From Haloquadratum walsbyi J07HQW2 (GTDB taxonomy: Archaea > Halobacteriota > Halobacteria > Halobacteriales > Haloferacaceae), in assembly GCF_000415985.1 (NCBI RefSeq), contig NZ_KE356561.1, positions 382,944-446,943 of the forward strand: a stretch of DNA of 64,000 nucleotides, read 5' to 3'. The notes under the pieces are model-generated. The model saw only the letters and a list, made by a program, of their open reading frames with translations. It ran no database searches and was not told the origin of the DNA. Both the position numbers and the translations under genes were made by a program. Each line of letters begins with the position of its first letter. Within the stretch, counting starts at the first letter, position 1. Positions 1 through 64,000 of this stretch are shown here, one piece after another.

Positions 1-95
1 AGGCCGGGAGGAATGAAATTCCCTTGCCGGGGCAGTGCAGTGCAGCCTCACCAGGGAAGCCTCGGCTTGGGGCTTGTCCCCGAGATAGTTCTCTA
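1..95 (+). mobile_element. IS200/IS605-type right-end relic
   Basis: No gene is seen here. Positions 66-84 form a hairpin, CTTGGGGCTTGTCCCCGAG, preceded by GC-rich sequence unlike the AT-rich DNA that follows. The same kind of hairpin recurs at 32218-32236 and in shorter form near 24335-24352. Such hairpins are typical of transposon ends read by TnpA of the IS200/IS605 group, and the upstream segment may be the 3' part of a TnpB guide RNA. The element is cut by the window edge, so identity rests on the hairpin and context. Confidence 0.4.
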
Positions 96-841
96 TTATC
101 TCTGCTTCTCTCACGGTCATAAGCATCAAATGTGGAACCTGTGCTGTCCGTATCGTGGTCGGATCAATTGGGGAGCGATCAAAAAAACTCGACGCGCTGT
201 CTCAACGCACGATGATGCTGATAATATTTGACTTGTATGCCAGTATCGAGTGACCGATGACGATGATGTGGTCATCGAGAGAGTTTAAGATACTCCGACT
301 TCAGTCGATATTGCCTAACAAGCCATATGAGTGCTTTTCGCCATGATTGCAGTGTGATGATTGCTTAGATAATCTCCCTATGTGCTTATCCTAGAATGAC
401 AGTATCAAACCGTGTATCATGTTTCTAACTCTCGGTGCTAACCGCAAGAATACGTGGGTCTGAATCTCTCTTTCTGGACGACCAACATATCAGAATGAAT
501 CCCCTGTTTTGGATCGTATATTACTGTCGTGTCACTCGCAAAGAGTAATCAAAAACGACAGGTGACCCTCTAGAGTAAGGCACAAAGTCGGTTCCCAGAC
601 TCTCGAGAATATTCACATGGCGCAAGTATCTCTGCAGCAGGGTACGTGACCACGCCGGAGGTGAGGCTATCATCTCTGATAATTGCACACTCAAACGACC
701 GTCCGATGTGCAAAACAGGGATTTGTATTTTTGCTGTGTGTTTCCTCCTAGGGGGTACTCGCAGCAAGAACACCACTCCAACGAGTTACTACAACAGGGG
801 CAAACAGCATCCGGTTTTGTATCTCACCACGTATTGTTGAT
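96..841. other. Gene-poor stretch, no supported gene
   Basis: Only short open frames without coherent domain, membrane or motif content are seen on either strand. The region probably holds decayed DNA linked to the IS relic before it. Confidence 0.5.
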
Positions 842-1211
842 ATGACCTTCCCGACTAGAGATGAGCTCAGAAGATGGGATTATACTTTTGTGTTATTCTT
901 CGGGGCACTGACAGTCGAGTGTATCCTATCATGATCCGTGCTCTCATGACCGGGAGCAGCTTTGTCCAAATCTCTCTTCTCGGTGGACTCACTCTCTATA
1001 CTCTTTTACTGACACTCGATGCACATGACAAGGTGGGTGATTAAAACGTGTCTCGGTAATTCTACTCGGCATCGCCGGAGTGACCACATTTCTGAATGTG
1101 CATGCTACTGATCTCCTGATACTCTCTATCAACCTTTCTCGCCATCATGTAATTCTATTGACTGTTGCGAGCTTTCTTGATCTCGCTTTGAGTCGGGTTG
1201 ACCGCTTCTGA
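842..1211 (+). pseudogene. Decayed multi-pass membrane protein
   Basis: Three consecutive reading-frame pieces read as one membrane protein. An N-terminal piece starts at ATG 842 (MTFPTRDELRRWDYTFVLFF). A middle piece follows around 930-1045 (SFVQISLLGGLTLYTLLL). The C-terminal piece ends with TGA at 1209-1211 (SVILLGIAGVTTFLNV, then a further hydrophobic helix). Each switch needs a small indel, so the gene is broken at least twice. It would have had about 120 residues and three or four membrane segments, like other small membrane proteins in this part of the window. No function can be assigned. Confidence 0.5.
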
Positions 1212-1367
1212 CAGTAGACGATAGTATCCCCACTCCCGATAAAATTATTTTCACTTTATAGTTTGCAAGTCGAGTCTCAGAGAGTCGGTTAGTTATAAAT
1301 AGAATAATCCGCGACGAGGTCAATCATGCGGTATTGATTAGAAAAGCACTGTACCGTATTCTTTTCC

Positions 1368-1691
1368 CTATGAAAAAATAATGGAAACGATTTGTAATAG
1401 AATCAAGAGACCCGTCATTCCGAAATATATCAGTCCCAACAGCCAAGTTCCAAGACGGTCGGATGTGGTATCTCGCCTCGCAGCCCTGACTGTAAACAGT
1501 CCTAGGACTCCGAATCCCATGCTCAGTCCAGTAGCGGCAATATAAAAATCACCGCCAGTGTCTCCATAATATCCCCCAATGTACAACGGAACCGCCGTTA
1601 ATACGAATAATCCAATGAGATGAACAAAACCGAGACTGAGTAAACGTAGAAGAAAGAGTAATATTGACTGTATATCTTGAAGCCTAACCAT
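1368..1691 (-). CDS. Small three-helix membrane protein, unknown function
   Basis: This 107-aa protein has three hydrophobic segments (about residues 17-40, 48-67 and 83-106). A short arginine-rich loop (RAARRDTTSDR, about 70-80) lies between the second and third and probably faces the cytoplasm. It starts with ATG and has no detectable signal peptide or metal motif. It stands alone between decayed DNA on both sides. The membrane topology is clear from the sequence; the role is unknown. Several similar-sized membrane proteins lie at 5554-7565. Confidence 0.65.
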   Translation of the reverse strand: MVRLQDIQSILLFLLRLLSLGFVHLIGLFVLTAVPLYIGGYYGDTGGDFYIAATGLSMGFGVLGLFTVRAARRDTTSDRLGTWLLGLIYFGMTGLLILLQIVSIIFS

Positions 1692-2388
1692 CGACTATGC
1701 TATATCAAAATAATTGTTATTCATTGAATTATAAATTGTGAGAACTGGCATATTCGGGACTATTCATACCAGTCTATATTAAGCAACCTCTCAGAAATGT
1801 AAATGTATAATAGCTTCACAATTAATTTCATTTGGCTGTGAGACTGCAATATTTAATTATTTTATGTAATTAGCTGAAGGCGATAATATTACACAAGATA
1901 ACTCAACTCCGGATTCCTGAGTCAAAAAATAATCCTAGAGTTTACACGCGCTGACATGGTATCGTGTCAAAATAACTCGCGAATTGTCTCACGCTCTTTC
2001 CACCAGATATGTTTATTACCGGGAATTTCTGACCCACTCGTTTGTACGACGAGGTTCTTTATCGGGTTATTGTTCCATCGCTGCCTCTGCTTTATCAATC
2101 TCATCAGGTCGTGCATAATCTTCTCCCCTCAGAAAAACTGTCAATATATCTGCCATTCGTCTCGGTCATGATATCGATATCAACGCGAATACCGACGGAG
2201 GTAATCAATCACGACACATAGAATTCTGGAACTATTGCGAGATGCAGTAGCACTGCTAGTTGTACACTCACGGCTCCCACCCGGAGGATTCCTGCTAATT
2301 GTCGTCGAGATACAGGCAGAGATTCGGCAACCCCCAATAATCCACACGACAGACAACGGCTCTGTCATTATCGGGTTCCCCTGTATCA
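1692..2388. other. AT-rich intergenic stretch, nothing recognised
   Basis: Strongly AT-rich up to about 1950, then mixed. Short open frames on both strands show no recognisable product. The last part runs into the TnpB relic and may include its lost 5' end. Confidence 0.5.
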
Positions 2389-3121
2389 GTGATAGTTGAT
2401 TGGTGGTACACACCAATCCACGTCCACACAAGTATTGAACAGCCTGTCACCGCTCTGCTCAATGGTGACGCTGAGAAGACGACACTCAGTGTGTGGCGTG
2501 AAGGCGGTGACTGGCATTGCTCGGTCACCGTCGAATACGACGAGCAACAAACGGCGAGGAAACACCCATCGGTGTTGACGGTGGCCATAACTACGTCCTC
2601 GCTGCAACGCCAGACGATGTGAGTGCTGAGTCGTTCCTTGTGAGTGGCAAGGAACACAAGTTTGTGCGGCGGTACTACCGTTCCCTGCGTGACTCGCTAC
2701 AGGAAACTGGGGCGCTTCGCGCCCGAATTCGCGTGGGTAACAAGGAGTCCCGTCGCATCCAAGACATGACATGAACCACACCCTCTCAACACAGTTGGTG
2801 GAGTATGCCAGTCAATTCAGTAATCCTGTCATCAAACTCGAAGACCTCGAAAACAGTCGTGACAGTAGCGGGTGGACCGGCGTCCACTCGTGGCCGTTCT
2901 CCGAACTCCAACAGTTCATCACGTACAACGCTGAGAAAGAAGGCATTCGCGTCGAGAAAGTAGCCCCTGAGAATACGAGTCAGGAGTGCAGTCAGTGTAC
3001 TGAACTCGGTGGTCGCGACGGGAGCAAGTTCAAGTGTCCACACTGTGGGTACATCCGGCACGCGGATTTGAATGCGGCGGAGAATATCAGTCACAGAGGG
3101 GGTGACCCATGCACGGCGTAG
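2389..3121 (+). pseudogene. tnpB: TnpB (IS1341/IS605 OrfB) nuclease relic, frameshifted
   Basis: TnpB is the RNA-guided nuclease of IS200/IS605-group elements. Three frames must be joined. 2389-2560 gives a segment like the N-terminal beta-barrel part ([10 protein letters not shown]). 2560-2774 contains the RuvC-I region ([14 protein letters not shown]). 2771-3121 contains the RuvC-II glutamate (VIKLEDLENSR), a four-Cys zinc finger (CSQC, then CPHC) and the RuvC-III aspartate (RHADLNAAENI). The N-terminal helical part is missing and at least two frameshifts separate the pieces, so no active enzyme is expected. The C-terminal RuvC/zinc-finger frame alone is intact. Confidence 0.8.
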
Positions 3122-3391
3122 CAGTTCAGCTGACCCGAACCGTGCGGTCCAGCAGGGTGAACACCCTGCCGACCGCTTCGGCTTCGTGGTCGCCTGCCAT
3201 GTGCAGGTGGGAAGGCTCGTTTGACCGAGCTACAGCTACACGCGTTGGAAAGCACGCCCTTGGTAGTAATTGGGTGGCGACCTGTGAGGCTGACCACGCG
3301 AAAGCATATTTGAACCGCCGAGGAAACGCGCAACTGTAATATCCCCATCGGGAACGGGGAATCCCACGGGTTCAGCCGTGGGAGGAGGTCA
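3122..3391 (+). ncRNA. Putative TnpB guide-RNA region and IS right end
   Basis: The 270 bases after the tnpB relic are GC-rich and noncoding. They end in a hairpin, CCCACGGGTTCAGCCGTGGG (about 3363-3382), followed by AGGAGGTCA. In IS200/IS605 elements the transcript overlapping the TnpB 3' end through the right end gives the omega (guide) RNA. Near-identical ends occur at 24170-24200 (inverted) and 57410-57440. The RNA assignment is inferred from position and family knowledge; the hairpin end is directly visible. Confidence 0.5.
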
Positions 3392-3967
3392 AACGGCATG
3401 TCGTGAGGGGAATTGCCAGCTGGTCTAAGTGAGTTTTTGAGAGTTGATTGGAAGCCCGCAAATTCGCAGATGGCGTCGAGATAGGACCGTCTCGTGGACC
3501 TGAGCGACACCACAGAACTATTTTCGGAGGATAGTGTGTCAGTGACGAGATCAAACTCTCTGAGGTGATGTAGTCGGTTGTGAGTCATGTCACGCAACAC
3601 TGGCCTCTTCTAGCTCGTTCAGTGTCCGTGTCTCGTTCGCTGTGGCGGTAATATAGCGGAGTGAGACGGCCCCCCATCATCAATATCAAATCGACCAATG
3701 GCTCCATCAACAGCCTCAGATTTCGATAATGCCTCATATGGTCCTACATGCCCAGTGTTGCACTGCTTGATAAGCGAGCCAGGGAGATTGCTGCCGTGTG
3801 CGTGCACGATCCAACTACTCAATTTCCTCTGATTCATATGCGTAATCGACTCTACTATCACTGAGAAGAGTCGTTATATCCAGTCCACTTCCCACCTCCC
3901 GGCGACACGATGCGAGAGGTGATCAGAATGTCTGACCGACACTAAGGAGTCGATTTCAATGTCATTA
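3392..3967. other. Relic DNA, two short minus-strand open pieces
   Basis: On the minus strand, open stretches at about 3600-3400 (THNRLHHLREFDLVTDTL...) and 3861-3619 (SSWIVHAHGSNLPGS...) look protein-like but match nothing I recognise. They lie directly behind an IS end and are probably fragments left by insertion and deletion. Confidence 0.3.
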
Positions 3968-4065
3968 ATCAAACGTATACCGAGAAGTATGGATGAACTG
4001 AATGTCATTCAGTATAAACTGGATCTCCATATTATAACAAGAACACTGACTTTGAGAACCTCTAG
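3968..4065 (+). pseudogene. Partial duplicate of the HTH gene at 15545-15805
   Basis: The plus strand here closely matches the 3' end of the minus-strand gene 15805-15545. Both read I-K-R-x-x-R-S-M-x-E-L-N-V-I-Q, then a diverged tail, and end in TTTGAGAA followed by a stop. Only about the last 32 codons remain and the tail has drifted, so this is a dead fragment of a duplicated small DNA-binding protein. It shows that the family at 15545 has been copied within this genome. Confidence 0.6.
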
Positions 4066-4382
4066 AGAGACTGTCGTTGCACACATTCTCACAGTTAGTT
4101 GTGTCACTACAGTAGTCAGGTATCCGATATATAATCGCATGACTACGTTCCCTGTGTTATTTATCTGAGCAAACATATCCAATTTAGTATCATAAGTACC
4201 CGTCCACAGTGAGTGACCTATCAGACTCAACTAATAAGAGATTGCAACACTCGGTCGCTGACTTCATACAACAACTTTGTTTCAATCACAGTTCATCACC
4301 GCAAGGAATTTATCGCCGCCAATTCGGACTATGACCCTATGACGGGTTCTTCTATTCTTCAGAACACGCTGGTGAATAAGAA
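4066..4382. other. Intergenic, no gene seen
   Basis: No coherent coding piece is seen. The last 60 bases are the likely promoter and leader of the GIDE-like gene that follows. Confidence 0.4.
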
Positions 4383-5387
4383 GTGAATTTTCCTTCAGAG
4401 GTGGCGATACCGATAGTCACGTATCTCCTCGCCGGGACCTGGATCGTCTACTCGGGGCTGAGGCGGAGACAACAATGTCGGAACCTTTTCGAAGTGAGCA
4501 GTCTCGACGACGCTACCGTGGGTGAGACCGCCTGTGTCTCGGGAGAAATCAGTCACCGTTCAGGGACAGTCACGTCTCCGTATCGCTCCAAAGAGTGTGC
4601 GCTCGTGTTGTGGGACACAGCCAGATTTCAGTGGTCAAACGGGGCTTCCTGGCGCCCACAGGTGTCGGGAGCCTCCACAGGTGATCACGAGTTACTGATT
4701 GTCACCGATGCTGGGCACGTGCCGGTCACGAACCTGTCGGGGCAAAACCAGACGCCAACAGCGATTGAAAGGGCGGAGCCGGCTGCGACTATGCTGTTGC
4801 CATCTCACTCGGGATCGGACTCGGACTCCCAACTGTCCGTCCAGCCTGAGCTTCGGAAGTCGAGTTTTGAGGAGCGGTTCAAACCAACAGAGGAACTCCC
4901 GAAAAAGTATCGGGATCATAATCAGGAGTTCGGGGTCGACAGAACGACTGTCGAGGCGTACACCGAGGCGGGGAGGTTGATTAATAAGTTGGAGCGCATC
5001 GGACCTGTACCCGCGCCTCCCGCAGACACGATTCGGTACAGGGAGTCACCGTTTCACAACGGTGACGAAATAACGGTCATCGGGAAGAAGACAGAAGCCG
5101 GTATCTCGTGTGAAGCGACTGAGACTCACTCGTTCACGCCAGCGGTCTTCTCGGGGACGCTGTCAGACTACCTGTCGGTCTACCGGCAACAGTATTTACT
5201 TCGAGTCTACGGATTCCCGCTCGTTTCTCTCCTGATTGCTGTGTTGTTTGGATACGTCTCACTTGCTATTGCCAGCATTGTGCTTGTTATCGGTTTGTTT
5301 ACGATTTTGTTCGTCGCTGGGCTCGTAATATACCAGTTTGCCCATTGGATTTTCTCTGCGTACGGACAAATGGGACGACTCAAGTAG
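4383..5387 (+). CDS. GIDE-like membrane protein
   Basis: This 334-aa protein has one N-terminal membrane segment (about 5-24) and two C-terminal ones (about 275-325). The large domain between them has the pattern of the GIDE family (the membrane-proximal domain of MUL1-type E3 ligases, also common in haloarchaea). It has an early G-E-x-x-x-V-S-G-E-I strand, T-S-P-Y-R-S-K-E-C at about 60, and a late F-H-N-G-D-E-I-T-V-I-G-K strand near 230. No RING domain is present, so ligase activity is not implied. The start is GTG at 4383. The protein probably sits in the cytoplasmic membrane; its role is unknown. The family call is by pattern only. Confidence 0.7.
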   Translation: MNFPSEVAIPIVTYLLAGTWIVYSGLRRRQQCRNLFEVSSLDDATVGETACVSGEISHRSGTVTSPYRSKECALVLWDTARFQWSNGASWRPQVSGASTGDHELLIVTDAGHVPVTNLSGQNQTPTAIERAEPAATMLLPSHSGSDSDSQLSVQPELRKSSFEERFKPTEELPKKYRDHNQEFGVDRTTVEAYTEAGRLINKLERIGPVPAPPADTIRYRESPFHNGDEITVIGKKTEAGISCEATETHSFTPAVFSGTLSDYLSVYRQQYLLRVYGFPLVSLLIAVLFGYVSLAIASIVLVIGLFTILFVAGLVIYQFAHWIFSAYGQMGRLK

Positions 5388-5553
5388 GACTCGGTATATT
5401 TGCGACAGTTGTGGACAGGGGCATTTTATACTGTCTCTGCAACTGCTATCGGAGGTTGTCGCTAATCGTATAGGTTTTATTGATCAGTGTGAATTGAACG
5501 CGAGAAGACCCCTACCCTATATTATTGAGAGAATAATAATAAGAGACTAGCCG

Positions 5554-5922
5554 ATGAGTAAGTCTCTCCCGCTAGCTGTCCTAGTCGGTTGCCTCGTTGG
5601 TGGTCTCGTTTACCGATACCTGCTTTCGGATTGGTTTTTGACCGTAGCCATAACAGCGCTCTATAGCGGGATTGGATACTTTCTGTTAGCCTATGACATC
5701 TCACTCCTGGGCGAACACGAACAGTTCACTTCCCACGACAAATACGACAGACTCGGTCAGACCATCGGTCTCTTTGGAGTGAGTATCGGTCCGTTAGCGC
5801 TCATAGAGTATATTGATTTGCAACTGCCTGAGGCTGCCGGAGTTTTTGTGTGGACAACTGGTCTGATTGTGTATCTTGTGATTCTCTCGGCTGCACAGAG
5901 TCGCCAGGCAAAGAGCACCTAA
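5554..5922 (+). CDS. Small four-helix membrane protein
   Basis: This 122-aa protein has hydrophobic segments at about 5-22, 28-48, 70-88 and 95-113, with a hydrophilic loop (LGEHEQFTSHDKYDRL) in the middle. It starts at ATG 5554, 166 bp after the GIDE-like gene on the same strand, so co-expression is possible but not shown. There are no catalytic motifs and I do not recognise the family. Its four-helix layout with a short polar loop resembles many haloarchaeal orphan membrane proteins. Confidence 0.65.
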   Translation: MSKSLPLAVLVGCLVGGLVYRYLLSDWFLTVAITALYSGIGYFLLAYDISLLGEHEQFTSHDKYDRLGQTIGLFGVSIGPLALIEYIDLQLPEAAGVFVWTTGLIVYLVILSAAQSRQAKST

Positions 5923-6063
5923 TCTGTTGTGCGATCAATCCCAATCCCGGTAACTGTGACTCTGAGAAGACCCCCATGTGCGGTGGGAATAGTTGCGTTG
6001 CATTCGAGAATCTCAGCTCAAGAATGGTGAGTGCAAGTCGTGACAGGAGGAATTTAAAAAAGT

Positions 6064-6324
6064 TCAAACAGAACCTTCCAGAGAGAGTGTTAGAGTACTC
6101 CTAGATATTAGATATTGTGGATCATTGATAAACAGCCCGTATGCAAGTAATATTATTGAGGGGACTCCCCCAGTGCCCACTCCAACAGAAAATGGGACCG
6201 CCGTTATCACCGACGTGAGTATCCCACACAGAAGTGGAATCGGGAGCATAAAGAGAAGAAGATCATATTGCGATTTAATGAGACAATCAAACCTCCCATC
6301 GATCGGTGATTTTCTTGTACTCAT
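6064..6324 (-). CDS. Small membrane protein, possible
   Basis: This 86-aa ORF has two hydrophobic stretches (about 22-45 and 50-66) joined by a Gly-rich turn (VGVGTGGVPS). The N-terminus is charged (MSTRKSPIDGRFD). The tail (SRSTLTLSLEGSV) does not look like a natural end and may reflect decay. It is convergent with the gene at 5554. No function can be proposed. Hydrophobicity with charged flanks makes it more likely real than a shadow. Confidence 0.45.
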   Translation of the reverse strand: MSTRKSPIDGRFDCLIKSQYDLLLFMLPIPLLCGILTSVITAVPFSVGVGTGGVPSIILLAYGLFINDPQYLISRSTLTLSLEGSV

Positions 6325-6556
6325 AATTCTTCTCGACCACTCTTAGATACTCGTGATTGAATACTAAATCTTACGGAGAAAATTAAGATTATAATCGACA
6401 TTGGACTTCGCGCTCGCGCTCGAGGAGACTCCCGACCCGAGTACGGGTTGAAAAATTGCATTGTCATGCGAGTCAATACTGTTGGACATGCCACCATGAG
6501 TATGTGAATGAGACGTTGCGAAATCGGTTTGTGTCTCCCACTAAGTTGCTAGTAGT

Positions 6557-6790
6557 ATGAAGCTCCCCTCCCCCTCATACAAAGAGTACAGAGAACTTGT
6601 AGCGACTGTTCTTGTAACCCTCACACTCCTCCAGTACACTGGCGTCATTGGCTCCTCTGGAGACATTGATCTGACTTTTCTTCTTGTTGTGGGGCTTACT
6701 CTTCCAGTATTCACATATTTGCTGACAGTCGCTGGTGAGAATCTCACGTGGATCTCACACTGGGACAGAATGGTTCAGAACGACGAATAA
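6557..6790 (+). CDS. Small two-helix membrane protein
   Basis: This 77-aa protein has two membrane segments (about 13-31 and 40-59) and a short polar C-terminus (WISHWDRMVQNDE). The first helix, V-T-L-T-L-L-Q-Y-T-G-V-I, resembles the start of the protein at 7269 (L-L-T-V-I-Q-Y-A-G-V-I). The two may therefore be diverged copies of one small family. It starts at ATG 6557. No known domain is seen. Confidence 0.55.
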   Translation: MKLPSPSYKEYRELVATVLVTLTLLQYTGVIGSSGDIDLTFLLVVGLTLPVFTYLLTVAGENLTWISHWDRMVQNDE

Positions 6791-7268
6791 ACGACGATTG
6801 AGGCACGCTCCATACCGTGCCATTGATTCTATCACTCACGAATAGGTTCAGAATTGATGTTTTTGTCTGGATCCGGGTTCCCGACGTTATCACTATTGAG
6901 AATTGAAGTTGTCCGAGGAAAAGTTCAAAAAACCTCGAACCAGTCTTTTTTGAGATACGATCGTCAACGAAACAGGATCAAATAATTATCCTCCGAGTGT
7001 TGATATATCTGTATCGATTTAACCTGCCGGAGTCTGGTGGTCAGGATCGCGTTATCCCCTCTTTTTGAAATGGAACCCACGATATAACAGTCAAGAAGAG
7101 GAAGAAAATTGGAGGTGTCGCTACTGAAGTGTGAATTCTTCGTATGAAATCCAGTCACATTCGGGGGCTCATGTTCCCGCGAGACTGGCTCATCCCAGGT
7201 AGAGTATGAGTGAGACTACTCACTGAGTGCAGAAAAATAATTATTCTCCGTCTGAATCAGTCTGTTAT
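6791..7268. other. Intergenic, no gene seen
   Basis: Nothing coding is convincing. The stretch 6985-7160 is open on the minus strand but compositionally random. Confidence 0.4.
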
Positions 7269-7565
7269 ATGCAGTTGCGGAATCAGGCAACCGTCACCGG
7301 ATATGGGATAGGGCTTGTTGGATTACTCACGGTCATCCAATATGCGGGCGTGATTGAAACCTCTCTGTCAGTGTTTGATCAGGGCGTGATACTCTCCGGT
7401 GGGATTGTGGCACTCGGTGTCTGCCTGATGATAATTGGAGTTCTGATCTCAGTCCGTCCAGAGGAGATACACCGCGGCACTGAGCGGGCACCTCTCTGGT
7501 TGTTTCTTGCCATTGCGTTTGAGACCGTGGCTTTTGGGTCGGTGGCTTTCTTCAGACTTTTTTGA
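7269..7565 (+). CDS. Small three-helix membrane protein
   Basis: From ATG 7269 this is a 98-aa protein with three hydrophobic segments (about 9-27, 35-58 and 77-95). The open frame extends 14 codons upstream to a GTG at 7227, but that extension is polar and the ATG gives a natural N-terminus just before the first helix. Its first helix matches that of 6557-6790, suggesting a small paralogous set. No enzymatic motif is present and the function is unknown. Confidence 0.6.
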   Translation: MQLRNQATVTGYGIGLVGLLTVIQYAGVIETSLSVFDQGVILSGGIVALGVCLMIIGVLISVRPEEIHRGTERAPLWLFLAIAFETVAFGSVAFFRLF

Positions 7566-7735
7566 CGGAAATCGAGGGATAGCACGAATCCGTGTGTGAG
7601 AACCGTTAAGATAGACTTGTGATTCATGACACAGACTCCAAGTCAGTAACATGCGGATATACCCGTGGGGACGTGTAAGAGGCAACCGAATGTCTGACTT
7701 CGAAATAAGTCTATTTTAATTATAGATTAAAACCA

Positions 7736-7793
7736 GTTCCGTGCAGCGATGTGAATCGGGACTGCTGACGAGATGCATCACACTCACCATGAT
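7736..7793 (+). repeat. 58-bp direct repeat, copy A
   Basis: This copy starts GTTCCGTGCAGCGATG and ends CACACTCACCATGAT. It matches copy B (8566-8623) at 50 of 58 positions by direct comparison. Both copies follow an AT-rich, TATA-like stretch by about the same distance. It could be an element end or a duplicated leader or small RNA. Confidence 0.75.
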
Positions 7794-8340
7794 ATCAAGA
7801 CAGTGTTGGACTAATCCGGCTTATTGTTGGGAGTTGTGTGAGTATAGCGGAGACACTCGTGAGTAATCAGTTCCCGAAGCCAGAGATGGAATGGGATAGA
7901 ATGGAGATAGAACACAAAGTACTTATTATCTCTACAGATGATAACAGACGCCTCGCATGGGAGGAAAGCGGAGGCGTCCGTCACCGAATCTACCACACTA
8001 TGACACTGATGCCAACTAGTATCGCCGTTGGTGTAAGCGGACACGGCACGATGCAAATCAAACGATCAAGAGGACACGTTTGAGTTGTGCTACACCCGCG
8101 AGAGTGTTCTCCCACTGAGAGGCAACAGTCACGTCACCAGCAGACTGAGACGGATCGTGACTGTGTGAAAACGAACTGATGTTGGGACTTCCATCCCCAA
8201 CTCCAAGCTAACTTTTGCTCCGATGAACACATGGGAACTTTTCTCGAAGGTGTAGCACTTGCTTTAGTGACTGCGTATGCTAATGGTTGTCGGTGTGTCA
8301 CATACCCATAGGCGCGAGTACAGAATTCGCGTTTGGGAAG

Positions 8341-8357
8341 TTACCGGTAACCGGTAA
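8341..8357. repeat. 17-bp perfect palindrome
   Basis: TTACCGGTAACCGGTAA reads the same on both strands around a central base. It lies between the two 58-bp repeats. It may be a protein-binding site or chance. Confidence 0.5.
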
Positions 8358-8565
8358 GTTCTGAGCGTGAATCACTTATTGCGCCGGGGGTTGCTGCGAT
8401 AGTTGATGAGCGGGAGCTACCGTTGAATATGAAACACGCTCATCGGTTGGCAAAGAATAACCCCGAAGTCAGGGAGACGACAACGTCTCTGTTGGACTAG
8501 CCACGAGATACCCTACATCTCAGTTTAATTTCGGAGTATCATTTTTTGATTAGAAATATAAAATA

Positions 8566-8623
8566 GTTCCGTGTAGTGACGTAGATCGGGACTGCTGAGA
8601 AGATGCGTCACACTCACCATGAT
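8566..8623 (+). repeat. 58-bp direct repeat, copy B
   Basis: Same orientation as copy A, 830 bp away, with eight substitutions and no gap over 58 bases. The sequence downstream also shows weaker similarity for about 20 bases, so the true unit may be longer. Confidence 0.75.
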
Positions 8624-9016
8624 CGTGGATCATGTTGTAGGAATACAGATGTTGCGTATTAGTTGTGCAACTACAATACTCTCCTCACTCTAACACAATC
8701 GCATGACGGCGTGGGCTCTGAATACTTAGATAATTGAACATACCATATCTGCCTATATAAAGAAACGTGTCAACATAAAATAACATAATTTGTTACTTGG
8801 ATGTGTTTCTTCGGGGTCCATTCAGCGCTTCTTTGTACGAGTCAGGCTCGGATAACCCGGAGGGAAACCCGACCAGTGTCTCATATAGCATAGATACATA
8901 ATATAATATTCCCTTTTGTCTGAAACACATATATCTCCTGAGAGCTCTATGAGACGGATTTCTTTATTATATGCAGCGGCTCCTGAATCACCGACCTGGT
9001 CGATGTAGACTCAGTA

Positions 9017-10229
9017 AGAGCAATTGAGTTCAGGGGCAACGTCTCAGGGAATATTGTTGGCAATACAATCTCCGAATTAAACACTGAGTCCACTGAAACG
9101 GTCCAATATAGTATTTACCGCCCCCGCCGATTGGATTATACAAGCGATCCAACTCACTGGCGACGACGCCTTGACTGGCTTCTCCAACATCATAATCGAA
9201 AATAACGGTATCTCGAACACTGGGACGACACCCGCTAATGCTGTCGCACGCTTGCATCTCAGTCTCTTGCCAGACATCTCGTCGATGACGGTTCAGAATG
9301 ATAACTTCAGTCCGGACAGCCCGGATGCAGAGGTTTTCGTTCTGGATTTCACCGTCGGAGGGATCGATCTGGGCAGTGTCCAGATTCAAAACACGTTCTC
9401 GCCGTCTGGACAGCTCGGAGATTCGATTACGTTTTTTACTGAGTCTGAACGCAACGCTTCGGTGATTCTCCCTGATAATCTAAATCCGGTTACCGGCAGT
9501 GGCAATGCACTCCAGACCGCAATTGACAGTGCCGTTCCCGGTGCCCGACTTGCAGTCGACGCCTCAACGTACGACCCGGTCACGGTTAACAACCCCTGAG
9601 TCTCCTGTCGATTATCGACCGTCCGACAACCGACGCGAGCGGGTCGAACCTGGGGATAGCCATCGATGCTGTGGACACGCTCGTCAGCAGGTTCGCGATT
9701 GCCGGTGATGACAGCACTGTCACAGGGATCTCAATCCGGACTAGCAAGGGAGCAATGGAGGATGTAACTCTTCGAAATAATCGAATTAGTGATATTACTA
9801 GAGCTGGGGGCGGTAATTTCAAGCGGAGTTTCGGTAATAGCCAATTGAGCAATCTGACCGTCGAGAACAACGTGATCGACGCTGTCGGTCGAATAACTGC
9901 ATCTGATGTCGCTGGATAGGACGAAGTGCCCGGACTCGGGATGCAGCTCGGGGAGACCAATTGGTGCGTCCGTTCTCAACAACGTCGTGACACTTACGAA
10001 TGGGAGCGTTGTGCTATACGGAATTAGGACGCAACCGTTTGACGATAACAGCGTATCGGCGGATTTCCCGGCTAGTGCAACGGTACAACGGAATACAGTC
10101 GAAAACGCAGCAGTCGGCATCCGTGATGGAGACGCGACCAATCCGAACTTGACACAAATATCCAATAACACGTTCAACAATGTCGACGAAGAGATTCTGT
10201 TGACCCATAGTCAGGAACAGAATTGCTGA
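9017..10229 (+). pseudogene. Decayed right-handed beta-helix surface protein
   Basis: Four frame pieces in order read as one parallel beta-helix protein. About 9024-9150 gives the rung N-V-S-G-N-I-V-G-N-T-I-S-E-L. 9171-9599 gives N-I-I-I-E-N-N-G-I-S and S-M-T-V-Q-N-D-N-F. 9602-9919 gives E-D-V-T-L-R-N-N-R-I-S and N-L-T-V-E-N-N-V-I-D. About 9950-10229 gives T-V-Q-R-N-T-V-E-N and N-N-T-F-N-N-V-D. The alternating Asn-rich rungs are typical of pectin-lyase-like secreted proteins. Both ends and the frame continuity are lost. In life it was probably an extracellular adhesin-like or polysaccharide-active protein; the exact function is unknown. Confidence 0.65.
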
Positions 10230-10391
10230 AAATCTACCGGCGGCTAAATGATCGACCGATTTCACGATAATCATCCCATTCACGATTACAGACTTCATTG
10301 AAGAGGTAGACGGCGTATCGATTGATGATATTCCAGGAAGTGATGAAACACAGACACAGGTCACCTAACGATTACAAGGCCAGACGTCCAT

Positions 10392-12161
10392 TCAGACACG
10401 TGACAGGGCAGTCCAACCGAGAGCGAGAAAAAGTATCGGAGCACCCATGACAAATATGAGACCCACTGCGATGGCGTCGCTGGTGTTTCCGAACACGAGA
10501 ATCATCACCGGCACCAGCGCAAAAACCCCGAACAGACCGCCTGCAGCTGCTACAATTGCGTAATCTGTTTCGGGACGACTCGGATCAGCAATCGGCAGTT
10601 CGAGCGTCTCGACAGCAGCAGTGAGGCTCTTGACAGGACCGAGTCGAACCGAGCCAAGCTTTTCGGGAGTGTCGGCGGTCGCCGTCAACGTCCCCGTTCC
10701 AAAGAACCGATCCAAGATCGCGTTCGCGACGCTGAAATCGCCATTATAGACACTCGCACTCCACTGTGGTGTTTCAAGAAGCCGGTCGTACGCAATGATC
10801 TGGTCGCCTCGCCGTCGGTACTCGACGGTGCCGTATCTTAGATAGTGACTACCCATGTATGCCGTAATCAGCGCCACCGCGCTGATCAGATAAACTGCGG
10901 CAAGTGCTGGGACACCAGTGAGTAGTATAACCCCGGATATCATGATGACGCCTAATCCGAGTCCGTTTAAAAGCTCGACAAATATTGTCGTGACACTCCC
11001 GAATAGCACGACTGTGGTATTCGGTTGGATCCGCCCCTCGATTGGTTCTTCGGGCACCGACACCTCTGGAGGCGCTGTCCGTGTTTGACTGGATTGGAGT
11101 ACCCCCGCGTCTTCGAGTTGACTGAAGAGACTCACGGACGGTCCGCCACTTCGATCCACACTGTATCGGTAGGCTTCAGTAGTCGTCCGTATAGCGACAA
11201 TCGCCCCCAGGATGAAGGGACCGGCATCAGACAGGCTCGGAATGAACGGCACGATCAATAATAGCCCAAGTACTTGCTGAGCGGGGACACGCCCAATTTC
11301 GCGGGCAGAGGTATCGCTAAATCGACGATCGCCAAGAAACTCGTAGCAAAATTCTCCAAGACGAGTGCTCAAGAGTGCTATGACACTCAGAGCCATTCCG
11401 ATAGATAAGACCGGTAGGGAATCTAACATCGCCCATGCCAATAGACCGACCGGCAGCCCGATCACTAACCATAGAGAGATGATCACCGTCGAATATGGAA
11501 TATTCCGAGGATAGATCGGTGGTAACCTGGGATGGACAGTGAGACTGCCACGTTTCCGCTGCAGACTGGCGAGTGGTAACCTACTTGTGGATATATCCTC
11601 CGTGGGCGAACCAAGCTCCGCGAACAGCGCTTTTATTGCGGCGATGAGTGCGGTGATAAACGCCTCACAAAAGTAGATGATGAGTAGTGGGACAACACTC
11701 CATTCAAACACAACCACACCGACCAGCGGTGTGAGATTCCCGGCGATGACTGCTAACAGTCCAACAACTTGTCTTGGTGTTGTGAGACCCAGTTGAGACT
11801 CGGGTGCATCCTTTGGAGGAGGGGAAGGGGAAGGGGAAGGGGATTGCAACGCTGACCGACGTTTCAAGAGATACACTGTTGCCGGCACCACAGCCAAGAA
11901 CCACACCACCGCCCCTAGAAGGTATAGCCACAGAAAGCGAGGCCACCCGATTTGGGCACGTAACTGCCTGGCATCCCAGATCATTGCCACCGGTATCACG
12001 ACCCAGGATCCGATGAAGAGCCCACTCCAGACGCCAAGTGGTATTTCTGTCGCCATCAGAAGAGTAGTAATCCACCCTATAATTCCAAGCGCGATCAACA
12101 GCTGAGGACTTGAAGACACAGATACAGACTCAGACTCAGGATCGCGATCTGACTCACTCAT
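10392..12161 (-). CDS. Large polytopic membrane protein, DUF6498-like
   Basis: This 589-aa protein has roughly a dozen hydrophobic segments. A Ser/Glu-rich N-terminus (MSESDRDPESESVSVSSS) precedes two N-terminal helix pairs and a short Pro/Ser tract (SPSPSPSPPP, near 110). From about 130 to 190 the pattern resembles DUF6498 (a helix pair around F-E-W-S-V-V-P-L-L-I-I-Y-F-C-E). A soluble segment around 440-520 (Y-R-R-R-G-D-Q-I-I-A-Y-D-R) could be a PH-like fold, followed by two last helices. It stands alone, convergent with the beta-helix relic. A role in the membrane is certain; its substrate or partner is not known. Confidence 0.75.
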   Translation of the reverse strand: MSESDRDPESESVSVSSSPQLLIALGIIGWITTLLMATEIPLGVWSGLFIGSWVVIPVAMIWDARQLRAQIGWPRFLWLYLLGAVVWFLAVVPATVYLLKRRSALQSPSPSPSPPPKDAPESQLGLTTPRQVVGLLAVIAGNLTPLVGVVVFEWSVVPLLIIYFCEAFITALIAAIKALFAELGSPTEDISTSRLPLASLQRKRGSLTVHPRLPPIYPRNIPYSTVIISLWLVIGLPVGLLAWAMLDSLPVLSIGMALSVIALLSTRLGEFCYEFLGDRRFSDTSAREIGRVPAQQVLGLLLIVPFIPSLSDAGPFILGAIVAIRTTTEAYRYSVDRSGGPSVSLFSQLEDAGVLQSSQTRTAPPEVSVPEEPIEGRIQPNTTVVLFGSVTTIFVELLNGLGLGVIMISGVILLTGVPALAAVYLISAVALITAYMGSHYLRYGTVEYRRRGDQIIAYDRLLETPQWSASVYNGDFSVANAILDRFFGTGTLTATADTPEKLGSVRLGPVKSLTAAVETLELPIADPSRPETDYAIVAAAGGLFGVFALVPVMILVFGNTSDAIAVGLIFVMGAPILFLALGWTALSRV

Positions 12162-12603
12162 CCTGTCGTATGGTCGTCATTCAATGTTGAGTAACAACAA
12201 TCCGAAAACATAGTTCATACACTTCGACACGTCGATGCTTCCAGAGAGATTGTCCAGGAGCGTTCACAGTTGGGTTACGAGTATACCGAGAGTTGAGTAT
12301 ACCATATCATCATATCACCTTCGCTGCTAAAACCCGTTACTTGGTGGCTGTTGGACATGTATGGACTCATACTTTCGATCGTAATAACAGCACTGGCATA
12401 GTAGCTGACTCTGAAACGTAGTTGGAGGATGATAAATAACTGTACTTCTCATTTTCTGAGTCTGAAATCGGCGAGAAGAGGAGGTATCTCTCCGCTTGTC
12501 CTGTGACGATCCTGATGCCGATGTTCTCGATTGAATCAAATCTTCTGTCGCGTCACGGGGAAGAATTGCTATAAAAAACAGAGAAGATTGATCGTCCTAC
12601 CCG
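12162..12603. other. Intergenic, no gene seen
   Basis: The first part is the probable promoter of the 589-aa gene, which reads leftward. The rest shows no supported coding piece. Confidence 0.4.
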
Positions 12604-13000
12604 TCATTCGTCGATCTCAATTATCCGGATTCCATCCTTATTGATCCACTTCGTCATTAGATCATATTCAGTACCTCTGCCAGCGTCATCAATGACAGAT
12701 TGTCGCCGTCTAGTCCTGCTTCATTTAGTATCGCTTCAACTTTCTGCTGAATGTGCTGACTATGCATGATGATCACCCAGAAGCCACCCCGTGACGGATT
12801 AGCGATTCTCCAAACCCATCGAAACCACCGACTACTGATAATCACATCATATCCATCATTACTCCCAATGGATTCGCATCAAGCCAGGATATCAGATCCC
12901 TCACTCTCACATTCGTCTCAATATCAATCGTCTTCCGACTGGCGAGCGCTTCCCGGTCGTCACATGAGAGACAATCTATCGTTCTGGTCGGACAGACCGA
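12604..13000 (-). pseudogene. Broken gene of unknown product
   Basis: On the minus strand three frames connect. The first piece (A-S-R-K-T-I-D-I-E-T-N-V-R-V-R-D-L-I-S-W) leads to D-A-N-P-L-G-V-M-M-D. The second, an open frame at 12845-12657, contains W-R-I-A-N-P-S and H-I-Q-Q-K-V-E-A-I-L-N-E-A-G-L-D-G-D-N. The last piece (E-Y-D-L-M-T-K-W-I-N-K-D-G-I-R) ends with TGA at 12604-12606. Each junction needs a one-base shift. The family is not recognised; the original protein probably exceeded 120 residues. Confidence 0.4.
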
Positions 13001-13167
13001 CTCAACGCTCTCACATGCCCGTTAACCGGATCACTCCACTGATGTGTTCCGCTAGGCGTGATCAACAGTCACGGGCTACCTGTCGACAAATACATTCGCG
13101 ACATTCGTCCACAATAAATAAACGTGGATCCTGCAATTCCGGTACATTTGACCCCATAGCGTTCAAC

Positions 13168-13494
13168 TCACTCGTAATACTTGCACCAGATACCTCTCGT
13201 CGGCTGATATACCTCTCCCCTCCGATGCAACTCAGTAAGGACGTCATCAACAGTCGGTCCTGGCGCAGTTGTCCTTTCGTTCAATTCTTCACGCGTAAAT
13301 TTGTCACCTAACTCCAACTCATCAAGCGCTGTTTTGACTTCCTGATGCATTTCATCAATTACATCGTCAACAATTGTTCGTGGCGCACTCGTATTATTTC
13401 TCAGTTCTTCTCGTGTGAATTCAGTGTCAAGTTCATCAACTGCTTCTCTCACTCGTTGGTGATACATTAGGTTTCGTGACAACACACTCAGCAA
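13168..13494 (-). CDS. Tandem-repeat winged-helix-like small protein
   Basis: This 108-aa acidic protein has two consecutive repeats of about 45 residues. Both read V-x-x-A-x-D-E-L-x-x-x-F-T-R-E-E-L, then a short R/T-x-x-x-x-A-P turn and V-D-D-V-x-x-E-x-H. The spacing of a helix, a turn and a second helix recalls a winged-helix or FtsK-gamma-like DNA-binding unit, doubled. There is no signal peptide or membrane segment. It may be a small DNA-associated protein; this is inference from the repeat pattern. The start is ATG at 13494. Confidence 0.6.
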   Translation of the reverse strand: MLSVLSRNLMYHQRVREAVDELDTEFTREELRNNTSAPRTIVDDVIDEMHQEVKTALDELELGDKFTREELNERTTAPGPTVDDVLTELHRRGEVYQPTRGIWCKYYE

Positions 13495-13587
13495 ATGTGA
13501 CTGTTGTTGTTATCATCGCCACATGAACCAACCACTCATCAGGTGAATAGTCGCTCTAATCAACCGACACACCGGTCAGTTTCCACA

Positions 13588-13803
13588 CTAACCTCTGAGT
13601 GAATGGTTCTTATTGATGTTTTGCTGCCGAGGATCCTGATATGAGCGTTCACCACGAGTCTTGTCCGGCAGATTCTCGATTTTCTCTTCAAATTGAGAGC
13701 GTTCAGTCAACTGTGCTTCCGACTCATCAATTCGATTTTGCTCTCGTTCGAACTGTTCTTCCGATTCATTACCTCGAGAGCGCCCATCCAGAATGTTACG
13801 CAT
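13588..13803 (-). CDS. Short charged ORF, possible small protein
   Basis: This 71-aa ORF is very rich in Glu, Arg, Asn and Gln (N-E-S-E-E-Q-F-E-R-E-Q-N-R-I-D), with coiled-coil-like periodicity. It could be the end of a larger broken gene, since the minus-strand frame upstream is also partly open. No homologous family is recognised. Confidence 0.3.
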   Translation of the reverse strand: MRNILDGRSRGNESEEQFEREQNRIDESEAQLTERSQFEEKIENLPDKTRGERSYQDPRQQNINKNHSLRG

Positions 13804-14261
13804 GTATTCCGATCTGCTGACTCCACGTTATTGCGCTTCGCGCTCTCGTTCTGCTCTCTACTGGATTGAAATCCGAACTGATAGCTGCTTTCGCTTGCCC
13901 TGAGAGACTATTGTGTTCCAGTGTGTGAATTCTGACATACATAGTATTTCACCACACTGTCTCACAAGCTCATGTAGCCAAACATCATCATCTCAGGCGT
14001 TCTTGCCTCGAATACATCATAATTGGGTATGAAAAGCGCATCAGACCGCTCTCTTGGGCTCTGCTTCACATTTATTACGCTGTCTCGACTCAAGAGGTCA
14101 TCAGACTCTTTTCTACCGACTTGAGGGTTATTCAGATTCGCCGGTAATTGTCCGTTAACTTTGGATTTTTTTATCTGAATCCCAAATTAGAATATATAAT
14201 CCATATACACTGTTAAGTGATATGCGTCCGACATATCTGATACAGTCACATTCACCAGATA
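13804..14261. other. Intergenic, probable promoter of pentapeptide gene
   Basis: No supported gene. The AT-rich sequence at about 14185-14225 (several TATA-like stretches) lies 35-75 bp before ATG 14262 and is the probable promoter. Confidence 0.4.
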
Positions 14262-15335
14262 ATGACTGATACTGAATTCTCAATTCCCCACACTGACAAA
14301 GTATCGCCCAGTGATATTCGACCAGATGCCACCCTCTCTGAGGTTGATCTCACCGATGCTAACCTCACTGAGGCTATCCTCACTCGTGCCGACCTCTCTG
14401 ATGCCGATCTTACTGACGCCACCCTCGCCGATGCTGATCTCTCTGAGGTTGATCTCACTGACGCCACCCTCACCGGTGCTGACCTCACCGGTGCTAACCT
14501 CACTGACGCATACCTTTCTGACACCGATCTTACTGATGCCGACCTAACTGGTACCGATCTCACTGGGGCGGTCCTCGCTGACACCGATGTGACAGACACC
14601 CAGTTGGCAGATGCTCACTTTCGGTATACAATTCCTAATGATGAGCATATCTTGCCTCACGATATTGTTCCAGAGGCGACCCTCGCCAACGCCGACCTCT
14701 CTGAGGCTGATCTCCGTTTTGCCGACCTCTCCGAGGCTGTCCTCCGTTTTGCCGACCTCTCAAGTGCCGACTTCATCGGTGCAAACCTCTTGGGAGCCGA
14801 CCTTTCGAAGCCGACCTTTCGAACGCCGACCTCACCGACGCCATCCTCACTCGTGCCGACCTCACCGACGCCGACCTCAGACATGTCGACCTCTCTGGTA
14901 GCTATCTTACTGACGCCGATCTTACTGATGCCGATCTCATCAATGCTGATCTCTTCAACGCCGACCTGCCCAATACCGACCTCACCGGTGTCAGCCTCTC
15001 TGATGCCAACCTCTCCTACGCCAACCTTACTGGTGTCAACCTCTCTGATGCCAACCTCTCATACGCCAACCTCACCGGTGTCAACCTTTCTGGTGCCAAT
15101 CTCACCAACGTCTACCTCATGCGTGCCGATCTCTCTGGAGCAGACCTCACCGACGCCGACCTCACTGATGCATACCTCCTCAACGCCACCCTCACCGACG
15201 CCGACCTCACTGACACCAACCTCTCCGACGCCACTCTCACCGATGCCGATTCTGATGCGGATGCTGACCTCCCGGATGGCGTGCAAGACCCGGAGACGGA
15301 CACGGACACGGACACGGAGTGAGAGGGGTCGATGA
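14262..15335 (+). CDS. Pentapeptide-repeat protein, frameshifted mid-gene
   Basis: The A(D/N)LxX repeat runs from about residue 25 (L-T-D-A-N-L-T-E-A-I-L) and would form a right-handed quadrilateral beta-helix. The repeat stays in frame to about 14809. There two tandem copies of the 14-mer GCCGACCTTTCGAA (14796-14809, 14810-14823) replace two 15-mers, so one base is missing. Beyond it the pentapeptides continue in another frame to a stop at 15322, ending in an Asp-Thr tail. The open frame to 15335 instead encodes a Thr/Pro/Ser-rich nonsense stretch. Pentapeptide proteins include DNA mimics and scaffold proteins; the role here is unknown. It could be a pseudogene, a slippage variant or a sequence error. 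Confidence 0.75.
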   Translation: MTDTEFSIPHTDKVSPSDIRPDATLSEVDLTDANLTEAILTRADLSDADLTDATLADADLSEVDLTDATLTGADLTGANLTDAYLSDTDLTDADLTGTDLTGAVLADTDVTDTQLADAHFRYTIPNDEHILPHDIVPEATLANADLSEADLRFADLSEAVLRFADLSSADFIGANLLGADLSKPTFRTPTSPTPSSLVPTSPTPTSDMSTSLVAILLTPILLMPISSMLISSTPTCPIPTSPVSASLMPTSPTPTLLVSTSLMPTSHTPTSPVSTFLVPISPTSTSCVPISLEQTSPTPTSLMHTSSTPPSPTPTSLTPTSPTPLSPMPILMRMLTSRMACKTRRRTRTRTRSERGR

Positions 15336-15544
15336 ATGAACGACTCTGTTTCATGGATCTCAAGCTTGTCATGTTCAACGAGATTAGTCATCCATCAGGA
15401 ATCCTCTCTGTTTGGACTCTTCTTTTAACTCTGCAAAACTGAATTGAATTGAATCTGTAAGTGCCTCTGGAGGGGGTAATCGAGGCAAATCTGTAATAGC
15501 TTCACAACTAGCCCTCGGAATATGTGTGACGATAGTGGATCTCT

Positions 15545-15805
15545 TTACAGATTCTCAAAGTCTGTTTGTTTGTTGTAATATGGAGACCCGTCTGTGTGCT
15601 GAATGACATTCAGTTCACCCATACTTCTCAGCACACGTTTGATCGTCTCCTCACTGGGTTCTCCTTCATAACCATCCCGTCTCAATCGACTCTGAATATC
15701 TGCCACTGTGAACTCTGTGTCCGCTTCAGTTACCACACCACTCCACACTCGATCGCGAGGCGTCACGGGACTACTACTAAAATTCGACTGTGTAGGACTG
15801 CTCAT
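15545..15805 (-). CDS. Small helix-turn-helix protein
   Basis: This 86-aa protein has a Ser-rich N-terminus. A probable winged helix at about 22-70 reads D-T-E-F-T-V-A-D-I-Q-S-R-L-R-R-D-G-Y, then E-E-T-I-K-R-V-L-R-S-M-G-E-L-N-V-I. It ends in a polar tail (Y-Y-N-K-Q-T-D-F-E-N-L). The pattern fits a small transcription regulator or DNA-binding accessory protein. A dead copy of its last third lies at 3968-4065. A 28-bp alternating purine-pyrimidine tract sits 38 bp upstream of its start and may influence its promoter. Confidence 0.6.
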   Translation of the reverse strand: MSSPTQSNFSSSPVTPRDRVWSGVVTEADTEFTVADIQSRLRRDGYEGEPSEETIKRVLRSMGELNVIQHTDGSPYYNKQTDFENL

Positions 15806-16626
15806 ATATTATTGTATAGGGGATACAGCCACATATATGCCTCGCGCGCGTGCATGCGCGCGCACGCGCGACCCCCTATCCACAGACGGTCTCTGTGCTC
15901 GGCATCCAGTTTCCACCATCGAGGAGAACAAAGCGATTCACTGGTCTACTCGGATCGCGAACCTGTCCTCCAAAGAAGAATCTGCAGAAAGAACATGAGT
16001 GAAATAAGAGGCAGAACTATCACTCCGATTTCGATTAACAATTCCAATACCGATAATAACCGAACCCCCACTCAAGGAGATGACGAGTGAAACTTGCTGC
16101 CTCTAGTGATGCCTTATGTGAGCCGTTTTATTTAACCGCTGGGAACTCACACTATTACTCCGAGTAATTGACGTGTCAGAAGTCACGATAAGAAAGCGAT
16201 ACAAAGAGCAGTATGAATTATACGAAACATTACAATAAAGTCAATCGTAAAGACGATCACTAGGGCTCTAGAATATTCATTAATCGCTGCAAATCCAAAT
16301 TTTTACTCGATAGTAGGTGATGAATAGCATCGATCAACAGTCGTTCCATACACTCTTCTTTTTTATTTGGCAAAAATAGTGTAGTTCTAATGTATGTATT
16401 GGTTCCATTGTATCTAATTCGCCTATTCGTGATCTTTCTTAGTATATTCTGTTTCATGGAATACTGCGATCGCTGCTGAAATAATACTGATGATTTATTA
16501 AGTATATTATCATATTCCTCCTCAATGATATAAACTTAGCACTCAACGACCCTCGTACGCATATCAAAAACAGATTTTGGACTTCTGGCAACTGTTATTG
16601 TACTGTTTACGATCTTCATTCAATCA
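15806..16626. other. Intergenic with Z-DNA-like tract and AT-rich remnant
   Basis: The region holds the alternating tract at 15843-15870 (own entry) and mixed sequence to 16140. An AT-rich block follows with a short open N-terminal piece (GTG 16173 to TAA 16238, 21 codons, V-S-E-V-T-I-R-K-R-Y-K-E-Q-Y-E). A minus-strand open frame of 65 codons at 16260-16457 is also seen and unrecognised. Confidence 0.4.
15843..15870. promoter_or_regulatory. 28-bp alternating purine-pyrimidine tract
   Basis: Every step from 15843 to 15870 alternates pyrimidine and purine, almost all C and G (CGCGCGCGTGCATGCGCGCG and onward). Such tracts can adopt Z-DNA or extrude a hairpin under negative supercoiling. An inverted pair, ATAGGGG near 15818 and CCCCTAT near 15873, brackets it. 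It lies upstream of the HTH gene that starts at 15805. Confidence 0.6.
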
Positions 16627-17049
16627 GTGATTTTAGGCTTTGGCTTGATTGATTCGTATATTTCTATTGTTACTATTCAACCTGAGAGTTTCAGTACAGT
16701 ATTCACTTTAGTGTATCTCTTTGTATCACTGCTTATCATTAAGTCGTTTATAAATAAGTCAATCTTTCAGAATAACGCTATATCAATGATTGAGAGGAAA
16801 ATATCGAATTCTTCAACGAGTGAATCTCTATTGATATTTGCTCTCATGGTGGCTCCAGTTATTATTATATTCTCAGTATTACGGTTCAATGACTGTGAGC
16901 CGTTTCAAATTGGCACACGGTACACGTATGATGAACTAATGTTATTCTTGACGCTTCTGCCGTCAGTGTATATTTCTGTGTTATCAGAGTCACAAGAGGA
17001 TAGTGTTCTTTATTTGATTCGAAGAAATATTTATGTCTACGTTATGTAA
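16627..17049 (+). CDS. Membrane protein, N-terminus possibly lost
   Basis: The 140-aa frame from GTG 16627 has membrane segments at about 1-12, 25-45, 68-88 and 105-122. The same frame is open 87 bases further upstream and encodes a good first helix (I-S-K-T-D-F-G-L-L-A-T-V-I-V-L-F), but it contains no ATG, GTG or TTG before a TAG at 16537. Either the start codon was lost or an unusual start is used. Base composition is more AT-rich than the neighbours. It ends 11 bp before the SUI1 gene. Function unknown. Confidence 0.5.
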   Translation: MILGFGLIDSYISIVTIQPESFSTVFTLVYLFVSLLIIKSFINKSIFQNNAISMIERKISNSSTSESLLIFALMVAPVIIIFSVLRFNDCEPFQIGTRYTYDELMLFLTLLPSVYISVLSESQEDSVLYLIRRNIYVYVM

Positions 17050-17060
17050 TTAAATGTATA

Positions 17061-17363
17061 ATGACGAGTAAGATTTGTGAAACGTGTGGACTTCCAACTG
17101 AATTATGTGTTTGTGCTGATATCGCAACAACAGGATTACACACCACTCTTTCCTTAGAGGAGCGTAGTTTCAATAAAGTAGTTACATTGATTAATGGAAT
17201 TAATGATACTACTATAGACATTAGCTCATTGGCAAGCAATCTTAAACGATCTCTTGGTTGTGGTGGAACTATACAGGATGATGGAACCATTGAATTACAG
17301 GGAGATCATCGAGATCGTGTTCCAGATTTACTTGATGAGTATAGTATTCGTGTTGAATTATAG
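17061..17363 (+). CDS. Translation factor SUI1/eIF1 family
   Basis: This 100-aa protein matches archaeal aIF1 (SUI1). An N-terminal four-Cys cluster (C6, C9, C16, C18) is followed by the beta-hairpin and helix K-V-V-T-L-I-N-G-I. The core is L-K-R-S-L-G-C-G-G-T-I-Q-D-D-G-T-I-E, then Q-G-D-H-R-D-R-V. aIF1 binds the small ribosomal subunit near the P site and helps select start codons. Length and all core residues are normal for the family. The gene starts at ATG 17061, right after the membrane protein gene. AT-rich codon use suggests it travelled with that block; haloarchaea often carry more than one SUI1 paralog. Confidence 0.88.
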   Translation: MTSKICETCGLPTELCVCADIATTGLHTTLSLEERSFNKVVTLINGINDTTIDISSLASNLKRSLGCGGTIQDDGTIELQGDHRDRVPDLLDEYSIRVEL

Positions 17364-17430
17364 TTCGGATTAATATTTTATATCAAATTGAAATCAATGT
17401 TATTATTGGGATATACTATCAATATTGCAT

Positions 17431-17726
17431 ATAAAAACTGAAATATTACAGATTAGTGATACACATTTAGGAAGATGTCAATATCGGAGTGAAATTAGAT
17501 AACAAAATTATTTTGATGCGTTTAATTAAGTGATTCACATTGCTATTGAAGATGATGTAGATGCAGTAATTCACAGCTGTACCGAGGCGGAAGCCCACCC
17601 GTTTACGGGTGGGAGGAAGCCGACAAAATTGACACGGGAGATTTATTCGATGAGTCGTCACCTTCGGTTCCAATAGTAAATCAAACAATTGATATTATGC
17701 GTGGTTTAGCTGATGCTAAGATTCCA
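17431..17726 (+). pseudogene. mre11: mre11 N-terminal relic with palindromic insertion
   Basis: The frame reads E-I-L-Q-I-S-D-T-H-L-G-R, the phosphodiesterase motif I of the Mre11 double-strand-break nuclease. It continues to D-D-V-D-A-V-I-H, and after a 59-bp insert (17575-17633) resumes with T-G-D-L-F-D-E-S-S-P-S-V-P (motif II). It then reads I-V-N-Q-T-I-D-I-M-R and stops matching after L-A-D-A-K-I-P. The expected start ATG is ATA (17431), and two CAA codons have become TAA. Only about 80 codons of roughly 400 remain, so the fragment is dead; a working copy must lie elsewhere if Mre11 is made. Confidence 0.85.
17575..17633 (+). mobile_element. 59-bp palindromic insertion (mini IS end)
   Basis: The insert interrupts the mre11 relic exactly between the His and Thr codons of motif II. 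It carries the perfect hairpin CCCACCCGTTTACGGGTGGG (17594-17613) followed by AGGAAGCC. That is the form of the IS200/IS605 right ends in this window, with AC repeated at both edges. It may be a minimal non-autonomous unit or a REP-like sequence. Confidence 0.65.
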
Positions 17727-17748
17727 TCCCATGACATTTGCCGCTAAG

Positions 17749-18513
17749 ATGAGCGACAAGACGCTGACTGTAGTTTTGACCGGCACCACCGAAGAGAAGC
17801 GGCGTCTCAGTGATGCCCACTGGGACACCGGCACGCGAGGTCTCGAGGTGACACTTGACCACCTCCGACGTCGGTCGCAACCCAAGCGGTATTACTCAGG
17901 ACACGAATTGTGTATTGTATTATACTGTATGTCGAAAGCGACGGGGGACCCCGAACGCGCCATTAATGGTCTTCTGTCAGTGGCACAACTACTCGAAGAG
18001 CCACGGCTCGCTCGCCTCTACACGTATATTCTCCGTGAAGGCGAAGTGACGATTGATGAAATCGTCGCCGACATCGACACGCCCCGCACGACCGCGTATG
18101 CGGATACGGGGACACTCGTTGATCTCGGGGTACTCACGCGGGATGAAACGCAGAAAACGCACACCTACATGGTCATCCCGATTAGCCTTACTGCGAACCT
18201 CGATGGCGATACATACACGATCACGCCCACACTCGTCGAGGCAATCGATCGGTCGCCCCAGGATCAGGATCTCGACCTGCTGATCGAGAAACATGGCGTA
18301 GGCGAGCTCGCTGCGGCACTCACGTACGCGATCCGGTATGTCGAGGGCAGGATGACCGACCGTCTCGCAGCACGCGACCTCAATCTTCAACCTGCGTTCG
18401 GGATTGCGGTACTCCAGGCACTCCGTGAGGTGATTTTCGACATGCGGGAGTACGATCCATATTTCGACCAAATTCGGAATGCGCGTGACAAGCCGGTCGA
18501 CGAGGAAGCGTAG
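17749..18513 (+). CDS. Winged-HTH regulator, DUF7437-like
   Basis: This 254-aa protein runs from ATG 17749, chosen because the upstream 12 codons are relic mre11 DNA. The centre (about 95-140, A-R-L-Y-T-Y-I-L-R-E-G-E-V-T, then T-P-R-T-T-A-Y and L-V-D-L-G-V-L-T-R-D) is a classic winged helix. The following region (Y-T-I-T-P-T-L-V-E-A-I) and a helical C-terminus resemble haloarchaeal DUF7437 proteins. Those proteins often precede a PIN-domain gene, and here a PIN fragment follows 14 bp downstream. It is therefore a plausible antitoxin or autoregulator whose partner has been destroyed. Confidence 0.75.
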   Translation: MSDKTLTVVLTGTTEEKRRLSDAHWDTGTRGLEVTLDHLRRRSQPKRYYSGHELCIVLYCMSKATGDPERAINGLLSVAQLLEEPRLARLYTYILREGEVTIDEIVADIDTPRTTAYADTGTLVDLGVLTRDETQKTHTYMVIPISLTANLDGDTYTITPTLVEAIDRSPQDQDLDLLIEKHGVGELAAALTYAIRYVEGRMTDRLAARDLNLQPAFGIAVLQALREVIFDMREYDPYFDQIRNARDKPVDEEA

Positions 18514-18527
18514 GAATTCTCTCATGC

Positions 18528-18712
18528 ATGCAAGGGACGACCGAGTCGATACCTGAGAACGCGGTATGGATTGCTGATTCAGGCGTTGTCATTGCCTGTG
18601 GCCGCCAACAGCAGAACAAGTATACAGCGCTGGCGCTGGAACGGTTCGCCCAGCGGAACGAGATTCTGTTTGTGATTTCGCAGCGGGTGCATGAGGAACT
18701 TGGCGGTGCGCC
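18528..18712 (+). pseudogene. PIN-domain toxin-like gene, truncated
   Basis: About 62 codons remain. A-V-W-I-A-D-S-G-V-V-I-A-C-G-R has the first PIN aspartate, and V-I-S-Q-R-V-H-E-E-L-G-G has the next acidic pair. The match stops at about 18712, where minus-strand transposase sequence begins. PIN proteins cleave RNA and in this position usually form the toxin of the upstream regulator. Without the C-terminal aspartates the fragment cannot be active. The open frame runs on to 18767 only by chance. Confidence 0.7.
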
Positions 18713-18713
18713 A

Positions 18714-18974
18714 GACCGCAGCAGCGCCCCCCATACCCACATTTTCAGCCGGTCGAACGACTTGTAGTCCGGGAGGTCGTCCCGATCTAAGCCGAGTGCG
18801 TCACGAATCTCGACGATATACTTCAACCGATTCGGCGTTTTACGGTAGCCGTGACCGTCTTCAAGCCGAAGGCAGTGCAAAACGACGTGCTTCCCCAACG
18901 CTTGTTTGACTAGGCGCCGACATTGCTCAACGAAGTCGAGGAGATCGATTTCCTCGGATTCGTCCTTCTACTCG
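18714..18974 (-). pseudogene. IS5-like transposase N-terminal fragment
   Basis: The minus strand reads D-F-V-E-Q-C-R-R-L-V-K-Q-A-L-G-K-H-V-V. It goes on with Y-R-K-T-P-N-R-L-K-Y and L-P-D-Y-K-S-F-D-R-L-K-M-W-V-W, the N-terminal part of a common haloarchaeal IS5-type transposase. A short internal stretch is missing after G-K-H, the catalytic domain is absent, and the fragment abuts the broken PIN gene. It is probably the insertion that truncated it. Confidence 0.75.
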
Positions 18975-19176
18975 GTGATATAAGCCGATTAGATCGTTAT
19001 TCAACACGGCAGAAAATACAAGACTCAAATAGCAAACTCTGGGAAAGGACAAGCGATTGTAAAAGCCGCAAATATGTGGGCAACAGGGATTGCTAGGTTC
19101 CTTGTGTCTTACTCGTCACTCAAATTAATGTAAAAGTGTCATAAATTATAAATAGATTTGATATGATTAAGTAATT

Positions 19177-19788
19177 ATGTTATCACGAAGAGAGTTTATC
19201 ATTACAACGGGAATTGGCGGATCCACATTGCTTGCAGGATGCACTGAAAATAGTCAATCATCAGCATCTGATGATCTTGAACCTCCACTTCTCGGAGAGT
19301 CTGAGTCCTCAATTGTCGTTGATGTTTATGCGGACTACCAGTGTAGTCACTGTGCGGGTTTTAACAGAAACAGCTACCCGATTCTAAAAGACGAATATAT
19401 TGATACTGGAGTAATCGCATATCGACATCGTGACTTTCCATTTCTCGGAACTGTGTCTACACAATCAGCAAACGTTGCTCGGGGTGTACAAGATTCACTT
19501 GGAAACGACAAGTTCTGGGAATTCTCAACTCAGATGCTCGAGAATCAAAGTCAATTATCATCAAACTGGTGGAGAAACACAATATCTGAACTTGGCGGAG
19601 ATGGTCCATCAATCGTAAACATGGCGTTGAGCGGAGCGTGGAGTTCTATTGTTGACGCAGATTTCCAGTATGGGCAACAACTTGGAGTCAAAGGTACACC
19701 AGCAGTTGCGATCAATGATCAACTTGTTCCTCGAAGTTCACCGACATACGCACAAGACGTTATCGAGTATATTGAGCGGATTCGATGA
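19177..19788 (+). CDS. Tat-exported DsbA-like thioredoxin lipoprotein
   Basis: This 203-aa protein starts S-R-R-E-F-I, a twin-arginine signal, and has a lipobox ending L-L-A-G-C at Cys22, so it is probably exported folded and lipid-anchored. The thioredoxin fold has the redox pair C56-S-H-C59 (Y-Q-C-S-H-C-A-G-F) and the cis-proline region G-V-K-G-T-P-A-V near 175, as in DsbA/thioredoxin-4 proteins. It would handle disulfides on the outer face of the membrane. A TATA-like stretch at 19141-19155 lies about 25 bp upstream of ATG, fitting a near-leaderless transcript. Confidence 0.88.
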   Translation: MLSRREFIITTGIGGSTLLAGCTENSQSSASDDLEPPLLGESESSIVVDVYADYQCSHCAGFNRNSYPILKDEYIDTGVIAYRHRDFPFLGTVSTQSANVARGVQDSLGNDKFWEFSTQMLENQSQLSSNWWRNTISELGGDGPSIVNMALSGAWSSIVDADFQYGQQLGVKGTPAVAINDQLVPRSSPTYAQDVIEYIERIR

Positions 19789-19976
19789 CTAATCTTGAAG
19801 GACACAAACGGCTTGAATATTATACTATAGAAATTTATTTTTCGTCGCAATTGATATCCGTGGTGTATATCTGTCTTTTTTCTCACATATTCCTAGAATT
19901 ATTGTACTCAGATCAATCATTGTACTTGCAGGAGCATTTTTCCAGATATCGACCATCACGCTTTGACCCCACATGA
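19785..19976 (+). CDS. Short ORF overlapping the DsbA-like gene
   Basis: This 63-aa frame starts in the ATGA overlap with the DsbA-like stop. One hydrophobic segment is seen (about 21-40, L-I-S-V-V-Y-I-C-L-F-S-H-I-F). The overlap favours translation coupling, but no family is recognised and it may be the stump of a DsbB-like or other partner. Confidence 0.35.
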   Translation: MTNLEGHKRLEYYTIEIYFSSQLISVVYICLFSHIFLELLYSDQSLYLQEHFSRYRPSRFDPT

Positions 19977-20275
19977 AAAACATATACTGAGTTTATTACG
20001 ACTGAGCTTGACCTCCGTTAGATTTTGATGATTGAAATTGAATTCATATCGCACACGGGGGGTCTCATTTTTTCATATTCGTATCTTATCCCGTTTCAGC
20101 GGACGTGGTGGTGGGTGTGTCTTTTATACACTACTGATTCTGTGGACACAGAAGACACAGAAGACGTGGGGGTATCAACGATATCAGTAGTCCATATCAC
20201 ACACGGAGGGTAAGTCAGGTTCCATGATATTACGATAACACGTCATCATATCGTACTCTGATATCAACAGTATAT
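19977..20275. other. Intergenic, no gene seen
   Basis: Convergent region between the DsbA-like and peptidase genes. No terminator hairpin or gene is convincing. Confidence 0.4.
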
Positions 20276-21331
20276 TTACCACACTATTGCGAAGAATAAG
20301 TCTCCGAATGTTAGTGCAGTTACTAGTCCAAGTCCTAACGGAATAAGGAATGGAATACCTGGTGTGTACCACACAGAGCTCTTATTCGTAAGTCTTTCTA
20401 GTGCTTGCTCAGCGGTATCTCCATTATCAGACAGTACCCAACGAGTGTCTCCATTAGAGTCTTTGTTATAGTCACTTTCAAGAAACTCACTGAGAGTAAC
20501 CGTTTCAACTTCATCGAAACTATTAATATTAGTTTTATACTGCTGATTATACCATTCAATGTATTCAGAAATAAGCTTGATATCAATTCCACTTTGTATG
20601 AACTTGAAGTAATTAACAATATTGCGCAGTGTAGAGTCGTTATCAGAGTCAAGTGTCCACAATGGCAGAATCTTCCCGTGTTTTTCGACAACACACGCAA
20701 GTGTGTCTTTTCGAGCTGTTAGTTGTATCAGAATACTCTTTGAGTTGTTTTGCATCATATTGTGCACAAATAGATATAGTGGGTATAGCGCAGCTATTAA
20801 AACCGTGTTTGACATGATCGTAAGCGAAAATAGATTAATTACGTTATAGGGTGGTGGTGCAATTGGTGGTAGTGATAATGGAAATGTAATTAATAGTGGA
20901 TATGTCGGGAATAAGACTGAGAACCCAGCAATTGCTTTGAAATCTGCTCCACCAAACAAACGTGTCTTGTACAGAATGTATCCGAGGGTGGTTCCAGCAG
21001 CTATGTTGCTGATTATCCAAGGGAGTAATATCTGGGTCTTTCCAGTAACAAGATCAAGGATGATGAACAGAAAACCAAACACGAACAGCGGAATCCATGC
21101 TTCATTACTTACTCGTCTTGTATTGAAATCACTGACCATTGCATAAGTAAGAACAGGAATACTCACGAGCACACGAAGTATGTCTACAGGGTACGTTTGA
21201 GCTGTTGTATCAAATATTCCCATTAATAATTCTGTTAGTGGTTTCAAAAGAGGTAGTAGAATTGTGTGTATCTGCTGAATAATGCTAAGTCCAATATTTT
21301 CAACCATGGATACCACAATTATATTAGCCAT
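20276..21331 (-). CDS. Prepilin/archaellin-type signal peptidase (A24)
   Basis: This is an integral membrane aspartic peptidase that removes class III signal peptides from pilins or archaellins. The two catalytic aspartates are visible: S-D-F-N-T-R-R-V-S-N (helix 1 end) and F-G-G-A-D-F-K-A-I-A-G (the G-x-G-D-like motif). The N-terminal half holds about five membrane helices. A large soluble insert of about 130 residues follows, rich in Asn and Lys, and a final helix pair starts G-I-P-F-L-I-P-L-G-L-G. From ATG 21331 the protein has 351 residues; the open frame extends 15 codons upstream to 21376. The gene is AT-rich and stands alone. Confidence 0.85.
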   Translation of the reverse strand: MANIIVVSMVENIGLSIIQQIHTILLPLLKPLTELLMGIFDTTAQTYPVDILRVLVSIPVLTYAMVSDFNTRRVSNEAWIPLFVFGFLFIILDLVTGKTQILLPWIISNIAAGTTLGYILYKTRLFGGADFKAIAGFSVLFPTYPLLITFPLSLPPIAPPPYNVINLFSLTIMSNTVLIAALYPLYLFVHNMMQNNSKSILIQLTARKDTLACVVEKHGKILPLWTLDSDNDSTLRNIVNYFKFIQSGIDIKLISEYIEWYNQQYKTNINSFDEVETVTLSEFLESDYNKDSNGDTRWVLSDNGDTAEQALERLTNKSSVWYTPGIPFLIPLGLGLVTALTFGDLFFAIVW

Positions 21332-21806
21332 CATCAAATTATAGTAGAAATTGTATAGTAATAAGTAATATGTCACTTTATATAAGATATATAACTCATA
21401 GTTAATGCGTGTCTTATATTGATTTGTGTAACATCTGTATACATGAGTGATCCTGTATCAGAGTTTCCTGACAGAAACACGGTTGTATTTGAGGAATATA
21501 TTTCCAAATTGTTTTATAAACGATAACTCGATTGAATCTCGTGAGTATCAGGGAGTATTTATCCGAGGTGGATCAACTGATCGTTCTTGCAGACCCGATT
21601 TTGAGCTTCTCAGGAATGCTTCCTGATAGGTCATTTAGGATGACACCTGGAGTCATTTTTCTTGCTGGTGGCGTCTTCCTGTACTGGTCTGAAATAGGCT
21701 CAGACGATAAGACGTGAGTATAATCTCAACGATGACGTTCTATAAAAAAAGTAGAGCATCGTGAGGAGCGTTCTGTAACACTCTGAATGTAATCAATAAT
21801 ATGTTA
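21332..21806. other. Intergenic with two short open frames
   Basis: A 27-codon frame at 21444 (M-S-D-P-V-S-E-F-P-D-R-N) and a 61-codon frame at 21532-21717 with one hydrophobic end (G-V-I-F-L-A-G-G-V-F-L-Y-W) look like remains of one small gene. Neither is convincing alone. Confidence 0.35.
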
Positions 21807-22025
21807 TCATGCAGAGAGAATGCTACCAGTAGTGATACTATCACGCCAATTAGGAGAATAGCGTAGCGATGTATGACTGGGAAGAGGACTCAGTTCCTCA
21901 TCAGGGATTGCCTCAGGCTCATACACTCCAGAGAGGATTGTACCACTCAGGCAGATCATCATAACAGTTGCGATGCCTGACGCTATCAAAAACAGCCCCG
22001 ATCCGGTCAGAACCGCCTGCCACAT
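21807..22025 (-). CDS. Small membrane ORF, possible
   Basis: This 72-aa frame has a strong N-terminal helix (about 2-32, L-F-L-I-A-S-G-I-A-T-V-M-M-I-C-L) and a Pro/Ser-rich tail. It may be real or the 5' part of a decayed membrane gene. It has no identifiable family. Confidence 0.35.
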   Translation of the reverse strand: MWQAVLTGSGLFLIASGIATVMMICLSGTILSGVYEPEAIPDEELSPLPSHTSLRYSPNWRDSITTGSILSA

Positions 22026-22273
22026 TCCGGAGGCTCATGACGAACATCAAGAGAGCAAATCCTGACTGGCGATTCATACCTATTGTCGTAGGTCAACATA
22101 TATAATTATCGACGCTGGAGTAATGAGCTAGAAACAATCTGAGCAGCATATATTCAGGATTCATCCTCTCAGCTTTCAGACCCTGTCACGACTACGCTCT
22201 TTCGCTACATGACCTTCATCATACATAAGGGGATAGTTTTATATTGGAACCCTCCTACAACTTTGTTACCAAA

Positions 22274-22738
22274 ATGACTGAAAAAGCTGAAGGAATTGGT
22301 ATTGAATCGTTATTTGAAAACATCTTTGACCGACTTAATCACGTCGCTGAGGTGTACGTTGCACACTTGCCGTCCGCCTCAGAGGTAACAAAGCTACATA
22401 TCACAGTCCGTACTGGTGAGGCAGATTCAATGAAACAGTATCTTGATGTAACGACTGCTGACAAGGTGATGATTGATATTGGCGATGCAGAACCACTCTT
22501 ACTCCCGTTTGATGCGATGGCGACGGTTGATGGACCAGGGCATATCCAAGGTATCGAAGGGACGACAGTATATTTGGCTGACAACGCACGAAGTGCTGAG
22601 TCTCGTGAGCTAGAAGTCGGGTTATCGGTACTCCGACAGAAACTTGCTGGCATGTGTCCGTGTTGCGATGATGAAGTTGACACGCTCCGAGATCACTACA
22701 CAGGTATGAGTCCATGTCGCGAAGAAGAATGGGTGTGA
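22274..22738 (+). CDS. Uncharacterised protein with C-terminal Cys cluster
   Basis: This 154-aa protein runs from ATG 22274; the ten codons upstream are poorly coding. The first two thirds read as a beta-rich acidic domain (V-A-E-V-Y-V-A-H-L-P, then D-A-M-A-T-V-D-G-P). The end carries R-Q-K-L-A-G-M-C-P-C-C-D-D-E-V, then D-H-Y-T-G and a last Cys, which looks like a small metal-binding treble-clef or ribbon. A broken paralog at 50774-50607 preserves L-R-Q-K-L-A-G, then C-P-A-C, D-H-Y and T-C-R-E. The tail is therefore a conserved unit. The role is unknown; nucleic-acid or metal binding is possible. Confidence 0.7.
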   Translation: MTEKAEGIGIESLFENIFDRLNHVAEVYVAHLPSASEVTKLHITVRTGEADSMKQYLDVTTADKVMIDIGDAEPLLLPFDAMATVDGPGHIQGIEGTTVYLADNARSAESRELEVGLSVLRQKLAGMCPCCDDEVDTLRDHYTGMSPCREEEWV

Positions 22739-22874
22739 GACTGTATTTGTTTGAGTAATGATCCTGAGATTGTTGGGCATCTAGGATGAGCATGATGGTA
22801 TTTGATGTGTATTAGTTTCTCAGCGGGAAGATGGAAAATGCCATTTTATCAGAGAGACAACTGTACGCTCTGAT

Positions 22875-23060
22875 ATGATACAGACTGCGCTTGCAGGCAT
22901 ATCTCTTTTTATCGCCATGGTTATGGGATTCAGCATCTCGATTGCACTCAGCCCCGATCCGACAGGGATTCTCCCTATCATTGGAACAGTTATCGTCAGT
23001 GCTGTATTGGGTCCAGTTTTGTATTACGGAATTCAGCAGATGACTACTCAGATTCACTGA
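22875..23060 (+). CDS. Small two-helix membrane protein
   Basis: This 61-aa protein has two hydrophobic helices (about 4-26 and 32-52) joined by a short P-D-P-T-G turn and a polar tail. It starts at ATG 22875. The helical hairpin is clear; the role is unknown. It lies between the Cys-cluster gene and an IS end. Confidence 0.55.
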   Translation: MIQTALAGISLFIAMVMGFSISIALSPDPTGILPIIGTVIVSAVLGPVLYYGIQQMTTQIH

Positions 23061-23105
23061 GTATTCGACTCATAGCAATTTTTGCTATATCGGGTTCACT
23101 CTTGT

Positions 23106-23160
23106 TTGCTTGACTTCCTCCCCCGCCCCGCCCTGAAGGCGGGGAATCGTAGAGGAACAC
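23106..23160 (+). mobile_element. IS200/IS605-type end hairpin
   Basis: GACTTCCTCCCCCGCC leads into the hairpin CCCCGCCCTGAAGGCGGGG (23126-23144). This resembles the left end seen after the thioredoxin gene at 56838 (GACATCCTCCCCGCGC). No transposase is attached, so it is a solo end. Confidence 0.55.
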
Positions 23161-23281
23161 GGATCTGCCGTAGATAATCTTGCTGAAAGAGCGCGACTGT
23201 ACAGGGAAGCATCTGTCCAATAGTGTTTGTGAATCATACATTGTCACGATGAATAGACCAGATTTACCGTAGAACTTATGT

Positions 23282-23753
23282 GATTTACTGGAGCATCTGC
23301 CTGAAGAGATATCTGAACGCCTTGGTACAGCGAATGTTAATAAAATTGTCCCCAGTATTCTCACCAACGCGGTGGAGTCTCATATTGATCCCGCTGATTA
23401 CCCGCCTAAGATCAGATTCAACGAACCGCTCTAATCAAAGGCACGGTTCTATTTGTACGGTCTCGGGATAACAGACGAGCCTCACGGATACACAATCAAT
23501 GTCTGCTTAGACAATGTGGACAATGATGTGTACATAGTGACAGATCGCTCTGACTGTTATCTCGTTATTACCGGAGGCTATGACAAGAGACACGATGTTT
23601 TCACGTTCTGAGACGGACAGTCTGTGCTATGAATATGGTGCAGAGGAAAGTCAGCCGTACACGCCGGATCTAATTGAGAAAGCCATCATCAAGCGACTTG
23701 GGACCCAAAAACGAGATCACAGGGAACGTGGCAAGGGGAGAGACCCGTTATAA
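23282..23753 (+). pseudogene. Broken conserved hypothetical gene
   Basis: One frame reads D-L-L-E-H-L-P-E-E-I-S-E-R-L-G, on through T-N-A-V-E-S-H-I-D-P-A-D. It crosses an in-frame TAA and continues K-A-R-F-Y-L-Y-G-L-G-I-T-D-E-P. After a TGA and a frameshift it resumes E-Y-G-A-E-E-S-Q-P-Y-T-P-D-L-I-E and ends at 23753. The coherent acidic composition shows a former gene of about 155 codons. I do not recognise the family. Confidence 0.5.
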
Positions 23754-23759
23754 CGGTTG

Positions 23760-24190
23760 TTCATAAGAATTTCTCCGACGCAATCCGGACGCTGACGTAG
23801 CCGTCGACACACTCGCTAGTGTTTGTGTTTGAGGGAACTCGGTTGCTCAAGCCATTGTCTGGTGTCCCGTGGTCAAGAAACACGAGGGCGGTCGTCTTCG
23901 TCCGAACAAGTGCAATTCTCGACGGACTGGTTGACATCAAGATAGACACACCGTGGATCTTCTCAAATAAGCAGAAGGCTGCCGTCGACTGCGTCCGCAC
24001 CAATCCCGGTTGCTCGGTGAAGAGAATCGTCGAATCAGTAGATGTCTCAAACAGTTCGGTGCGTCGCATTGTTAACCGTCTCCTCAATCTTGGGGTAGCA
24101 CAGGGGCGGGGAGTTATCATACAAGGCGGTCTTCTGGAGTTCCTCGGTGACGGTACCCTTGTAGTGGGCTTGACCTCCTCCGATGGCTGA
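23760..24190 (+). pseudogene. Relic with a helix-turn-helix domain
   Basis: The frame after GTG 23819 holds Q-K-A-A-V-D-C-V-R-T-N-P-G-C-S-V and then R-R-I-V-N-R-L-L-N-L-G-V-A, a typical MarR/IclR-like winged helix at about 50-95. The same frame upstream (H-K-N-F-S-D-A-I-R-T) is cut by a TAG, and the last 20 codons are IS-end sequence. The gene is therefore broken at both ends. It was probably a transcription regulator. Confidence 0.5.
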
Positions 24191-24352
24191 AGCCGTGGAC
24201 TTTCGCCTCTTTATCACCGTAACAGAGCGCGAGTGGATCAGAATCATCGTCAGCAACAATTCTGAGACTAACGAAGACGGGGGTATTACCGACAAGTATC
24301 GACATCCACAGATAAACAAGGCGGGTGCCTCAGAGTCGGGGCTTGCCCGAGG
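24165..24352 (-). mobile_element. IS200/IS605 right-end relic, inverted
   Basis: On the minus strand the segment runs from the hairpin-like CCTCGGGCAAGCCCCGA (24336-24352) to ACGGCTTCAGCCATCGGAGG followed by AGGTCA at about 24170-24198. The latter matches the tnpB-linked end at 3363-3391. The 190 bases between resemble a guide-RNA region without its tnpB. It is a remnant of an element inserted in reverse. Confidence 0.5.
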
Positions 24353-24573
24353 TACTTTACACCTTGGCGATCTTGCAGGTGACGTCCTCATCCAAATGTA
24401 TTTTAGAGAGGTATTTACCTTGCTCAGCCCTCGCGTTTCTTCCATATATCTCTTGTCGATGGTCGAGTCAGTCTTGACATAGTGATCGATCTCTCCATTT
24501 CAGATTTTAGGCTATCCAAAAAATTGATTGCATATACAAAATATTCTTTATCTTAGGGAAAATATGGTTTAAC
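24353..24573. other. Intergenic before the ZIP gene
   Basis: No gene. AT-rich sequence at about 24510-24560 is the probable promoter of the ZIP transporter. Confidence 0.4.
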
Positions 24574-25536
24574 ATGGTAGTGTTAGCCCATCTCGCGCTT
24601 GTATTTATTGCCGGTCTCGCAACTGCGTTGGCGACGGGATTAGGGGCGATTCCGTTCTTTTTCGTAGAGGACTTCAGCGACCGATGGAATGTTGGACTCT
24701 GGGGCGTTGCTTCCGGAATCATGGTCGCAGCGTCGTTGTTCGGTCTCATTAATGAGGGGATGCAGTACGCCAGTGATGGATTTCCGGTATTGATGCTGAC
24801 TGGTCTTTTGATTGGGGTCGCATTAGTTGAGGGTTCAGGTCGGGTGCTCAGCCGAATTGATATCAACGCGACTGATCCTGATGAGAATGGTCACGGAGAT
24901 GACGGCTATCCTCGTGACGAGGGTAATAAACAAGCCGACCCCACTCCAGATATTGGTACTGATGGTGGACCAGAGGCAATCCCGGAGATCGAATCACAAG
25001 AATACGATGATAACCCCTTGGAAGCCAAGGCGTTTGCTGACGGGGATGTAAAAACGCTACTGTTAATTCTCGGTATATTGACCGTTCATAGTTTCCCTGA
25101 AGGTGTGGCTGTCGGTGTCTCATTCGCTGAGATCGGGTTTGACGGCGGAATAGGTATATTCGGTATTGCCATACCATTATTGGCTGTCTTCATGACGGTG
25201 GCAATATCAATTCACAACATTCCTGAGGGGACTGCAATCGCTATTCCGATGCGAGCAATGGGCCTCTCAAAATGGCGGATGGTCGGTGCAGCGGTATTTT
25301 CGAGTCTTCCACAGCCGATTGGTGCTGTTATCGCCTTTGCGTTCGTTACTTGGGCTGAGTCATTCCTCCCGTTTGGGTTTGGCTTTGCTGCGGGTGCAAT
25401 GATCTATTTAGTCGTCACCGAATTTATTCCTGAAGCTCTCGAAACCGGTGCTGATCTTGAACACGGCGGTTACCGTGCACTTGCAGGGGGAGTTATTGCC
25501 GGAGTAGCAGTGATGATACCGCTATTGTACGTCTGA
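24574..25536 (+). CDS. ZIP-family divalent metal transporter
   Basis: This 320-aa protein has eight membrane segments with the ZIP metal site in helices 4 and 5: H172-S-F-P-E-G-V-A-V-G and H214-N-I-P-E-G-T-A-I-A. A long acidic cytoplasmic loop (about 92-155, rich in Asp, Glu and Gly) separates helices 3 and 4, as usual for haloarchaea. ZIP proteins carry zinc, iron or manganese into the cytoplasm. The length is normal and all key His, Pro and Glu residues are present, so it should work. The gene stands alone with its own AT-rich upstream region. Substrate choice cannot be read from sequence. Confidence 0.9.
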   Translation: MVVLAHLALVFIAGLATALATGLGAIPFFFVEDFSDRWNVGLWGVASGIMVAASLFGLINEGMQYASDGFPVLMLTGLLIGVALVEGSGRVLSRIDINATDPDENGHGDDGYPRDEGNKQADPTPDIGTDGGPEAIPEIESQEYDDNPLEAKAFADGDVKTLLLILGILTVHSFPEGVAVGVSFAEIGFDGGIGIFGIAIPLLAVFMTVAISIHNIPEGTAIAIPMRAMGLSKWRMVGAAVFSSLPQPIGAVIAFAFVTWAESFLPFGFGFAAGAMIYLVVTEFIPEALETGADLEHGGYRALAGGVIAGVAVMIPLLYV

Positions 25537-25949
25537 GCCGGATCTCTATCTCGTACTCTGACTGCTGATATGGGTGTGATGTACGATATCCGATGTATCA
25601 TAAAGCGGAAGTTTTGATGATAATTCCATGTCGTGATCGCCAGCGGCGGTAATGACGATTCCGAGGAGGGTGCTATTCATCCAGCCGATGAGTGTGATAA
25701 GACACTGGGACCCAACACCCAACTCATAGTACTGGTGCTTGTCGTAGCGGAAGTCAATCGAAACCTCGATCTCGCGGCACTCGTCGATGTCGTGGATAAT
25801 GCATTGCTTAGACAGGCTGCTGACAAGGTCGAACTCGAACGACCGCAGCGACCACATTTCACAGTCGGCGCGGGTCTTGATGATCAGCAACCAATCGGAA
25901 CCGGGATTGCGATGCCAGCGTACGTCTACGGCGTAGATCACTACGCGAC
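25537..25949. other. Relic DNA, no supported gene
   Basis: Both strands are open here (a minus frame 25968-25546 and a plus frame 25633-26115) and both look partly protein-like. The strand cannot be decided. It is probably a decayed gene fused to the HTH relic that follows. Confidence 0.35.
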
Positions 25950-26253
25950 GAAACTCGTCGGTGTACATGAAGATAATGAAATACGAGATTTTCCGACGAT
26001 CAACGCCCAGGTCGTACTTACTCCGAGCATCGCAGCGTCAACGCTCACCGACCATCTCATCCGACTAGAGGAAGTGGGACTGATCGAGGTCAGCCGTACC
26101 GATCTTTTCAGTTGACCGACGCCGCTCGCGAGTTGTTCGGTCGGAACAACCTCTTTGAGCCCGATACATACCGAGAACTGTTCGCCGAAGTCGAGAAAAC
26201 AGACGAAATTAAGGTCGCAAGGAGGGTTGAGCGGTCGAACGGACAAGACTGAA
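25950..26253 (+). pseudogene. Helix-turn-helix regulator relic, frameshifted
   Basis: The plus frame gives N-E-I-R-D-F-P-T-I-N-A-Q-V-V, then S-T-L-T-D-H-L-I-R-L-E-E-V-G-L-I, the recognition helix of a winged HTH. It shifts frame at about 26110 and continues Q-L-T-D-A-A-R-E-L-F-G-R-N, ending with V-E-R-S-N-G-Q-D at 26253. The N-terminus does not connect to the upstream DNA. It was probably a small ArsR/PadR-like regulator. Confidence 0.5.
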
Positions 26254-26968
26254 ATCCACCTCAACACGCACGTTCTGCCGGATAGAGAACTCGACGTGTG
26301 TGATATTCCAGAAGCGAAATCAACGTAGAGTCGACAAGAGAGATCAGTCTCGACTTCGACTCAGACCATATGAATCGAAGAGAAGGCACGCATCAAAACT
26401 CATCCTCAGAGGTTGTGTACAACTGGTCTTGAGACCAATGAGATGGCATGATCCAAGTTGGCGTCCCCCTTGCGAACGGATATGTCCGAGAATCACCTGA
26501 CGAGATACTGACGGTCATGAGTGTTGGATCCGCGACTAGATGCCACGACGGGCGAGATGGTTTATCAGCAGGCAAAGCGGGTAATGTGACTGAGATTTCG
26601 CTATAGTCCGGTTGGTATCATTTGGCGACTCGGTCGGATGATAATGTCAAATTGAATCACACTCTTGATTTGTCTATATGTTGTCAGGGACAGGACCCCG
26701 ACATTCCATAGGAGGAAAATATACTGAACTATATGAACCGCCGGTCGAATATTTGACATTGAGCAGACCCCCATCGTCGATGTGTGAATTAAAAAAGAAC
26801 ATGGAAGGATCTCGCTGAGAAGTTCTAAATATTTCAGCGAGAGTTCCACGGGTCACCCGACCTGTGGTCATTTACGTCATAAACACTCTCAGCTCATGAA
26901 ATTGGTCATAACCGTCAGATATTGATGCGATGCACGAATTCTTCCGACATAATCACTAATAGACATAT
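26254..26968. other. Relic and promoter region before metE
   Basis: Short open pieces on the minus strand (for example 26871-26674 and 26575-26393) are not recognised. The last 60 bases, with an AT-rich block near 26945-26965, are the probable metE promoter. Confidence 0.35.
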
Positions 26969-29269
26969 ATGACGACGACAGCGAATTTGGGATTTCCACG
27001 GATCGGCGCGCACCGCGAGCTTAAGCGGGCGGTCGAGGAGTATTGGAATGGAGATCGCTCAAAAGAGGAACTCCTTGCGGAAGGGGCGGAGCTGCGTGAG
27101 AGACACTGGCGGAAACAGGACGAACTTGGTCTTGATTTCGTTCCCAGCAATGACTTTTCATATTATGATCAGGTACTCGACACCTGCGCGATGGTGGGTG
27201 CGGTTCCTGATCGGTTCCCTTGGGATGGCGACACGATCGATATCGATACATACTTTTCGATGGCTCGTGGGATCCAAGAAAAGGACTTAGAGGGAGATAC
27301 CTCCGGCGTGCAGGCGATGGAGATGACCAAGTGGTTCAACACGAATTATCATTATCTCGTTCCGGAACTGTCCCACGACACGGAATTCTCTCTTTCTTCG
27401 ACGAAGGTTATTGATGAGTATGAAGAGGCGAAGGCAATGGGCATTGATACGCGCCCTGTCCTTGTTGGACCAGTGTCATTCTTATTACTTGGTAAGACTC
27501 AAACGGAGGATCTTGATTCGCTTGATCTGATTGAAGAGTTACTTCCGGTATACACTGAAGCACTACAGCGACTTGCTGACGCGGGGGCGCAGGCAGTCCA
27601 GATCGATGAGCCGGCTCTTGTGTTCGACCTTGACGATGAAGAACGGGCGGTCTACACTGAGGCATATGACATCCTTGCTGACGCCACCGATCTTGATATT
27701 CACCTTGCAACGTACTTCGAGTCACTTGGTGATAATCTCCCGACTGCGTTAGACCTCCCAGTTGATTCGCTCCATCTTGACCTTGTTCGGGGTGAGGGGC
27801 AACTTGATGACGCGCTTGAGTACGGCGTCCCCGACGAATTGAGTCTCTCGCTTGGTCTTGTAGATGGTCGTAATATATGGCGAGCAGATCTTGATACGCT
27901 GCTGGAGACGGTGGAAACGGCTATTGACGCTCTTGGTTCCGATCGAGTGATCCTTGGACCATCATGCTCGCTGCTTCATGTCCCGACCGACCTTGACGCT
28001 GAGCCAGGTCTCGACGACGACACGAAATTGTGGCTTTCGTTCGCGACAGGGAAGATTGAGGAAATTGTGGCACTCGCTGACCGGGCGAACGGTGATAAGA
28101 CGGGACCGAAAGCCCTCTTCGAGCGAAGCCGCCGGGCAATCAAGGACCGAGCCGAATCCGACTGGATCAATGACTCAGATGTTCAGGAACGTGTAGACGG
28201 TATCGGTGGTGCGATGACGCGACGGGATTCCGACCGCGACGCACGACGAGAGATTCAGCGTGAAGCGTTTGACCTGCCGGAACTACCGACAACAACCATC
28301 GGCTCGTTCCCACAGACTGATGAGATGCGAGAAATGCGGGCAGCATATAAGAACGAGGAGATTCCTCAGTCGAAGTACGAGGCATTCATCGAAACGCAAA
28401 TTACCGAAACAATCGAGCGACAGGAAGAGATTGGACTTGATGTGCTCGTCCATGGCGAAAGCGAGCGAGGTGATATGGTGGAGTACTTCGGGCGTCAACT
28501 TGATGGGTTCATTTTCACCGAGAACGCATGGGTCCAAAGTTATGGCACTCGCTGCGTACGTCCACCAATAATTGCAGGTGACGTAAGCCGTCCGGAGCCG
28601 ATGACTGTACGTTGGCTGTCTTATGCCGACGAACAGACAGACGAATTGGTTAAAGGGATGCTCACTGGTCCAGTTACAATTCTACAGTGGTCATTCGTTC
28701 GCGACGACCAGACCCGTGCAGAGACATGCCGTCAGATTTCACTTGCAATTCGCGATGAAGTCCGTGATCTTGAGAATGCTGGGATTCAGGCGATTCAAAT
28801 CGATGAACCCGCCTTCCGCGAGGGGCTTCCACTGCGTGAAAGCCAATGGGCTGAGTATCTTGACTGGGCAGTCGAGTGCTTCCGGCTTGCCTCCTGTGGG
28901 GTTGCGGACGAAACCCAAATTCATACGCATATGTGTTATGCGGAATTCACCGACATTATCGATGCAATCGTCGATATGGATGCAGACGTCATATCTATCG
29001 AGGCGTCCCGCTCAAAGATGGAGTTGCTCGGCTCTTTCGATGAACTCGATTATCCGAACGACATCGGGCCAGGTGTTTATGATATCCATTCACCGCAGAT
29101 CCCATCCGTCGAAGAGATGGAGAATCTCATCTATCATGGTCTTGACGTACTTGATGAGGACCAGATGTGGGTCAACCCGGACTGTGGTCTCAAAACACGT
29201 CGGTGGGTTGAGGTAGAACCATCACTAAAGAATATGGTCAAGGCTGCTGAAACTGTTCGCGAATCCTGA
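26969..29269 (+). CDS. metE: Cobalamin-independent methionine synthase, full length
   Basis: MetE transfers the methyl group of 5-methyltetrahydropteroyl-triglutamate to homocysteine, the last step of methionine synthesis, in the cytoplasm. The 766-aa protein has both barrels. The N-terminal half starts L-G-F-P-R-I-G-A-H-R-E-L-K; the C-terminal half starts T-T-T-I-G-S-F-P-Q-T. The zinc ligands are H654, C656 (H-T-H-M-C-Y), E678 and C739 (N-P-D-C-G-L-K), at the same spacing as His641, Cys643, Glu665 and Cys726 of E. coli MetE. Many archaea carry only a short C-terminal MetE or split genes, so the bacterial-type fused form suggests ancient transfer. It is monocistronic. Confidence 0.95.
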   Translation: MTTTANLGFPRIGAHRELKRAVEEYWNGDRSKEELLAEGAELRERHWRKQDELGLDFVPSNDFSYYDQVLDTCAMVGAVPDRFPWDGDTIDIDTYFSMARGIQEKDLEGDTSGVQAMEMTKWFNTNYHYLVPELSHDTEFSLSSTKVIDEYEEAKAMGIDTRPVLVGPVSFLLLGKTQTEDLDSLDLIEELLPVYTEALQRLADAGAQAVQIDEPALVFDLDDEERAVYTEAYDILADATDLDIHLATYFESLGDNLPTALDLPVDSLHLDLVRGEGQLDDALEYGVPDELSLSLGLVDGRNIWRADLDTLLETVETAIDALGSDRVILGPSCSLLHVPTDLDAEPGLDDDTKLWLSFATGKIEEIVALADRANGDKTGPKALFERSRRAIKDRAESDWINDSDVQERVDGIGGAMTRRDSDRDARREIQREAFDLPELPTTTIGSFPQTDEMREMRAAYKNEEIPQSKYEAFIETQITETIERQEEIGLDVLVHGESERGDMVEYFGRQLDGFIFTENAWVQSYGTRCVRPPIIAGDVSRPEPMTVRWLSYADEQTDELVKGMLTGPVTILQWSFVRDDQTRAETCRQISLAIRDEVRDLENAGIQAIQIDEPAFREGLPLRESQWAEYLDWAVECFRLASCGVADETQIHTHMCYAEFTDIIDAIVDMDADVISIEASRSKMELLGSFDELDYPNDIGPGVYDIHSPQIPSVEEMENLIYHGLDVLDEDQMWVNPDCGLKTRRWVEVEPSLKNMVKAAETVRES

Positions 29270-29355
29270 ATAATCAACCCTTTGAGACACCCAAATAATT
29301 TAGCGGCGATCATGCGTTAACGGAGTTATCATATGTCGACAATACAGGTGCTCCA

Positions 29356-29711
29356 ATGCCGGCAACGAAAATCTTCGAGGACGATGATGAATTCCCTAAA
29401 TCCGACAGATGAGAAACACTCGCATAGGATGTCCCCACGAGCGATGAGTTCCCTGAGGGGCTGAAGTACAGATCTCAGTGCATCGGTCTCGGCGATAAAG
29501 AGATCCTTCGGTACGACAACGCGAACGACGCCCACAGCATTGTACGACACCACCGCCACTACTGTAGCGAGGTCACAGGTATGAATTCAAGCACCTTCCG
29601 TCACACATCCAGAAATTTCTTGACGAGGCGAGACCACACATGAGCAAGAATTCGCCTGACCATGCCCACGAACCCCTAGAGAACGTCGAGTACCCCTCAT
29701 TGGTCTACTGA
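29356..29711 (+). pseudogene. TumE-like toxin relic (DUF6516)
   Basis: The frame after ATG 29356 reads M-P-A-T-K-I-F-E-D-D-D-E-F-P. It crosses TGA and TAG, then continues F-P-E-G-L-K-Y-R-S-Q-C, E-I-L-R-Y-D-N-A-N-D-A-H and R-H-H-R-H-Y. After one frameshift it ends with H-I-Q-K-F-L-D-E-A. The R-Y-D-N and H-H-x-H pattern is that of the TumE (DUF6516) toxin family, common in haloarchaea beside a TumA-type HTH antitoxin. Two stops and a frameshift make it inactive. A TumA-like gene lies 2.7 kb downstream at 32412. Confidence 0.6.
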
Positions 29712-29854
29712 ATCAACAGGAGGCAGTTTGCATTCACATTCAGAGTGCGTTCCGAAGCAGGGAGTTCAACGAACTGCTGCGAGAGGGTGAACTGGAACTG
29801 ATGACTAGATGTGTGTATCGGTGCCACTAAGTAAGATTGTGGTGACCACCGTAT

Positions 29855-30106
29855 GTGTTGACCGTGCCCCCCATTCCAGAATCACAGTCTGTCGCCGATT
29901 ACGTCGCAGATGGTGCGCGTATCGCCACGATACTCCTTATTTGGGGACTGATTGCCGCGTTTTTCAGCCATGGTCTGACTGAATTTACGAATTCCTTCGA
30001 GCGGGTCTTGACGCAGCTTGGAAGATTATTTGCGATCGTCGGGATTCTTAATGCAATTCTATTTATATTTTATCGCACTGCTGACCATTGGCACGACATA
30101 GCGTGA
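29855..30106 (+). CDS. Small two-helix membrane protein
   Basis: This 83-aa protein has helices at about 19-42 and 51-72 and a short polar tail (D-H-W-H-D-I-A). The start is GTG 29855; a second in-frame GTG lies three codons on. The polar N-terminus (E-S-Q-S-V-A-D-Y-V-A-D-G) looks natural. No family function is known to me. Neighbours are toxin-antitoxin relics. Confidence 0.6.
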   Translation: MLTVPPIPESQSVADYVADGARIATILLIWGLIAAFFSHGLTEFTNSFERVLTQLGRLFAIVGILNAILFIFYRTADHWHDIA

Positions 30107-30552
30107 GTATACTACAGATGTCTCGCCGCTGATCCCAGTCAGCGAGGGCTTCGATGCCGCCAAAGAGGATGTGCACGAGAGCGTCGGAGGATATATCAAG
30201 CGGTTCGAAAAATGCCACAGAGTGAAAGATAGGACCGACCTGTGAGCGACGAAGAATTCGAGTCGATGCTCGAACGCAGCTCTTTCACTATTGGTGACCT
30301 CTGGTAGCCATTTACTCAGAGACAGAAGGCTGAACTCTCGATAGTCTGTTTCCTAGCCTGCGGTGGCAATCAAAAACAGAGCGAAGGCAGGCGATTCAAG
30401 CCAGAGGCACCTATGAATTCCACTAATGATATGATAGGAGTTCTATGACATCCGGAGTCGACGCTGGAGGATACGGTATCTCGTGTGTTTTATAATAATA
30501 GGAAAATATTTTAAAATTGATATTTCATATATATTCGAGTTTTATTTTAATA
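30107..30552. other. Intergenic with weak relics and FAD-gene promoter
   Basis: A short open piece at 30243 (V-S-D-E-E-F-E-S-M-L-E-R) is cut by a stop. TATA-like DNA at about 30520-30535 sits about 25 bp before ATG 30553. Confidence 0.4.
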
Positions 30553-31899
30553 ATGCCACTGAATAGTATGGAACGATATGATGAATCGCGTGTTGAACGC
30601 ATCACCGGTACTGCTGTTGTTATCGGTGGGAGCATGGCTGGTCTTTGTGCAGCCCGGGTGCTTGCTGATGTCTTTGATGACGTTATAATCATTGAGCGGG
30701 ATACGTTATCCGACGAAGCAGCAATCCGTGGTGGGGCACCACAGACCAGCCAACCACATGCACTACTCGAAGCTGGTCGAGCGACGCTTGAGGATCTTTT
30801 TCCGGGATTCACCCAGAGCGTTCGAGACGCTGGGGGACTCGCGCTCAACATGACGAGAGATATTGTCTGGTATGATAAGGGCGATACCGTCGAGGAAGCG
30901 GAAACCCCGCTGTCAGCTCTGTATGCAAGTCGACCACTATTCGAACACGTCATCCGAAAAAAACTGCGTACTAAATCGAATATCTCCTTTCGAGATGGCT
31001 GTCATTTTCTCACCTACACTCAGAATCGGTCGGCTAACCAGATTACTGGTATCAAATTCAGAGATGAACAGGGCGAAGAAACAACGCTTGAATCGAAAAT
31101 CACTATTGATGCGAGCGGGCGAGCAAGCAAGACTCCATCGTGGCTTGCGAATAACGGGTATGTAAAGCCGGACGTCGACCGCGTGAATATCGATGTGACA
31201 TACAGCACTGTCTGTATTTCTCGACCAGCAGATGACCATCATGGTGTTCTCATCGCCCCAGAACCTGGGCGACCTCGCGGGGCAGCTATGCTTCCAATCG
31301 AGCAGAATCAATGGCAGATCCTCTTACAGGGAGTGCATGGTGAGAGAGCTCCTGTCGATAAGAAGCGATTCATTAGCTGGGCTGCTCAGCTCCCAATTCA
31401 GGATCCTGTGCGTGAACTACGGGAACAACAGTGGCTGACGGATATCCGTCGCTATCCGTTCCCTGCAAGCGTTCGGCATAAGTATCATACCCTTCGTCGG
31501 TTCCCGGATAGATTTGTGGTCATTGGCGATGCAGTTGCAAGTTTTAATCCAATTTATGGACAGGGAATGTCAGTCGCTGCGCTTGATAGTCTCGCACTTC
31601 ATCATGCGCTGTCAGATGGCATCACTGGAGTGGGACCGCGGGTTTTTGATCTCATAAAGCCGATTATACACGAGGCATGGCGAACAGCGGTGGGGAATGA
31701 CTTCATATTTGATGAGACAACAGGTTCGAAACCATTCGCAACCGATCTGCTCAATATATACGCATCCCAGTTGGTCAAAAGAGCTCATGATGATGGGATA
31801 CTAACAGAGGCGTTTTTACGTGTGTTCCGCCTCGAGCGGCAAGCAACCTCGCTACTACACCCGCGAATTTTGTGGCGAACGCTTCGCCCAAATCCATGA
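30553..31899 (+). CDS. FAD-dependent oxidoreductase / monooxygenase-like
   Basis: This 448-aa protein runs from ATG 30553. The N-terminal dinucleotide fold is V-V-I-G-G-S-M-A-G-L-C-A-A-R with the ribose-binding acid in I-I-E-R-D. The second FAD motif is F-V-V-I-G-D-A-V-A-S-F-N-P, followed by Y-G-Q-G-M-S-V-A-A, typical of aromatic-hydroxylase-like and geranylgeranyl-reductase-like flavoproteins. No membrane segment is evident. The substrate is unknown; relatives act on lipids, polyketides or hydroxylated aromatics. TATA-like sequence about 25 bp upstream of the ATG suggests a leaderless transcript. An in-frame TTG at 30517 is less likely. Confidence 0.85.
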   Translation: MPLNSMERYDESRVERITGTAVVIGGSMAGLCAARVLADVFDDVIIIERDTLSDEAAIRGGAPQTSQPHALLEAGRATLEDLFPGFTQSVRDAGGLALNMTRDIVWYDKGDTVEEAETPLSALYASRPLFEHVIRKKLRTKSNISFRDGCHFLTYTQNRSANQITGIKFRDEQGEETTLESKITIDASGRASKTPSWLANNGYVKPDVDRVNIDVTYSTVCISRPADDHHGVLIAPEPGRPRGAAMLPIEQNQWQILLQGVHGERAPVDKKRFISWAAQLPIQDPVRELREQQWLTDIRRYPFPASVRHKYHTLRRFPDRFVVIGDAVASFNPIYGQGMSVAALDSLALHHALSDGITGVGPRVFDLIKPIIHEAWRTAVGNDFIFDETTGSKPFATDLLNIYASQLVKRAHDDGILTEAFLRVFRLERQATSLLHPRILWRTLRPNP

Positions 31900-32044
31900 G
31901 GGTAACAGACCAAACGCACATTCGTTCTGAGGTGTGTGAGCTTCCTGTTTGGATGATTCCAGTACAGCGGTTATTGTCACAGATTACTCCCCCCGATATT
32001 TAGCCATCCAGTGCTGACCTTCCCGATCTCCTAGCGTGGTTAAT

Positions 32045-32119
32045 CTCGACTCGATTCATACTGACCTGACTGATATTGACCTCTCTGAAACGAATGTACC
32101 GAGTGCAGAGTCGAACTAG
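32045..32119 (+). pseudogene. Pentapeptide-repeat C-terminal relic
   Basis: The frame L-D-S-I-H-T-D-L-T-D-I-D-L-S-E-T-N-V ends with TAG at 32117-32119. It has the xDLxx periodicity of pentapeptide-repeat proteins and resembles the protein at 14262. Only about 24 codons survive. Confidence 0.45.
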
Positions 32120-32217
32120 ACAATTGTTGGTGATTCCAACGGTGAGACGTGCTTTGCATCGAATCAACTGAGCCAGAAAATGTAATCGTCAAGATAGGGG
32201 AGATTAACGTAGAGTAT

Positions 32218-32236
32218 CTTGGGGTTTGTCCCCAAG
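32218..32236 (+). mobile_element. IS200/IS605-type end hairpin
   Basis: CTTGGGGTTTGTCCCCAAG is a perfect 7-bp stem with a short loop, nearly identical to the hairpin at 66-84. It is a solo element end in relic DNA. Confidence 0.5.
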
Positions 32237-32411
32237 AGCACCACCGTCATGTTCGGTTTGGTGAGGACACCAAGATCCCGTTTCAGAACCTCATGTCGCA
32301 CATTGCCCTCTTCCAAGAAATCGCTGAACCAACCAACACCGAGTATTCTAATTCATATGACCGACACTGATCACGACGGCTGACCCGACAAGCACCGCGA
32401 TCGCCCTTCGC

Positions 32412-32936
32412 GTGACCGTCGAACGATCTGACGAGGCCCGTGAAAACACACTCGAGACCGCCGACGCAGCTACTGAGGGAGATTCATCGCCGGCGGTCGT
32501 GTCGTTCGCGATGGTCGGGGAACTGCGGAAGATTCTGACCGACCGCCGCATCGAACTCTCCCAGACCCTGTTGAACACCGACGGCGCTGCCGAGAGCATT
32601 TCGGTACTGGCAGATGAACTCAACCGCGACTACCGGACCGTCCACGGCGATGTCTCCCTACTTGCGGACTACGGTCTGCTATTTGTTTTCGACGAGGGTC
32701 AGTCCAAGACGTCATACTGCCCTGCGAGCGGGTTCATCCCGATGTCGACCTCGTTGGTGGTGAGTCAAGCGAAGAGTCAACGCCTGCGTGAAAACCTCTT
32801 CTGTTACTTACAACCAATAAATCACTTATCGTACAAATTATTATTAGTTATTTCACTTGAAGAGTTTATTCCGGATGAGAGCGCAGGCGAGGTCTGCTGG
32901 GTCAATCCCTCAGGACTGCCCCGGTTAGGGACGTAG
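32412..32936 (+). CDS. TumA-like HTH antitoxin, C-terminus shifted
   Basis: The frame opens at GTG 32412; an open, coherent extension upstream (A-L-R-V-T-V-E) suggests the true start is lost. Residues about 30-100 (V-V-S-F-A-M-V-G-E-L-R-K-I-L-T, then S-V-L-A-D-E-L-N-R-D-Y and V-S-L-L-A-D-Y-G-L-L) are the winged HTH of haloarchaeal TumA-type antitoxins, the usual partner of TumE/DUF6516. At about 32725 the natural end (H-P-D-V-D-L-V-G-G-E-S-S-E-E) is in another frame, stopping near 32791. The last 60 or so residues of this ORF are therefore probably artefactual. It is likely degraded; the related toxin relic is at 29356. Confidence 0.6.
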   Translation: MTVERSDEARENTLETADAATEGDSSPAVVSFAMVGELRKILTDRRIELSQTLLNTDGAAESISVLADELNRDYRTVHGDVSLLADYGLLFVFDEGQSKTSYCPASGFIPMSTSLVVSQAKSQRLRENLFCYLQPINHLSYKLLLVISLEEFIPDESAGEVCWVNPSGLPRLGT

Positions 32937-33269
32937 GATAGTAGTCTACGTTCTTTTGACGTCCGTCGACGACGGTATGTGAGCGCGAATGGCGGGGACC
33001 ACTCTGTCGAGTCGCTCAATCTTGGAAAAAGTGAAACGCTTAGACGGCGTATTAGTACTTATCGGCTCATCGAGCATTGAATAGGATCTGACAGTTGCAA
33101 GAACAGGCGACGAGTCGGCCGCACTTTATCGAGTCGTATTTATTACTCCAGCTAATCGGAATAATATATCAGAAAAATATAATTTTTCATATATTTGTAA
33201 CAAACGCCAAAATTATGTTAGAAATATAAAAGTATCTGCAGAATACTGAAAGAAAATAGTCTGAATTGG
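32937..33269. other. Intergenic, IS-like debris then AT-rich DNA
   Basis: The first 100 bases (GTCCGTCGACGACGG and flanks) look like an element end. After 33130 the DNA is very AT-rich. Confidence 0.4.
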
Positions 33270-33286
33270 GTCAAAAGTATAAGTAG
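33270..33286 (+). promoter_or_regulatory. Putative urease promoter (BRE/TATA-like)
   Basis: GTCAAAAGTATAAGTAG has a purine-rich BRE-like part followed by a TATA-like box. It lies about 35 bp before ATG 33318, giving a short or no leader. A second TATA-like box lies near 33223-33232. Confidence 0.4.
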
Positions 33287-33317
33287 AAGCAGTATAATTT
33301 TACTCTTGTACTCGGAT

Positions 33318-33707
33318 ATGGATAAGTCACAAACCCCCGGTGAAATAATACCAGACGATGGAGAGATACTGATCAATCAAGGTCATAATACTGAAAAAAT
33401 ATCAGTTCAGAATACTGGCGACCGACCGATTCAGATTGGCTCACATTTTCACTTTTTTGAGGTAAATGAATATCTAAAATTTGATAGAGAAGAAGCATTT
33501 GGGATGCGATTGAATATCCCAGCAGGGACAGCTGTGAGATTCGAACCAGGTGAGGAGAAAGAAGTTGAATTGGTAGAGATAGGAGGAAAGCGGCGTATTA
33601 CCGGCTTAAATAATCTTACAAACGGAAGTCTTAATAGTGAATCTGTAAAGAAAGCAGCAATCAGGCGGGCGGAAAATCAGGGATACCAGGATACCGACAG
33701 TGACTAA
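33318..33707 (+). CDS. ureB: Urease beta subunit
   Basis: This 129-aa protein starts at ATG 33318; a TTG four codons upstream is less likely. It begins [14 protein letters not shown] and contains [21 protein letters not shown] and [11 protein letters not shown], the family signatures. UreB is a structural subunit that packs against UreC in the urease trimer, which hydrolyses urea to ammonia and carbamate in the cytoplasm. The C-terminus is extended and acidic, as expected in halophiles. It overlaps ureC by eight bases, so the two are translationally coupled. Confidence 0.95.
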
Positions 33708-35415
33708 AAAATTAACACATAAAGAGTATAGCAGTCTCTATGGACCAACGGATGGCGACAAGATCCGCCTTGCAGATACAGAATTAATAGCAGAAGTTGA
33801 GAAGGACTATACCTCATATGGCGAAGAATCGGTATTTGGTGGTGGTAAAACAATTAGAGATGGACTTGCACAGGCACCAGAGGTGACTTCAGATGAGGGT
33901 TCACTTGATTGGGTCATTACTAATGCAACAATAATTGATCCTATACTCGGTATTATTAAGGCAGATATAGGAATAAATGAAGGTAGAATAGTCGGTGTTG
34001 GTAATGCAGGTAATCCCAACGCTATGACTGGTGTGGATAATGATCTTATTATTGGTTCAAGTACTGAACCGTTCGATGCGTCTGGATACATCGTAACACC
34101 AGGAGCCTTAGATATTCATGTGCATTTCTGGGGCGCTAATCTCCCTGAAACAGCACTGAAGTCCGGAATTACGACCATGTTAGGAGGCGGAACTGGTGCA
34201 GCTACGCTTCCCATCTCAACTTCCGGTGGTTGGAATATAAAAATGATGATGAAAGCTGCACAGGAGTGGCCAATTAACTTTGGCTTTTGGGGAAAAGGAT
34301 CAGTTAGCAACCCTGAGGGAATTATTGATCAAATAGAAGCAGGGGCTGCTGGATTAAAAATACATGAAGACTGGGGAGCAATGCCTGCGGTCATAGACAC
34401 ATGTCTAGATGTTTGCGATGATTATGACGTTCAGTGTATACTGCATACAGACACGCTGAACGAATCGGGGTTCTTACAGAGCACTGCTGATGCAATCGAT
34501 GGTCGAACAATGCATTTATATCATATAGAAGGTGCAGGGGGCGGTCATGCTCCAGATATCATGGAGATGGTCGGTGAGGCAAATATCGTCCCATCATCGA
34601 CAAATCCAACGAATCCATTCACTGTCAACACATATGATGAGCATCTTGAGATGATTATGGTTGTGCATCATCTTAATCCTGAAGTGCCTGAAGATGTCGC
34701 ATTTGCGGAGTCGCGCATCCGTAATGAGACTATTGCTGCTGAAGATGTCTTGCACGATACGGGGGTAATAAGCATGTTTGGGACTGACTCTCAAGGAATG
34801 GGACGACAGGGTGAGTTGATATGTCGCACTTGGCAGGTAGCAGACAGCATGAAGAGTCAGAGAGGGTTATTGCCTGAAGATAAAGAAACCGGGGCAGATA
34901 ATTATAGAATAAAACGGTATATAGCGAAGTATACCATCAACCCTGCAATTACTGCTGGGATAGAACCATATGTTGGATCGATTGAGCCAGGAAAACTGGC
35001 TGATTTGTGTATCTGGGAGCCTGAATTCTTTGGAATAAAACCCCATACTGTGTTCAAAAGCGGATTTCCCGTGGCTAGTAATCAGGGCGAGGGAAATGCC
35101 TCGCTGATCACAGCTCAACCCCGAAAACAAAGAGAGGTCTATGGCGCATATGGGCAGGCAAAACACGAACTAAGCGTTCAATTTGCCAGTCAAGCAGCGA
35201 TTGAAAATAATATCGGGTCGAAATATGGGCTTTCAACCACTGTGTTGCCCGTTAAGAACACTCGTAATTTGACGAAGGAACATATGTTACACAACACGAC
35301 TCGACCAAATAATATTGATGTTGATCCTGAAACGCATGAAGTAAGAATTGACGGTGAACTAATTACATGTGAACCTCAAGAGGAGGTCCCGATGGCACAG
35401 CAATACATGTTGTAG
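33700..35415 (+). CDS. ureC: Urease alpha (catalytic) subunit
   Basis: This 571-aa protein has start GTG 33700 inside the end of ureB. The dinickel site is complete: H140 and H142 (L-D-I-H-V-H-F-W), carbamylated lysine K220 (G-L-K-I-H), H222, H249 (H-T-D-T-L-N), H275 ([10 protein letters not shown]) and D363 ([10 protein letters not shown]). The flap histidine H323 is present (V-V-H-H-L), but the residue before it is Val. Most ureases have the flap Cys there (Cys319 of Klebsiella). The enzyme should be active once nickel is inserted by the accessory proteins. Codon use is AT-rich compared with metE. Confidence 0.97.
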
Positions 35416-35466
35416 AGTTGTGCTGCGCTATTGAATAAGACAATAAATAAAAAATGGAAAGAAAGT

Positions 35467-35784
35467 ATGAATCTTAATCCAAAGGATAGAGAAAGACTTG
35501 AATTATATAACGCAGCAGAGTTGGCAAGAAGACGAAAAGAAAATGGGGTGGATCTCAATTACCCCGAGTGTGTAGCACTCATTTCAGACTGGGTGCATGA
35601 GCGTGCTCGCGAGGGAGAGATGGATGTCTCAAAGATCAGCTCTGAGGCGACCAAATTACTTGATCCAGAGGATGTCAGAGATGGGATTCCAGAAATGATT
35701 GATTCAGTTCAGACTGAGCCAGTTTTTCCTGATGGAACAAAACTGGTAACAGTGCATAATCCCATCCGAAACTCACCAGATTAA
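35467..35784 (+). CDS. ureA: Urease gamma subunit
   Basis: This 105-aa protein runs from ATG 35467; upstream in-frame codons to 35431 are AT-rich leader. It reads [26 protein letters not shown] and [17 protein letters not shown], all diagnostic of UreA. It completes the UreABC trimer. It follows ureC by 51 bp, in the order B-C-A rather than the common bacterial A-B-C. It is followed after 19 bp by ureD, so the five genes form one operon. Confidence 0.95.
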
Positions 35785-35803
35785 CTTATATATAGATTTT
35801 ATT

Positions 35804-36709
35804 ATGCGAAACAACGTACCGCAATCGTTTCAAGAATATAACCAACAAGAAGTTGATCAGTTACCCTCTGGTTCACCGGGAAAAGATGGCACAGTTGAAG
35901 CAGTATTTACTGCCAGGGATGATGGTATGACAAACGTGTCATATCAGTACGCACGTCCACCGTTCCATTTAATGGGTGACCTTCATCACGATGAACAGCT
36001 GCAGCACCTTTCGACACTATATATTCAAAATCCTAGTGGTGGTATGACACAGGGAGATCACCATGAAGTAGATATCAAAGTCCAGCCTGAGGCGCAAGCA
36101 AATGTTGCTACACAAAGCTCAACAAAGGTTTACGGCATGGAAGCAAATTATGCAAGTTCACTTACCGAGATATCTGTGGATAACAATGGATATTTAGAAT
36201 ATATGCCAGACCCACTAATTTTATATGAAAACTCTCGTTTACACAAGCACACAGATATAGAACTTGAGCAGGGATCGACTCTGCTGCTGTCAGATATACT
36301 GGTCCCTGGACGATTAGCCCGTAATGAATTCTTTGAGTTTGATAAATATCACTCACAGCTTAATGTTACTTATGATGATAATGAGATATTAACAGATAAC
36401 TATGTATTGACTCCGGAGAACACTGATCTTCAAAGGGACGGATTAATGAAAGATTTTCACGTATTTGGAACGATATTTATCATATCTGATGACTTTAACT
36501 CACACGAGGTTAATGATCGAATTTATGATCATGTGAACGAAATGGGTGAGATTACTGCAGCATCCTCGGTGTTGCCATACAATACCGGGGTTGTACTGCA
36601 AATACTTGGTCATACCGCACAGAGTGTTCAACAGGGTATTGATCGTGCATGGGATAAAACGCGGAATATCTTATTTAATGTAGACAGACGAAAGAAGAGA
36701 ACGTACTGA
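35804..36709 (+). CDS. ureD: Urease accessory protein UreD
   Basis: This 301-aa protein has the UreD (UreH) features S-Y-Q-Y-A-R-P-P-F-H-L-M and Y-I-Q-N-P-S-G-G-M-T-Q-G-D. It also has A-N-V-A-T-Q-S-S-T-K-V-Y, L-E-Y-M-P-D-P-L-I-L-Y and L-V-P-G-R-L-A-R-N-E-F. UreD docks on apo-urease and, with UreF and UreG, forms the complex through which nickel reaches the active site. Length and motifs are normal. The usual partners UreG and UreE are not between ureA and ureD or after ureF. It starts at ATG 35804. Confidence 0.92.
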   Translation: MRNNVPQSFQEYNQQEVDQLPSGSPGKDGTVEAVFTARDDGMTNVSYQYARPPFHLMGDLHHDEQLQHLSTLYIQNPSGGMTQGDHHEVDIKVQPEAQANVATQSSTKVYGMEANYASSLTEISVDNNGYLEYMPDPLILYENSRLHKHTDIELEQGSTLLLSDILVPGRLARNEFFEFDKYHSQLNVTYDDNEILTDNYVLTPENTDLQRDGLMKDFHVFGTIFIISDDFNSHEVNDRIYDHVNEMGEITAASSVLPYNTGVVLQILGHTAQSVQQGIDRAWDKTRNILFNVDRRKKRTY

Positions 36710-36748
36710 GTAATAAAATAATTACAAAATTATGAAGTAAGCTAAACT

Positions 36749-37444
36749 ATGGCAGATAATATAAAGACCCAAACAAGTGAGTTTCTGACATCATTACGAT
36801 TGGCTGATTCCTTCCTACCAGTCGGAACGTACGCTAGTTCATATGGTCTCGAATCATTTGTACAGGAAGGTATCATTGATGACTCGGATGACCTAAGAGA
36901 ACTTCTCAAGGATTATCTTCGACATCTAGTAGCTCCCAGTGATATTATTGCGATATCTTCTGTCTATGACGCTAGTGATGAATCAGATATAGATAAAATA
37001 ATACAGATCGATAATAAATATCACTCGACGCAAGTAGTCAAAGAGTTCCGAGAGAGTTCAATTAAATCAGGCAATAATCTATTAGACTTGTCTATAGAGA
37101 CGAGTGATTATAATCTACCAAATGAGATATATGAAAAGCTACCACATTGTCATTATGTTACGGTACTAGGGATAATTTCCAACGATGCTCGGATTAAAAA
37201 AATAGATGCATGTTTGACACATGTCTACTCATTCATGACTGAATTAATCAGCGCGGCGCAACGGCTATTTCAGTTAAGCCATATTGATGTTCAGCAAATT
37301 CTATCTAATTTACAGCCAACCGTAGTAGATTCCTGTCAGACTAATATTGATAAGAATATAGATCAAATGCAATCATTCTGCCCTTGGATTACAATCATGG
37401 GTATGAAACACGAACGCGAAGATGTTAAACTATTCATGAGTTGA
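36749..37444 (+). CDS. ureF: Urease accessory protein UreF
   Basis: This 231-aa, all-helical protein has the UreF N-terminal signature L-R-L-A-D-S-F-L-P-V-G-T-Y-A-S-S-Y-G-L-E, then V-Q-E-G-I-I-D-D. UreF bridges UreD and the GTPase UreG and gates GTP hydrolysis during nickel insertion. The C-terminal stretch is somewhat diverged (C-P-W-I-T-I-M-G-M-K-H-E-R). The gene follows ureD by 39 bp and ends the cluster; downstream DNA is relic. Its presence implies a UreG somewhere in the genome or a replacement GTPase. Confidence 0.9.
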   Translation: MADNIKTQTSEFLTSLRLADSFLPVGTYASSYGLESFVQEGIIDDSDDLRELLKDYLRHLVAPSDIIAISSVYDASDESDIDKIIQIDNKYHSTQVVKEFRESSIKSGNNLLDLSIETSDYNLPNEIYEKLPHCHYVTVLGIISNDARIKKIDACLTHVYSFMTELISAAQRLFQLSHIDVQQILSNLQPTVVDSCQTNIDKNIDQMQSFCPWITIMGMKHEREDVKLFMS

Positions 37445-37468
37445 TCTCGTTATTAACTATTGCGGGAT

Positions 37469-37738
37469 CTAGGTCCAGTTCTGTGTCTCGGTACAATGCA
37501 GATCATATAGGAGATAGATGCTTGTACCCCTCACAAAAACACTAATTGCAGCAAGGGCTAACGCGGTGAGGTCGCTCATGTAGAATGCGATTTGAACCGC
37601 TCGAAGTCCAACAAGAATCGTAAATGCAGGCGCTATCGTCTAAAACATAACTGAGAGAATCGAACATATTGCCCCGAATACCTCCTCCCTCACGACACGA
37701 CGGACTTCAGACTCGCTAAGGGTACCGGACTCACTCAT
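37469..37738 (-). pseudogene. Dead paralog of the small membrane protein at 57573
   Basis: From ATG 37738 the minus strand reads M-S-E-S-G-T-L-S-E-S-E-V-R-R-V-V-R-E-E-V. It continues through A-F-T-I-L-V-G-L-R-A-V-Q-I-A-F-Y to Y-L-L-Y-D-L-H, aligning along its length with the 84-aa protein at 57573-57827 (S-D-I-R-H-A-V-R-D-E and L-V-G-I-Q-T-V-Q-L-A-F-Y). A TAG replaces the Trp of V-F-W-T in the first helix, so it is inactivated by one nonsense change. The stop lies at 37469. Confidence 0.8.
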
Positions 37739-39057
37739 AGAAGCTGTTCTTGTTAGCATCTACTAGATGATTATGCTTGCACTGGTCGGGGTATCTGAGT
37801 GGACTGTTTGAGTTACACTTTTACATTGAATTCACTTTAAATACCTATTACACAGTTTATATTTTGCGCGATCATCAGGAGCTCTCCCTGAGCTGGGGAA
37901 TCAAATAAAGATACCAGCAAAATTCGTATGATGGTTAATTAATAAAACATCGATCACTGGTCGTCGTGCGAGTCGGTTGTATATCAGATCCGTGTGAAGA
38001 GACGGGAGTCACAAAGACGTATTCCGGCGGCAGGTTTGATTTGTTCGCACCCTATTCTTCAGATGTTGTCATAGAACACAATTCTGCTGGATTGGCACAT
38101 GCCTGTCAGTCTGGCGGTCATTGTCGGGAGTTGTATGGCTCATCATTCCCCAATCTAAGCTCCGAAACTTTCCAACGAGGGTGCTCAACTCTAGTTGCTC
38201 GTCATCATGTCTGTAGAGACTTACTACCGGTCTCACGACATCCTCTCTTGACACTTTCCCCATCATTTCATGCAGTTACACATCGATAACGAGGGGTGTG
38301 GGGTACCCAATCGTCGCTCGGCTCCCCGTCGGAGACGATGGTCAGAACCCGGCATTACTTTTCCGACGAGAACTGCGCATTACGCCCTTCACGGTCTTGC
38401 TCGCGCTTCTCGCGGAACCCTCAGGATGGTCGTCTGCCCGTGCTTGGTAATAACAACAGTTTCTTCAGAGCTATTCGACTGCTTTGTCTTGCGTATGCGT
38501 TCATGAATAAATCTTTCCGGTCTCATCAAACAGTCAATCCATTTACTTCGTCAGAGGAGTTAGTAAGGTCATTGAAACACTCATCAGGTCTACGTTTCGA
38601 AACTGATTCAATGCCCATATTCCTCTAATTGTGCTTCGACCTCATCAAGATAATCGAGTCCAATCATGACCAGCGCTCTCCCGGAGGTCTGCCAATGAGA
38701 TGTCCTCATCGAACAACGCTCGCTCTCAGGGGTGCTCATAGATTTTTATGATCACGGAAGCAGCCTGTCGAGAATCCATCCCTCCGAGTCCTCGCTCAGT
38801 GATTCTTTTTCGATATCATCAGTGTAGAATCACATTAAACCCATCAGGATTCTTAATCATCTATGAAGCTAAGACTGACGTATATTCTGTTTATCAACGC
38901 CACAGGTCGACGTCTACATGGCTCTCACTGGCGGAACCCGTTGAACTCGCTGGTGTATTGTTAGTTATCTGGGCGAGCAGATTAATACTCCATGGCAATT
39001 CTGATGACCATTTTTTAATAACCGATTTATACCATATACTCCTCAATTATTAATGTA
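37739..39057. other. Long gene-free stretch with relics
   Basis: No supported gene in about 1.3 kb. Short pieces at 37966-38289 (plus) and 38266-38069 (minus) are not recognised. GC-rich inverted sequence near 38290-38460 looks like part of an IS element. The last 60 bases are AT-rich and may hold the promoter of the mini zinc finger gene. Confidence 0.4.
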
Positions 39058-39210
39058 ATGTCGTACACTTGCTCCAGCTGCGATGCACAGTTCCAAAACG
39101 CTGCCGGCGTGACCCAGCACGTCCCGCTTCACCACAACACGTGTTCCGAGTGCGACGAAAGGTTCGACGAGACTGACGCGCTGCGCGACCACATCCACAA
39201 GAACCACTGA
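39058..39210 (+). CDS. 50-aa C2H2 zinc finger protein
   Basis: ATG 39058 to TGA 39210. The sequence begins M-S-Y-T-C-S-S-C-D-A-Q-F and ends in T-C-S-E-C-D-E-R-F-D-E-T-D-A-L-R-D-H-I-H. Two C-x2-C pairs are each followed by paired histidines: H21 with H25/H26 after the first, and H45 with H47 after the second. That fits two small zinc fingers, the second a good C2H2. Haloarchaea have many such mini zinc finger proteins, of which some bind nucleic acid or proteins. It lies 207 bp from the convergent COG0523 genes, a family known for metal delivery, but a link is only inferred. Confidence 0.75.
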   Translation: MSYTCSSCDAQFQNAAGVTQHVPLHHNTCSECDERFDETDALRDHIHKNH

Positions 39211-39416
39211 GCGATCACTACGCCACAGAAAAGATCTGTCTCGGTCACAATACTGATTTTTCGGTAGAAGACGGAGCCACGAACGCGCCCAAGGACATGT
39301 TCAGCTACGAATCGATCGGGGTGATACGGATGCCGTTCGGGTCACCAGAAGGAATGTCAGTTCAATCGATTGGAGCAGATTCAGCTCTTTGGGTACCTGA
39401 AACGAGAACGTGAGCG

Positions 39417-40091
39417 TCACGCCGTTCGGCGGAATCTCAAGACCTCCCTCTTGGTGTCGACGGTGCTTTCGGTCGTTCGGACGACGTCGACCCCGGGATG
39501 GAGTGTTCGGACGACGCGTTCGACCGCTTCGCGCTCTGTCTCGGAAACGAGATCGCACTTATTGAGGATGAGTACGTCGCAGAACTCGACTTGCTCGGCG
39601 AGGAGGTCCGACAGCGGTCGGGCGTCGTCGTCTGTCGACTTGAGTGGGCGGCCATCGACGAACGCCTGATGGAACTGTGCGGCGTCGACCACCGTGACGG
39701 TCGTATCGAGATCGTACAGTGCCGACGCACGTGCGGGCGAGACGAACCGCTGGGCGATGGGGACGGGATCACTGATACCCGAGGCTTCGATGACCAGATA
39801 GTCGAATTCCGCTTCGAAAGCGAGGCGTTTCAACTCCCGATCGAGTTCGTTCTGCAGCCCACAGCAGATACAGCCGTTCGACAGCTCCGTGACACCGCCG
39901 TCTTCCATCGAGAGTTCGGAGCCGTTCTCGATGAGGTTGGCATCGACGTTTACTTCGCCGACATCGTTGACGAGGACGGCGATATCGTACTCCTTGCCGC
40001 CAACCGTGAGGAGGTGATTGAGCAGGGTCGTCTTTCCGGCGCCGAGTCCCCCACTGAGGATCGTGACCGGTGGTTGCTCGTCGATGGTCAT
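39417..40091 (-). CDS. COG0523 (CobW-like) GTPase, C-terminally truncated
   Basis: This 224-aa G3E GTPase has Walker A G-G-L-G-A-G-K-T-T-L-L-N, the metal-binding motif N-G-C-I-C-C, S-G-I-S-D-P and the base-recognition motif N-K-C-D-L-V. COG0523 proteins insert or deliver metals such as zinc, cobalt or nickel and are relatives of UreG and HypB. The C-terminal CobW_C domain is missing. After V-D-T-K the frame drifts (R-E-V-L-R-F-R-R-T-A), and a coherent tail (P-P-N-G-V-T-L-T-F-S-F) continues in another frame to about 39300. It is therefore probably frameshifted. Its start overlaps the stop of the upstream COG0523 gene by one base, so they form an operon. Confidence 0.85.
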   Translation of the reverse strand: MTIDEQPPVTILSGGLGAGKTTLLNHLLTVGGKEYDIAVLVNDVGEVNVDANLIENGSELSMEDGGVTELSNGCICCGLQNELDRELKRLAFEAEFDYLVIEASGISDPVPIAQRFVSPARASALYDLDTTVTVVDAAQFHQAFVDGRPLKSTDDDARPLSDLLAEQVEFCDVLILNKCDLVSETEREAVERVVRTLHPGVDVVRTTESTVDTKREVLRFRRTA

Positions 40092-41305
40092 CAGTCGCCG
40101 GCCAGTGCGAGTTCACGCTGCTCGTCGGCAGTGAACGGGTCCGGGTGCTCGTCCCAGTCCTCGACCATCTCTGCGTCCGAGAGGACACACTCTTCCAGTC
40201 GCTCTACCAGTCGATCCTGATCGAATCCGCGGCCGATGAACACGAGCTGGATCCCGCGGTCGCCCCACTGGTCGTCCCAATCCTCTTTCATCTCAGGGCG
40301 GGTAGCGAAGTAGCGCTCCTGTTGGGCCTTCGGGAGCGTGGCGATCCACGTCCCTTTCGGACCGGCCCGAACCGACTGCCCTGCTTTGTCGAGCCCCATC
40401 GCGATGTCTTCGCGACCGGCGGACCAGAAAAAATCCTTTGCGCGAACAATACCATCGGGAAGGTCGGCAAAGAGACGAGCAATCCGCTCGGGATGGAACG
40501 GTCGGTCAGCGTCGAAACTAAAGGACGTGACGCCGTGTTCATCGGCGGCTGACTCGTGGTGATGTCCGTGCTGGAGTTCACGCTTCCACCCGGCGGACTG
40601 ACTCGCGCGATCGAAATCGAACCGGCCCGTGCTCAGGATCTCCTCGGGATCGACGGCGCCGTGTTCGGTCCGAATAATGTTCGCTCGCGGTTGGAGCGCT
40701 CGTAGTACCGCCTCCATCTCGTCGATCTCATCGTCGGGGACGAGATCGCACTTGTTCAACAGGAGGACATCGCAGAACTTGATCTGATCTATCAGCGCCT
40801 CCTCGGGGACCCGGTTACCCTGTGGATCAATGGAGTCGTCAGTGAGAGCTTGGCCGGAATCAAACCCTTTCCAGAAGCTGTGCGCGTCAACGACGCTGAC
40901 CATCGTGTCGAGCTCGTAGACTCCCGTGGGATCGAACTCTGCGTCTTCGAACCCACGAACAAACGTCTGTGCAACTGGAATCGGTTCACTGATTCCGGAC
41001 GACTCCACGAGAAGATACTCAAAGTCCCGCTCGTCGGCTAATCGACCCACCTCATCAAGCATATCTCCACGGAGACGGCAGCAGATACAGCCGTTCGATA
41101 TTTCGATGATTTCGTCGTCGTTCTGGGTGAGATCCGACTCGCGTTCAACGAGGTCAGCGTCGACATTTACCTCACCCATATCGTTGACTAAGACAGCAGC
41201 GTTCAGTTTCTGCTCGCTACTGAGAATGTGGTTGAGCGTCGTCTTGCCGGCACCGAGGCTTCCACTGAGGATCGTTACTGGGATCGGATCGCTGTTAAAT
41301 AGCAT
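40091..41305 (-). CDS. COG0523 (CobW-like) metallochaperone GTPase
   Basis: This 404-aa, full-length G3E GTPase has Walker A G15-S-L-G-A-G-K-T-T, metal motif C73-I-C75-C76, S-G-I-S-E-P, and N-K-C-D-L-V. A His-rich linker follows (H-G-H-H-H-E, near 243). The CobW_C domain (S-F-S-F-D-A-D-R-P-F-H-P-E-R, then F-F-W-S-A-G-R) fills the C-terminus. It lacks one of the two Leu after G-K-T-T that its paralog has. It probably binds Zn, Co or Ni with Cys and His residues and loads a client protein using GTP. It diverges from the nikR-like gene at 41405 across a 99-bp gap, so that regulator is a candidate controller. Confidence 0.92.
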   Translation of the reverse strand: MLFNSDPIPVTILSGSLGAGKTTLNHILSSEQKLNAAVLVNDMGEVNVDADLVERESDLTQNDDEIIEISNGCICCRLRGDMLDEVGRLADERDFEYLLVESSGISEPIPVAQTFVRGFEDAEFDPTGVYELDTMVSVVDAHSFWKGFDSGQALTDDSIDPQGNRVPEEALIDQIKFCDVLLLNKCDLVPDDEIDEMEAVLRALQPRANIIRTEHGAVDPEEILSTGRFDFDRASQSAGWKRELQHGHHHESAADEHGVTSFSFDADRPFHPERIARLFADLPDGIVRAKDFFWSAGREDIAMGLDKAGQSVRAGPKGTWIATLPKAQQERYFATRPEMKEDWDDQWGDRGIQLVFIGRGFDQDRLVERLEECVLSDAEMVEDWDEHPDPFTADEQRELALAGD

Positions 41306-41404
41306 ACGTTATTTATGAATTTATTCTATTAAAATACTAATTATTACGGTATAACTGCTATATTCATAACAGATACTAATAACTCAAGAATAAAATTTTA
41401 GCAT
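41306..41404. promoter_or_regulatory. Divergent promoter between COG0523 and nikR-like genes
   Basis: This 99-bp, very AT-rich gap separates divergent starts. It contains inverted half-sites TTATGAAT (41313-41320) and ATTCATAA (41363-41370). They resemble the TATGA/TCATA halves of the NikR operator but have wider spacing (about 46 bp against the usual 16). Confidence 0.4.
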
Positions 41405-41826
41405 ATGAGCGTTGTTAGCATTTCGATGCCCGAGGCGTTACTCGAACGCATCGACGAGTTCGCCGACGAAACGGGTACAGTGGTCGAAGCGAGGTCGTCC
41501 GCGAAGGCACACGGACGCTGCTTGAAGAGTTTCAGGGGCGAACCATCGACGGACAGAAGCATATGTGTACAGTCACGGTGGTCTTCGAGTACTGTCAACC
41601 CGCCGTCCAGCAGCGTCTCACGGGAGTACGCCACGAATACGATGCTATCGTCTCCGCGACTAGTCATACACACGTTCAAGACCAGTACTGTATGGAGTTG
41701 TACGTCCTAGAGGGGACCACGGAGGCCCTATCCGGCTTCGTCAACACCGTCTCGGATATCCGGGCAGTAGATTACTCGATTACGCCAATTAGTGACGGTC
41801 AATGCCAGCTATCTCATTCGGAATAG
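41405..41826 (+). pseudogene. nikR: NikR-like nickel regulator, one-base frameshift
   Basis: The N-terminal ribbon-helix-helix reads M-S-V-V-S-I-S-M-P-E-A-L-L-E-R-I-D-E. It breaks at about 41480 where one T appears to be missing (G-[Y]-S-G-R-S-E-V-V-R-E in the next frame). It then continues through H-M-C-T-V-T-V-V-F-E-Y to the end at 41826. The ACT-like domain keeps the four NikR nickel ligands: His in V-R-H-E-Y, H-T-H in A-T-S-H-T-H, and Cys in Q-Y-C-M-E-L, matching His76, His87, His89 and Cys95 of E. coli NikR. As read, it cannot make the full protein; a sequence error would restore it. Confidence 0.85.
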
Positions 41827-41853
41827 TAGCTACAGAATCACATCTTCAAACGG

Positions 41854-42003
41854 TTATTGTTGCTCGTCGCCGGTTAGTACGGCCTCGGAGCACTGTGGGC
41901 AGAGACCGACGAATCCTGGAAGGCGTTGCACCTCCCGGTACGGATCTCCACACTCCTCACAAAACATAGCCGTCCCGTCTGAAAGCCGGTTCTGTTCACT
42001 CAT
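41854..42003 (-). CDS. 49-aa zinc ribbon protein
   Basis: From ATG 42003 to TAA 41854, minus strand. The sequence holds two C-x2-C knuckles: C-E-E-C at residues 15-18 and C-P-Q-C at 35-38. Between them lies P-Y-R-E-V-Q-R-L-P-G-F-V-G-L. This spacing is that of a rubredoxin-like zinc ribbon. It is convergent with the nikR-like gene and close to a second, damaged Cys-rich frame. Such mini proteins are abundant in haloarchaea and their roles are mostly unknown. Confidence 0.75.
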   Translation of the reverse strand: MSEQNRLSDGTAMFCEECGDPYREVQRLPGFVGLCPQCSEAVLTGDEQQ

Positions 42004-42051
42004 ATCATAGTTACTCCTAGCCATTCGGCAGACAACTCAGCGAGGTTTACG

Positions 42052-42147
42052 TCACGGGACGGTAGTCTCCGCCACCGTGTTGCAACACTTGTTACAGCGA
42101 GAGCGACTGGCTTCGTACACCAGAACAGACCAATACTGGCAGGCCAT
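42052..42147 (-). pseudogene. Possible remnant of a second mini zinc ribbon
   Basis: The frame H-C-M-A-C-Q-Y-W-S-V, then S-R-C-N-K-C-C-N-T-V ends at 42052. The two C-x2-C pairs fit a zinc ribbon, but the first Cys lies before the only ATG (42147) and no other start is available. Probably a decayed sibling of the 49-aa protein. Confidence 0.35.
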
Positions 42148-42340
42148 ACAATGTGATTTGATCGGATCAACGACTCACCGTGTGTGAGGCAATGTAATAA
42201 ATACATCTATCAGATTAATATTAAATATTATTTAAAATATAAATTTTAATAGGCTGGCGCAGGAGGGAATATTGGTTCTCTTGGAGGATACAAGGCATTA
42301 TTTTCGAACCTGATAGGTGAATTAAGATGCGAGCAGTTCG

Positions 42341-42639
42341 CTACGTTTGAGCGAGGAGCATCAGTTTGACTCGACTCACCGCATCGAAATCGCGCAAGCG
42401 ATAGGTGAGGTCCCGGACACGCGGTGTCAGTCCACTGCAGAAGAGCGTCTCAAGACACCACTCTCCCTCGTGAATGTGATTTGTGGTCGTGATAACGTCC
42501 TGAAACTGATGTTGTACGTCGTGAATATCTTCGATAACCGCTTCGTGCTCGTAATCGAAACCGATGATAACGACGACGTCGCCTTCGATATCCTCGTGGT
42601 CAATGGATTGGACGCCCTACGGGACGATCCGACTCTCGT
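42341..42639 (-). pseudogene. NikR-like ACT domain fragment
   Basis: The minus strand reads G-D-V-V-V-I-I-G-F-D-Y-E-H-E-A-V, then V-Q-H-Q-F-Q-D-V, N-H-I-H-E-G-E-W-C-L-E and L-R-D-F-D-A-V-S-R-V-K. This is the metal-binding C-terminal domain of a NikR/CopG-type regulator with the H, H-x-H and Cys ligands intact. The DNA-binding half is missing; the sequence instead fuses to the PemK-like fragment. It ends at 42341. It is distinct in sequence from the NikR-like gene at 41405, so two different regulators were present. Confidence 0.75.
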
Positions 42640-42858
42640 CCGGTGTCCCGCCACGAAGCCAGCTCCCCTCGGGAATGTCGATGAGTCCATCCATGATTTC
42701 GACGTCAGCGTGAGCGCGATATACTGCTCACCGTGGAACGGACGACCTTCGTGGTTCGAAAGAATGAGCCAAGGTCGAGCATCCTCGTCACCTTTGAACG
42801 GGTCATCGCCGTAGACGACATCGCCACGGTCAAAAATCGGTGTCTCTTCGTCCGTCAC
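42640..42858 (-). pseudogene. PemK/MazF-like toxin, truncated
   Basis: From ATG 42858: R-G-D-V-V-Y-G-D-D-P-F-K-G-D-E-D-A-R-P-W, then S-N-H-E-G-R-P-F-H-G-E, the SH3-like barrel of PemK/MazF ribonucleases. At about 42690 a frameshift occurs; the other frame continues I-D-I-P-E-G-S-W-L-R-G-G-T-P and meets a TAG where a Trp is expected. It then joins the NikR-like fragment. It overlaps the upstream antitoxin by ATGA. The protein is inactive as read. Confidence 0.7.
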
Positions 42859-43225
42859 TGTTCATCCTCGACGCTCGGGTGGGGTTCCTGCGGTGCGTGC
42901 TCGCGCCACGCCTCCTTATCCTCTGTACCGAGTTTGTCGTTAAACAATGCGGTCGCCCGCTCGTACCCGCTGTATCCTTCGAGGCGCTCGGTGTCGTCAG
43001 TCACGGCCCAGTACGTCGCCTTGTGTTCGACCAGATCGCGGTCCTTCAACCGTGAGAGCGCAGTACTCACCGCCCCTCGTTAACGCCGATCTGAGAGGCA
43101 ATTTCGCGCGTCTTGAACGCACGATCGTCGTTAGCGGCGAGAAATCCGAGGACCTGATCAGGGACCGAAAGATCCGTGAGCTCGTCCTCGGTTGTGTTCT
43201 CGAAGGTGTCTCGGTCGATGGACAT
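42855..43225 (-). pseudogene. HTH antitoxin partner, one-base frameshift
   Basis: From ATG 43225: D-E-L-T-D-L-S-V-P-D-Q-V-L-G-F-L-A-A, then F-K-T-R-E-I-A-S-Q-I-G-V-N-E-G. Here a missing G near 43083 produces a TGA, while the next frame continues V-S-T-A-L-S-R-L-K-D-R-D-L-V-E-H. The whole is a MarR-like winged HTH with an acidic tail (W-R-E-H-A-P-Q-E-P), a known haloarchaeal partner type for PemK-like toxins. The module is dead on both genes. Confidence 0.7.
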
Positions 43226-43326
43226 CGTTGAAAGGAGGTACGCCATCTGCTGTAAAGAGTGTTAGGTATGAAATCTACGAAATTGCTGAAGGTGAATCAC
43301 TGTCCATCGCGAAGAAGTTCGAGAAC

Positions 43327-43475
43327 TGTATGCATTGAGACGACCAGTCTCAACTACTGTTTCTATGTGAAAGTTGAGACTACAGAGGGTTTAGCGGTCT
43401 GTGATGCGTGAATTTGACCGATTCGGTCAGCGGGTACTGCCCCAGATGGCCCTCCAAACGGCTATTCTTGTCACA
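43327..43475 (+). repeat. About 150-bp direct repeat, copy 1
   Basis: The unit starts CTGTATGCATTGAGA and contains the inverted pair AGTCTCAAC and GTTGAGACT about 20 bp apart, followed by GGGTTTAGCGG. Copy 2 lies at 44500-44650 in the same orientation. It is probably an ISH element end, since a transposase fragment lies just beyond. Confidence 0.6.
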
Positions 43476-43557
43476 CACTCAACTATATGGACAAATTTTT
43501 GAGACTTCCAGCAGCGTAGCCACTCAGACGGCACGCTAACCCGAACAGAGCACCTCA

Positions 43558-43800
43558 CTACCCGATTCTTGTCTCCTTCTTCAGCAGCGTCAACGTGTTA
43601 TCCGCTGTAATCAGCGGCGAATGTTCATACTCACCGGTCAACTCAACCTGTACCAGCAGATCGACTGCTCGCCAGATTGAGTACAGGAGACACGCGAACA
43701 CGAAGTAGAAGAACCGTAGCCCGAAATTTTTCGACGTGGTCGCGACCATGATCCGCTTAATTGATCGATAGCTCGGCAGGACGACCCCGTTGGTGTCATC
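43558..43800 (-). pseudogene. ISH-type transposase C-terminal fragment
   Basis: The minus strand reads Y-R-S-I-K-R-I-M-V-A-T-T-S-K-N-F-G-L-R-F-F-Y-F. It continues A-C-L-L-Y-S-I-W-R-A-V-D-L-L-V and ends L-T-L-L-K-K-E-T-R-I-G at 43558. This is the C-terminus of a frequent haloarchaeal ISH (IS4-like) transposase. The catalytic part is gone; the frame continuing to 43959 is unrelated. Confidence 0.7.
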
Positions 43801-43880
43801 AGGCAGTGATCTGGGTGCCTGTGAAAAATGGGTAATAGTGGGTAAGACTGATATAGACGTGGGCAATAGTAGGTTACGAG

Positions 43881-44117
43881 ATGAAAGTTGACGCTGATAA
43901 ACTCCAGACGAACGAGACCGACGACCGGGGGCGGGTGTACCTCGGGACTGAGTACGCAAACAAGCGCGTCACAGTGGCTGTCGTCGAGGTTGAGTCCGAG
44001 ACTCCCGACGAGGCGGAACTAGCCGCTGCGTATCGTGAGGCATCGGAAAGCGCCAGTGATCTTGCCGACGAGTGGGATGGGGTTTCGGACGAGGCGTGGT
44101 CGGGACTTGATGAATGA
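43881..44117 (+). CDS. MazE/AbrB-like antitoxin
   Basis: This 78-aa acidic protein has an N-terminal AbrB-like strand pattern (T-D-D-R-G-R-V-Y-L-G-T-E-Y-A-N-K-R-V-T-V-A-V-V). A helical, strongly acidic C-terminus follows (E-A-E-L-A-A-A-Y-R-E-A-S), which would wrap and block the toxin. Its last four bases overlap the start of the MazF-like gene (ATGA), a typical toxin-antitoxin arrangement with coupled translation. Both genes are intact, unlike the neighbouring modules. The pair sits between two 150-bp direct repeats. Confidence 0.75.
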   Translation: MKVDADKLQTNETDDRGRVYLGTEYANKRVTVAVVEVESETPDEAELAAAYREASESASDLADEWDGVSDEAWSGLDE

Positions 44118-44467
44118 GCGACGACACCGAGATTCGGCGCGGTGATATCGTTATCGTTCGACTTGATCCTGCCGAGGGGCACGAAATGCGGAAAACACGG
44201 TCTGCGGTAGTGGTCCAGAACGACGTCGGGAACAAGAACTCTAAGACTACAATCGTTGCACCTGCGACGGGAACGTACCGAAGCTATCCCTTTGAGGTAC
44301 TCGTGGAAGCGTCGGGCTCACCGTTCGAGAAAGACTCCTCTGTGCGGCTTGATCAAATTCGAGTCGTGTCTGTTGAGAAGCGAATCCATTCGGTGGCTGG
44401 CAGTCTCGCCGACTCGACAGTGGGCGAGATCGACGACGCGCTCAAATTGAGTCTCGGACTCGACTGA
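44114..44467 (+). CDS. MazF/PemK-family ribonuclease toxin
   Basis: This 117-aa protein has the complete MazF barrel: I-R-R-G-D-I-V-I-V-R-L-D-P-A-E-G-H-E, then K-T-R-S-A-V-V-V-Q-N-D-V-G-N. It also has T-I-V-A-P-A-T-G and S-V-R-L-D-Q-I-R-V-V-S. MazF toxins cut single-stranded RNA at short motifs and arrest growth until the antitoxin accumulates. The catalytic region (K-T-R-x-A-V-V-V-Q-N and the Q-I-R-V strand) is unbroken. It is translationally coupled to the upstream antitoxin, which probably binds the shared promoter. Confidence 0.88.
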   Translation: MSDDTEIRRGDIVIVRLDPAEGHEMRKTRSAVVVQNDVGNKNSKTTIVAPATGTYRSYPFEVLVEASGSPFEKDSSVRLDQIRVVSVEKRIHSVAGSLADSTVGEIDDALKLSLGLD

Positions 44468-44499
44468 TTGAGGGATCCTTTGCGAAGAAATCACTGTCA

Positions 44500-44650
44500 G
44501 ATCTGTATGCATTGAGAAGGCCAGTCTCAACTACTGCTTACAGGCGGAAGTTGAGACTACACCGGGTTTAGCGGGTCTGTGATGCATGGTTTCGACCGAA
44601 TCGACAAACAGAATCTGCTTCAGATCGCTTTCTGAACGGTCATTCGTGTT
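44500..44650 (+). repeat. About 150-bp direct repeat, copy 2
   Basis: Matches copy 1 at 43327-43475, with the same inverted pair AGTCTCAAC/GTTGAGACT and GGGTTTAGCGG. Similarity weakens after about 100 bp. The two copies bracket the ISH fragment and the MazEF-like pair. Confidence 0.6.
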
Positions 44651-44713
44651 CCCCAGACAACCAATACAGGAGATTTCCGAGACTCCGGATAGTGTCGTCA
44701 CTCAGGTGCTGGG

Positions 44714-44851
44714 CTATACGTCCTTGAGGGGACCACAGAGGCCCTATCCAGCTTCGTCAACACTGTTCGAGCAGTGCCGGATGTCCAAGCAGTAGATTAC
44801 TCGATTACCTCACTCGGCGAGGATTCCATTGAACAGCGCATCAAGTCGTGA
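44714..44851 (+). pseudogene. NikR-like C-terminal tail fragment
   Basis: The frame L-Y-V-L-E-G-T-T-E-A-L-S-S-F-V-N-T-V, then V-D-Y-S-I-T-S-L-G-E ends at 44851. It is nearly the same as the tail of the gene at 41405 (L-Y-V-L-E-G-T-T-E-A-L-S-G-F-V). Only the last 45 codons remain. It is a duplicated end that was cut by the adjacent repeat. Confidence 0.75.
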
Positions 44852-45008
44852 TTCGGTGTTGAAATTCTCAGGAATTGAAAGAACCCGTTTGCTGAATACG
44901 AAGTATGTATGTAGCACACGCCGATTTGAACCTCACTAATCGATCGATTCTTAATATCTCCAAGGATAAGATTATTAACCCAAATAACATAATACTATCT
45001 GAGGCTAA

Positions 45009-46403
45009 ATGGTCTTTTCATTCAACACCACTTACAAACAGTTAGATCCGGATCTTTATTCGAGAGTAGCCCCCAAAAATATTGATAATCCCGAAATTTT
45101 GAGTATTAATGACGGGCTCTGTGCTGATCTCGGATTGGATGCAGCGAAGCTCAATGCTCATATTCTAGCAGGTCAGGACCTCATAGAAGAACCAATCGCC
45201 CAAGCATATGCAGGTCACCAGTATGGGAGTTTCACCGTCCTAGGCGATGGGAGAGCGATGATACTCGGCGAACATGTGCACGCTGGGGATAGGTATGACA
45301 TTCAACTGAAAGGGTCTGGTCGAACGCCGTACTCCGGAAGAGGAGATGGCAACGCAACTGTCAGTTCGATGCTCAGAGAGTATCTGTACTCATATGCGAT
45401 GCAGAATCTAAACATCAAAACATCAAGAAGTCTGGCAGTCATCGAAACCGAGGAAGCAGTCGAACGACGACAGACAGAACCTGGAGCCATCCTTGTTCGA
45501 GTAATGAACAGTCATATTCGATACGGGACTTTCCAGTATGTCGCAGCTCAGGTATCCGATGAACTACCGCGATTCACCGACTATGTTATTGACCGGCATT
45601 ATCCGCAATTAAAGACAGAGGATCGTACATATCTAGAGTTCTTCGATGCAGTCATGCAGTCATCGATTGAGATGGTTGTTGACTGGTTACGTGTCGGGTT
45701 CATTCATGGCGTCATGAATACGGATAATATGAGTATCGATGGAGAAACATTTGATTACGGACCCTGTGCATTCATGAATTACTATGATGAGGAGACGGTC
45801 TTCAGCTCAATCGATAAGCACGGGCGATATGCATTCGGAAACCAGCGACCCATTTTGCGGTGGAATCTCGAACGTCTCGCAGAGGCACTTCAACCACTGT
45901 GTACACAGTCAGCGCTCACGTCTAATGAACTCGAAGCCAAACTAGACGAATTTGAGGATCGATTTGATGCGCAATACTACACGATGATGCGGAGGAAACT
46001 GGGGATCAACTCAGATGGTGAAAAAGAACTTGTCGACGAATTTGTGGAGTGGCTTCGCACATCGAACGCAGATTATACGAATACGTTCCTCGAATTAGAG
46101 ATGCCTGGTACGTTTGATGACCCAGTGTTTGTAACTGCAGAATTCGAACGGCTCAGGAATAAACTGACTGCTGTCGGTCTCGATGAGGAGTTGATGCAGG
46201 AAGCCAATCCGCGATATATCCCCCGGAACTACCTGGTTGAAGAAGCACTGAACGAGTATATCGAAACTGGGAATCTATCCAAACTCAAAGGATTATTGAC
46301 CGTGCTGGAAGATCCATACACATCGATGGATCTGGATTCACAATTCCAGCAACCACCGCCACGAGAGTTCGATGCAGAGTATGCAACGTACTGTAATACT
46401 TAA
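45009..46403 (+). CDS. selO: SelO/YdiU protein adenylyltransferase
   Basis: SelO is a pseudokinase-fold enzyme that transfers AMP to Ser, Thr or Tyr of proteins, with a role in redox stress. The 464-aa protein has the family motifs Y-A-G-H-Q-Y-G-S-F-T-V-L-G-D-G-R-A, Q-L-K-G-S-G-R-T-P-Y-S-G-R-G-D-G and H-G-V-M-N-T-D-N-M-S-I. The metal-binding D-Y-G-P-C-A-F-M-N is also present. A Cys stands third from the C-terminus (C-N-T), where bacterial and mitochondrial SelO have Sec or Cys. Length is near normal. SelO is mostly bacterial and eukaryotic, so transfer into this lineage is likely. It starts at ATG 45009, monocistronic. Confidence 0.93.
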   Translation: MVFSFNTTYKQLDPDLYSRVAPKNIDNPEILSINDGLCADLGLDAAKLNAHILAGQDLIEEPIAQAYAGHQYGSFTVLGDGRAMILGEHVHAGDRYDIQLKGSGRTPYSGRGDGNATVSSMLREYLYSYAMQNLNIKTSRSLAVIETEEAVERRQTEPGAILVRVMNSHIRYGTFQYVAAQVSDELPRFTDYVIDRHYPQLKTEDRTYLEFFDAVMQSSIEMVVDWLRVGFIHGVMNTDNMSIDGETFDYGPCAFMNYYDEETVFSSIDKHGRYAFGNQRPILRWNLERLAEALQPLCTQSALTSNELEAKLDEFEDRFDAQYYTMMRRKLGINSDGEKELVDEFVEWLRTSNADYTNTFLELEMPGTFDDPVFVTAEFERLRNKLTAVGLDEELMQEANPRYIPRNYLVEEALNEYIETGNLSKLKGLLTVLEDPYTSMDLDSQFQQPPPREFDAEYATYCNT

Positions 46404-46567
46404 GCGGCTTTATGAGAGTGAGCATAATTATGAATTTGAATTGTCGTAAGCGGCTCCATCTCCTCGATACCATCGCACACTGTCAGTGAACCGCCTCAAG
46501 ATCAAGCCCCGACCCCGAGGCACTCGCCCTGCTCCGCCTGTAGAACAGTTCAGGCGTCACGGACCAA

Positions 46568-46590
46568 ACACCCCTCTATCGATATGTTCC
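46568..46590 (-). repeat. ORB-like box 1
   Basis: On the minus strand reads ACATATCGATAGAGGGGTGT. It has the short dyad followed by a G-string that defines origin recognition boxes. Confidence 0.6.
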
Positions 46591-46750
46591 ACTCACTCGT
46601 CGCAGGCTCGATGAGAACTCTGACTGTATCGGGATTCTGATTATCTCGAATACGCACGAGATACGGCTAATACACCGGATTCTATACAGAATTAGAGCGT
46701 ACAGACTTGTCGTTTTGACACCGACAGAATAAGACCTGTCAAAACACACC

Positions 46751-46772
46751 GAACACATCGATAGAGGGGTGT
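46751..46772 (+). repeat. ORB-like box 2
   Basis: Plus strand ACACATCGATAGAGGGGTGT. Matches box 5 at every position and box 1 at all but one. Opposite in direction to box 1. Confidence 0.65.
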
Positions 46773-46933
46773 GTTTGTGTTAACGAATAAGGGAAAAGAA
46801 GAGAACTGAGAGAACGAAACGATCGGCAGACAGTCGATGAGAGCATGTTTTCTCTAATCTCTGGAGTTGCTAATCGAGTACCCCTGATGTGGTTATCCAG
46901 GTCCTTGGCGAACCCCCACTTCGTGAAGACATC

Positions 46934-46954
46934 GAACACATGGATAAAGAGGTG
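46934..46954 (+). repeat. ORB-like box 3, degenerate
   Basis: Plus strand ACACATGGATAAAGAGGTGT. Three substitutions from the box 2 core. Confidence 0.5.
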
Positions 46955-47078
46955 TGTGTCTTTGCCCTGTGTTATTGAACATATCGTCAGCGGCTACTGC
47001 GTCTCAATTCCTCTCACGATACTCCTCGATAATTCTGGAGCTAATCGTGTTCACACGGCTAATCACACTTCGATAGAG

Positions 47079-48585
47079 GTGGGAACTTTTCTATCACAGG
47101 ATAGTATCGAACAGGATATTTGCATTGATGACTCCGAGGATCATTCAGATGAGCCCGGATCGCCGAAGGACAAGACGACTGCTCAAGCAGAGCTGTCGAG
47201 CGCGTCGCAATCGGAACCATCGCGACAGCCGACATCATCTCAGGTCACGAACGGTAACTCGCAACCCGAGGATGCGACTGTCTCTGAGCAGTCATCCCAA
47301 TCGATCGAGGACATGCTTCTTGAGTTCGATGATCAGAGGGGACTGATTCGAGAGCGCGCACTCATGGATCCCGACTATGTCGTCGAAGAGGATCGCATCG
47401 TTGGTCGCGACGAGCAACTCCAAGAGGTCACCAAGATGCTCCGTGTGGCGCTTGGAGACAACCGACCGCCCAACTTGTTTCTCTATGGGCGCCACCCGGA
47501 ACAGGAAAGTCACTGATAACAAAGGCTTTTAATTACAACATTAGCCGTCTGTAACAGCCGAGACATCCAGTTCGGCGCGATTGAAGTGAACTGCCAGGAC
47601 TTAGACACGCTCGGTATTGCCGTCTACGAACTCGTTCAGCAAGCCGCTAACGAAGCAGGTGTCGCTGTCGAAGTTCCAAAACACGGCGCTGCGACGAAAC
47701 AGAAATGCGATGAGCTCTATCGGATCGTCAACGAACGCTTCGATTCGGTTGTGTTCGTCCTTGATGAACTGGATATGCTCGTCGGACGGCGAGACAAGCA
47801 GGAGCCTCCGTTCTCGCGGCTGTTGTATCAACTCTCCCGAGCCGGCACGAACGACGATCTCAAAGCGTACATCTCGGTCGTCGCGATCTCAAACGACACG
47901 AGGATGATGGACTCCGTGGGGAGTCGGGCTGTTAGCTCATTTACACCAGAAGACGTCCATTTCGACGATTACGACGCGAACCAACTCCAATCGATTCTTC
48001 GACGCCGTCAAGATGCGTTCCATGACGACGTTGTCGACGATGACGTGATCCCACTCGCAGCGGCGTTTGCGGCCCGGACCCACGGTGACGCGCGGAAAGC
48101 GATCGATCCCATGCGTGTTGCCGGTGAATTAGCTGAACGAGAAGGCGACGCTCGTGTCCGCGAAGAGCACGTCCGTACCGGACAAAAAAATCGAGAAGAA
48201 TCGGGTGTTGGAGGTCGTCCAGGGTATCAGTACACAGAAGAAGCTCTATCTGTACGCGATTGCAGCCGTCGCTTCCAAAACTGAGGGTGGGTCAGCTCGA
48301 AGTACGACTGGCTACCGAGTGTACCAGTATCTGACTGATGCTATCGGCGCCGATCAGTACCATCAAGAAACGTATGTGAATAAAATGAAGGAGCTCACGA
48401 CCTATTCACTGGTCGATTTCGAACGCCGGAGTCACGGCCCCAGCTCTGAGATGTTTCTTAAATTCCAGTTTGGAGAACGCCCAGAGACGATTCTTGAAAC
48501 ACTTCGAGAAGACTCGCGTATTGAGGCAATTTCCGAAGATGAAGTCAGTTCTGTCGTCAAAGCGCAGATTCGTAATCAGACGTAG
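47079..48585 (+). pseudogene. orc1/cdc6: Orc1/Cdc6 replication initiator, frameshifted
   Basis: Orc1/Cdc6 proteins bind ORB boxes and open the origin. The first frame holds the N-terminal region R-A-L-M-D-P-D-Y-V-V, then I-V-G-R-D-E-Q-L-Q-E and N-L-F-L-Y-G-R. Two extra C bases in the Walker A loop (near 47490-47500) destroy G-R-T-G-T-G-K-S, and a short gap follows. The next frame (47586-48200) has the Walker B V-V-F-V-L-D-E-L-D-M-L-V-G and sensor parts S-N-D-T-R. A further shift leads to the winged helix (Y-L-Y-A-I-A-A-V-A, then Y-R-V-Y-Q-Y-L) ending at 48585. The start is uncertain. No active initiator can be made. Confidence 0.88.
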
Positions 48586-48684
48586 CATATTGTAGCTAGC
48601 TGTCTCCCTCATGCTGTTTTATAATGGTAGTCTCTGAACATTTCGCCGCCTCCTACCCGATGAGTAGTTTCCAGTAGTTTCTGG

Positions 48685-48704
48685 ACACCCCTCTATCGAT
48701 GTGT
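48685..48704 (-). repeat. ORB-like box 5
   Basis: On the minus strand reads ACACATCGATAGAGGGGTGT, identical to box 2. It faces back toward the orc relic. Confidence 0.65.
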
Positions 48705-48777
48705 TTGATATGTCTGTTATCAAGCCACGTTCCCTGTCTTCTTCAATTGACATTTTTTCTATTACCTCTCGTATATA

Positions 48778-48799
48778 TCGCTCTATCGATGTGTATTGG
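48778..48799 (-). repeat. ORB-like box 6, partial
   Basis: Minus strand ACACATCGATAGAGCGATAT. The dyad half is conserved and the G-string is altered. Confidence 0.45.
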
Positions 48800-49109
48800 C
48801 TATCTATCATTGAGATCTTCTTCTGCATCCGTATGTAGACGTTTTTCTGAGGTGATTTTTGATATTCGTTGCTGTTCTCTGTATACTTGCGATAGATTCA
48901 TTATTTATGTAACAAATAATATTGAGTTGTTACACAAGATGTTCTACTCTAGACGTGACCCTGATACACATCCCTCCGATAGAATCCATATTAGCGGTGA
49001 TAGCCACAATTCCAACGTTCAGATGAGCATAACCCTAATACTGAGTAGGAGTCTGACTGCACAACCCTCCTGGTGTATATTATGCCCCATCATCACGTAA
49101 CTAACAGCT

Positions 49110-50255
49110 ATGACCGTGGTTGAGATCACGGTCACGGTCACGGTCACTGCTGTCTTCTGGGGAGCAGTAGTCCTGTACGGTGGCTCGTCGCTCTGGTGGA
49201 TAGTTGAGATAACTATTCTTGCATACGGCTGGGAGGCAGACAGTCTGACAGAAGTTGGACTAACGGACATCCAAGTTCGTATCCTGACGGTCGATTCAGC
49301 GTCAACGGTACAGGTGTCAGTAAACTCTCTTCCCGAACAGATCAGGGATATCACAGTGATCGCTGAGACAGAGATAGATATTGACGGGGCTGATGTCCAC
49401 GTTCCCCCTGAGGACTTCGAGTGCCAGGCGCAGCGGAAAGGACGAGCAATTGAGTGGGCACGGCGACACGTCTCCTGCAATAAAGAGTATGTCCTATATC
49501 TTGACGAAGACACTATCAGTACCAACTTCGAGGGACTGCCAGCAGCAGATGTGATTCAGATCACGGAACGTCCGCTTCGCACTGACTCGTGGCTCGCTTA
49601 TCTATGTGAGGTATTCCGGATTGGGTATCAGCGTGAACAACGCGGATTTCACCGACTAACATACCCGCTCTACGCGTGGGGAGGAGCCGTTGCCGTTCGC
49701 CGTGAACTCGAGAACAAAGTCACATGGGACGTCCCGACAATCACTGAGGACACAACATTCATCTGGCGAGCAGCAAGCTATCTCAACCAGCAGGGCGAGC
49801 AGTTGGACTACCAGTTAGTAAACGGACAATTCAGAAACCAAGCCCCACTATCACTCTGGGGGCTGATTAATCAGCGGCGGAGATGGATGTCCGGGACGGT
49901 TCGTGATATCCACCGACTCCCACGCCGGTATCTCCCGATTGTGTTCACACGTATCATTACGTGGGCGCTCTCCCCGGTGATTCCACTGTTATCAGCATTG
50001 GTGTTTCTCTACCCCGGGATAGTCCTACAGAATGGTCTTTATTCGATTGTCTCAGTCGGACTATTCGGGATCGTATTTGTATATACGATCGCTGGAATGT
50101 CGCAGTGTCGAACACGTCCGGAGGCCTGGCTACTGCATCTCGTGATGACTCCGCTTACTGTCGTACTCCACGCAGTTGGAGCGCTTTGGGGATTCTTGCG
50201 TCCGGTAAGTGATTTCACAGTGACTCGAAAGACGGCTGAGTGTACGTCGATGTAG
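49110..50255 (+). CDS. Family 2 glycosyltransferase, membrane-bound
   Basis: This 381-aa protein has an N-terminal helix (about 8-35) and two C-terminal helix pairs (about 272-310 and 318-370). They flank a cytoplasmic GT-A domain with the acidic pair Y-L-D-E-D-T (about 130), I-T-E-D-T-T-F-I-W-R (about 213) and Q-R-R-R-W-M-S-G (about 250). This is the layout of processive GT2 enzymes such as cellulose- or hyaluronan-synthase-like proteins. It probably adds sugar units to a surface polysaccharide or lipid. It starts at ATG 49110 near a repeated GGTCAC tract and is isolated from other sugar genes. Confidence 0.87.
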   Translation: MTVVEITVTVTVTAVFWGAVVLYGGSSLWWIVEITILAYGWEADSLTEVGLTDIQVRILTVDSASTVQVSVNSLPEQIRDITVIAETEIDIDGADVHVPPEDFECQAQRKGRAIEWARRHVSCNKEYVLYLDEDTISTNFEGLPAADVIQITERPLRTDSWLAYLCEVFRIGYQREQRGFHRLTYPLYAWGGAVAVRRELENKVTWDVPTITEDTTFIWRAASYLNQQGEQLDYQLVNGQFRNQAPLSLWGLINQRRRWMSGTVRDIHRLPRRYLPIVFTRIITWALSPVIPLLSALVFLYPGIVLQNGLYSIVSVGLFGIVFVYTIAGMSQCRTRPEAWLLHLVMTPLTVVLHAVGALWGFLRPVSDFTVTRKTAECTSM

Positions 50256-50606
50256 AGACGCTATCTGAGGAGAATCCTAGATTTAGTAAATCAGACGTGG
50301 ATCCGAATGATGACACCGAGGTGTCTACGGAACCATATTTACCGGAGAAATAAATGAGCACTCAATCCTCACCGATTTTCATCATAATGCTAATTTCATC
50401 AGATATGGGTCGACATTAATTGCGCTGTGCACACCACACATCGTGGTGACAGAGTTCTGGAAGCGTCTCTTCTCGAAAGAGAACGATTATCGAGGAATGA
50501 ATAGAACGGCATAGCGTCTGTATCTAGTATTGAAGATGACCTGTGGAAAGCAGTTGAATACAGAAACGACTATCTCAATCTCACTCGGATATAAGCACGA
50601 CTGTAG
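50256..50606. other. Intergenic, no gene seen
   Basis: No coding piece is supported between the glycosyltransferase and the Cys-cluster relic. Confidence 0.4.
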
Positions 50607-50774
50607 CTACACTCGCTCTGCTTCTCGACACGTGCGATTGTCTCTGTAGTGGTCGCTGAACGATTCTTCTACCGTTTCACCACAGGCAGGACACTTTTCC
50701 CGCCAGCTTCTGCCGCAGCATCGTCAGCCCAGTATCCAGTTCACAAGACTCAGTCCTAATCACACTGTCAGTCA
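50607..50774 (-). pseudogene. Relic paralog of the Cys-cluster protein at 22274
   Basis: The minus strand from ATG 50774 reads C-E-L-D-T-G-L-T-M-L-R-Q-K-L-A-G. After a one-base frameshift it continues K-C-P-A-C-G-E-T-V-E-E-S-F-S-D-H-Y and then T-C-R-E-A-E-R-V, ending at 50607. It aligns with the last 45 residues of the protein at 22274-22738. The N-terminal two thirds are absent. The C-x2-C and D-H-Y plus Cys pattern is retained across the two copies. Confidence 0.75.
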
Positions 50775-50861
50775 TATACACAGTCGTCTCCTCAACATCT
50801 TGGATATGTCTGGACCTGTCAACAGTCGCTTTCATATTACTCCCGTGGCGTCTGTGACCCC

Positions 50862-51488
50862 TCAGTCCTCTGGGCGTTTCTGGTGTTGGCGGTCTTCTTG
50901 ACTGAACCCGCCGGTCGTCCCCTGCTCACGGGCTCGGGAGATGCTCGCCGAGACCGACTTCTGGGCTGCCTCGGCTCCGTCACCGTCGTGAGCCATGTCC
51001 AGGGATTTGTCGCGGTCCATCCCCATCTGCTCGGCGGTGAGCGCAGCATCCTGATTAGCGCCGATGAATAGGAATTCCCAGTTGTGCTCCTCGCGGTACT
51101 CCTCCACTCGCTCACGGACGACCTCTTGGGGCGTTTCAGAAGCGTTCTCTTTGCCATCGGTCAACACCACCACAATGACGTTGTCGACCTCCTCAGTGGC
51201 GATGTAATCGTCGGTTTCGTCGATCGCTCGTGTGATGGCGTCGTGCAAGGCGGTCTTGCCGCCCGGACGGTAGTTATCGGTGTCCAGCGTCTCGGCGTCG
51301 GCAATGTCGGATCCTCGGTACACCAACTCGACGGTGCTGTCGAAGTCATACAACGTCACCGCCGCCTCACCCTCCTCTTCGCGTTGCTCCATCAGAAACG
51401 TACTAAATCCACCACGGGTGTCATCAGCGATTTTTGACATCGACCCCGACGAGTCCAACACGAATGTGACGTGTGTCTGAGACTTCAT
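50862..51488 (-). CDS. VWA-domain protein
   Basis: This 208-aa protein runs from ATG 51488. The von Willebrand A domain has an intact MIDAS metal site: D12-S-S-G-S-M near the start, then T in K-T-A-L-H-D-A and D in L-T-D-G-K-E-N-A-S-E. The C-terminus is a charged tail (S-R-A-R-E-Q-G-T-T-G-G-F). VWA proteins bind partners through a divalent metal; this small cytoplasmic kind is common in archaea and phages, often with an AAA ATPase or a toxin-like system. No such partner is adjacent here. The function is open. Confidence 0.85.
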   Translation of the reverse strand: MKSQTHVTFVLDSSGSMSKIADDTRGGFSTFLMEQREEEGEAAVTLYDFDSTVELVYRGSDIADAETLDTDNYRPGGKTALHDAITRAIDETDDYIATEEVDNVIVVVLTDGKENASETPQEVVRERVEEYREEHNWEFLFIGANQDAALTAEQMGMDRDKSLDMAHDGDGAEAAQKSVSASISRAREQGTTGGFSQEDRQHQKRPED

Positions 51489-51766
51489 GCGCAATAGTCA
51501 TAATCCCGCAATCAAAACCCATTCGGTCAATATTATTCATTGTCAGACACACTCGAGCATCAACCCCCATTGCGGGGTGCTATCCTATTCAGCAGATTCG
51601 TGTTAATATCTCATCGAATTAGTGAGAAGCACATGTCACTGCATATCAAAACCTGGAATCCAAGAGCACAGACCCAAGATCCATGATATCAGGCACGCGC
51701 TGGTGGCTATGTTCCTGCTCAGAGCACGAACTCTGTCAGCGTCTCAGGGTTGACAACGCGCATGGG

Positions 51767-52012
51767 CTATTCATCATTGAGGAGCGCCGTAATGTCATTC
51801 ACGGTCGGTTCACTGTGCCGTTCGATGACATCCTGCGACGCTAAGGCGATATGCGGTGTTGTAGCGACTTTTTCCATCTGTAACAATGGGTTGTCTTCAG
51901 TAATCAGCTCTTCGGGGTACACATTGGGTGCTGCGGCTTGTATTTCGTCAGTCCTGAGCTCTGGTCCTCGAAGGATTGTGTATGGTGATTCAGCTGACTG
52001 ACTCAGACTGCC
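51767..52012 (-). pseudogene. D-2-hydroxyacid dehydrogenase C-terminal fragment
   Basis: The minus strand gives P-N-V-Y-P-E-E-L-I-T-E-D-N-P-L-L-Q-M-E, then T-T-P-H-I-A-L-A-S-Q-D and V-N-D-I-T-A-L-L, stopping at 51767. The P-H-I-A catalytic histidine region is typical of phosphoglycerate or glycerate dehydrogenases. Only about 80 codons remain; the nucleotide-binding fold is missing. Confidence 0.65.
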
Positions 52013-52317
52013 CTCCGAATAACGACCTCATTCGAGAGACAAACCCTGCATTCAACAATAGCTAATGACAGACAGTCTCAGAGCAAATACGATACATGAT
52101 GTCTGTCTCTGCTATATCAGACGTCCCCACGAGTTCAGAAACCAGACACAGTTCGGGTAATAACTCTGTTCGAACTCATCGCGAGTGAACTGAGTAATGT
52201 CGTCTGGAATTGCCGCGTCGTCGCTGCTCAGATAACTCTCTTGAGGCGATTGATGAATGTCAACAAAACGATGAAGGGCTCATAAAACTATGTCCACTCA
52301 GATTCTTGACTTCACAC
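52013..52317. other. Intergenic, no gene seen
   Basis: Nothing supported; probably the remains of the dehydrogenase gene's upstream part and the promoter of the LysE-like gene. Confidence 0.4.
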
Positions 52318-52647
52318 ATGATTGAGTTATCGACGCTTCTTACCTTCGTTCCCGCCGCGTTGGTCATCATCTCTCCCGGTCCAGACACCCTGTATGTGCT
52401 GACCCAGAGCATCAAGAGCGGACAGGTAGCCGGTCTGAGTGCTGGTCTTGGAACCGCGAGTGGTGTGCTCGTTCATACGACTGGTGCTGTATTCACTCTT
52501 GTGGCACTCCTCGAAACGAGTGTACTCTTGTATACAATCATCAAGCTTGAATTGCCGCTCATCCGGCGAGCAGTCCAGTACGCTAACGGTAGCGTGCTAC
52601 TCGGATTCGGCACAACGCTTAGCTTCGAAAAACGTCCACCGTCTTGA
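52318..52647 (+). pseudogene. LysE/RhtB exporter with internal deletion
   Basis: From ATG 52318, 109 codons remain of a normally 200-residue exporter of amino acids. The N-terminus is intact: F-V-P-A-A-L-V-I-I-S-P-G-P-D-T-L-Y-V and A-G-L-G-T-A-S-G. It then jumps at about residue 80 to the family C-terminus (Y-A-N-G-S-V-L-L-G-F-G-T-T-L). The frame is kept. The deletion removes about three helices, so transport is unlikely. An in-frame upstream extension to 52210 is not coding-like. Confidence 0.65.
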
Positions 52648-52902
52648 TGAGCGATGACCTGACTGTCTCATCACAGTTGTAACTTTATTTGTATTTTTAT
52701 TCTGCTCTTCCGCAACCTCTCCCAGTTGGTGGTCCCAACAGAGACGACTCAGAGTTGTTGCGTCTGAGATAATAACTGATATTATTTGCCAATCAATAGG
52801 AATCATCGAAAGCACAGACGAAAGAACACCATCGGAATGTCCAGATGCGTAGCCAATTACGACAGCCATTGTCATTATTTCACGAAAGTAGGAGAGACAC
52901 AG
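52648..52902. other. Intergenic, no gene seen
   Basis: Mixed sequence. The plus frame is open from 52786, but the codons before ATG 52903 are not conserved-looking. Confidence 0.4.
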
Positions 52903-53985
52903 ATGCATGAGACGATCCGTCCAGACTCGTTTGTCCGTCCACCTGCCGTATCGCCCGGTGATGATGTCGCAATTATTGCCCCCGCGAGTGGTGTCGCCGC
53001 ATTATTTCCTGACATTCTTGATCTCGCAGTTGAGCGCCTGCAAGAACACTTCGACGTGAATCCACGGGTGTACCCGACCGCAAAAAAAGACCCTGAGTAC
53101 CTGTTTGATCACCCCGAAGAGCGAGCCCATGACGTTCACGATGCCTTTCAGGATCCCGATGTGAGTGCTGTCTTCGCCACCATCGGCGGTGCAGACCAAA
53201 TTCGAATCCTGAAACACCTCGATCCAGAGAGATTGCGAGAGAATCCAACTCGATTCTTTGGAACAAGCGACAACGCCTGTCTTGCGAGCTATCTCTGGGG
53301 TTGTGGTATCGTCTCATATTACGGTGGGACACTCCTCAGCGATGTTGCCACACCGGGCTCTCTCCCAGAGTATACTGAGCGATATCTCCGCCATGCGTTA
53401 TTCGATGAAACGCTTGGAACGCTTGAGCCCGCCGACAAGTGGACCGACGAACCTATTGACTGGGCTGACGATAATTATGAACATACTGAGCCAACATTCG
53501 AGACGAATCCTGGACGACAATGGCATACTCCAGAAGGGACCGTCGTTGAGGGACGCCTCTGGGGTGGGTGTCTCGCCGTGTTGCAGGCACTGCTATCCGG
53601 TGATCGAGCCGTTCCATCACCCACTGCGATCGATGGTGATGTTCTTGCAATCGAAACGTCCGAGGAACTGCCGAGTGCAGACAAAGTCGGGCTCATGTTG
53701 AGTTGTCTCGGAGAGCGCGGTTTACTCGAACGGTTCGATGCGGTGTTGATTGGTCGACCACAGACCCGCTCGCACGAACATGACCCGGGTGTGAAAGCTC
53801 GTGAGACGTATCGCGAACATCAACGGTCCATCATCCAAGATATCGTCCATGCGTACAACCCCGGTGCAGCCATCATCTCTGGTCTCGACTTTGGTCACAC
53901 GAGTCCGACAGCTCCAATCCCAATCGGTGACCGAGTCATAATAGACCCAACGACGAAGTCGATCAAATTTCCCGAGTTATACTGA
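52903..53985 (+). CDS. S66-family LD-carboxypeptidase / MccF-like peptidase
   Basis: This 360-aa protein runs from ATG 52903. The serine nucleophile lies in F-F-G-T-S-D-N (S122). The family S66 core also shows D-D-V-A-I-I-A-P-A-S-G near the start, G-G-A-D-Q-I-R-I-L before the Ser and L-W-G-G-C-L near 220. I-E-T-S-E-E (about 250) and the catalytic His region G-L-D-F-G-H-T-S-P complete it. In bacteria such enzymes trim murein tetrapeptides or cleave microcin C-type acyl-adenylates. Haloarchaea have no murein, so an MccF-like detoxifying or self-immunity role is more likely. It is cytoplasmic, with no signal peptide. Confidence 0.87.
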   Translation: MHETIRPDSFVRPPAVSPGDDVAIIAPASGVAALFPDILDLAVERLQEHFDVNPRVYPTAKKDPEYLFDHPEERAHDVHDAFQDPDVSAVFATIGGADQIRILKHLDPERLRENPTRFFGTSDNACLASYLWGCGIVSYYGGTLLSDVATPGSLPEYTERYLRHALFDETLGTLEPADKWTDEPIDWADDNYEHTEPTFETNPGRQWHTPEGTVVEGRLWGGCLAVLQALLSGDRAVPSPTAIDGDVLAIETSEELPSADKVGLMLSCLGERGLLERFDAVLIGRPQTRSHEHDPGVKARETYREHQRSIIQDIVHAYNPGAAIISGLDFGHTSPTAPIPIGDRVIIDPTTKSIKFPELY

Positions 53986-55190
53986 CAGCCACAGACCTGC
54001 TCGAGGATTGTCTTTCGGTCAGCTCAATCGTCTCTTCCGTCATTTCTCTCTGTTCGTTGTGTCGAATTGTGGTTTGCGCTGCTAATATAGTATCTGTAAG
54101 TCAGTAGTCGAGATGAGGCTGAGAGTAACAATCATACGAATCCTTCTTACCAGTCAACACGGCTTCGGCGTGTATTCACCGTCTCTCACAGCATAGATGC
54201 CGTTGACTCATCAATTGCTCCAGGGACTCGAATCAATCAGGTAGTGAGGAGTCGAACATTCCCCAACACCTCACGCTGCGTTTGTATCCAAATAGACAGT
54301 GAAACCCCCTCATCCAGTGAGTCGACACGAGACATAGGTCCGAAACCGAAAGCGTGGAACTCAGGGGTATCCGTGTAAGAGTCAGAGTGAGAGATAGTCG
54401 AATCACACGTCGCAGACGTCATTATCACGAGATACAATCAATGATATCCCCAGCATCTAATAGTGACGATCCTCTCACGAGTTTTTTTATCTATCCAGAC
54501 GAAATAGCATTGATGAAAGCGAGAACCACGAATCCAATCAGAAGCATCAGTACCACAGAGACAATTGGTGGAATTCCCCCGAGTATCATGACGGATTTAG
54601 CGACTGACGAACCGCCTATGAGCGATTCGAGAAGGACCCGGACCTGGCAAAACTCCGCGAGTTCATCAACTCCGCCGAAGACAGTGATGAGCCAGCAGAC
54701 TCCCGAACGAACGCCGCTGTTCGGATATCACAGGCGGTTCTTGAGCAAGCTGAGAGTGATGAGTAACCCACGACATATCTGATATGTCCCCAACTCATGT
54801 GTCCAGAAATTATTGTTCCAATCCAAATCATCTGCCATGATGGAGTGAAAACGTGTTAGGACAATACTGGTATCTAGTTTTCTCACTACTGGTCTGTGTC
54901 ATTTTGCCAGCAGTATTATTTCGAATGGACGAGGACGGCATTGAGAAATTCCCATCCGGGTACTACTGGCTCATTGTCTCACGAGTTTCTGTGCAGTACT
55001 CTTGCAGTAGTATGTATAACGCTGGATCCATATGTGCTCACTCCAACTCCAGCACTCGGAGGTTGTGAGTTGTCCGTCCAACACGCTCTGACACGCAGAC
55101 GGTGGGATTGAAACCGACAGTGACAGTGAGAGTGATAGTTACAATTAAATCGCATTCACACAGACACTGATAACAACGGCAGCCACAACT
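53986..55190. other. Relic region of 1.2 kb
   Basis: No confident gene. A plus-strand C-terminal piece at about 54610-54766 (Y-E-R-F-E-K-D-P-D-L-A-K-L-R-E, ending L-E-Q-A-E-S-D-E) is coherent and acidic but begins after a stop. A minus-strand 32-codon frame at 54589-54491 has one hydrophobic helix (I-V-S-V-V-L-M-L-L-I-G-F-V-V). The remainder shows nothing recognisable. Confidence 0.4.
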
Positions 55191-56147
55191 ATGCCCCCGA
55201 ACACAAACACGAACACAGACACGGAGTTACCCGAGAATTCACACTCAGAGACATCACCATCCGAGTCGGAGACGAAAAGTGACACTGACACTGACACTGA
55301 CACTGATACTGACACTGACTGAACTGACGATACTGATACTGATACTGATACTGATACTGATACTGATACTGAACCTGACGGTGAGACCAACCAGAGACTT
55401 GCGATTGGGGACATGGTTCATGACGTCGAAGATGACGATCCCGACGATGCGGTTGTTGTGAATACTCCCCCGGTCGAGGCTGGTGAGTGGACAGTGAACA
55501 ACACTGACACAGTCGCAGGTATGAATCCAGGATATCCTGAGGAGTCGACGGTGATTGTGGTGATATTTCTCTCGACGCTCACTCGCACAGACACCTACTC
55601 GAACTGGGATGGTGAAGACCCACTTGGGTTACCAGCTGACTGCCAGACGTATGCATTCCCACGCGGGCGACTCCGTCGTGTCGGCACGTACCCACAATCA
55701 CAATCACAATCACAGCAACAGTCGGAGAAGGAAGAACAAGAAAAAAACCGAGATCAGAGTGACACTGACGCTAATTCCGACACTGACACCGATTCTGATG
55801 TTGACACTCCTGATCAAGAGAAGAAGACCGAGACCGAGACCAAGATCCACCGACAGCAACAGGCGCATGAAACTGAGCAACAGCAGGACCCAGGCGAAGA
55901 GAAACATGAAGAAAGTGATAGTGAGATTCCACCTGTCGACCGGCTCACGACAGGACAGCAGAATCTGCGCGAGCGACTGAGCGCCCGCAGCGAAGTTGAT
56001 GTTGAGCCAGATCCAGATGATCCGACGACTGCTGTGCTGGTCGTCCAGAAACTCGGCGAAGAGCACCGGATTGCCGCTGATGGCACCGTTTCAGACGGAC
56101 CCGTGGCTGACCGACTTGCGGAAATCGCCCAAGAATATCTGAGTTAA
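55191..56147 (+). pseudogene. Asp/Thr-repeat acidic protein with in-frame TGA
   Basis: One frame runs from ATG 55191 (M-P-P-N-T-N-T-N-T-D-T-E) through hexanucleotide-coded (Asp-Thr)n, meets TGA at 55320-55322, and continues through more (Asp-Thr)n. From ATG 55413 it encodes M-V-H-D-V-E-D-D-D-P-D-D-A-V-V-V-N-T-P-P. That domain also has F-P-R-G-R-L-R-R-V-G-T-Y, a Gln/Glu/Asp-rich linker and a C-terminal acidic domain (L-V-V-Q-K-L-G-E-E-H-R-I-A). The ORF 55413-56147 (244 aa) may still be made from its own ATG. This family is known only from haloarchaea as far as I can tell; its role is unknown. The linker is intrinsically disordered. Confidence 0.6.
55281..55372 (+). repeat. Hexanucleotide repeat blocks GACACT/GATACT
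   Basis: Two blocks of six-base units encode alternating Asp and Thr: about seven GACACT-type units, then about seven GATACT units, divided by GACTGAACTGACG. The unit length keeps frame, so copy number can vary without breaking the gene, but the spacer creates the stop. Confidence 0.7.
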
Positions 56148-56392
56148 CTCCACCTCTGAGCTCGGACACCGGTGTTGGACAGAATCCGACATTGATACGA
56201 CAATCTATTTTTCAACACACCGTTGAAAGGTGTGTTTCGCCAAGATTCAGGACATACTCACTTTCTTCCTCTGCAATAAGGCATCCATACCGCTGTAACA
56301 TCATTCAGAGAAAGTCATGTGAGAGCTGAACGGATATGTAGTATTGGAACATATGCACAAAACTATTTTATCAAATCAGATGTTACATTATT

Positions 56393-57445
<1,053 letters not shown>

Positions 57446-57572
57446 AGTTATCAACAGTTCATATTGGGGTTATTTCTTGGATTACGAGAGTATAGTAGAA
57501 AATATACTACACCAGATTATGATCAGTCATTTTAACTCTAAAAAAGAAGGTACGCACATACGAGGATAATTC

Positions 57573-57827
57573 ATGAGTAAGTCTGATGATCTCACTGAGT
57601 CTGATATTCGTCATGCTGTCAGAGATGAAATGCAGAGAGCAGGGTTGTCAATCATCTCAACCGTATTTTGGACGGTAATAGCGGCATTTAGTTTCCTTGT
57701 TGGTATTCAGACAGTTCAGCTCGCTTTCTATACAGGTGATTTAGTCAGCTTAGTCTTGATTATAGTTGGTGTCATTATTACCGGCGCAAGTGGCTATCTT
57801 CTGTATCTTCTTCACTGGAGACGGTAG
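57573..57827 (+). CDS. Small two-helix membrane protein with charged N-terminus
   Basis: This 84-aa protein has a charged N-terminal helix (L-T-E-S-D-I-R-H-A-V-R-D-E-M-Q-R). Two membrane helices follow (about 26-50 and 57-78), and the tail is L-H-W-R-R. It starts at ATG 57573. A nonsense-inactivated paralog lies at 37738-37469. The polar helix followed by two membrane spans suggests a membrane-anchored adaptor or channel subunit, but the role is unknown. Conservation between copies (E-V/I-R-x-x-V-R-x-E and V-Q-x-A-F-Y) shows the family is real. Confidence 0.7.
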   Translation: MSKSDDLTESDIRHAVRDEMQRAGLSIISTVFWTVIAAFSFLVGIQTVQLAFYTGDLVSLVLIIVGVIITGASGYLLYLLHWRR

Positions 57828-58167
57828 TCGTCAAGAGTGATTCTTATTCAAATCCGGTGTTTGCACTGCATGTCACTTTCAAGAGTCACTCACTGGGTCT
57901 CCGAAGATTGACAAATAAACTTTCCTGCTGATGCTGTATGAGACCATGCGGTAACGTATTGGGGCTGTGAGGTTTATGTCTCTTCAAGAAAGTTAATTAA
58001 TCTATTCACAGGAGGGATCCCCAAGAAGTTGTACTCTGAATGTGAACCACAACGGCGAGATTTTCCCGGTTTTGAGTGCATGACACAGTCCATAGACGAG
58101 TCATTCCACGTAGCCAACAGACGGCGTACACAGCTTTTTTCAGTCTTATCAATATAATACCGGTACT
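57828..58167. other. Intergenic, promoter region of the ABC operon
   Basis: No gene. AT-rich DNA with a TATA-like stretch near 58150-58158 lies just before GTG 58168. Confidence 0.45.
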
Positions 58168-59820
58168 GTGTCAGACGAGAGTCGTGAGAGGGATATAGAT
58201 CGACGATCATTCGTAAAACTTGCGGGTACAGCCACAGCAACTGCTGCTCTCGCCGGATGCGGCAGCAGTGGCGGAGGCGGAGTGGCTGAAGGGGAAGATG
58301 AGACGGCTGATACGTCTCAATCAGGCGAGACAGCAGCAGACACCGACGAATCATCAACAGGGAGCAACGAGTTTCCTGTGACAATCACACAGGGTCAGAT
58401 GCCCGACACACTGGATCCGCATGACCACCGAAACATTCCAGCGGACATCGTGATGCGACAGTGTTATGAAGGTGTCATATCCCGAAACCGGCAGGGACAA
58501 ATCGTCTCGATGCTTGCGACAGAATGGCGACGCGTGGAGCCGGGTCGGGTTCGATTCAGCATCCGAGAGGGTCCGACATTCCAACAGACGGATAATCAAT
58601 TAACGCCCGCAGACGTTGCATATACAGTAAATCGGATGGTTGATGATGATGTTGGATTTACCAGTCCACAAGCCGGACAGCTCGGTGGCGTTACTGGTGC
58701 AGAGGTCGTTGATGATGAACGGGCTGTCGATGTCCTCTCGGACGGTCTCAATCCAATCGTGTTCGCTGAGTTTGCGATTTATTGTGATGTTGTCGAGCAA
58801 GCGTGGACGGAGGAGAACGAATCATCATATATCGCACAGAATATGAATGGGACAGGACCGTTCGAACTTGCTGAGTATGAGCAGAATGTGCAGGTGACAT
58901 TTGACCGATATGATGAGTACTGGCGTGAGCCTGCAGAAGTGACTCAACTCACGTTCACATCTGCACAGCAAGCAAGTGCACGAGTGAATCAACTCATTGC
59001 TGGTGAGACTGATATTATTGTCAATGTACCACCCCAATCAGTCAACCGAGTTGACAGCAATGAGAGCGTAAGTGTGAACGCAGTCGGTAGCACGCGGATC
59101 ATTTACAATGGGATGCGAAGCAATGCTGAGCCATTTTCCTCGCTCTCGTTCCGCCGGGCAATGAATTTTGCAGTCGATCTGGAGAGTATCATCACGGGTG
59201 TGCTCCAGGAATTTGGTGAGCAGACTGGTCAACCAACTCTACAACCGTTCTTTGGATATAATACCGACATTGAGTCGTATGCACATGATCCTGCTGAGGC
59301 TGAACGACTTGTTGAGGAAAGTGGACATGCAGGAGCAAGTCTGACCTTACATACACCAGTAGGACGGTATCTCAAAGACATCCAGATTGCACAGGCTGTT
59401 GCTGGAATGATTGATGATCTCTCGAACGTCTCCTGTGACGTCAAACAGCGGGATTTCAATACTCTTGCTTCGGAACTTACTGATGGTGATATCACCACCG
59501 GACCGAAGTTCTATCTCATCGGATGGGGGAATGCAACATTCGATGCCTCACAAACGATTAATCCGACACTCACGAGCGATGGAGTGTTGACTTCGTTTAA
59601 AAATGATCAGCTTGATGACGTTATCACTGAGGCAAACCAAACAGCCGAGAGCGAACAACGTGAACAACTTCTTCAACAAGCGAATGCATTCAGTCACGAA
59701 CAGGCGCCTTGGATTTTCCTGAATCGACAATTTGGTGTCTACGGCTCAACGAATCGGATTGACTGGCAGCCGAGGAATGATGAGCGGATTGATGCATATT
59801 CAATCAGTTCATCCGAATAA
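58168..59820 (+). CDS. ABC transporter substrate-binding lipoprotein, peptide type
   Basis: This 550-aa family 5 (DppA/OppA-like) extracellular solute-binding protein starts at GTG 58168. It has a Tat signal (D-R-R-S-F-V-K at residues 11-17) and lipobox A-L-A-G-C with Cys31. A Gly/Glu/Thr-rich linker follows, as usual for haloarchaeal lipoproteins. The mature domain begins P-V-T-I-T-Q-G-Q-M-P-D-T-L-D-P-H. It catches peptides or similar oligomers outside the cell and passes them to the permeases. The stop is followed immediately by the first permease start, so it is the first gene of a five-gene operon. Confidence 0.93.
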   Translation: MSDESRERDIDRRSFVKLAGTATATAALAGCGSSGGGGVAEGEDETADTSQSGETAADTDESSTGSNEFPVTITQGQMPDTLDPHDHRNIPADIVMRQCYEGVISRNRQGQIVSMLATEWRRVEPGRVRFSIREGPTFQQTDNQLTPADVAYTVNRMVDDDVGFTSPQAGQLGGVTGAEVVDDERAVDVLSDGLNPIVFAEFAIYCDVVEQAWTEENESSYIAQNMNGTGPFELAEYEQNVQVTFDRYDEYWREPAEVTQLTFTSAQQASARVNQLIAGETDIIVNVPPQSVNRVDSNESVSVNAVGSTRIIYNGMRSNAEPFSSLSFRRAMNFAVDLESIITGVLQEFGEQTGQPTLQPFFGYNTDIESYAHDPAEAERLVEESGHAGASLTLHTPVGRYLKDIQIAQAVAGMIDDLSNVSCDVKQRDFNTLASELTDGDITTGPKFYLIGWGNATFDASQTINPTLTSDGVLTSFKNDQLDDVITEANQTAESEQREQLLQQANAFSHEQAPWIFLNRQFGVYGSTNRIDWQPRNDERIDAYSISSSE

Positions 59821-60828
59821 ATGGGGTACTCACGCTTTCTCCTGAAGCGCGCGAGCCAGGGTGTCGTCGTCATCTGGGGAATTGTGACTGTCGTATTCAC
59901 ATTACGATATATTACACCTGGGAGTCCAGTGACATTCATTGCCCCGCTTGACGCATCACAAGCGCTCAGAGAGGAGATTGCGATGGAATACGGACTCAAC
60001 AGGCCGATATACGTGCAGTATATTGAGTATGTAGTTGGACTACTCCCACCGAATATCGATATGGGGAAGTCGTTTGCTGCTGGGACAAGTGTAAGTAGTC
60101 AGGTATTTGCTGCACTCCCACGTTCACTCGAGTTAGCCGTTGCAGCCACCCTCGTTGCAGTTGTTTTGTCAATTCCACTCGGAGTGATCAGTGCAACGAA
60201 CCGTCACGAGCCAACTGACTACGCAGCGACAACATTCTCGTTAGTTGGTATTTCAACGCCAAATTTCTGGCTCGGACTGATATTGACGCTTCTGTTGGCA
60301 GTCCAATTTGATATCTTTCCAACAGGGGGAATGGCTCGGGTGAACGGCACTCCATTATTATTTGCTGATGCAGTGAGACTCCTTTTGAGTGGACGCCCAC
60401 AGGTTATGCTCAGATGGCTGTCTCATATCACCCTCCCAGCTGTAACACTCGGGACGTATTTTACAGCGCTTGTCACTCGACTCACTCGAAGTGGCATGTT
60501 AGATGAACTTGGCAAACAATACATTACAGCACTTCGAGCAAAGGGGACGCCGGAGACGTTGGTGCGTTTCAGGCATGCATTAAAAAATACGCTTGTACCA
60601 ATTGTGACTGTTCTTGGTCTCCAACTCGGGACGCTCATTGGTGGGGCAGTCATAACCGAGCGTGTATTTGCATGGCCTGGACTTGGAAGTCTCTTGATCG
60701 ATGCTATCAACGCTCGACAATGGGTCATCCTCCAAGGATGTCTGGTCGTCGTCGGGACTGGTTTTGTGATCGTTAATACAGTCGTTGATGCGATATATGC
60801 ATACTTGAATCCGGAGGTGACACTGTAA
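59821..60828 (+). CDS. ABC transporter permease, DppB type
   Basis: This 335-aa permease has six membrane segments. The N-terminal part reads L-K-R-A-S-Q-G-V-V-V-I-W-G-I-V-T-V-V-F, typical for DppB. The cytoplasmic EAA loop Y-I-T-A-L-R-A-K-G-T-P-E-T-L-V-R-F lies at about 235-252 and contacts the ATPase. It starts directly after the stop of the binding protein gene and overlaps the second permease start by one base. With the next gene it forms the membrane channel of the importer. Confidence 0.95.
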   Translation: MGYSRFLLKRASQGVVVIWGIVTVVFTLRYITPGSPVTFIAPLDASQALREEIAMEYGLNRPIYVQYIEYVVGLLPPNIDMGKSFAAGTSVSSQVFAALPRSLELAVAATLVAVVLSIPLGVISATNRHEPTDYAATTFSLVGISTPNFWLGLILTLLLAVQFDIFPTGGMARVNGTPLLFADAVRLLLSGRPQVMLRWLSHITLPAVTLGTYFTALVTRLTRSGMLDELGKQYITALRAKGTPETLVRFRHALKNTLVPIVTVLGLQLGTLIGGAVITERVFAWPGLGSLLIDAINARQWVILQGCLVVVGTGFVIVNTVVDAIYAYLNPEVTL

Positions 60829-61850
60829 TGTTTTCACCGCGGACATGGCAGAATCTGGTCGGAGAGTTACGTCAGAGTCTGCTCGCCAAGCTTGGTGTCA
60901 GTCTATTCACCGTCATTCTTGGAATGGCTATTTTTGCACCATTCCTTGCGCCGCACAATCCAACTGTTCAGCATCTTGATCAGAAACTGTTACCCCCAGT
61001 TGGACTCAGTCGGGTGACGACGACAACAACAACACAGGTAGTGAATGGGTCAGTCACGACGATAACTGAACGAACACAGATTAGTGCAACGTGGACGTAT
61101 CCACTAGGGACAGACCCACTGGGACGCGATATGCTCTCAAGAGTACTCTACGGCGCACGGACTTCGATGCTTGTTGGCATTCTCGGCACAGCACTAGCTA
61201 CATTGATTGGAGCACCAATTGGTCTCATAGCAGGATACTATGGTGGTCTTGTTGATGATACACTCATGCGTTTTGCAGATATTATGCTCGCATTTCCTTC
61301 CCTCGTGCTTGCAATATCACTTGTTGGACTATTCGGTCGGATTGCTGTCACGGTCCCTGATCCATGGGTCGTTTTCGATATCGCACCAGCGACAATGCCA
61401 GCGACATTCACACTCCCTGGGATGGTAATTCTGGTTGTTGGACTAGTCAACTGGGTGTGGATTGCGCGTGTTGCTCGGGGCGAAGCGCTCTCGATTGTTG
61501 AGGCGGAGTATATCAAAGCTGCACGCAGTTATGGAACAAGTGATATCCGCATTATGACCCGGCACGTGCTTCCGAATGCGTTGACCCCAATTTTAATTCT
61601 CGCGACGATTCTTGTCGCCGCAAATATTCTTCTTGAAAGTTCACTTGCGTATCTTGGGTTCTCCGGCACCACGCTGTCGTGGGGATTCGATATCTCGCAG
61701 GGTCAACAATATCTGGCAACCTCATGGTGGATCACGACGCTTCCTGGTGTTGGAATTGTCATTGCTGTGATGGGTGTGAATCTCATTGGTGACTGGCTCC
61801 GGGATGCACTTGACCCAGGCATTGAGGGTGAAAGCGAGGGAGGGCTTTGA
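60828..61850 (+). CDS. ABC transporter permease, DppC type
   Basis: This 340-aa permease has a DppC-like N-terminal helix (V-S-L-F-T-V-I-L-G-M-A-I-F-A-P-F-L) and a polar Thr-rich loop with periplasm-like topology (T-T-T-T-T-Q-V-V-N-G). Five more helices follow, with the EAA loop Y-I-K-A-A-R-S-Y-G-T-S-D-I-R-I-M near 230. It starts in the stop of the upstream gene (TAATG). It pairs with the DppB-type permease. The following ATPase begins four bases after its stop. Confidence 0.95.
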   Translation: MFSPRTWQNLVGELRQSLLAKLGVSLFTVILGMAIFAPFLAPHNPTVQHLDQKLLPPVGLSRVTTTTTTQVVNGSVTTITERTQISATWTYPLGTDPLGRDMLSRVLYGARTSMLVGILGTALATLIGAPIGLIAGYYGGLVDDTLMRFADIMLAFPSLVLAISLVGLFGRIAVTVPDPWVVFDIAPATMPATFTLPGMVILVVGLVNWVWIARVARGEALSIVEAEYIKAARSYGTSDIRIMTRHVLPNALTPILILATILVAANILLESSLAYLGFSGTTLSWGFDISQGQQYLATSWWITTLPGVGIVIAVMGVNLIGDWLRDALDPGIEGESEGGL

Positions 61851-61854
61851 TTTC

Positions 61855-63276
61855 ATGAGTGCTCATGATCTCCTTCGTGTTCGTAATGTCTCAACACGAT
61901 TTTTAACCGAGACAGGACAGATCAATGCTGTCGAAGATATTTCTTTCAGTGTTCGTGATGGCGAGACATTCGGGCTTGTTGGTGAATCAGGCTCAGGTAA
62001 GTCAGTGACAGCTCATACAATCATGGGATTAATCGAGTCTTCCGGACGAATCACAAGTGGTGAAATTTGGTACCGTGATCCTGCATTAGCTGACGCGGTT
62101 GGGGTTGATGAGAGCGATGGTGCGTTTGTCAACCTCGTTGAGCTCGATGCAGAGACGCGACGAGCCCTTCGAGGGCCATCTTTTGGCATGATCTTCCAGG
62201 ACCCAATGTCGAGTATGGATCCCTCTGTGACCGTCGGTGAACAGATTGCACAAGCTGTCGAGGCACAACGCCGGGCTTCGACAAACCCACGGTCGGTCTC
62301 GACGCGGACTCAACAGTATGGTCTTATGCGGTTTGTAGTTGACAGTCTGATTCCACATCGTGGGTATGTAAGCACCGAAAGTAAGCAGCGTGCAATCGAA
62401 TTACTCGACACGGCTGGCATCCCTAACCCGGCTGAGCGGGCTGAGGCTTATCCACATGAGTTCTCTGGTGGAATGCTTCAACGGGCAATGATTGCTCAAG
62501 CACTGGCTGGTGAGCCGGATCTTCTCGTCGCGGATGAGCCGACGACTGCACTTGATGTGACTATTCAGGCACAGATTCTTTCGTTATTATCAGAGATACA
62601 GGCGGAGACAGATATGAGTGTTATTCTCATTACACACAATCTTGGAGTCATAGCGCGAATGTGTGACCGAGTGGGTGTCATGTACGCTGGAGAGATTGTT
62701 GAACGGGGGTCACTTGCGGATATCTTTGAAGACGCAGTCCATCCATATACGGAGGGACTGCTCGGCAGTGTGCCGGATATTGACACTCCAGACGCACGGC
62801 TTGAACCCATTGCAGGCAGCGTCCCAAGTCTCGTTGATGAAGAGATGGGTGAGCGATGTTACTTTGCGGATCGATGTCCCAAAGCGATGGAAGCCTGTCT
62901 TGATCCCCCTCCAGAGTTTGACGCTGACACAGGGACAGTACTTGAGGATGATACCGAAGATCGACATGGTGTGAAGTGTGTCTTAGCGCAGCGAGGATAT
63001 GATCCCGACGCATCGGTATCGATATCCAACACCAACTCTAACACCGACAGTGACAATGACAATGACAATGACAATGACAATGACAATGACAACAACAACA
63101 ACAGCAACAGCGATGGCGACGACTCCGAAAACACGAGCGCAGATAATTCAAGAGATATCTTCAATTCGATCAAAAGCACAATTAAGACGATAAATTCGGA
63201 TACAGATGCAGACGCAGATCCGAATCTGAATCTGGGTTTGAGTTTGAATACCTCGGGTGAGGAGGATGAATCGTGA
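61855..63276 (+). CDS. ABC transporter ATPase, DppD type, with Asn-Asp repeat tail
   Basis: This 473-aa ATPase runs from ATG 61855; an upstream in-frame start at 61786 would overlap the permease by 65 bp and is unlikely. Walker A is G43-E-S-G-S-G-K-S, Q-loop I-F-Q-D-P-M, signature F-S-G-G-M (203-207), Walker B L-L-V-A-D-E-P (223-229). The oligopeptide-type C-terminal Cys cluster is present ([10 protein letters not shown]). The last about 90 residues are a low-complexity Asn/Asp/Ser tail coded by AATGAC repeats (about 63046-63095), absent from normal DppD. The next gene overlaps by GTGA. Confidence 0.93.
63046..63095 (+). repeat. Hexanucleotide AATGAC repeat within the ATPase gene
   Basis: About eight units of GACAATGACAAT encode alternating Asn and Asp. 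The unit keeps frame, so length polymorphism would be tolerated. It resembles the Asp-Thr hexanucleotide repeats at 55281. Confidence 0.7.
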
Positions 63277-64000
63277 GCGAGGACACGTTGGTGAGTGTCG
63301 AGAATCTCAAAAAGCATTACACAAGCACAAAGACACTCTCTGATAGATTATTTCGTCGTACATCACCACCAATCAAAGCTGTCGATGGGGTCAGTTTTGA
63401 GATTACAGCAGGCGAGACACTTGGGTTAGTCGGTGAGTCTGGATGTGGGAAATCTACCACTGGCGAAACGATCCTGGCGCTTCGTAGTCCGACCGGTGGA
63501 GCGGTGACATTCGATAATAAAAACATCGGTGACCTCTCCGATGCAGAAGTCAAAAACTTCCGACGACGAACAGGAATGGTCTTTCAGGACCCATTCGCAA
63601 GTCTAAATCCTCGGATGACTGCCGGTCAGATTATCAGAGAACCACTCAGCGTGCATGATGTCGGCACTCAAAATGAACAGCGTGATCGGGTAAAGAGTCT
63701 GTTGAAACGGGTCGGGCTCTCAGTAGACCAGTATGACAGATATCCACATGAGTTCTCGGGTGGTCAGCAACAACGTATCGCGATTGCACGCGCACTCGCA
63801 GTCGAACCGGATTTTCTCGTACTTGATGAACCGGTCTCAGCGCTCGATGTGTCGGTTCAGGCGCAAATACTGAATCTGCTAGCTGATCTCCAGACTGATT
63901 TTGGACTGACATATTTGTTTATCGCACATGACCTGTCCGTCGTACGTTATGTGTCTGATCGTGTTGCGGTGATGTATCTTGGCAATATCGCGGAGATTGG
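63273..64000 (+). CDS. ABC transporter ATPase, DppF type, cut by window end
   Basis: This is the fifth gene of the operon, starting with GTG 63273 inside the previous stop. It contains Walker A G54-E-S-G-C-G-K-S, Q-loop [11 protein letters not shown], signature F-S-G-G-Q-Q-Q-R and Walker [12 protein letters not shown]. The H-loop A-H-D-L-S-V-V also precedes the window edge. The insert [13 protein letters not shown] is typical of DppF/OppF. With the DppD-type subunit it powers import of peptides. The C-terminal Cys-rich part should follow outside. Confidence 0.95.

Follow-up and report, generated by a model that had tools for sequence, protein, structure and literature searches.

The genome of Haloquadratum walsbyi J07HQW2, a single contig of 3.59 Mb, holds a fragment of an mre11-like gene which is interrupted by 59 bp bearing a hairpin, and the question raised by this locus is which part of a mobile element these 59 bp represent and how they came to stand there on their own. 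Short elements named PATEs and 52-bp terminal-only versions of them have been described in Haloquadratum, with core deletions between hairpin repeats, in the main text of Dyall-Smith et al. 2011 (PMC3119063). Six strain-specific insertions of the 52-bp terminal-only kind are reported there which 'may indicate' mobility, the main text leaving undecided whether terminal-only elements move or are debris. The stretch analysed here, called the window, comprises 64,000 nucleotides (G000:C1:382944-446943); genomes are given G numbers and loci L numbers, G000 being the genome which contains the window.

The interrupted gene lies at window positions 17431-17729 on the forward strand, the insert following the histidine codon of motif II. 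The phosphodiesterase motifs of Mre11 are named I (DxH) and II (GD), and both are present as DTHLG and TGDLFD on opposite sides of the insert. The peptide obtained by reading through is identical in 26 of 46 residues (57%, E 1e-13) to L013, an intact Mre11-like gene of this genome coding for 405 amino acids, in agreement with a preliminary description made from the letters alone, which had recognised an mre11 relic retaining both motifs. An intact reading frame is absent owing to two in-frame TAA codons at 17500 and 17527, as had been described, to the insert, and to a truncation after about 80 codons, beyond which the 3' neighbour is a regulator gene of the TrmB/DUF7437 type. Both stops had also been derived from CAA. 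This origin is well supported for the second one, which aligns with glutamine in 16 of 18 homologous loci (two of these from the same genome and one a weak match of 32%), and is unsupported for the first, which aligns with arginine in 15 of the 18 and with glutamine in one. ATA occupies the start position as stated; since a TTG stands in frame two codons upstream at 17425, the proposed loss of the start is likely rather than proved. Intact mre11 genes, for which a search had been proposed, occur twice in the genome, the second one (L015, 524 amino acids) also matching the read-through peptide. A match to this peptide is found in 16 of 17 genomes of the genus, J07HQW2 included, the closest one outside J07HQW2 being 51% identical.

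Table. Features of the interrupted mre11 relic in window coordinates
Feature	Position	Strand	Description and basis
mre11 relic, 5' part	17431..17574	+	from motif I (DTHLG) up to VIH in motif II; translation, paralogue alignment, 18 homologous loci
TTCAC, left cut/target (cut tetranucleotide TCAC)	17570..17574	+	includes the motif-II His codon; TnAn rule, joined flanks
Insert	17575..17633	+	59 bp, left end nt 1-59 of IS605/IS1341 type; one hairpin, no transposase, no right end
Guide tetranucleotide GAAG, 5' of the hairpin	17590..17593	+	predicts cut TCAC; guide rule 38/40 left ends
Hairpin	17594..17613	+	9-nt arms CCCACCCGT / ACGGGTGGG, 2 nt between
Left-end-type tail AGGAAGCCGACAAAATTGAC	17614..17633	+	final five bases TTGAC form the right edge of the insert
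mre11 relic, 3' part	17634..17729	+	TGDLFDES...AKIPS, then truncated; translation, paralogue alignment

The insertion is base-precise, as excision of 17575-17633 joins ATTCAC to ACGGGAGAT and the joined flanks read VIH/TGDLFDES (the slash marking the junction), in line with VIHTGDLFD in the paralogue L013. The position exactly within motif II and the AC repeated at the edges, both noted before, are thus real, with TTCAC ahead of the insert and TTGAC at its end. A target duplication is absent, the joined flanks VIHTGDLFD containing no extra codon. The insert begins with AGCTG directly behind TTCAC, which means behind a cut tetranucleotide of the T[TC]A[CT] type. Its hairpin arms pair perfectly over 9 bp, and upon folding as DNA the hairpin has a z of -2.27, 4 of 200 shuffles folding as well. 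With up to 3 mismatches allowed, a 35-base core of the insert occurs once in the window (0.00 expected), and by this rarity together with the fold z a chance hairpin is ruled out. Rfam yielded no match in window 16800-18600 at E <= 1. The 3-kb locus around the insert (L028/L001) contains no transposase match, so that the insert is a stub and not an element.

Judged from alignments, the 59 bp are the left end of an element of the IS605/IS1341 type. A 381-base query around the insert was compared with 72,556 plasmid records, of which 10 matched, all of them within a stretch made up of the insert and at most 24 preceding bases. Three records (L006, L007, and L008) have tnpA/tnpB annotated immediately behind the match and on its strand, which identifies the match as the left end. 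When 10 left ends were locally aligned to the unit, the alignment started at nt 1 in six, at nt 6 in one, and at nt 11 in three; it stopped at nt 46-52 in eight and reached nt 59, AAATTGAC included, in the two from the archaeon A07HR60 (taken to be G156). Nucleotides 1-59 of the unit align with left end 1-58 of the A07HR60 IS1341-type element L048 in 52 of 59 positions, and the left end of a second A07HR60 copy matches 51 of 59, up to nt 59. Against L048 the unit scores 81, 1,000 shuffled units at most 25. Both A07HR60 copies have tnpB matches behind the left end, truncated in one copy and gapped in the other, and a tail nearly equal to AGGAAGCCGACAAAATTGAC stands within the left end and continues towards tnpB. 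The TTGAC edge of the insert is thus ordinary left-end sequence, and a right-end tail is absent from the insert. The eight right ends tested have only 8-29 nt in common with the unit, in or around the hairpin; that of the second A07HR60 copy (G156:C10) reads CAAG-CCCACCGCTTCAGCGGTGGG-TAGCTGAC, the hairpin lying between CAAG and TAGCTGAC.

In elements of this kind the sequence also carries information on how the ends were cut. For IS608, the part of the source used here (PMC5934647) describes pairing of a guide tetranucleotide with the cut tetranucleotide, AAAG with TTAC at the left and GAAT with TCAA at the right. The rule was scored with the four bases before the hairpin as guide, base 2 of the cut pairing with base 1 of the guide and base 4 with base 4. 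For a recount, all distinct left-end-like hairpins caught by one pattern among 85 loci were taken which had a transposase match downstream, the left cut being defined solely by a TnAn 17-20 nt ahead of the stem. Of the 41 left ends belonging to elements with transposase, 40 had such a TnAn, the exception (L190) remaining unscored, and the rule held at both positions in 38 of the 40 and at one position in two (L022 and L166). Shuffled guide and cut pairings gave a mean of 13.2 and a maximum of 24 in 10,000, figures which are no strict probabilities because the left ends are mutually related. An earlier hand-picked set of left ends had followed the rule in 28 of 30. The fit of 11 of 11 right ends is partly circular, as their cuts had been set by the author from the tail motif except in L005, where the host gene fixes the right cut, the joined flanks reading GNH/DRAITNPTEYY and then a stop.

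The recount comprised 61 distinct left-end-like hairpins in total, 14 of the 85 loci being missed by the pattern. Besides the 41 with a downstream transposase match there were 20 without one. They include the window unit, the one-hairpin units L165 (same place as L189), L185, L193, L197, L199, and L204, the loci L191, L201, and L203 with a second hairpin, L198 and L200 of ambiguous length, L021 and L033, L024 (beside which about 60 residues of the host, an ACR3-like gene by the author's reading, are absent), L178 (whose left cut is at odds with the guide at the edge used), and L037, L168, L171, and L181. L194, the seventh one-hairpin unit, was missed by the pattern. Two more loci were excluded, L010 for its diverged start and L179 for a tail other than CCGAC.

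Applied to the insert, the rule yields a different answer for the two edges. At the left, the cut TCAC agrees with GAAG, the guide of the unit itself, in both positions. At the right, the edge TGAC agrees with GAAG in one position and with the right-end guide seen in this subfamily, CAAG, in both, and is therefore read as the old right cut: TGAC is the right cut belonging to CAAG in this subfamily, TTGAC being at the same time the native left-end sequence at that spot. The left edge thereby goes back to the left guide, and the right edge looks set by the guide of a lost right end. On this sequence basis, the simplest reading of the right edge is an old right cut joined to a TGAC inside the left end.

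The explanation modestly favoured, ahead of movement of the stub as such, is an in-place collapse, a join at TGAC having removed the element from its left-end nt 60 up to the right cut. A haloarchaeal IS605/IS1341-type element would have entered the mre11 gene or its relic right after TTCAC, and its interior and right end, the latter probably of the CAAG/TGAC type of the same subfamily, would then have been deleted in place, the TGAC at nt 56-59 of the left end becoming fused with the same four bases at the right cut. Two routes are conceivable. The single-strand transposase TnpA may have mis-cut, the right-end guide directing it to the internal TTGAC in place of the genuine left cut, so that the donor was sealed with a left-end stub, or a deletion at 4 bases of microhomology may have taken place without transposase. 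The left-end identity, the base-precise edges, and the left cut fitting the adjacent guide are observed and agree with a collapse. Also counted in its favour is a TnpA of the same genome (L002:1643-2296) with a full Y1 domain (PF01797, E 4e-32). As a published parallel, section 30 of PMC3119063, in the text used here, describes core deletions in Haloquadratum with the complete element in one strain and the terminal-only form in the other. Neither a longer element nor an empty site was found in relatives, the 5' part of the relic being detected by DNA in one of 170 genomes of the family, which is J07HQW2 itself, so that the collapse is not directly observed. Counted against it is that the other one-hairpin units end in CCGAC, sharing GAC but not the T of TGAC. 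In sum the evidence suggests that IS605-type elements can collapse into one-ended stubs.

The preliminary description had proposed a search for identical 59-bp units; none occurs elsewhere in the J07HQW2 genome, where two left ends, both diverged (85% and 83%), pass the threshold of E <= 0.001, the A07HR60 left end as query adding two more distant ones (82% and 78%). A pattern search of 17 genomes of the genus found 17 related left-end hairpins in eight genomes. A transposase match lies downstream of six of these. Another three, followed by a further hairpin at a distance of 197-252 bp, are short two-hairpin PATEs, and two which resemble each other (L198 and L200) are of ambiguous length. The remaining six stand alone, neither a transposase match nor another hairpin of the element type being present within 1.5 kb. 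With L185 of J07HQW2 included, one-hairpin units like the insert number seven, spread across G097, G092, G098, and G000. Their resemblance to the left end ceases past CCGAC, 11 nt beyond the hairpin, the match up to CCGAC being imposed for six of the seven as the search pattern ended there. Guide and left cut agree in both positions for six of them and in one position for L189; the right edge fits the unit's own guide at one position in each. Conceivably, though this is put forward only tentatively, one-hairpin stubs with a left-end tail and an xGAC right edge are a regular TnpA product in haloarchaea, a right-end guide cutting a look-alike inside the left end and excision sealing the donor with a left-end stub. 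If true, terminal-only elements would be explained without hairpin recombination, and each stub would be the record of a past excision. Guide and cut pairing lets the sequence tell which end made each cut, and the old question of whether terminal-only elements move or are debris thereby becomes testable.

The two possibilities of the preliminary description, movement of an end-only unit or collapse of a larger element, were the right ones to weigh. According to the first, the 59-nt unit would have moved as such, TnpA acting in trans and the single left-end hairpin serving both cuts (TTCAC left, TTGAC right); it would be a minimal non-autonomous element with one hairpin, in some ways comparable to the REP sequences of bacteria. 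That both edges resemble element cuts is in accordance with such a movement, as are the strain-specific insertions in the main text of PMC3119063 and the similar one-hairpin units in G092, G098, and J07HQW2 itself (L185). The best evidence comes from G097, where three unrelated sites carry L193, L199, and L204 with at most one base of difference between them; of the four pattern matches there, the only one with a transposase match has a different tail, and the trio looks more like copies of a unit than like separate collapses. Joining the flanks of L189 and L204 restores an immediate stop codon of the antisense gene, the joined frame of L194 running on. For the insert in mre11, however, the unit's own guide GAAG predicts a right cut TCAC and not TGAC, the edge lies 20 nt past the hairpin as compared with 8 nt in the right end of the subfamily, and the core plus tail is detected by pattern in one of 392 genomes of the order, J07HQW2 itself (A07HR60 is outside this sample), which otherwise holds diverged left ends only. 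Movement of the 59 nt is considered possible but less likely than collapse.

A fused terminal-only PATE, in which recombination between left and right hairpins deleted the core and left the left outer part, one hairpin, and the right outer tail, would follow the route published for the 52-bp elements of Haloquadratum in the main text of PMC3119063. It is improbable and, for the right ends seen here, largely rejected by the tail: the 20 nt past the hairpin are of the left-end type (AGGAAGCCGAC...) and not the right-end tail TAGCTGAC of the subfamily, and are also unlike the other right ends seen (TTAGCTTAC, TCACTGAC, and AGGAGGTCAA). A right-end-only unit, which the preliminary description had proposed with the left end missing, can appeal to a hairpin common to both ends but reverses the actual relation and is most improbable, a right-end origin being excluded by the full-length left-end match against right-end matches confined to the hairpin region, by the position upstream of same-strand tnpA/tnpB in the three plasmid records, and by the match from nt 1 in most of the aligned left ends.

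The insert is a variant of the terminal-only PATE, a kind known in Haloquadratum since 2011. With the H. walsbyi terminal-only elements HqIRS46 and ISHwa23 (PMC3119063) it shares a non-coding size of about 50 bp, one near-terminal palindrome, the lack of a target duplication, and the derivation from the IS605/IS1341 type. By the main-text description there, the supplementary tables being aside, those are ends fused via palindrome recombination, 52 bp with the target included, whereas the 59 bp of the insert are all left end with an internal TTGAC as edge, and fused outer ends are absent. Cut tetranucleotide and guide pairing are those of an IS200/IS605-type left end; continuation into tnpA/tnpB is missing. 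Guide and cut pairing is shared with IS608, whose pairs AAAG/TTAC and GAAT/TCAA recur among the ends studied here, the insert differing in that its right edge mismatches the sole guide present (PMC5934647, part used here). The REP sequences mobilised by TnpA-REP are, in the part of PMC8266576 used here, likewise single short palindromes related to IS200/IS605 ends, but are high in copy number and carry a GTAG motif, whereas the insert is single-copy with no GTAG in its 59 nt. Among the papers and passages covered on PATEs and on one-ended or left-end-only IS605 derivatives, none describes left-end-only stubs in this sense.

A related left end after a metallophosphoesterase histidine codon (AATCAC) is found in L005, an IS1341-type element on a plasmid of Salinibaculum sp. 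KK48 (L005:4020-5460). It differs in being full-length, with a tnpB frame and a right end, and since it lies in another gene and motif (GNHD) the insertion is taken as independent. As the cut TCAC overlaps conserved histidine codons, metallophosphoesterase active-site motifs may be recurrent targets, two cases being available.

Some further observations were made on the related units. The two-hairpin PATEs L201 and L203 (G092) and L191 (G095) have left- and right-type hairpins and no transposase match. L189, L204, and L194 (about 1483-1531, on the unit's strand) lie antisense at gene 3' ends and provide a C-terminal ESDSSHG and a new stop, the host genes being ribE, cupin, and DUF429-like in appearance by the author's reading; an unrelated-looking hairpin stands 644 bp past L189. 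In an empty-site comparison of L033 in 52 genomes (matches unaligned further) and L021 in 11, the matching flanks fell short of the junction or the intergenic parts were too diverged. Viral contigs gave no match to two exact patterns and phage records none by DNA or protein, and a pattern search of genome contigs gave four matches, two of them in Pseudomonas/Stutzerimonas. The TnpA frame in L002:1643-2296 extends to 217 amino acids instead of 129, and tnpB matches there occur in two pieces.

In the surroundings of the relic, a small gene with a SUI1/eIF1 domain (window 17061-17363, Pfam E 1.7e-18) lies directly upstream. A pentapeptide-repeat gene at 14262-15335 is seemingly frameshifted, its ADLT-type repeats leaving the frame at about 14,830 and reappearing in another frame at 15119-15322. 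Downstream, the stretch 17878-18723 with the TrmB/DUF7437 regulator gene and then a small gene is matched by all 15 of the matches listed, among 83 plasmid records, about nine covering both genes, and by the author's reading the second, small gene may be broken in the window.

Follow-up and report, generated by a model that had tools for sequence, protein, structure and literature searches.

The closest described counterparts of the locus analysed here are the haloarchaeal origins that lie next to orc/cdc6 genes and carry lineage-specific ORBs, notably the origins of pL131 and pHLAC01; the replicon set surveyed by Wu et al. (2012; PMC3528665) includes carriers of the Orc lineage in question. 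The Orc proteins of the pL131 and pHLAC01 origins belong to the same lineage (80–83% identity to the family query), and the family members that were scanned share both the box and the layout. A similar layout, consisting of inverted ORBs, an orc gene and several downstream ORBs, is found at oriC2-cdc6E with oriC2D of Haloarcula hispanica (PMC3936714), and the dormant oriC4-cdc6H of Haloferax mediterranei (PMC4595724) represents another case of a laterally acquired extra chromosomal origin. Within the same genus, H. walsbyi C23 carries four chromosomal orc/cdc6 pseudogenes, and HBSQ001 has a disrupted cdc6 beside an ori (PMC3119063). Accordingly, the kind of locus reported here is already known, given that Haloquadratum orc pseudogenes and lateral origin acquisition have both been published.

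The window, that is, the whole stretch of 64,000 nucleotides at positions 382,944–446,943 of the 3,594,539-bp single-contig genome of H. walsbyi J07HQW2, contains a module of ~2.3 kb which we interpret, with a probability of roughly 0.86, as the truncated and now dead remnant of a megaplasmid-family orc1/cdc6-linked origin, taken up by the Haloquadratum chromosome from a Halorubrum-type source. From the origins of pL131 and pHLAC01, the copy in the window differs in its chromosomal location, its frameshifts and its truncation. The likeness to H. hispanica is one of layout; oriC2D contains 11 ORBs, whereas only two remain downstream in the window. The cdc6H of oriC4 is intact and required, whereas the orc of the window is a pseudogene. 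The module is absent from C23, in which positions 46540–48830 of the window find no match. It comprises the following features.

46488..48846, no strand: truncated plasmid-type orc-ori module (boxes, orc pseudogene, boxes), delimited by homology and synteny
46568..46587, minus strand: ORB, inner left of the inverted pair, 1 mismatch to the 20-mer
46588..46752, no strand: spacer of the inverted ORB pair, at the position of the unwinding region
46753..46772, plus strand: ORB, inner right, perfect (0 mismatches)
46936..46955, plus strand: ORB, second right, decayed (3 mismatches)
47065..47084, plus strand: degenerate promoter-proximal box, 4 mismatches in the 17-nt core, aligning with the same place in relatives
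47127..48585, plus strand: orc1/cdc6 pseudogene, from alignment to intact orthologs, Pfam domains and invariant-column changes
48685..48704, minus strand: ORB, downstream, perfect (0 mismatches)
48775..48794, minus strand: ORB, downstream, decayed (3 mismatches)

The six box copies counted by the sequence-only reading are indeed present and, as it also stated, lie on both sides of the orc1/cdc6 gene (four upstream and two downstream), but just three of them are near consensus. The consensus, GAACACATCGATAGAGGGGTGTGT, was derived as a position-weight matrix from 329 boxes in 45 loci; the window boxes score 31.6, 49.8, 28.5, 15.6, 41.0 and 15.0, the median for intact loci being 41.9. Five box matches with at most three mismatches are found in the window, versus none expected in shuffles. 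The repeats, with their G-string, occupy the intergenic region directly beside the orc/cdc6 gene, and the inverted boxes at 46568 (minus) and 46753 (plus) flank the position of the unwinding region, arranged as in relatives. The AT content of the spacer (54–58% per 100 bp) hardly exceeds the window mean, and intact relatives are similar in this respect. The promoter-proximal box is detected by the strict pattern in 24 of the 46 intact relatives. GC skew displays no distinct inflection at the site, on the scale of either the window or 600 kb; the test is uninformative here, and GC skew by itself has also been reported not to identify origins in H. walsbyi (PMC3119063). A literature search for the box sequence retrieved no origin paper containing it.

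Box and Orc lineage are tightly paired. At least two boxes with at most one mismatch accompany 45 of the 46 named intact orthologs, compared to none of the 28 paralogous orc loci (Fisher p ~1e-19); as judged from this co-occurrence in sequence data, the box belongs, as its ORB, to a single specific lineage of Orc proteins, which is highly conserved. The notion of ORB-like boxes at an origin-type site is thus borne out by both the lineage-specific linkage and the origin architecture. An exact or one-mismatch box was detected in 65 of 293 related genomes, mostly in clusters of several. Around intact Orcs of the lineage, the mid-domains of which are 81–89% identical to the pseudogene, the same layout recurs: two minus-strand boxes, two plus-strand boxes, the gene and two to five minus-strand boxes. 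Box order and spacing in the window agree with those of Halorubrum modules within 1–12 bp. For instance, the central inverted pair is spaced by 188 bp (measured between starts of the 17-nt core), compared to 189–192 bp in Halorubrum-type modules, and the promoter box is separated from the plus-strand boxes by 128 and 311 bp, compared to 129–131 and 318–323 bp in most relatives. The window Orc also reaches the identity of at least 80% by which an Orc family is delimited in PMC3528665, and its ORBs stand in the conserved arrangement of the lineage. Such a clear pairing for a widespread plasmid lineage helps to recognise its plasmids and relics. One further copy of the lineage orc (G002:C36:7356-8644) carries a 1-bp deletion in the Walker A codons, within a C-run, and is either a pseudogene or the product of a read error.

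The completely sequenced carriers of the lineage are mostly plasmids or megaplasmids of 0.1–1.6 Mb. An Orc with ~80% identity or more is encoded by at least 43 records annotated as plasmids (104–1617 kb), including N. pharaonis pL131, H. lacusprofundi pHLAC01 and a 208-kb plasmid of Halobellus limi. The lineage is not strictly plasmid-borne, as intact copies also occur on contigs of 1.95–3.45 Mb (G006, 1.95 Mb; G100; G141), so that chromosomal location alone is no sign of decay. The combination of ORBs from a largely extrachromosomal Orc lineage with origin architecture argues for an origin of foreign replicon descent. To this extent, the earlier suggestion of a fused replicon holds; however, what lies between the synteny breaks is a 2.3-kb fragment rather than a recognisable integrated replicon. 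A viral or proviral origin of the module was considered and rejected, the lineage Orc having no match in phage records or viral contigs.

Homology to Halorubrum modules spans positions ~46558–48805 of the window. In comparisons with Haloquadratum genomes, synteny with C23 ends at 46487, and synteny with J07HQW1 restarts at 48847; the two flanks are thus matched in different genomes and are adjacent in neither. An outer upstream box expected at ~46441 is missing beyond the left break, as are two outer downstream boxes expected at ~48887 and ~48990 beyond the right one (positions predicted from Halorubrum coriense and H. ezzemoulense), which indicates that the module is a fragment cut on both sides. 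This fragment either entered the chromosome as such or is a rearrangement leftover of a larger integration. The genes for SelO, a CobW-type GTPase and PemK on the left flank resemble plasmid genes but are also chromosomal in C23; hence they do not prove integration of a whole plasmid, and plasmid-wide synteny was rejected as proof of such an event. The left break itself coincides exactly with a short GC-rich dispersed repeat (46486–46544; core ATCAAGCCCCGACCCCGAGGCACTCGCCCTGCTC), many copies of which are scattered across genomes of the Haloquadratum group; the GC content of the host genome is 47–48% in most sampled stretches. The PemK/MazF-type toxin gene (44114–44467) adjoins that of SelO and has similar counterparts on haloarchaeal plasmids, and a small ORF upstream of it (43881–44117) may encode the antitoxin. 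A tRNA-Ser at 57306 was dropped as a candidate integration site, because no Rfam tRNA model matched within 40–58 kb at E ≤ 0.1; the underlying ARAGORN call (57306–57395, minus strand), with the anticodon AGA, which is unusual for archaea, is probably false.

Alignment with intact orthologs confirms that the orc1/cdc6 gene is broken in its Walker A codons, by an insertion of 2 bp at ~47490–47494, and reveals two additional 2-bp deletions, one near 47549, ~55 bp past the first frameshift, and the other in an A-run at ~48183–48190. The aligned ATG start codon is lost, and the Cdc6 lid and winged-helix domains recognized by Pfam sit in two different frames. The longest frame, of 254 aa, falls short of an intact adjacent initiator (more than 300 aa, with AAA+ and winged-helix domains), whereas nearly all of the ~60 copies with at least 81% identity in 392 genomes have open frames of at least 460 aa. 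Among 45 intact relatives, 244 alignment columns do not vary; the pseudogene is changed at 15 of these, two of which fall at segment edges, whereas the intact proteins have 0–4 changes when each is left out in turn. In the protein tree, the pseudogene is nested within the Halorubrum coriense/ezzemoulense group (support 100/97) and has a longer end branch than its sisters (0.082 versus 0.007–0.015); its readable segments are 92% identical to H. coriense, within the lineage clade. The invariant-column changes and the long end branch suggest relaxed selection after loss of function and are not expected from read errors alone. That the gene is really intact and its disruption a sequencing or assembly artefact is, accordingly, the least credible of the alternatives, even if the third indel sits in an A-run and the assembly consists of one scaffold with gaps (N makes up ~0.9% of 600 kb sampled), which is probably a composite of environmental reads. 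The window contains no N at all, and read errors do not explain three separate 2-bp indels, the lost start codon, the excess of changes at invariant residues and the missing outer boxes.

In an intact module, the inverted boxes upstream of the orc gene would serve as binding sites for the Orc, which would open up the intervening DNA and load the helicase, and the downstream boxes would probably titrate the Orc and restrain initiation, as in the case of H. hispanica oriC2, where the downstream ORB array has this effect on Cdc6E (PMC3936714). Given the frameshifted orc, the degeneration of half of the surviving boxes and the excision of the outer ones, the window module is predicted not to fire. 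Nevertheless, little decay is seen in the inner inverted pair and in one of the downstream boxes, so that a cognate Orc, were it available, could still be bound by the cis site. No such Orc is encoded elsewhere in the assembly, the closest full-length orc of this genome being at most 42% identical overall. The ORBs read for those full-length orc genes that have clear repeats are TTCATATCGCACACGGGG at 309 kb, ACAACTCGAAATAGGGGTGT at 32 kb and ACGACGGAAACGTGGGGT at 3560 kb, and the nearest of these, that of the 32-kb orc, is four mismatches away from the window box. The proposal that the site is served by another Orc thus finds no candidate in the genome, where the remaining orcs have different ORBs, and such service appears unlikely, although a co-resident plasmid could supply the protein. 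The Lake Tyrrell J07HQW2 genome has been described as composite, a single scaffold with gaps (PMC4330952); the assembly is probably a metagenome-assembled composite, and a co-resident plasmid could therefore be missing from it.

A dormant but functional origin, the inner ORBs of which are fired in trans by another cellular Orc or by that of a co-resident plasmid, would be consistent with the nearly consensus inverted pair. There are precedents for its components: H. hispanica ori fragments without their own cdc6 did not replicate, but the same Cdc6 worked in trans on its own origin (PMC3936714), the ori beside a disrupted cdc6 in H. walsbyi has been suggested to be possibly still working (PMC3119063), and dormant origins do exist (PMC4595724). 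Nonetheless, we consider this possibility unlikely, given that the assembly contains no cognate Orc, that the other intact orcs have different ORBs and that the boxes of the window are decayed and truncated; moreover, the known dormant origin, oriC4, requires its own intact cdc6H (PMC4595724). The dormant origin envisaged in the sequence-only reading is therefore not supported: what remains of the initiator gene is a pseudogene that shows relaxed selection, the genome offers no cognate Orc, and the outer boxes have been lost at both ends.

The boxes could also have been kept as a decoy: by titrating the Orc of plasmids from the same family on their arrival, the ORB cluster would mediate incompatibility or exclusion. 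In H. hispanica, an ORB array alone reduces replication of the cognate plasmid (PMC3936714), and two further genomes, G105 and G008, likewise retain orphan box clusters without a cognate Orc. More generally, orphan ORB clusters in the window, G105 and G008 might outlast the loss of the Orc by titrating the initiators of same-lineage plasmids that enter the cell, an origin-decoy form of exclusion that we regard as highly doubtful. For the window, a decoy is even less probable, considering that half of its boxes are decayed. The five clear boxes carry 7 mismatches in ~100 positions. In the pseudogene, sites once under constraint appear to have accumulated a few percent of substitutions since function was lost, and by this rough neutral yardstick the boxes have changed no less, so that there is no sign of their being kept. 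With regard to the two other clusters, the Haloplanus-like chromosome of G105 (C1, ~1474300–1474780) contains a C-terminal remnant of the orc lineage of the window, with two stops, followed by five downstream boxes, three of them perfect and four in 43-bp tandem units; the best Orc in this genome is 55% identical and hence not cognate. In G008 (C4:121098-121562), four near-perfect upstream boxes are found in the correct layout but without a cognate orc, the intact orc located ~1.5 kb beyond them being just ~50% identical.

Interpreted as a dead remnant, the locus would illustrate one end of the life cycle of haloarchaeal origins: after the arrival of a mobile plasmid origin in a chromosome, its initiator is lost and the origin decays. 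Across the 3.59-Mb genome, the box (at most two mismatches in 17 nt) occurs only at the module, at a second relic (1,431,876) and at an isolated site (260,136). The second relic (1431237–1431893) is also a decayed orc-ori locus, in which a C-terminal orc remnant, 90–93% identical to an Orc lineage of J07HQW1, is followed by three boxes of the AACAAATCGATAGGGGTGTGT type with 42-bp spacing. In view of this affinity to a related lineage, it was rejected as a copy of the window module. Additional truncated or stop-bearing orc1/cdc6 fragments are present in the same genome at 3559, 1461, 1448 and 1966 kb, and the one at 3559 kb retains boxes resembling those of the intact orc at 309 kb.
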